From Candidatus Peregrinibacteria bacterium (GTDB lineage: Bacteria > Patescibacteriota > Gracilibacteria > UBA1369), in contig JADLFY010000047.1 of NCBI GenBank assembly GCA_020849575.1, positions 1-14,832 on the forward strand: a stretch of 14,832 nucleotides of DNA. Reading direction: 5' to 3'. The position numbers were made by a program, and so were the translations under genes. Below the pieces are notes generated by a model. That model did not search any database. It was not told the origin of the DNA and was given only the letters and a program-made list of their open reading frames with translations. Shown piece after piece: positions 1 through 14,832 of this stretch. Position 1 is the stretch's first letter, and each line of letters opens with the position of its first letter.

Positions 1-300
1 GTGCGCATCATACCGGCCGACCTGGGCTGGAATGATATTGGTACCTGGGAATCAATTTGGAGTGAATTATCTGATGAAGAAGTCAGCACCGGCAATGTTC
101 ATAAAGGTCATGTCATTAGCCTTGATTCAAAAAATTCGCTGATTTATGCACCTCATAAAAAAGTTATAGCCACTATCGGACTGGAAGACATCATTGTAGT
201 CGATACTGAAGACGCTTTACTGGTTTGCAAAAAAGATCAAAGCCATAACATCAAAAAATTAATTGAAGAAATCAAAAATTCCCATCCCGAACTATTATGA
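1..300 (+). CDS. manC: Mannose-1-phosphate guanylyltransferase, C-terminal part (5' truncated by window)
   Basis: This is the tail of a nucleotidyltransferase that makes GDP-mannose from GTP and mannose-1-phosphate in the cytoplasm. The visible part begins with the family's substrate-site signature (PADLGWNDIGTWESI; the usual form is WsDiGtW). It continues with the alternating beta pattern that ends such enzymes: a gN.h.GhVi..dS.nsliy stretch, then a gLeDiivVdTeDalLVc motif and K-S-H-N-I-K. The GTG at base 1 is only a codon inside the gene, because the catalytic N-terminal Rossmann part (about 250 residues) lies upstream of the window. The stop overlaps the next gene by ATGA (297-300), so the two are translationally coupled. 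The next gene supplies the isomerase of the same pathway. Confidence is high for the family, lower for the exact sugar (a GDP-mannose versus other hexose-1-phosphate role). Confidence 0.88.
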   Translation: MRIIPADLGWNDIGTWESIWSELSDEEVSTGNVHKGHVISLDSKNSLIYAPHKKVIATIGLEDIIVVDTEDALLVCKKDQSHNIKKLIEEIKNSHPELL

Positions 301-719
301 ATGAACAATTACCCATCCAACAGGTACTCAAACCCTGGGGCAAAGAAATCTGGTTTGCCCAAACAGAAAATTATGCCGGCAAACTACTTTATGTAAATCA
401 GGGAGCCCGTCTTTCTCTGCAATATCATGAGAAAAAATCTGAAACCCAATATCTATTCAGCGGCAAAGTAAAATTAACTTTTGGACTCAAGGAAGATGAA
501 TTGCAAGAGATTATCTTAAATCCAGGTGACAAATTTGATATATATCCATATACTATCCACCGCGTAGAGGGCATTGAAGACTCCATCATCTTTGAAGTAT
601 CCACACCTGAACTGGACGATGTTGTAAAACTTGCTTATGACTATGGCAGATCAGGAAAAGGCAACAATTTTAAACTGGATGCCAAACTCGCCCAAAATAA
701 TAAATCAAATAACAATTAA
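297..719 (+). CDS. Cupin-type mannose-6-phosphate isomerase
   Basis: A 140-residue single-domain cupin matching the isomerase half of type II PMI/GMP enzymes, which interconverts fructose-6-phosphate and mannose-6-phosphate. It begins with the family signature K-P-W-G-K-E (12-17). The SLQYH stretch (Q42, H44) with E49 and later H88 are the expected metal ligands of the cupin barrel, and G77-D78 marks the strand turn before H88. The ending D-D-V-V-K-L-A-Y-D-Y-G-R (107-118) is the usual closing motif of sugar-phosphate cupins. In ManC/AlgA proteins this cupin is fused behind the guanylyltransferase; here the two are separate genes sharing ATGA. The start at 297 gives the overlap and the correct frame; an ATG at 301 is out of frame. 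A lysine-, asparagine-rich tail follows residue 118. Confidence 0.85.
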   Translation: MNEQLPIQQVLKPWGKEIWFAQTENYAGKLLYVNQGARLSLQYHEKKSETQYLFSGKVKLTFGLKEDELQEIILNPGDKFDIYPYTIHRVEGIEDSIIFEVSTPELDDVVKLAYDYGRSGKGNNFKLDAKLAQNNKSNNN

Positions 720-739
720 ATCAAAATAACTTTACCTTT

Positions 740-3700
740 ATGAGAAATAATCGCCTATTGCAGTCAGGACTAATTATACTGGTTGCTGTTCTACTTGGTT
801 TTTACAATCTCCCGGGGGAATTACAGAAACAGCTGCTCCCTTTCCTGCCCAAAGAAATTTATGAGCAAAAAGTAAATCTCGGACTTGATTTGCAGGGTGG
901 TTCACAACTCGACTATAAAGTGGATCTCAGAAATGTCCCTGAAAAAGACCGTTCAGCCATTGTGGAAGGTATTATTACAGTAATTCAGAAAAGAGTTAAC
1001 GGACTCGGTGTAGCTGAACCAAATATTTATCCATCACAGGTAGGTGAAGAAACCCATATTATAGTTGAACTTGCCGGTATCAAAGATCTCGACCAGGCCA
1101 AAGAAACCGTAGGTAAAACCATTCAATTGGAATTCAAAGAAAGACGAGACACTCCAGATCCTGCTTATGCCGAAGAAATCAAAACCAAAGCTGAAGCAGC
1201 TCTGGCAACAGCAAAAACTACTGAAGATTTCAACGTATTCGGTGAAGGCGAACAACAATCAAATCCTGGCAAAGTTTATTACAATGAAGTAAATGACTGG
1301 CAGTATAAAGAAGCCCTTCCAAACAGTCTCGCTGATACTCTCTTCACTCTGGAAAAAGGACAGGTATCAGACAAATTACTTGAATCAGACGGTGAATATG
1401 CATTGGATGCTACTGGCTCCGTAGTACAGATGAATGGTTATAACATTGTTAAATTAATCGACAAACAAACTGTCGATAAAGCCATCAATGAACCACGAAA
1501 AGTAAAAACTGCCCACATTCTGATTGCCTTCAAAGGCGCTTCAGGTGCTGATACCAAAGTAACCAGATCAGAAGAAGAAGCCAAACAGCTGGCTGATGAA
1601 ATTGTTAACAAATTAAAAGAAAATAAACCGGAAAATACTTTCGACAGTTTAGCCAAACAATATTCAGATGATTCAAGTAACAAAGATCAGGGAGGTGTCA
1701 TCGACACCTATATCGCTGCTGATGATAAACAATTTGCCAGTGAATATGTCAAAGCTGCCAATGAGATAACCAGAATAGGCGATGTAAGTGCTCCTATCAA
1801 ATCACCTTTTGGTTATCACCTGATTAAATTATTGGAAATCAAAGAACCAGTAAACACCACTGAAAAAGCCGATCAGATCAAATACGCCCGACTTTTCTAT
1901 AACAACGTTGACGATCAATGGCAGGCCACTGAACTAAACGGTAAATATTTCCAAAGAGCTGAAGTACAATTCGATCAGCTCTATCAACCTCACGTGGCTA
2001 TTTCTTTCAATTCAGAAGGTGCCAAATTATTTGAAGATTTAACCGGCAAAAATATCAATAAACCGCTGGCCATCTTCGTAGGCGGCAACCTCATCTCTGC
2101 TCCTAATGTAAATCAAAAAATCGTTGGTGGAACAGCCGTTATCACCGGACAATTCACCATCAAAGAAGCTGAAGAATTAGCCCGCGACCTGAATACTGGT
2201 GCTATCCCTGCTCCTATTCTGCTGGTTGGCCAATACAATATCGGTGCTTCACTTGGTCAAAACGCTCTCGACAGTTCTCTCTGGGCCGGACTTATTGGCT
2301 TTGGTATCATCGCTCTGTTCATGATTTTCTATTATCGATTGGCTGGTTTCATCGCCACCATAGCCTTGGCTATTTATACAGCAATTCTGATCTTCCTGAT
2401 CAAATGTTCACTGCCACTGCCATTATCATTGGGTATTTCTGTAGCAATTTTTGGCTATATCGTTTATCGGGTTCTCAACAGCAAAGAATCAGGCCCGGAA
2501 AAATTAATTGCCCTGGTACTCAGCTGTTTCATTCTCTTCTTCGTTTCCTTCCTACTCTCCACTTCCATTGTCATGACACTTGCAGGTGTAGCCGGTGTAA
2601 TCCTTTCTATCGGTATGGCTGTTGACGCCAATATTCTGATTTTTGAGAGAATTAAAGAAGAACTCCGTGATGGCCGTCCAGTTGATTCAGCCGTTACCGT
2701 AGGTTTCGATCGTGCCTGGAATTCCATCAAAGACTCTAATTTCTCATCTCTAATTACCTGTGCCATTCTGTTCTACTTTGGCAGCTCGATCATTCAGGGA
2801 TTTGCCTTCAACCTGGCTGCCGGTATTTTGGTATCAATGTTCTCAGCTATTTCAGTTACCAGAGTTCTCCTCTCTGTAACCATGAACAGTAAACTTGGTA
2901 ATATCAAAGGTTTCTTTGGCCGTCCAAAACGTAAATCAGATAAATTGCTCCCTGTCATTCAGAATCGTGCAATTCTCTACGGAATATCCGTTGTAACGGT
3001 TGTTCTCTCTATCATTGCTTTATTCACTTTCGGTCTGAAACCAAGCTTGGATTTCACAGGTGGTAGCTTGATGGAACTCAAATTCGCTAATCAAATCTCT
3101 TCAGAAGATCTGAATAAGAGCATTCATGAAATCGAAGAAGAAATTAACAAAGCACGCAACCTTACTCCGTTTACAGAAACAACATCTGCCAACACTACTC
3201 CAACCGCTAATTCCACTGATCCAAAGCAACCAGTAGTCAGCTCGGAAACAAGCAAACTTGACCTTGGGACAATTCATATCGTTTCTACTGGTGAGACCTT
3301 TATCATCAAATCCAGAGATATTTCTGCTGAAGATCATGATTTGATTTTAAAAGATCTCAGAGCCAAACATGGTGATTTGGAAGAAAAGCGTTTCCAATCA
3401 GTTGGACCAACTATCGGCGAATCTCTGCGTAACAGAGCCTTTATTGCCATTGTATTTGCTTCCATTGCCATCATTCTCTACATCGCTTTTGCTTTCCGCA
3501 AAGTGCCAGCCTCAGTAGGCAAATGGAAATTCGGCGTCTCCGCTATTATCGCTTTATTACATGATACAGTAGTTTTAATCGGTATTTACGTTGTACTCGG
3601 ATTGACCATGGGCCTGGAAATCGACGCACTCTTTATCACAGCCATTTTGACCGTTATGGGCTTCTCAGTTCATGACACCATCGTAGTACTGGATAGATTA

Positions 3701-3967
3701 CGTGAAAAACTCCGCTCTCCGGCCAAAGATAAAACTTTCAGCGAATTAACCAATGAAGCCGTCAATGAAACTCTGGCCCGTTCTATCAACACCTCATTGA
3801 CAGCCGCTCTGGCCCTTTTGGCTCTCGTTCTCTTTGGACCAGAATCAATCAAAGGTTTCAACCTGGCACTCTTAATCGGTCTTATCGTCGGTACTTACTC
3901 CTCTATTTTCATCGCTTCCCCAATACTGGTTGACTGGTACAATAAAGCTCACAGCAAGAAATCCTAA
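740..3967 (+). CDS. secDF: SecDF fusion protein with parvulin (PpiC-type) insertion in the SecD P1 region
   Basis: A 1075-residue single chain combining SecD and SecF, the proton-driven accessory of SecYEG that pulls exported proteins out of the channel. SecD half: N-terminal helix (8-24), D-L-Q-G-G (50-54), P1 strands up to LEFKERR (130-136), then a foreign block (137-393), P1 resumes at W394 with VAISFNSEGAKLF, A-S-L-G (503-506), helices from 515, and the VDAN motif (628-631) before FERIKEEL. SecF half: D-F-T-G-G (771-775), VGPTIGESL (888-896) and VHDTIVVLDRLRE with H978-D979. The foreign block includes a parvulin domain (about 254-367; AHILI 258-262, YSDD 308-311, GG 318-319, FGYHLIKL 357-364), placed outside the cytoplasm by P1 topology. 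Two extra hydrophobic segments (563-579, 589-609) lie between SecD helices 3 and 4, and a Thr/Ser-rich loop (809-839) interrupts the SecF extracytoplasmic domain. No Shine-Dalgarno is seen 20 bases after the cupin gene. A terminator follows the stop. Confidence 0.95.
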   Translation: MRNNRLLQSGLIILVAVLLGFYNLPGELQKQLLPFLPKEIYEQKVNLGLDLQGGSQLDYKVDLRNVPEKDRSAIVEGIITVIQKRVNGLGVAEPNIYPSQVGEETHIIVELAGIKDLDQAKETVGKTIQLEFKERRDTPDPAYAEEIKTKAEAALATAKTTEDFNVFGEGEQQSNPGKVYYNEVNDWQYKEALPNSLADTLFTLEKGQVSDKLLESDGEYALDATGSVVQMNGYNIVKLIDKQTVDKAINEPRKVKTAHILIAFKGASGADTKVTRSEEEAKQLADEIVNKLKENKPENTFDSLAKQYSDDSSNKDQGGVIDTYIAADDKQFASEYVKAANEITRIGDVSAPIKSPFGYHLIKLLEIKEPVNTTEKADQIKYARLFYNNVDDQWQATELNGKYFQRAEVQFDQLYQPHVAISFNSEGAKLFEDLTGKNINKPLAIFVGGNLISAPNVNQKIVGGTAVITGQFTIKEAEELARDLNTGAIPAPILLVGQYNIGASLGQNALDSSLWAGLIGFGIIALFMIFYYRLAGFIATIALAIYTAILIFLIKCSLPLPLSLGISVAIFGYIVYRVLNSKESGPEKLIALVLSCFILFFVSFLLSTSIVMTLAGVAGVILSIGMAVDANILIFERIKEELRDGRPVDSAVTVGFDRAWNSIKDSNFSSLITCAILFYFGSSIIQGFAFNLAAGILVSMFSAISVTRVLLSVTMNSKLGNIKGFFGRPKRKSDKLLPVIQNRAILYGISVVTVVLSIIALFTFGLKPSLDFTGGSLMELKFANQISSEDLNKSIHEIEEEINKARNLTPFTETTSANTTPTANSTDPKQPVVSSETSKLDLGTIHIVSTGETFIIKSRDISAEDHDLILKDLRAKHGDLEEKRFQSVGPTIGESLRNRAFIAIVFASIAIILYIAFAFRKVPASVGKWKFGVSAIIALLHDTVVLIGIYVVLGLTMGLEIDALFITAILTVMGFSVHDTIVVLDRLREKLRSPAKDKTFSELTNEAVNETLARSINTSLTAALALLALVLFGPESIKGFNLALLIGLIVGTYSSIFIASPILVDWYNKAHSKKS

Positions 3968-3985
3968 ATCCTCAATTATTCAAGT

Positions 3986-4015
3986 AAAAAGCCCCGCCGA
4001 ATGGCGGGCTTTTTT
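3986..4015 (+). terminator. Intrinsic terminator after secDF
   Basis: An 8-base-pair GC-rich stem, AGCCC(C)GCC (3990-3998) with GGCGGGCT (4003-4010), has one bulged C, a GAAT loop and a run of Ts (4010-4015). Five As (3986-3990) precede the stem, so it could also stop transcription from the other side. It starts 18 bases after the secDF stop and separates that operon from the tRNA promoter. Confidence 0.9.
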
Positions 4016-4028
4016 GTACTTTTTTATG

Positions 4029-4057
4029 GTGACAAATATCACTCAATCGGCTACTAT
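4029..4057 (+). promoter_or_regulatory. Candidate promoter of tRNA-Arg and the VKOR operon
   Basis: A GTGACA box (4029-4034, five of six consensus bases) lies 17 bases before TACTAT (4052-4057, four of six). Transcription would begin near 4064, about five bases before the tRNA. The placement just after a terminator and just before a tRNA supports the call; it rests on motif and spacing only. Confidence 0.5.
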
Positions 4058-4068
4058 ATCGCTGCTTT

Positions 4069-4145
4069 GCGCCGTTAGCTCAGCTGGATAGAGCATCGGT
4101 CTTCGGAACCGAGGGTCGGGGGTTCGAACCCCTCACGGCGCACCA
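4069..4145 (+). tRNA. tRNA-Arg, anticodon UCG, CCA encoded
   Basis: A complete cloverleaf can be folded by eye. The acceptor stem GCGCCGT (4069-4075) pairs with ACGGCGC (4135-4141), followed by discriminator A4142 and an encoded CCA (4143-4145). The D arm is GCTC/GAGC. The anticodon stem TCGGT/ACCGA encloses the loop CTTCGGA, whose middle triplet TCG reads CGA-family arginine codons. The T arm is GGGGG-TTCGAAC-CCCTC with one G-U pair. It lies between a promoter-like site and the VKOR gene, which starts only 17 bases after the CCA; no terminator lies between them, so the tRNA may be cut from a longer transcript. Confidence 0.97.
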
Positions 4146-4162
4146 AATTAAACAAATATCAC

Positions 4163-4594
4163 ATGACCGATCCATACGCCGCAACCATTTATGCCTTACT
4201 TTTTACCCTGGCCGCCTTTGGTATAAGTGAAACAACTTATTTGATCAGAAAAAGAAAAGCTTCCGAACATCCTGTCTGTATTATCGGTAAAGGCTGTACA
4301 AAAGTTTTAGACAGCAAATACAATAAACTGTTTGGCCTCGTCCATAATGATATTATGGGATTATTATTTTATCTTTCTGTTTCAGTTATTTCGGCCTTTT
4401 TTGTATTGGAAATTCAACCTCTGGAAATCTGGGGAATCATCCTGAAATTAATGGTTGGTATTGGTATTCTACTTTCTTCTTATTTCTTTTATCTCCAGTG
4501 GAAAGTAATTAAAGCCTGGTGTTTCTGGTGTTTGGCCTCAGCCGGCACAGTACTCACCATGGCCATTATCATTTTATTTAGCGGAGTATTCTAA
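4163..4594 (+). CDS. Vitamin K epoxide reductase (VKOR) family membrane protein
   Basis: A 143-residue polytopic membrane protein of the bacterial VKOR family, which re-oxidises a DsbA-like thiol oxidase using quinone and so drives disulfide bond formation outside the cytoplasm. The two required cysteine pairs are visible: C39 and C45 in the loop after the first helix (followed by S51-K-Y and L-F-G as in the family), and the quinone-proximal C120-F-W-C123 near the fourth helix. Hydrophobic segments lie at about 5-27, 64-84, 89-112 and 121-141. The length matches single-domain VKORs; no fused thioredoxin domain is present and no DsbA-like partner is encoded in this window. The start lies 17 bases after the tRNA, with no Shine-Dalgarno. 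It precedes the DoxX-like gene by five bases. Confidence 0.9.
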   Translation: MTDPYAATIYALLFTLAAFGISETTYLIRKRKASEHPVCIIGKGCTKVLDSKYNKLFGLVHNDIMGLLFYLSVSVISAFFVLEIQPLEIWGIILKLMVGIGILLSSYFFYLQWKVIKAWCFWCLASAGTVLTMAIIILFSGVF

Positions 4595-4599
4595 AATCT

Positions 4600-4956
4600 A
4601 TGAAACATTATAGTTATCACATTCTGAGAGTAGGTCTGGGCATTACTTTTTTGTGGATAGGTATACTTATCCTGCAAAATCCAGCTTTATGGTTCAGTAG
4701 TATGCTGCCCTGGGCTCAAAATGCTTTTGGACAATTTCAGCACCCGATTATGTATGCTGTAGCCGGTTTGGATTTATTGGTGGGCTTATTACTTTTGGTA
4801 GATGCTTTTTTATGGCTGGTAGCCTTAATCGGTATAATTCATCTTATTACCGCTTTGGTAGCCAGTGGTATCAATGCCACCACTGTTCATGATCTGGCCC
4901 TGATAGCAGCACTAATGACCATTTACCTGGAAAGTAAATCCAATAAATATTTCTAA
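4600..4956 (+). CDS. DoxX-like four-helix membrane protein
   Basis: A 118-residue hydrophobic protein with the DoxX/DoxD-like pattern: an N-terminal L-R-V-G-L-G-I-T-F-L-W-I-G helix (about 8-26), a W-rich loop, a conserved AGLDLLVGLLLL helix (54-65), a third helix ending near S89, and a final helix introduced by H-D-L-A-L (96-100). Members sit in the cytoplasmic membrane; some are linked to quinone or redox chemistry, but the biochemical role of this subfamily is not established. It sits directly between the VKOR gene (five bases upstream) and a MazG-like gene (one base downstream), which fits a membrane redox association but does not prove it. GGAG at 4583-4586 is 13 bases from the ATG, too far for a normal ribosome site. 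Confidence 0.75.
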   Translation: MKHYSYHILRVGLGITFLWIGILILQNPALWFSSMLPWAQNAFGQFQHPIMYAVAGLDLLVGLLLLVDAFLWLVALIGIIHLITALVASGINATTVHDLALIAALMTIYLESKSNKYF

Positions 4957-4957
4957 T

Positions 4958-5284
4958 ATGTCCAAACTCCATTTAAAAGCCAACCCAACTCTTCAGGATT
5001 ATCAGCAGTATGTGCGCGATATGATAGAAGAAAGAGGTTTCAAAGACGAAACCATTCAGGATTTACTGATGCTTTTGATGGAAGAATGTGGAGAATTGGC
5101 TCGAGCCTGTCGTAAATACACCAGCATAAAATCTGATGCCAATCGTGAACAGCAGGAAAATCTCCAACATGAATTGGCCGATATATTGATGTATGTTTTT
5201 GCCATTGCCAACAAATATCAGCTGGACCTGGAAAAGGCTTTTCGGGATAAGGAAGAAATCAACAAACAGAGAATCTGGAAATAA
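4958..5284 (+). CDS. MazG-like nucleotide pyrophosphohydrolase
   Basis: A 108-residue all-alpha protein of the MazG/dUTPase superfamily, which hydrolyses nucleoside triphosphates to monophosphates and pyrophosphate, often for clearing damaged or non-canonical nucleotides. The metal-binding helices are clear: E42-E43-C-G-E46-L-A-R and, after a charged loop, E72-L-A-D75-I-L, giving the ExxE...ExxD arrangement. One domain only, so it resembles the short house-cleaning form rather than the two-domain MazG. The exact nucleotide cannot be read from sequence. Its start is one base past the DoxX-like stop. Its stop (5282-5284) is immediately followed by the stop of the opposite-strand RDD gene, with no intergenic base. 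Confidence 0.87.
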   Translation: MSKLHLKANPTLQDYQQYVRDMIEERGFKDETIQDLLMLLMEECGELARACRKYTSIKSDANREQQENLQHELADILMYVFAIANKYQLDLEKAFRDKEEINKQRIWK

Positions 5285-5746
5285 TTATTTCTTCATAATC
5301 ACAAAAGTTTTGGTCAGTTTGTCATGCAAACCCTGCTTTTTCGGTGTAAACAAAATCGGCAAAAATCCCAGTCCCAAAATAATTCCCGATAACATATAGG
5401 CAAAAGTCCGAAAAATTGCCACAAACCAGGAAATACTTTTACCATTGGCATCAGCAACCTTGGTTTTCATGAGCATCATACCAAAAGTCCTGGAAATCAG
5501 CCCTTGCATTACGATGAGATAAAGCATCGGAAATACCCAGAACATTATTCCATCCAAAGTCATAAAATAACCCGGCAATTCAGCAAAGTTTCCAGCAGAC
5601 AAAAGATAAAATAATCTGACACTTCCTGGTAAAATCAGTAATAAAATCAAATTAACAATCAGCATATCCACAACCAATGCGCCCACACGTTTATACCATT
5701 TGGCATATTGGAAATTATTGGTAGAAACTCTTATTTCTGCAGTCAT
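5285..5746 (-). CDS. RDD family membrane protein
   Basis: A 153-residue integral membrane protein with the RDD family layout: K19-R20 and D27 in the first helix (RVGALVVDMLI), a second helix around 66-83, the T87-F-G-M (T.GK-like) segment with the V-A-D-A-N-G-K (97-103) turn, an R113-containing third helix (111-133), and the ending Q138-G-L-H-D-K-L-T-K-T. Family members are of unknown or varied function; some have been tied to ion transport or membrane stress, which cannot be assumed here. It is transcribed alone on the minus strand. Its stop abuts the MazG-like stop. No convincing minus-strand promoter or Shine-Dalgarno is seen in the 78-base gap before the divergent gene at 5825. Confidence 0.83.
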   Translation of the reverse strand: MTAEIRVSTNNFQYAKWYKRVGALVVDMLIVNLILLLILPGSVRLFYLLSAGNFAELPGYFMTLDGIMFWVFPMLYLIVMQGLISRTFGMMLMKTKVADANGKSISWFVAIFRTFAYMLSGIILGLGFLPILFTPKKQGLHDKLTKTFVIMKK

Positions 5747-5772
5747 AATAAAAAGTTAAATTTTCTTTTGCA

Positions 5773-5800
5773 TTTACTTTAGCAAAAAATCTCTTAGAAT
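5773..5800 (+). promoter_or_regulatory. Possible promoter for the small gene at 5825
   Basis: TTTACT (5773-5778, four of six consensus bases) is followed after 16 bases by TAGAAT (5795-5800, five of six). Transcription would start near 5807, leaving an untranslated leader of about 18 bases. In such AT-rich DNA chance matches are common, so this is tentative. Confidence 0.33.
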
Positions 5801-5824
5801 TAAAACAAATCCTAGCAAGTAAAT

Positions 5825-6130
5825 ATGTCTGGCGAATACATACAGTCAAACAGCATCAAAGACTACTGGAAACAATTGAAAGCTTTTTATTTGGCTTCCA
5901 GCCCTGTTTTTGAAAAAATCACTGCCAAAAAATACCGGGCCATCGAGAGGAGTGAACGGGAAGACAGTGATAATCACCTTAATCACGAAAGACTTGGCGA
6001 AGATACCCAGGCTGTAGATATAGCTTTTTATAAATATTTACCGGAAAGCCGCATCGCCTATCGGGTGCATATAGTAGATGTTAATGGCCAAAAACAGGAT
6101 CACTACTTCATCGTTAAGAGCTTCGCTTAA
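5825..6130 (+). CDS. Hypothetical small soluble protein
   Basis: A 101-residue protein of no recognised family. It has no signal peptide, membrane segment, cysteine or repeat. The first half looks helical and charged (Y-W-K-Q-L-K near 14-19; an acidic-basic run R-S-E-R-E-D-S-D-N at 42-50). The second half looks beta-rich, ending I-A-Y-R-V-H-I-V-D-V-N-G-Q-K. Evidence that it is a gene: its own candidate promoter, an ATG in a sensible position, ordinary codon use, and no competing frame. It runs 17 bases into the 3' end of tlyA on the opposite strand (6114-6130). Function unknown; a homolog search would be needed to say whether it is lineage-specific. Confidence 0.65.
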   Translation: MSGEYIQSNSIKDYWKQLKAFYLASSPVFEKITAKKYRAIERSEREDSDNHLNHERLGEDTQAVDIAFYKYLPESRIAYRVHIVDVNGQKQDHYFIVKSFA

Positions 6131-6830
6131 TTAACCACAGAAATTCCTGATTCCCTTCTTTGCCTTTAACGGCTGAAGGCATTTCCTGCTGTATTTCAAA
6201 ATCAGCATCCAAAAAAGCCTGACGTACTTTGGTCAGAATTTTATTAAGAATTTTTTGATCAATAATTACTCCATCATGCCTGGCTCCAACTTCAAATTGA
6301 GGTTTAATCAAAGCAATAATTTCCGATTCCCTGTCAGTTATTCTAAGCAAAGCCGGAATCAAAAGTGTAATGGAAATAAAAGACACATCAATCACAATCA
6401 AATCCAACTTCTCTTCAAAGTCTGTTTTCTGCAAATTTCTGGCATCAGTGAAATTCCGAAAAATAATTTTTTGCTGATTAACAAGTTCAGAGGCCAATTG
6501 GCCTTCTCCAACATCGACTTCATAAATTTTTTGCGCACCTTTTTGCAAAAGCAAATCAGTAAAACCGCCAGTCGCAACACCAATATCCAGACAGACTTTT
6601 CCTTTCACCTCAATTTTAAATTTTTGCAAAGCAGATTCCAATTTCAAAGCAGCACGACTAACATAACCAAAATCCTCAACCAATACTTCCACCTTTTCTC
6701 CGGTCAAATCAAAAGATGGTCTGGTTTTGATTTTTCCTTCGACTAAAACCTGACCATTACGAATAGCTTCTTGAGCACGATCTCTGCTGCGAAAAAATCC
6801 TTTTTTTACTAAATAAATATCTAGTCTCAT
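6114..6830 (-). CDS. tlyA: TlyA-family rRNA 2'-O-methyltransferase
   Basis: A 238-residue protein with an N-terminal S4 RNA-binding domain (about 1-50; RLDIYLVKKG, S15-R-D-R-A, I-R-N-G-Q-V-L-V-E-G) and an FtsJ-like SAM methyltransferase domain. Characterised homologs methylate ribose 2'-OH groups of rRNA (16S C1409 and/or 23S C1920 in mycobacteria). The SAM loop is C-L-D-I-G-V-A-T-G-G-F-T-D (80-92), and D106 lies where the SAM ribose is bound. The expected K-D-K-E catalytic set is complete: K63 (in SRAALKLE), D148 (VIDVSF), K176 (IKPQFE) and E229 (NQEFLWLI). Older annotations call it hemolysin A. Short type I/II assignment cannot be made safely. Its ATG directly follows the stop of the upstream gene with no gap, and its 3' end overlaps the convergent gene by 17 bases. 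Confidence 0.93.
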   Translation of the reverse strand: MRLDIYLVKKGFFRSRDRAQEAIRNGQVLVEGKIKTRPSFDLTGEKVEVLVEDFGYVSRAALKLESALQKFKIEVKGKVCLDIGVATGGFTDLLLQKGAQKIYEVDVGEGQLASELVNQQKIIFRNFTDARNLQKTDFEEKLDLIVIDVSFISITLLIPALLRITDRESEIIALIKPQFEVGARHDGVIIDQKILNKILTKVRQAFLDADFEIQQEMPSAVKGKEGNQEFLWLIKRSS

Positions 6831-7298
6831 TTATATTTCGCTACTGTTCCCAGAAGAATTTTTTCTGAGTTTATCAGTATTGAGCATACTATTGGCAAAA
6901 AATTTCTCCAAAATCAAATTATTCAATTTCTCATCCACCTTTTTTTCCAAAAAATACAAATTCAGCAAATCCAAAGCCTCCAACCAGATCGAATCATATT
7001 TTTCTGATTTAAGTCCGAGCATTGGACGCAAATGTTCACCTTTCCCATCCAAAATCATTTTGAGGAAAAAAGCTTTATTTCTACGAATACATTCCAGCAA
7101 AGCCTTCTTTTCCACTATCAAAAAATCAAAAAGCAGCTTTCTCTGAAAATCATTAAAGAGTCTCAGTTTCAAAGCCAAACCATCAAATCCATCACTCAGA
7201 TACTGCTCAACCAGAGCCTCACCAGCAGTTTTAAACAAAACATCCATTTGGCTTTTTAGAGCCGTTTTTTCACTTTGATAAGAGTAATTATTATTCAT
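6831..7298 (-). CDS. Hypothetical helical protein upstream of tlyA
   Basis: A 155-residue protein of no recognised family, rich in leucine, lysine and phenylalanine and predicted by eye to be almost all helical, with no membrane segment. Notable stretches are LVEQYLSDGFDGLALKLRLF, E-K-K-A-L-L-E-C-I-R-R-N-K-A-F-F and the polar tail R-K-N-S-S-G-N-S-S-E-I. The frame stays open back to an ATG at 7409, but I chose the ATG at 7298: a TTGACA-17-TAAATT promoter at 7346-7318 lies inside the longer version and would start RNA near 7311. The extra 37 residues would also cover the divergent promoter region. It is followed at once by tlyA (TAA then ATG, no gap), so the two form a small operon. Function unknown. 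Confidence 0.62.
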   Translation of the reverse strand: MNNNYSYQSEKTALKSQMDVLFKTAGEALVEQYLSDGFDGLALKLRLFNDFQRKLLFDFLIVEKKALLECIRRNKAFFLKMILDGKGEHLRPMLGLKSEKYDSIWLEALDLLNLYFLEKKVDEKLNNLILEKFFANSMLNTDKLRKNSSGNSSEI

Positions 7299-7317
7299 AA
7301 ATTTTTCAAAAGGACTT

Positions 7318-7346
7318 AATTTACAACAAACCAAGCCAATTGTCAA
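7318..7346 (-). promoter_or_regulatory. Candidate promoter for the minus-strand tlyA operon
   Basis: Read on the minus strand, a perfect TTGACA (7346-7341) is followed after exactly 17 bases by TAAATT (7323-7318, four of six). The RNA start would fall near 7311, giving a very short leader before the ATG at 7298. This site is the main reason for preferring that start. Confidence 0.52.
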
Positions 7347-7393
7347 TAAATTAACCCTTAAATACAGTTCTTTTCTATCAAAAATGCTAAAAT
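7340..7393 (+). promoter_or_regulatory. Candidate promoter(s) of the priA-trpS-pyrG operon
   Basis: Two plus-strand options are seen. First, TTGTCA (7340-7345, five of six) with TACAGT (7363-7368, four of six) at 17-base spacing. Second, an extended -10, TGCTAAAAT (7385-7393), with no good -35, starting RNA near 7400. The first -35 box overlaps the minus-strand TTGACA base for base, so the divergent operons would compete for polymerase. Confidence 0.4.
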
Positions 7394-7414
7394 TAACCAA
7401 ATCCACCAAGCATC

Positions 7415-7810
7415 ATGAATCAGCAAAAACACCATCATCACCATTCCACAGATCAACATTCACGCCCCCACCCTCTGACCCAGTTTTTTGGCTGCTGTTT
7501 AGGTGATGAACCCACCCCTCTCTCTCCCAAAATCCAGAAAATCCGTGAACAATTAAATGATTCATCAGTTGAAGAAATCGCTGCCAACTCAGCAACTCTG
7601 AAAATCACCAGTGACATGATAGTGGGAGATATTCTGATCAATTTTCCTCATACCAGAACCTATCTGGAAGATTTGCATCCACTGGCTCTTCTTTCACCGC
7701 AATTAAACAGTATTACTCTGGAAATGTTTTTCAGTGATCAAAAAGTTGATCTGGAAAAGATTTGTCAGGATTTATCAGATTTAATCAGCGTTAAACCAAT
7801 TACTTCATGA
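7415..7810 (+). CDS. DUF1858-like protein with histidine-rich N-terminus
   Basis: A 131-residue soluble protein. Residues 62-124 resemble the DUF1858/ScdA N-terminal-like helical domain: ITSDMIVGDIL (64-74), a central LHPLALLSP loop (87-95), then T-L-E-M-F-F, V-D-L-E-K-I-C-Q-D-L (111-120). The cysteine motif usually present in the central loop of that family is absent here. The N-terminus is unusual: five consecutive histidines (6-10), H15, H19 and a Cys pair C27-C28, a plausible metal-binding tail. Residues 35-58 form a linker helix. It is the first gene of the operon, after a candidate promoter, and overlaps priA by ATGA (7807-7810), so the two are likely coupled. Known DUF1858 proteins are often linked to iron-sulfur or nitrosative-stress functions; a role here is not established. 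Confidence 0.6.
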   Translation: MNQQKHHHHHSTDQHSRPHPLTQFFGCCLGDEPTPLSPKIQKIREQLNDSSVEEIAANSATLKITSDMIVGDILINFPHTRTYLEDLHPLALLSPQLNSITLEMFFSDQKVDLEKICQDLSDLISVKPITS

Positions 7811-9836
7811 AACAACTTTACGCTGAAATACTTTTTCCCAGAAAAATTTTCGATCAGCAAACCACTCTTACCTACTCTATTCCCAAAGATGCTGAGATTA
7901 GAACAGGTTTAATGGCAGAAGTTAATTTACGCGGCAAAACCACCCGCGGTCTGATCTGGAAAATCCATGATCAGGAACCAAAGTTCAAAACCAAACCATT
8001 GGAAAAAATTCTCCATGGCAGCATCAGTCTTTCCCCAACTCAACTAAAATTACTGGAATTCATTTCTGAATATTATTTCTGCCCAGCCTATAAAGCACTC
8101 AAATTATTTTTCCCGGCCATTTTCTTCAGCAGAAAAAAAGGCCTGACTTTGGAACCGCTTGAGTCAGTCAGACAAACAGCACCTCTCAAAGAACTTTTTC
8201 CCTTAACTGAAGATCAAAAAAAAGCTCTGGAACAAATCAACAATTCTGCCAAAAACACTATTCTTTTGCATGGTATAACCGGCTCAGGCAAAACCGAAAT
8301 TTACCGCAGACTGACACTTCCTCTGGTGGAAAATGGCCAGCAGGTATTAATACTGGTCCCCGAAATTTCTCTCACTCCTCAGACAGTTCAAAATTTTCAA
8401 AAACAATTTGGCAAAAATATTGCCATCATTCATTCACGACTTACTCCAAAGAAAAAACTGGATTATCTGGCTGGCATTTATCAGCAAAAGTATCAGATAG
8501 TAATCGGCTCTAGGTCAGCCATCTTCAGTCCTTTCCAGAAACTGGGACTGATTATTATCGATGAAGAACATGAAGACTCCTACAAACAGGATCAGGCTCC
8601 CCGCTATCATGCACGCGACCTGGCCGAAAAAATTCTTCAGCTAGAAAATAATCCCCATCTCAAACTCATTCTCGGCTCAGCTACTCCTTCCATTGAAACT
8701 TTTTTTCAGGCTGAACAAAAAAATTATCAACTGGTAGAATTACCAAAACGACTGCCCATTGAAGAAAAAGCTCATCCTTTGCCGACCATCCATCTGATCG
8801 ATTTGCGTGAGGAATTAAAGAAAAAAAATCTCTCCATTTTCAGTGAGTTACTTCAGGTTAAAATGACTGAACGCCTTCAAAAGAAAGAACAAATTATTAT
8901 TTTCTTAAACCGTCGCGGAGCCGCTTCCGCTTTGCTTTGCCGCGATTGCGGCCACACCGAAACCTGTCCTGACTGCGAGGTTTCACTGACCTATCACAAT
9001 CGTCTGAACATTGAAGGAAGTTATCTCCCAGCCGAAAGACTGATTTGCCATCAGTGCGGGAAAATCTATCGTTTACCTACAAACTGTAGCAATTGTCAGG
9101 GAACACGGATCAAATATATTGGTCTGGGCACGCAAAAAATCGAAGAAGAATTACAAAAACTTTTCCCTGCTGCCAAAATACTTCGGGCCGATCGGGATAC
9201 CACCAAAACCCAGGACGATTTCGAAAATCTCTATCAAACTTTCCGGGACAGTCAGGCCGACATATTGATCGGCACCCAAATGATTGGCAAAGGTCTTCAT
9301 TTACCCAATGTTACCCTGGTAGGAATAGTTTTAGCCGATACCAGTTTAACCATCCCCGATTTCCGTTCCGCCGAAAAAACTTTTCAATTACTCACCCAAG
9401 TGAGCGGCCGTTCCGGCCGCTCCAAACCCGGTGAAGTCGTTATACAAACCTATTCCCCCGAAAATTACGCCATTCAAAACACTCTCAAACAGGATTTTCA
9501 CAACTTTTATCAGACAGAAATTCAGGAACGCCAGCATCACGGTTTACCACCCTTTCAAAAACTGATTAAATTAACCATTGAAGATGAAGACAAAGAAAAA
9601 GCTTTTTTGATCAGTCATCAACTTCACCAGGATTTGGAAAAATTTCTAGAGCAAGATCAGCAGCAGAATGTCAGCTCAATCAATGTTTATCCTGCCCTGA
9701 TTCCCAGGCTTAAAAAGAAATTCCGCTGGCAAATCCTCATCAGCGGAACAAATCCCCGCAAATTTTTTCAACAGTTTTGCTTAGCAAAGCCATTCAAAAA
9801 TGATATAAAGATTGACGTAGACCCATTAAACACTAT

Positions 9837-9840
<4 letters not shown>
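7807..9840 (+). CDS. priA: Primosomal protein N' (PriA), replication restart helicase
   Basis: A 677-residue superfamily 2 DNA helicase that recognises stalled or repaired forks and reloads the replisome in the cytoplasm. The N-terminal 3'-DNA-binding domain (about 1-100) is followed by a winged-helix-like linker, then helicase lobe 1 with Walker A G-I-T-G-S-G-K162-T-E (156-164), PEISLTPQ, and Walker B D252-E-E-H255. An inserted zinc module holds eight cysteines in four pairs (C378/381, C387/390, C414/417, C427/430), all present. Lobe 2 contains GTQMIGKGLHLPNVTLVG and motif VI Q531-V-S-G-R-S-G-R538; the family norm is GRAGR. The C-terminal domain includes RQHHGLPPF. At 677 residues it is somewhat shorter than E. 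coli PriA (732). Both ends overlap neighbours by ATGA. Confidence 0.97.
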
Positions 9841-12496
<2,656 letters not shown>

Positions 12497-12501
12497 TCTT
12501 A

Positions 12502-13905
12502 ATGCCCCAATTTTCTTACACTGTCATCAGTAAAGATAATCGCCAACTGGCGGGCACTATTGAAGCACAGGATGAACAGGCAGCCAGACAGGAATTAAAT
12601 GCCCTGGGTTTTTCCGTATTGAGTCTGGTACAAGGAGCATTAACCGAACCCACAGAACAGCAAAATGCTGAACTCATCGAAGATATCAAGAAATTCGAGT
12701 TTTCCGCCTATGATAAAAATGCCAAAAAAATTGTCGGTACCATACAGGGCAAAGACATTTATGAAGTTTTTCGGCGTTTGATTTATGAATTCCAATTTGA
12801 TGTACAGTCTCTTTACCCGGAAAATCTTTCAGCAGGCGACAAAGAAAAAGCCGAGTTAAAGGGTATTGATTACCTCAAAGATCGTCTTCTGGAAGAAGAA
12901 ATGGCCGCCAAGGTCGCTCAGGAAAAACAGGCCATGGATGAAAAAGAATTTCAGGAAAGACAAGCTATGCTCAAAGGACAGGTGGATTTTGTTTTACAAA
13001 AAGTAAATTCCACCCTCGACACCTATAGAGATGAGCTGGATCCTCCACGCAAAGCCAAAATAAAATATTTCGTGGAAAAAATTCTGCGCATCAAAAATAG
13101 TACCAATCTGGATTATATTCGTGGAACCTGTGAAGAACTGCTGACTTATCTGCAGAAAGAAGAACTATTCCTCAACGAACAGTCTAAGCTCAAAGAAAAA
13201 ACCCAATTAACCATCGAAGCCAAAAGCATGATGATGGAATTGAGCCGCATCGCCAAACCTCAACAGAAAGATCTCTTCGATGATTTAAGAGAATGGCGTA
13301 AAGAACATATTATTGAAAATAACAATCCCGGCCTTTTCGAAACAACAATCAATCTTTTGATTACTCCACTGATTGGACCTGCACAGGAAGATCCGGAAAT
13401 AATTACTGCCAGAGAGAAACTCAAATCTTCAAAAGGCCAGTTCAACCAATTCCTGAGACTTTATTTCCAGTCCTCCGAACCAGAATACAAAAAAGAAATT
13501 CAATCCACCCTGAAAAGACTTTGGGGTGAAATCAAAATAGATAAAACCAATCTGAAAAAAATTATTGAACAGAAACATCATGAGAGATTGGCCAATATCG
13601 AATACACTTCAACCGAAACCCTGGCTAAAGAAATTTTTGGCGTAGCAGGCTGGGTACTGACTTTCTACATTATTTACTACTTCGCCACTATTTATTTAAA
13701 CTCCAAACAAATCGACTTTATTCCGGAAACCAAATTAAATAATCTTTTTCAGACCTCCATTATCAAATACTTCTTTACCACGCTTTTCCTGATGGTCTGC
13801 TTCCTGGGGATCAAAATAGAATTCTTTCGCCGAAAACCCGCTGCCACACCAATTTTATTCTTTGTTTTTCTGATCTCATCTAGTCTTATTATCCTCAATT
13901 TCTAA
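12502..13905 (+). CDS. Membrane protein of unknown function with two GspF/PilC N-terminal-like repeats
   Basis: A 467-residue protein I cannot assign to a named family. Residues 2-45 resemble the first, soluble segment of type II secretion/type IV pilus GspF/PilC proteins (F-S-Y near 4-6, GTIEAQDEQAARQELNALGF at 18-37). A second copy follows at about 63-106 (FEFSAYD, GTIQGKD, then FDVQSL), in register with a 61-residue period. The rest differs from GspF: long charged, mostly helical and probably coiled-coil stretches (about 120-370), then three likely membrane helices (about 378-400, 422-441, 451-466). The T2SSF transmembrane domain is missing. It could be an adaptor or scaffold docking to a membrane machine, but this is conjecture. 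It lies five bases after pyrG and shares one base (TAATG) with the Lgt-like gene. No Shine-Dalgarno; the leader is A-rich. Confidence 0.8.
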   Translation: MPQFSYTVISKDNRQLAGTIEAQDEQAARQELNALGFSVLSLVQGALTEPTEQQNAELIEDIKKFEFSAYDKNAKKIVGTIQGKDIYEVFRRLIYEFQFDVQSLYPENLSAGDKEKAELKGIDYLKDRLLEEEMAAKVAQEKQAMDEKEFQERQAMLKGQVDFVLQKVNSTLDTYRDELDPPRKAKIKYFVEKILRIKNSTNLDYIRGTCEELLTYLQKEELFLNEQSKLKEKTQLTIEAKSMMMELSRIAKPQQKDLFDDLREWRKEHIIENNNPGLFETTINLLITPLIGPAQEDPEIITAREKLKSSKGQFNQFLRLYFQSSEPEYKKEIQSTLKRLWGEIKIDKTNLKKIIEQKHHERLANIEYTSTETLAKEIFGVAGWVLTFYIIYYFATIYLNSKQIDFIPETKLNNLFQTSIIKYFFTTLFLMVCFLGIKIEFFRRKPAATPILFFVFLISSSLIILNF

Positions 13906-14696
13906 TGTATCCAATTCTACTTCAAATCGGGCCCGCTACTATTTACTCACTTTGGGTTTTCCTGGCCCTGGGTATCTTTGTTTCCCTGCTCATTGTCAAC
14001 AAACTGGCCAAGTCACGATTGATTAAACTGGCTTTCCTGGCCGAAAACAGTTTACTGATTTTCCTCTGTGGTTTAATTGCCGCCCGCCTTACTTTCATTG
14101 CCTACAATTTCGCTTATTACTGGAATATCGTTGTGGATCAGGGCCATATCATAGAAATATTTTATATATGGGACAAAGGACTGTCTTCCTGGGGTGGCCT
14201 GGCCGGAATATTCCTGAGCCTGTATTTACTCTCCAAAAATTCCAAAGAAGATTACAAAGCCTGGAGCGATATTTTGGTAGTCAGTGTGGCTTTCGCCATG
14301 TTTTTCATCAATATAGGAGCCTTTTTGGATGGCCGAAATTACGGCAATCCAACCGAATTGCCCTGGGGTATTTTGGTTGAATCTTCCCAATACGCCATCC
14401 CCATTCATCCCGTACAAATCTACGCTGCCATTTATTGTGGACTAATTGGCCTAATTCTGCTCCAGTTATTTAATAAAAAAGCCTTCAAAACTCCTGGTAT
14501 AATCAGCCTTTCCGGCATATTTCTATACTCATTTTTCCGCTTTATAGAGGAGTTTATGCGTGGTGACGAGACTATATATATACTGGATGTACTCCGCGAA
14601 GCTCAGATCTATGTTTTGATTACCCTTTTACTTAGTGGCTATTTGTTGTATAAATACTTTAAGAAGTATTTAAAAGAACATCATAGTTTATGGTAA
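13905..14696 (+). CDS. lgt: Lgt-like prolipoprotein diacylglyceryl transferase homolog with altered active-site residues
   Basis: A 263-residue polytopic membrane protein clearly related to Lgt, which moves a diacylglyceryl group from phosphatidylglycerol onto the lipobox cysteine of prolipoproteins. Family features: IGPATIYSLW start (8-17), GLIAARL (56-62), WDKGLSSWGGLAG (89-101), FLDGRNYGNPTELPWGI (140-156), H168-P-V-Q-I-Y173, and R212-F-I-E-E216-F-M-R-G-D. About seven hydrophobic helices are seen. By eye alignment to E. coli Lgt, G147, R212 and E216 match G154, R239 and E243. However, Tyr26 appears as L16, His103 as W96, Arg143 as N136 and Asn146 as A139. So it may be a divergent Lgt clade or a catalytically changed relative. 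No lipoprotein with an obvious lipobox is encoded in this window. It overlaps its neighbours on both sides. Confidence 0.85.
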   Translation: MYPILLQIGPATIYSLWVFLALGIFVSLLIVNKLAKSRLIKLAFLAENSLLIFLCGLIAARLTFIAYNFAYYWNIVVDQGHIIEIFYIWDKGLSSWGGLAGIFLSLYLLSKNSKEDYKAWSDILVVSVAFAMFFINIGAFLDGRNYGNPTELPWGILVESSQYAIPIHPVQIYAAIYCGLIGLILLQLFNKKAFKTPGIISLSGIFLYSFFRFIEEFMRGDETIYILDVLREAQIYVLITLLLSGYLLYKYFKKYLKEHHSLW

Positions 14697-14832
14697 ATCA
14701 AATTATAGCAGTATTGGATTATTTTTTCAGCTTCAATCCTGGTTCGGTTTTCCCCATGCAAAACATTTTATGGGAACTAATTGGCTTTTCCATTTTAATA
14801 GCCCTGCTGGTTTATTTGAAAATTAAGCGAAA
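14690..14832 (+). CDS. Small membrane protein, 3' end outside window
   Basis: An open frame from ATG 14690 runs to the window edge with 47 complete codons and no stop. It overlaps the Lgt-like stop by seven bases, in keeping with the coupled style of this operon. The visible part has an amphipathic start (MVNQIIAVLDYFFSF), a short N-P-G-S-V-F-P-M-Q-N loop, one clear membrane helix (W28-E-L-I-G-F-S-I-L-I-A-L-L-V-Y) and a basic end (K-I-K-R-K). This pattern suggests a helix with its C-terminal side in the cytoplasm, followed by a domain beyond the window. No family can be named from this fragment. Confidence 0.6.
   Translation, partial: MVNQIIAVLDYFFSFNPGSVFPMQNILWELIGFSILIALLVYLKIKR

Follow-up and report, generated by a model that had tools for sequence, protein, structure and literature searches.

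The SecDF of Thermus thermophilus (3aqp, 5xan, 5yhf) is a chain of 719-734 residues, whereas the SecDF studied here has about 250 extra residues between the base and the head of its P1 domain. Passages in PMC9987972 describe binding of SurA to the holo-translocon, with an AlphaFold model in which both parvulin domains of SurA lie on the P1 head of SecDF. The same paper regards P1 as a part that probably binds polypeptide and whose movement accompanies proton transport, and it notes, with regard to SurA, that it is not yet clear how folding factors take over the exported chain where it leaves Sec. According to passages in PMC8669966, SurA (1m5y, 4g2p) is a chaperone separate from SecD and has an N/C core of its own, and the excerpts on the PrsA foldase (4wo7, 6vj4) describe a separate lipoprotein whose host domain is SurA-like and not a SecD P1. 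In PpiD-YfgM a parvulin protein is found in association with SecYEG (passages in PMC9643414); however, PpiD is a separate protein with a single transmembrane segment, and passages in PMC9797188 describe its parvulin as catalytically inactive.

We have analysed a stretch of 14,832 nucleotides from a Candidatus Peregrinibacteria bacterium, a member of a group of very small bacteria; in this stretch, referred to as the window, parvulins are instead nested in SecD itself: the flanks of the insert are those of SecD P1, in place of the SurA-type N/C core of a separate chaperone. Judging from the SecDF fold, P1 would lie on the outer face of the membrane. Both kinds of domain are already known, and searches of open-licence PMC papers brought up no description of a translocation motor in which they are joined in this nested, partly permuted way.

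Domain layout of the SecDF protein

The features of the gene are collected in Table 1. In the Pfam annotation of the ORF, SecD_1st, the P1 head and two stretches of SecD_SecF_C on the C-terminal side of the head all score above the curated cut-offs, as do TIGR01129 and TIGR00966, and the predicted structure of the 1075-residue protein has the fold of a SecDF. With the full-length model as query, VIA-align gave only SecDF and other RND-type transporters among the 50 matches listed, a comparison that does not probe the insert. W394 is invariant in the 88-row alignment A1.

Table 1. Features of secDF in the window. Residue counts refer to the best 74 rows found when homologues were searched, the window's own row among them; Pin1 residues (His59, 113, His157) are given in the standard numbering.
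Feature	Position	Strand	Residues	Basis or remark
SecDF fusion gene	740..3967	+	1075 aa	intact ORF
SecD P1 base, first part	965..1144	+	76-135	SecD_1st, E 6.2e-16; ends inside LEFKERR
Outer unit, probably a degenerate parvulin	1145..1492	+	about 136-251	weak Pfam match, column counts, helix/strand order in the model, SurA superposition
Inner canonical parvulin domain	1493..1840	+	252-367	
Putative catalytic His259	1514..1516	+	259	aligned with Pin1 His59; His in 72/74
Putative catalytic-site Asp311	1670..1672	+	311	aligned with Pin1 residue 113 (Asp in the Pin1 chain used); Asp in 69/74
Putative catalytic His360	1817..1819	+	360	aligned with Pin1 His157; His in 74/74
Long strand with KYARLFYN (381-388)	1850..1903	+	371-388	DSSP, alignment A2, rotation score
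SecD P1 head	1907..2215	+	390-492	includes W394; Pfam P1_head 397-491
Transmembrane halves of SecD and SecF, plus the extracytoplasmic domain of SecF	2216..3949	+		

A preliminary description of this DNA had placed one parvulin inside P1 (window 1487-1840, residues 250-367), exactly between LEFKERR and W394. The parvulin itself is borne out: Rotamase_3 matches residues 234-367 (E = 1.3e-22, 81 bits against a cut-off of 22.5) and Rotamase residues 259-364, residues 250-367 taken alone reach 83.3 bits with Rotamase_3 (same cut-off, far above chance), and residues 252-367 adopt a parvulin fold in the predicted structure. The motifs named at the time are also present (AHILI 258-262, FDSLA 301-305, YSDD 308-311, GG 318-319, FGYHLIKL 357-364, W394). 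The position inside P1 stands as well, while the exact fit does not, because about 113 residues, which probably form a second, degenerate parvulin, separate the block from LEFKERR (130-136). Since these residues are also parvulin-like, the whole insert extends from about residue 137 to about 390, and instead of a single built-in parvulin there is a canonical unit together with a degenerate outer unit whose order is probably circularly permuted. The SurA superposition of the model spans both units. The P1 domain of SecD probably holds a nested parvulin pair at the junction of its base and head.

Inner and outer parvulin units

The inner unit carries, by alignment, a putative His/Asp/His catalytic site of the His/Cys-or-Asp/His type (H259, D311, H360). 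Its conservation was followed in 36 SecDs of the class Gracilibacteria (that of the window, those of 34 sampled relatives, and that of the named locus L092). A pattern for the motif of the first histidine is positive in 31 of them and misses L092, which has HALI at this place; in L062 the motif was not found. Three SecDs of a single genus (G064, G078, G342) have kept the domain and lost both histidines, the first being replaced by R or N and the second by N.

The outer unit is matched by Rotamase_2 (E = 0.0014) and Rotamase (E = 0.002) at 19.5-19.9 bits, under the curated cut-offs of 21.7 and 27, and on these scores it is classed as parvulin-like only. The order of its elements in the model (helices 141-160 and 164-174, strand 179-189, helix 195-203, strands 214-222 and 228-251) is like that of a parvulin from alpha1 to beta4. 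The second catalytic histidine is replaced (GYN at 233-235; the column of N235 holds N in 25/74, Y in 17/74 and His in only 2/74), and R384 occupies the position of the HIL histidine in alignment A2. A degenerate parvulin in circularly permuted order is the most likely identity of the outer unit.

The permuted order can be followed in SecDs with a single parvulin, which are mostly 540-640 residues long. A search with one of them returned 6036 proteins at E ≤ 0.001, and by precomputed Pfam annotation each of the best 120 of the 6036 has both a SecD and a Rotamase domain; removal of 3 with two parvulins left 117 single-type sequences. Their order is LEFKE, alpha1 to beta4 (GFHIIK), xHILI, and then the SecD strand W..T.L.G, which places the HIL motif, and with it the first catalytic histidine, behind the domain. 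This motif follows beta4 in 116 of the 117 sequences and precedes alpha1 in none (0/117), and G-x-H is kept in all 117. When 11 single-type loci were compared with a profile of canonical parvulins, the N-terminal profile positions matched the tail in 11/11, the individual pieces scoring from −1.5 to 7.4 bits only. With the tail placed in front, the score exceeded that of the core alone in 11/11 (by 0.5 to 9.8 bits), the match then starting at position 9-20 and ending at 118-124, again in 11/11. The rotated version with the shorter tail scored above all 100 shuffles in 7 of the 11 loci, and in the other four 1, 15, 25 and 69 of the 100 shuffles scored equally high. We interpret the single-type insert, on its sequence, as a parvulin whose circular permutation has put the chain ends into the beta1-alpha1 loop.

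In SecDs with two parvulins the same tail position is held by KYARLFYN in the protein of the window, and still by an HI[LQ] motif in L071, L073 and L094. A first rotation test, with long tails, beat 20 shuffles in 2/11 single-type and 2/57 double-type loci, the window's own locus (L001) being one of the latter (rotated score 12.2, shuffled maximum 10.9). Residues 371-388 and 228-251 are both long strands in the model, and the sequence alignment and the strand pattern fit a nested arrangement in which alpha1 to beta4 of the outer unit would follow LEFKE and its beta1 strand would come last, just before W394. The strand at 371-388 would then complete the outer unit as the degenerate counterpart of the SHILIK strand of single-parvulin SecDs. 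The simplest reading makes the outer unit an earlier permuted parvulin that is now largely defunct, with the canonical inner unit lodged between beta4 and the displaced beta1 of the outer one.

Trees of the units were built with regard to tandem duplication versus a second insertion, the stand-alone rows having earlier been reduced from 104 to 33. In the tree of 77 of the 118 rows, the non-Gracilibacteria inner units form one group (98/53), and the corresponding outer units group with two single-type rows at a support of only 57/80. With FastTree and all 118 rows, single and outer units cluster with 8 other rows, 7 of which are stand-alone parvulins.

Distribution, loss and detached forms

A survey of the architecture in Patescibacteria had been proposed, and the architecture proved to be widespread: a Rotamase match is present in 184 of 379 genomes sampled evenly across the phylum, and in 35 of the 37 sampled genomes of the class Gracilibacteria, the window's own included. 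We opened 61 relatives: the 34 further class genomes that gave a match, without exception, and, among the matches listed in ORFs of at least 560 residues, 27 of 29 genomes outside the class; in 61/61 SecD base, parvulin and P1 head are in one ORF. These data also bear on the suspicion that the block is an assembly chimera or the product of mis-joined reads. The assembly is indeed fragmented (143 contigs, 53% complete), but 61 other protein clusters (P0002-P0062) cover residues 130-400 at 34-69% identity and the junction is identical in all 61 opened relatives, which leaves this explanation with practically no probability.

Named carriers comprise Gracilibacteria, Parcubacteria group bacterium, Magasanikbacteria, Uhrbacteria, Komeilibacteria, Kuenenbacteria, Altimarinota and Peregrinibacteria. 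Some carriers are labelled Pseudomonadota (P0046) or Xanthomonadaceae (P0214), which we take as binning labels. A scan of named genomes found SecD-parvulins in 6 of 80 loci (the best 80 of 388 relatives) and is uninformative on absence outside Patescibacteria. Cluster P0115, named dolichyl-diphosphooligosaccharide--protein glycosyltransferase in its source, is a 1043-residue protein of oligosaccharyltransferase type that contains Rotamase domains, a further example of a membrane machine which has a parvulin.

In a wider sample of the class, a parvulin was found in 37 of 60 genomes; 38 of the 42 matches fall in 36 ORFs of at least 543 residues, and all 21 of those opened are SecD. Some of the families that gave no match are TGA-recoded. 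Among the parvulin-negative genomes of the class (24 in all, 21 examined), 17 have a P1 head match (12 of these SecDs translated with table 25), and in 17/17 the base-head gap measures 105-315 residues with no recognisable active parvulin. The ten shorter inserts, taken together in one profile, are similar to the outer unit: hhalign gave a probability of 95% for it (a single comparison), of 79% for stand-alone parvulins and of 32% for the inner unit. In family f9 the insert, with its flanks, is about 350 residues long at the same junction. Among seven measurable parvulin-less SecDs of Patescibacteria outside the class, the gap is 5-15 residues in six and 65 in one, so that SecD itself does not require a long insert.

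Detached forms occur as well. Two genomes (L038, L081) have a 479- or 491-codon ORF with the order of the window's protein (a remnant of the P1 base, then both parvulin units and the P1 head), with the differences that they have a lipobox near the N-terminus and lack the membrane part, the transmembrane motor. Of the four small-ORF matches of the wider class sample, L198 is a lipobox protein with both units and no P1 match by the profiles used, L199 and L200 have a parvulin only, and L201 a P1-head match only. P1-head-only proteins of 221-321 residues lie beside secD in L048 (2792-3466), L049, L050, L052-L054, L056, L058 and L063, and family f9 has P1-head-only lipoproteins in the same place. 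A lipobox was recognized by pattern in 9 of 11 such ORFs, which to judge by sequence may be the P1 domain of SecD detached as a lipoprotein.

Around the gene, a mannose-6-phosphate-isomerase-like cupin gene (window 297-719) lies directly upstream; cupin homologues were found in 16 fetched loci (L001 included), each with a SecDF or SecD-parvulin gene. Just downstream, beyond a tRNA-Arg (4069-4145), is a VKOR-family gene (4163-4594, E = 1.5e-21), which likely encodes a disulphide-forming enzyme. A coupling to disulphide formation through this neighbour was considered and found no support: phmmer with VKOR or DoxX gave no match in any fetched locus. The flanks in these loci reach no further than a few kb, and the window's own VKOR, as a positive control, lies in none of them. 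A 467-residue protein adjoining lgt (12502-13905) had no Pfam match at E = 0.01. The SecDF parvulin is neither the only PPIase of the cell nor the only exported one: the assembly contains a cyclophilin whose signal is of lipoprotein type (lipobox LTGC; G000:C61:207-665, L197 192-1025, minus strand), and an ORF of 447 residues, presumably of trigger-factor size, matches FKBP.

Possible roles of the insert

Because the parvulin domains sit covalently where AlphaFold docks those of SurA on the P1 head, we read the insert as a foldase built into the SecDF motor, with a degenerate, permuted outer unit and a canonical inner unit whose His/Asp/His site appears intact; we consider this the probable explanation. 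The polypeptide leaving SecY would meet P1, and the inner domain would bind the chain and isomerise Xaa-Pro bonds while P1 moves in its proton-driven cycle, so that one chain would do what elsewhere is done by SurA, docking on SecDF P1, or by PrsA, a separate lipoprotein.

Several observations argue against the foldase reading: one genus of the class lacks both histidines and L062 the recognisable first motif, the parvulin-negative SecDs of the class keep a long insert in which no active parvulin is recognisable, and the cell also has its lipoprotein-type cyclophilin. As to the nested arrangement, the rotation test succeeded in only 2/57 double-type sequences. Known systems point the same way, at least in the passages concerned: mutations in the active site of B. 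subtilis PrsA barely affect secretion (PMC12445088), the PpiD parvulin is inactive, and the SurA passages agree. The insert could accordingly be a chaperone or docking surface that holds substrate, the parvulin fold binding unfolded chains and isomerase activity being incidental or dispensable. The same genus, the families with a non-catalytic insert, the PrsA, PpiD and SurA precedents and the outer unit, with its second histidine nearly always replaced, all favour such a role, and the P1-parvulin lipoproteins fit it too; the near-invariance of the inner His/Asp/His residues (Table 1) and of G-x-H in the single-type sequences is more than mere binding would require, and we consider this alternative unlikely without being negligible. 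That the insert is a spacer, or a contact to peptidoglycan or a partner, which changes the reach of P1 and has little to do with substrate, is suggested by the range of insert lengths tolerated at the junction, both in the parvulin-negative class members and in family f9. Such a role is very improbable in view of the active-site conservation, of the detached P1-parvulin lipoproteins and of the short gaps in parvulin-less SecDs outside the class.

The foldase reading can be carried further, if only tentatively and at less than even probability. A permuted parvulin may have grown into the hinge between P1 base and head, with its active site at the hinge and its cycle driven by the proton-powered movement of P1; a canonical parvulin would have been nested in it later and have taken over catalysis. 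The detached P1-parvulin lipoproteins would then be a PrsA-like family derived from a motor subunit, and SecD in much of Patescibacteria would be a translocating foldase.

E. coli has P1 of SecDF and the parvulin domains on separate proteins, and the details of their contact are known from models only. Here P1 and parvulin are one polypeptide, and for this reason the geometry of the hand-over should be solvable, while the role of isomerisation could be tested by point mutations. The SecD-parvulins would also illustrate how an enzyme domain in circularly permuted order can become part of a membrane motor.
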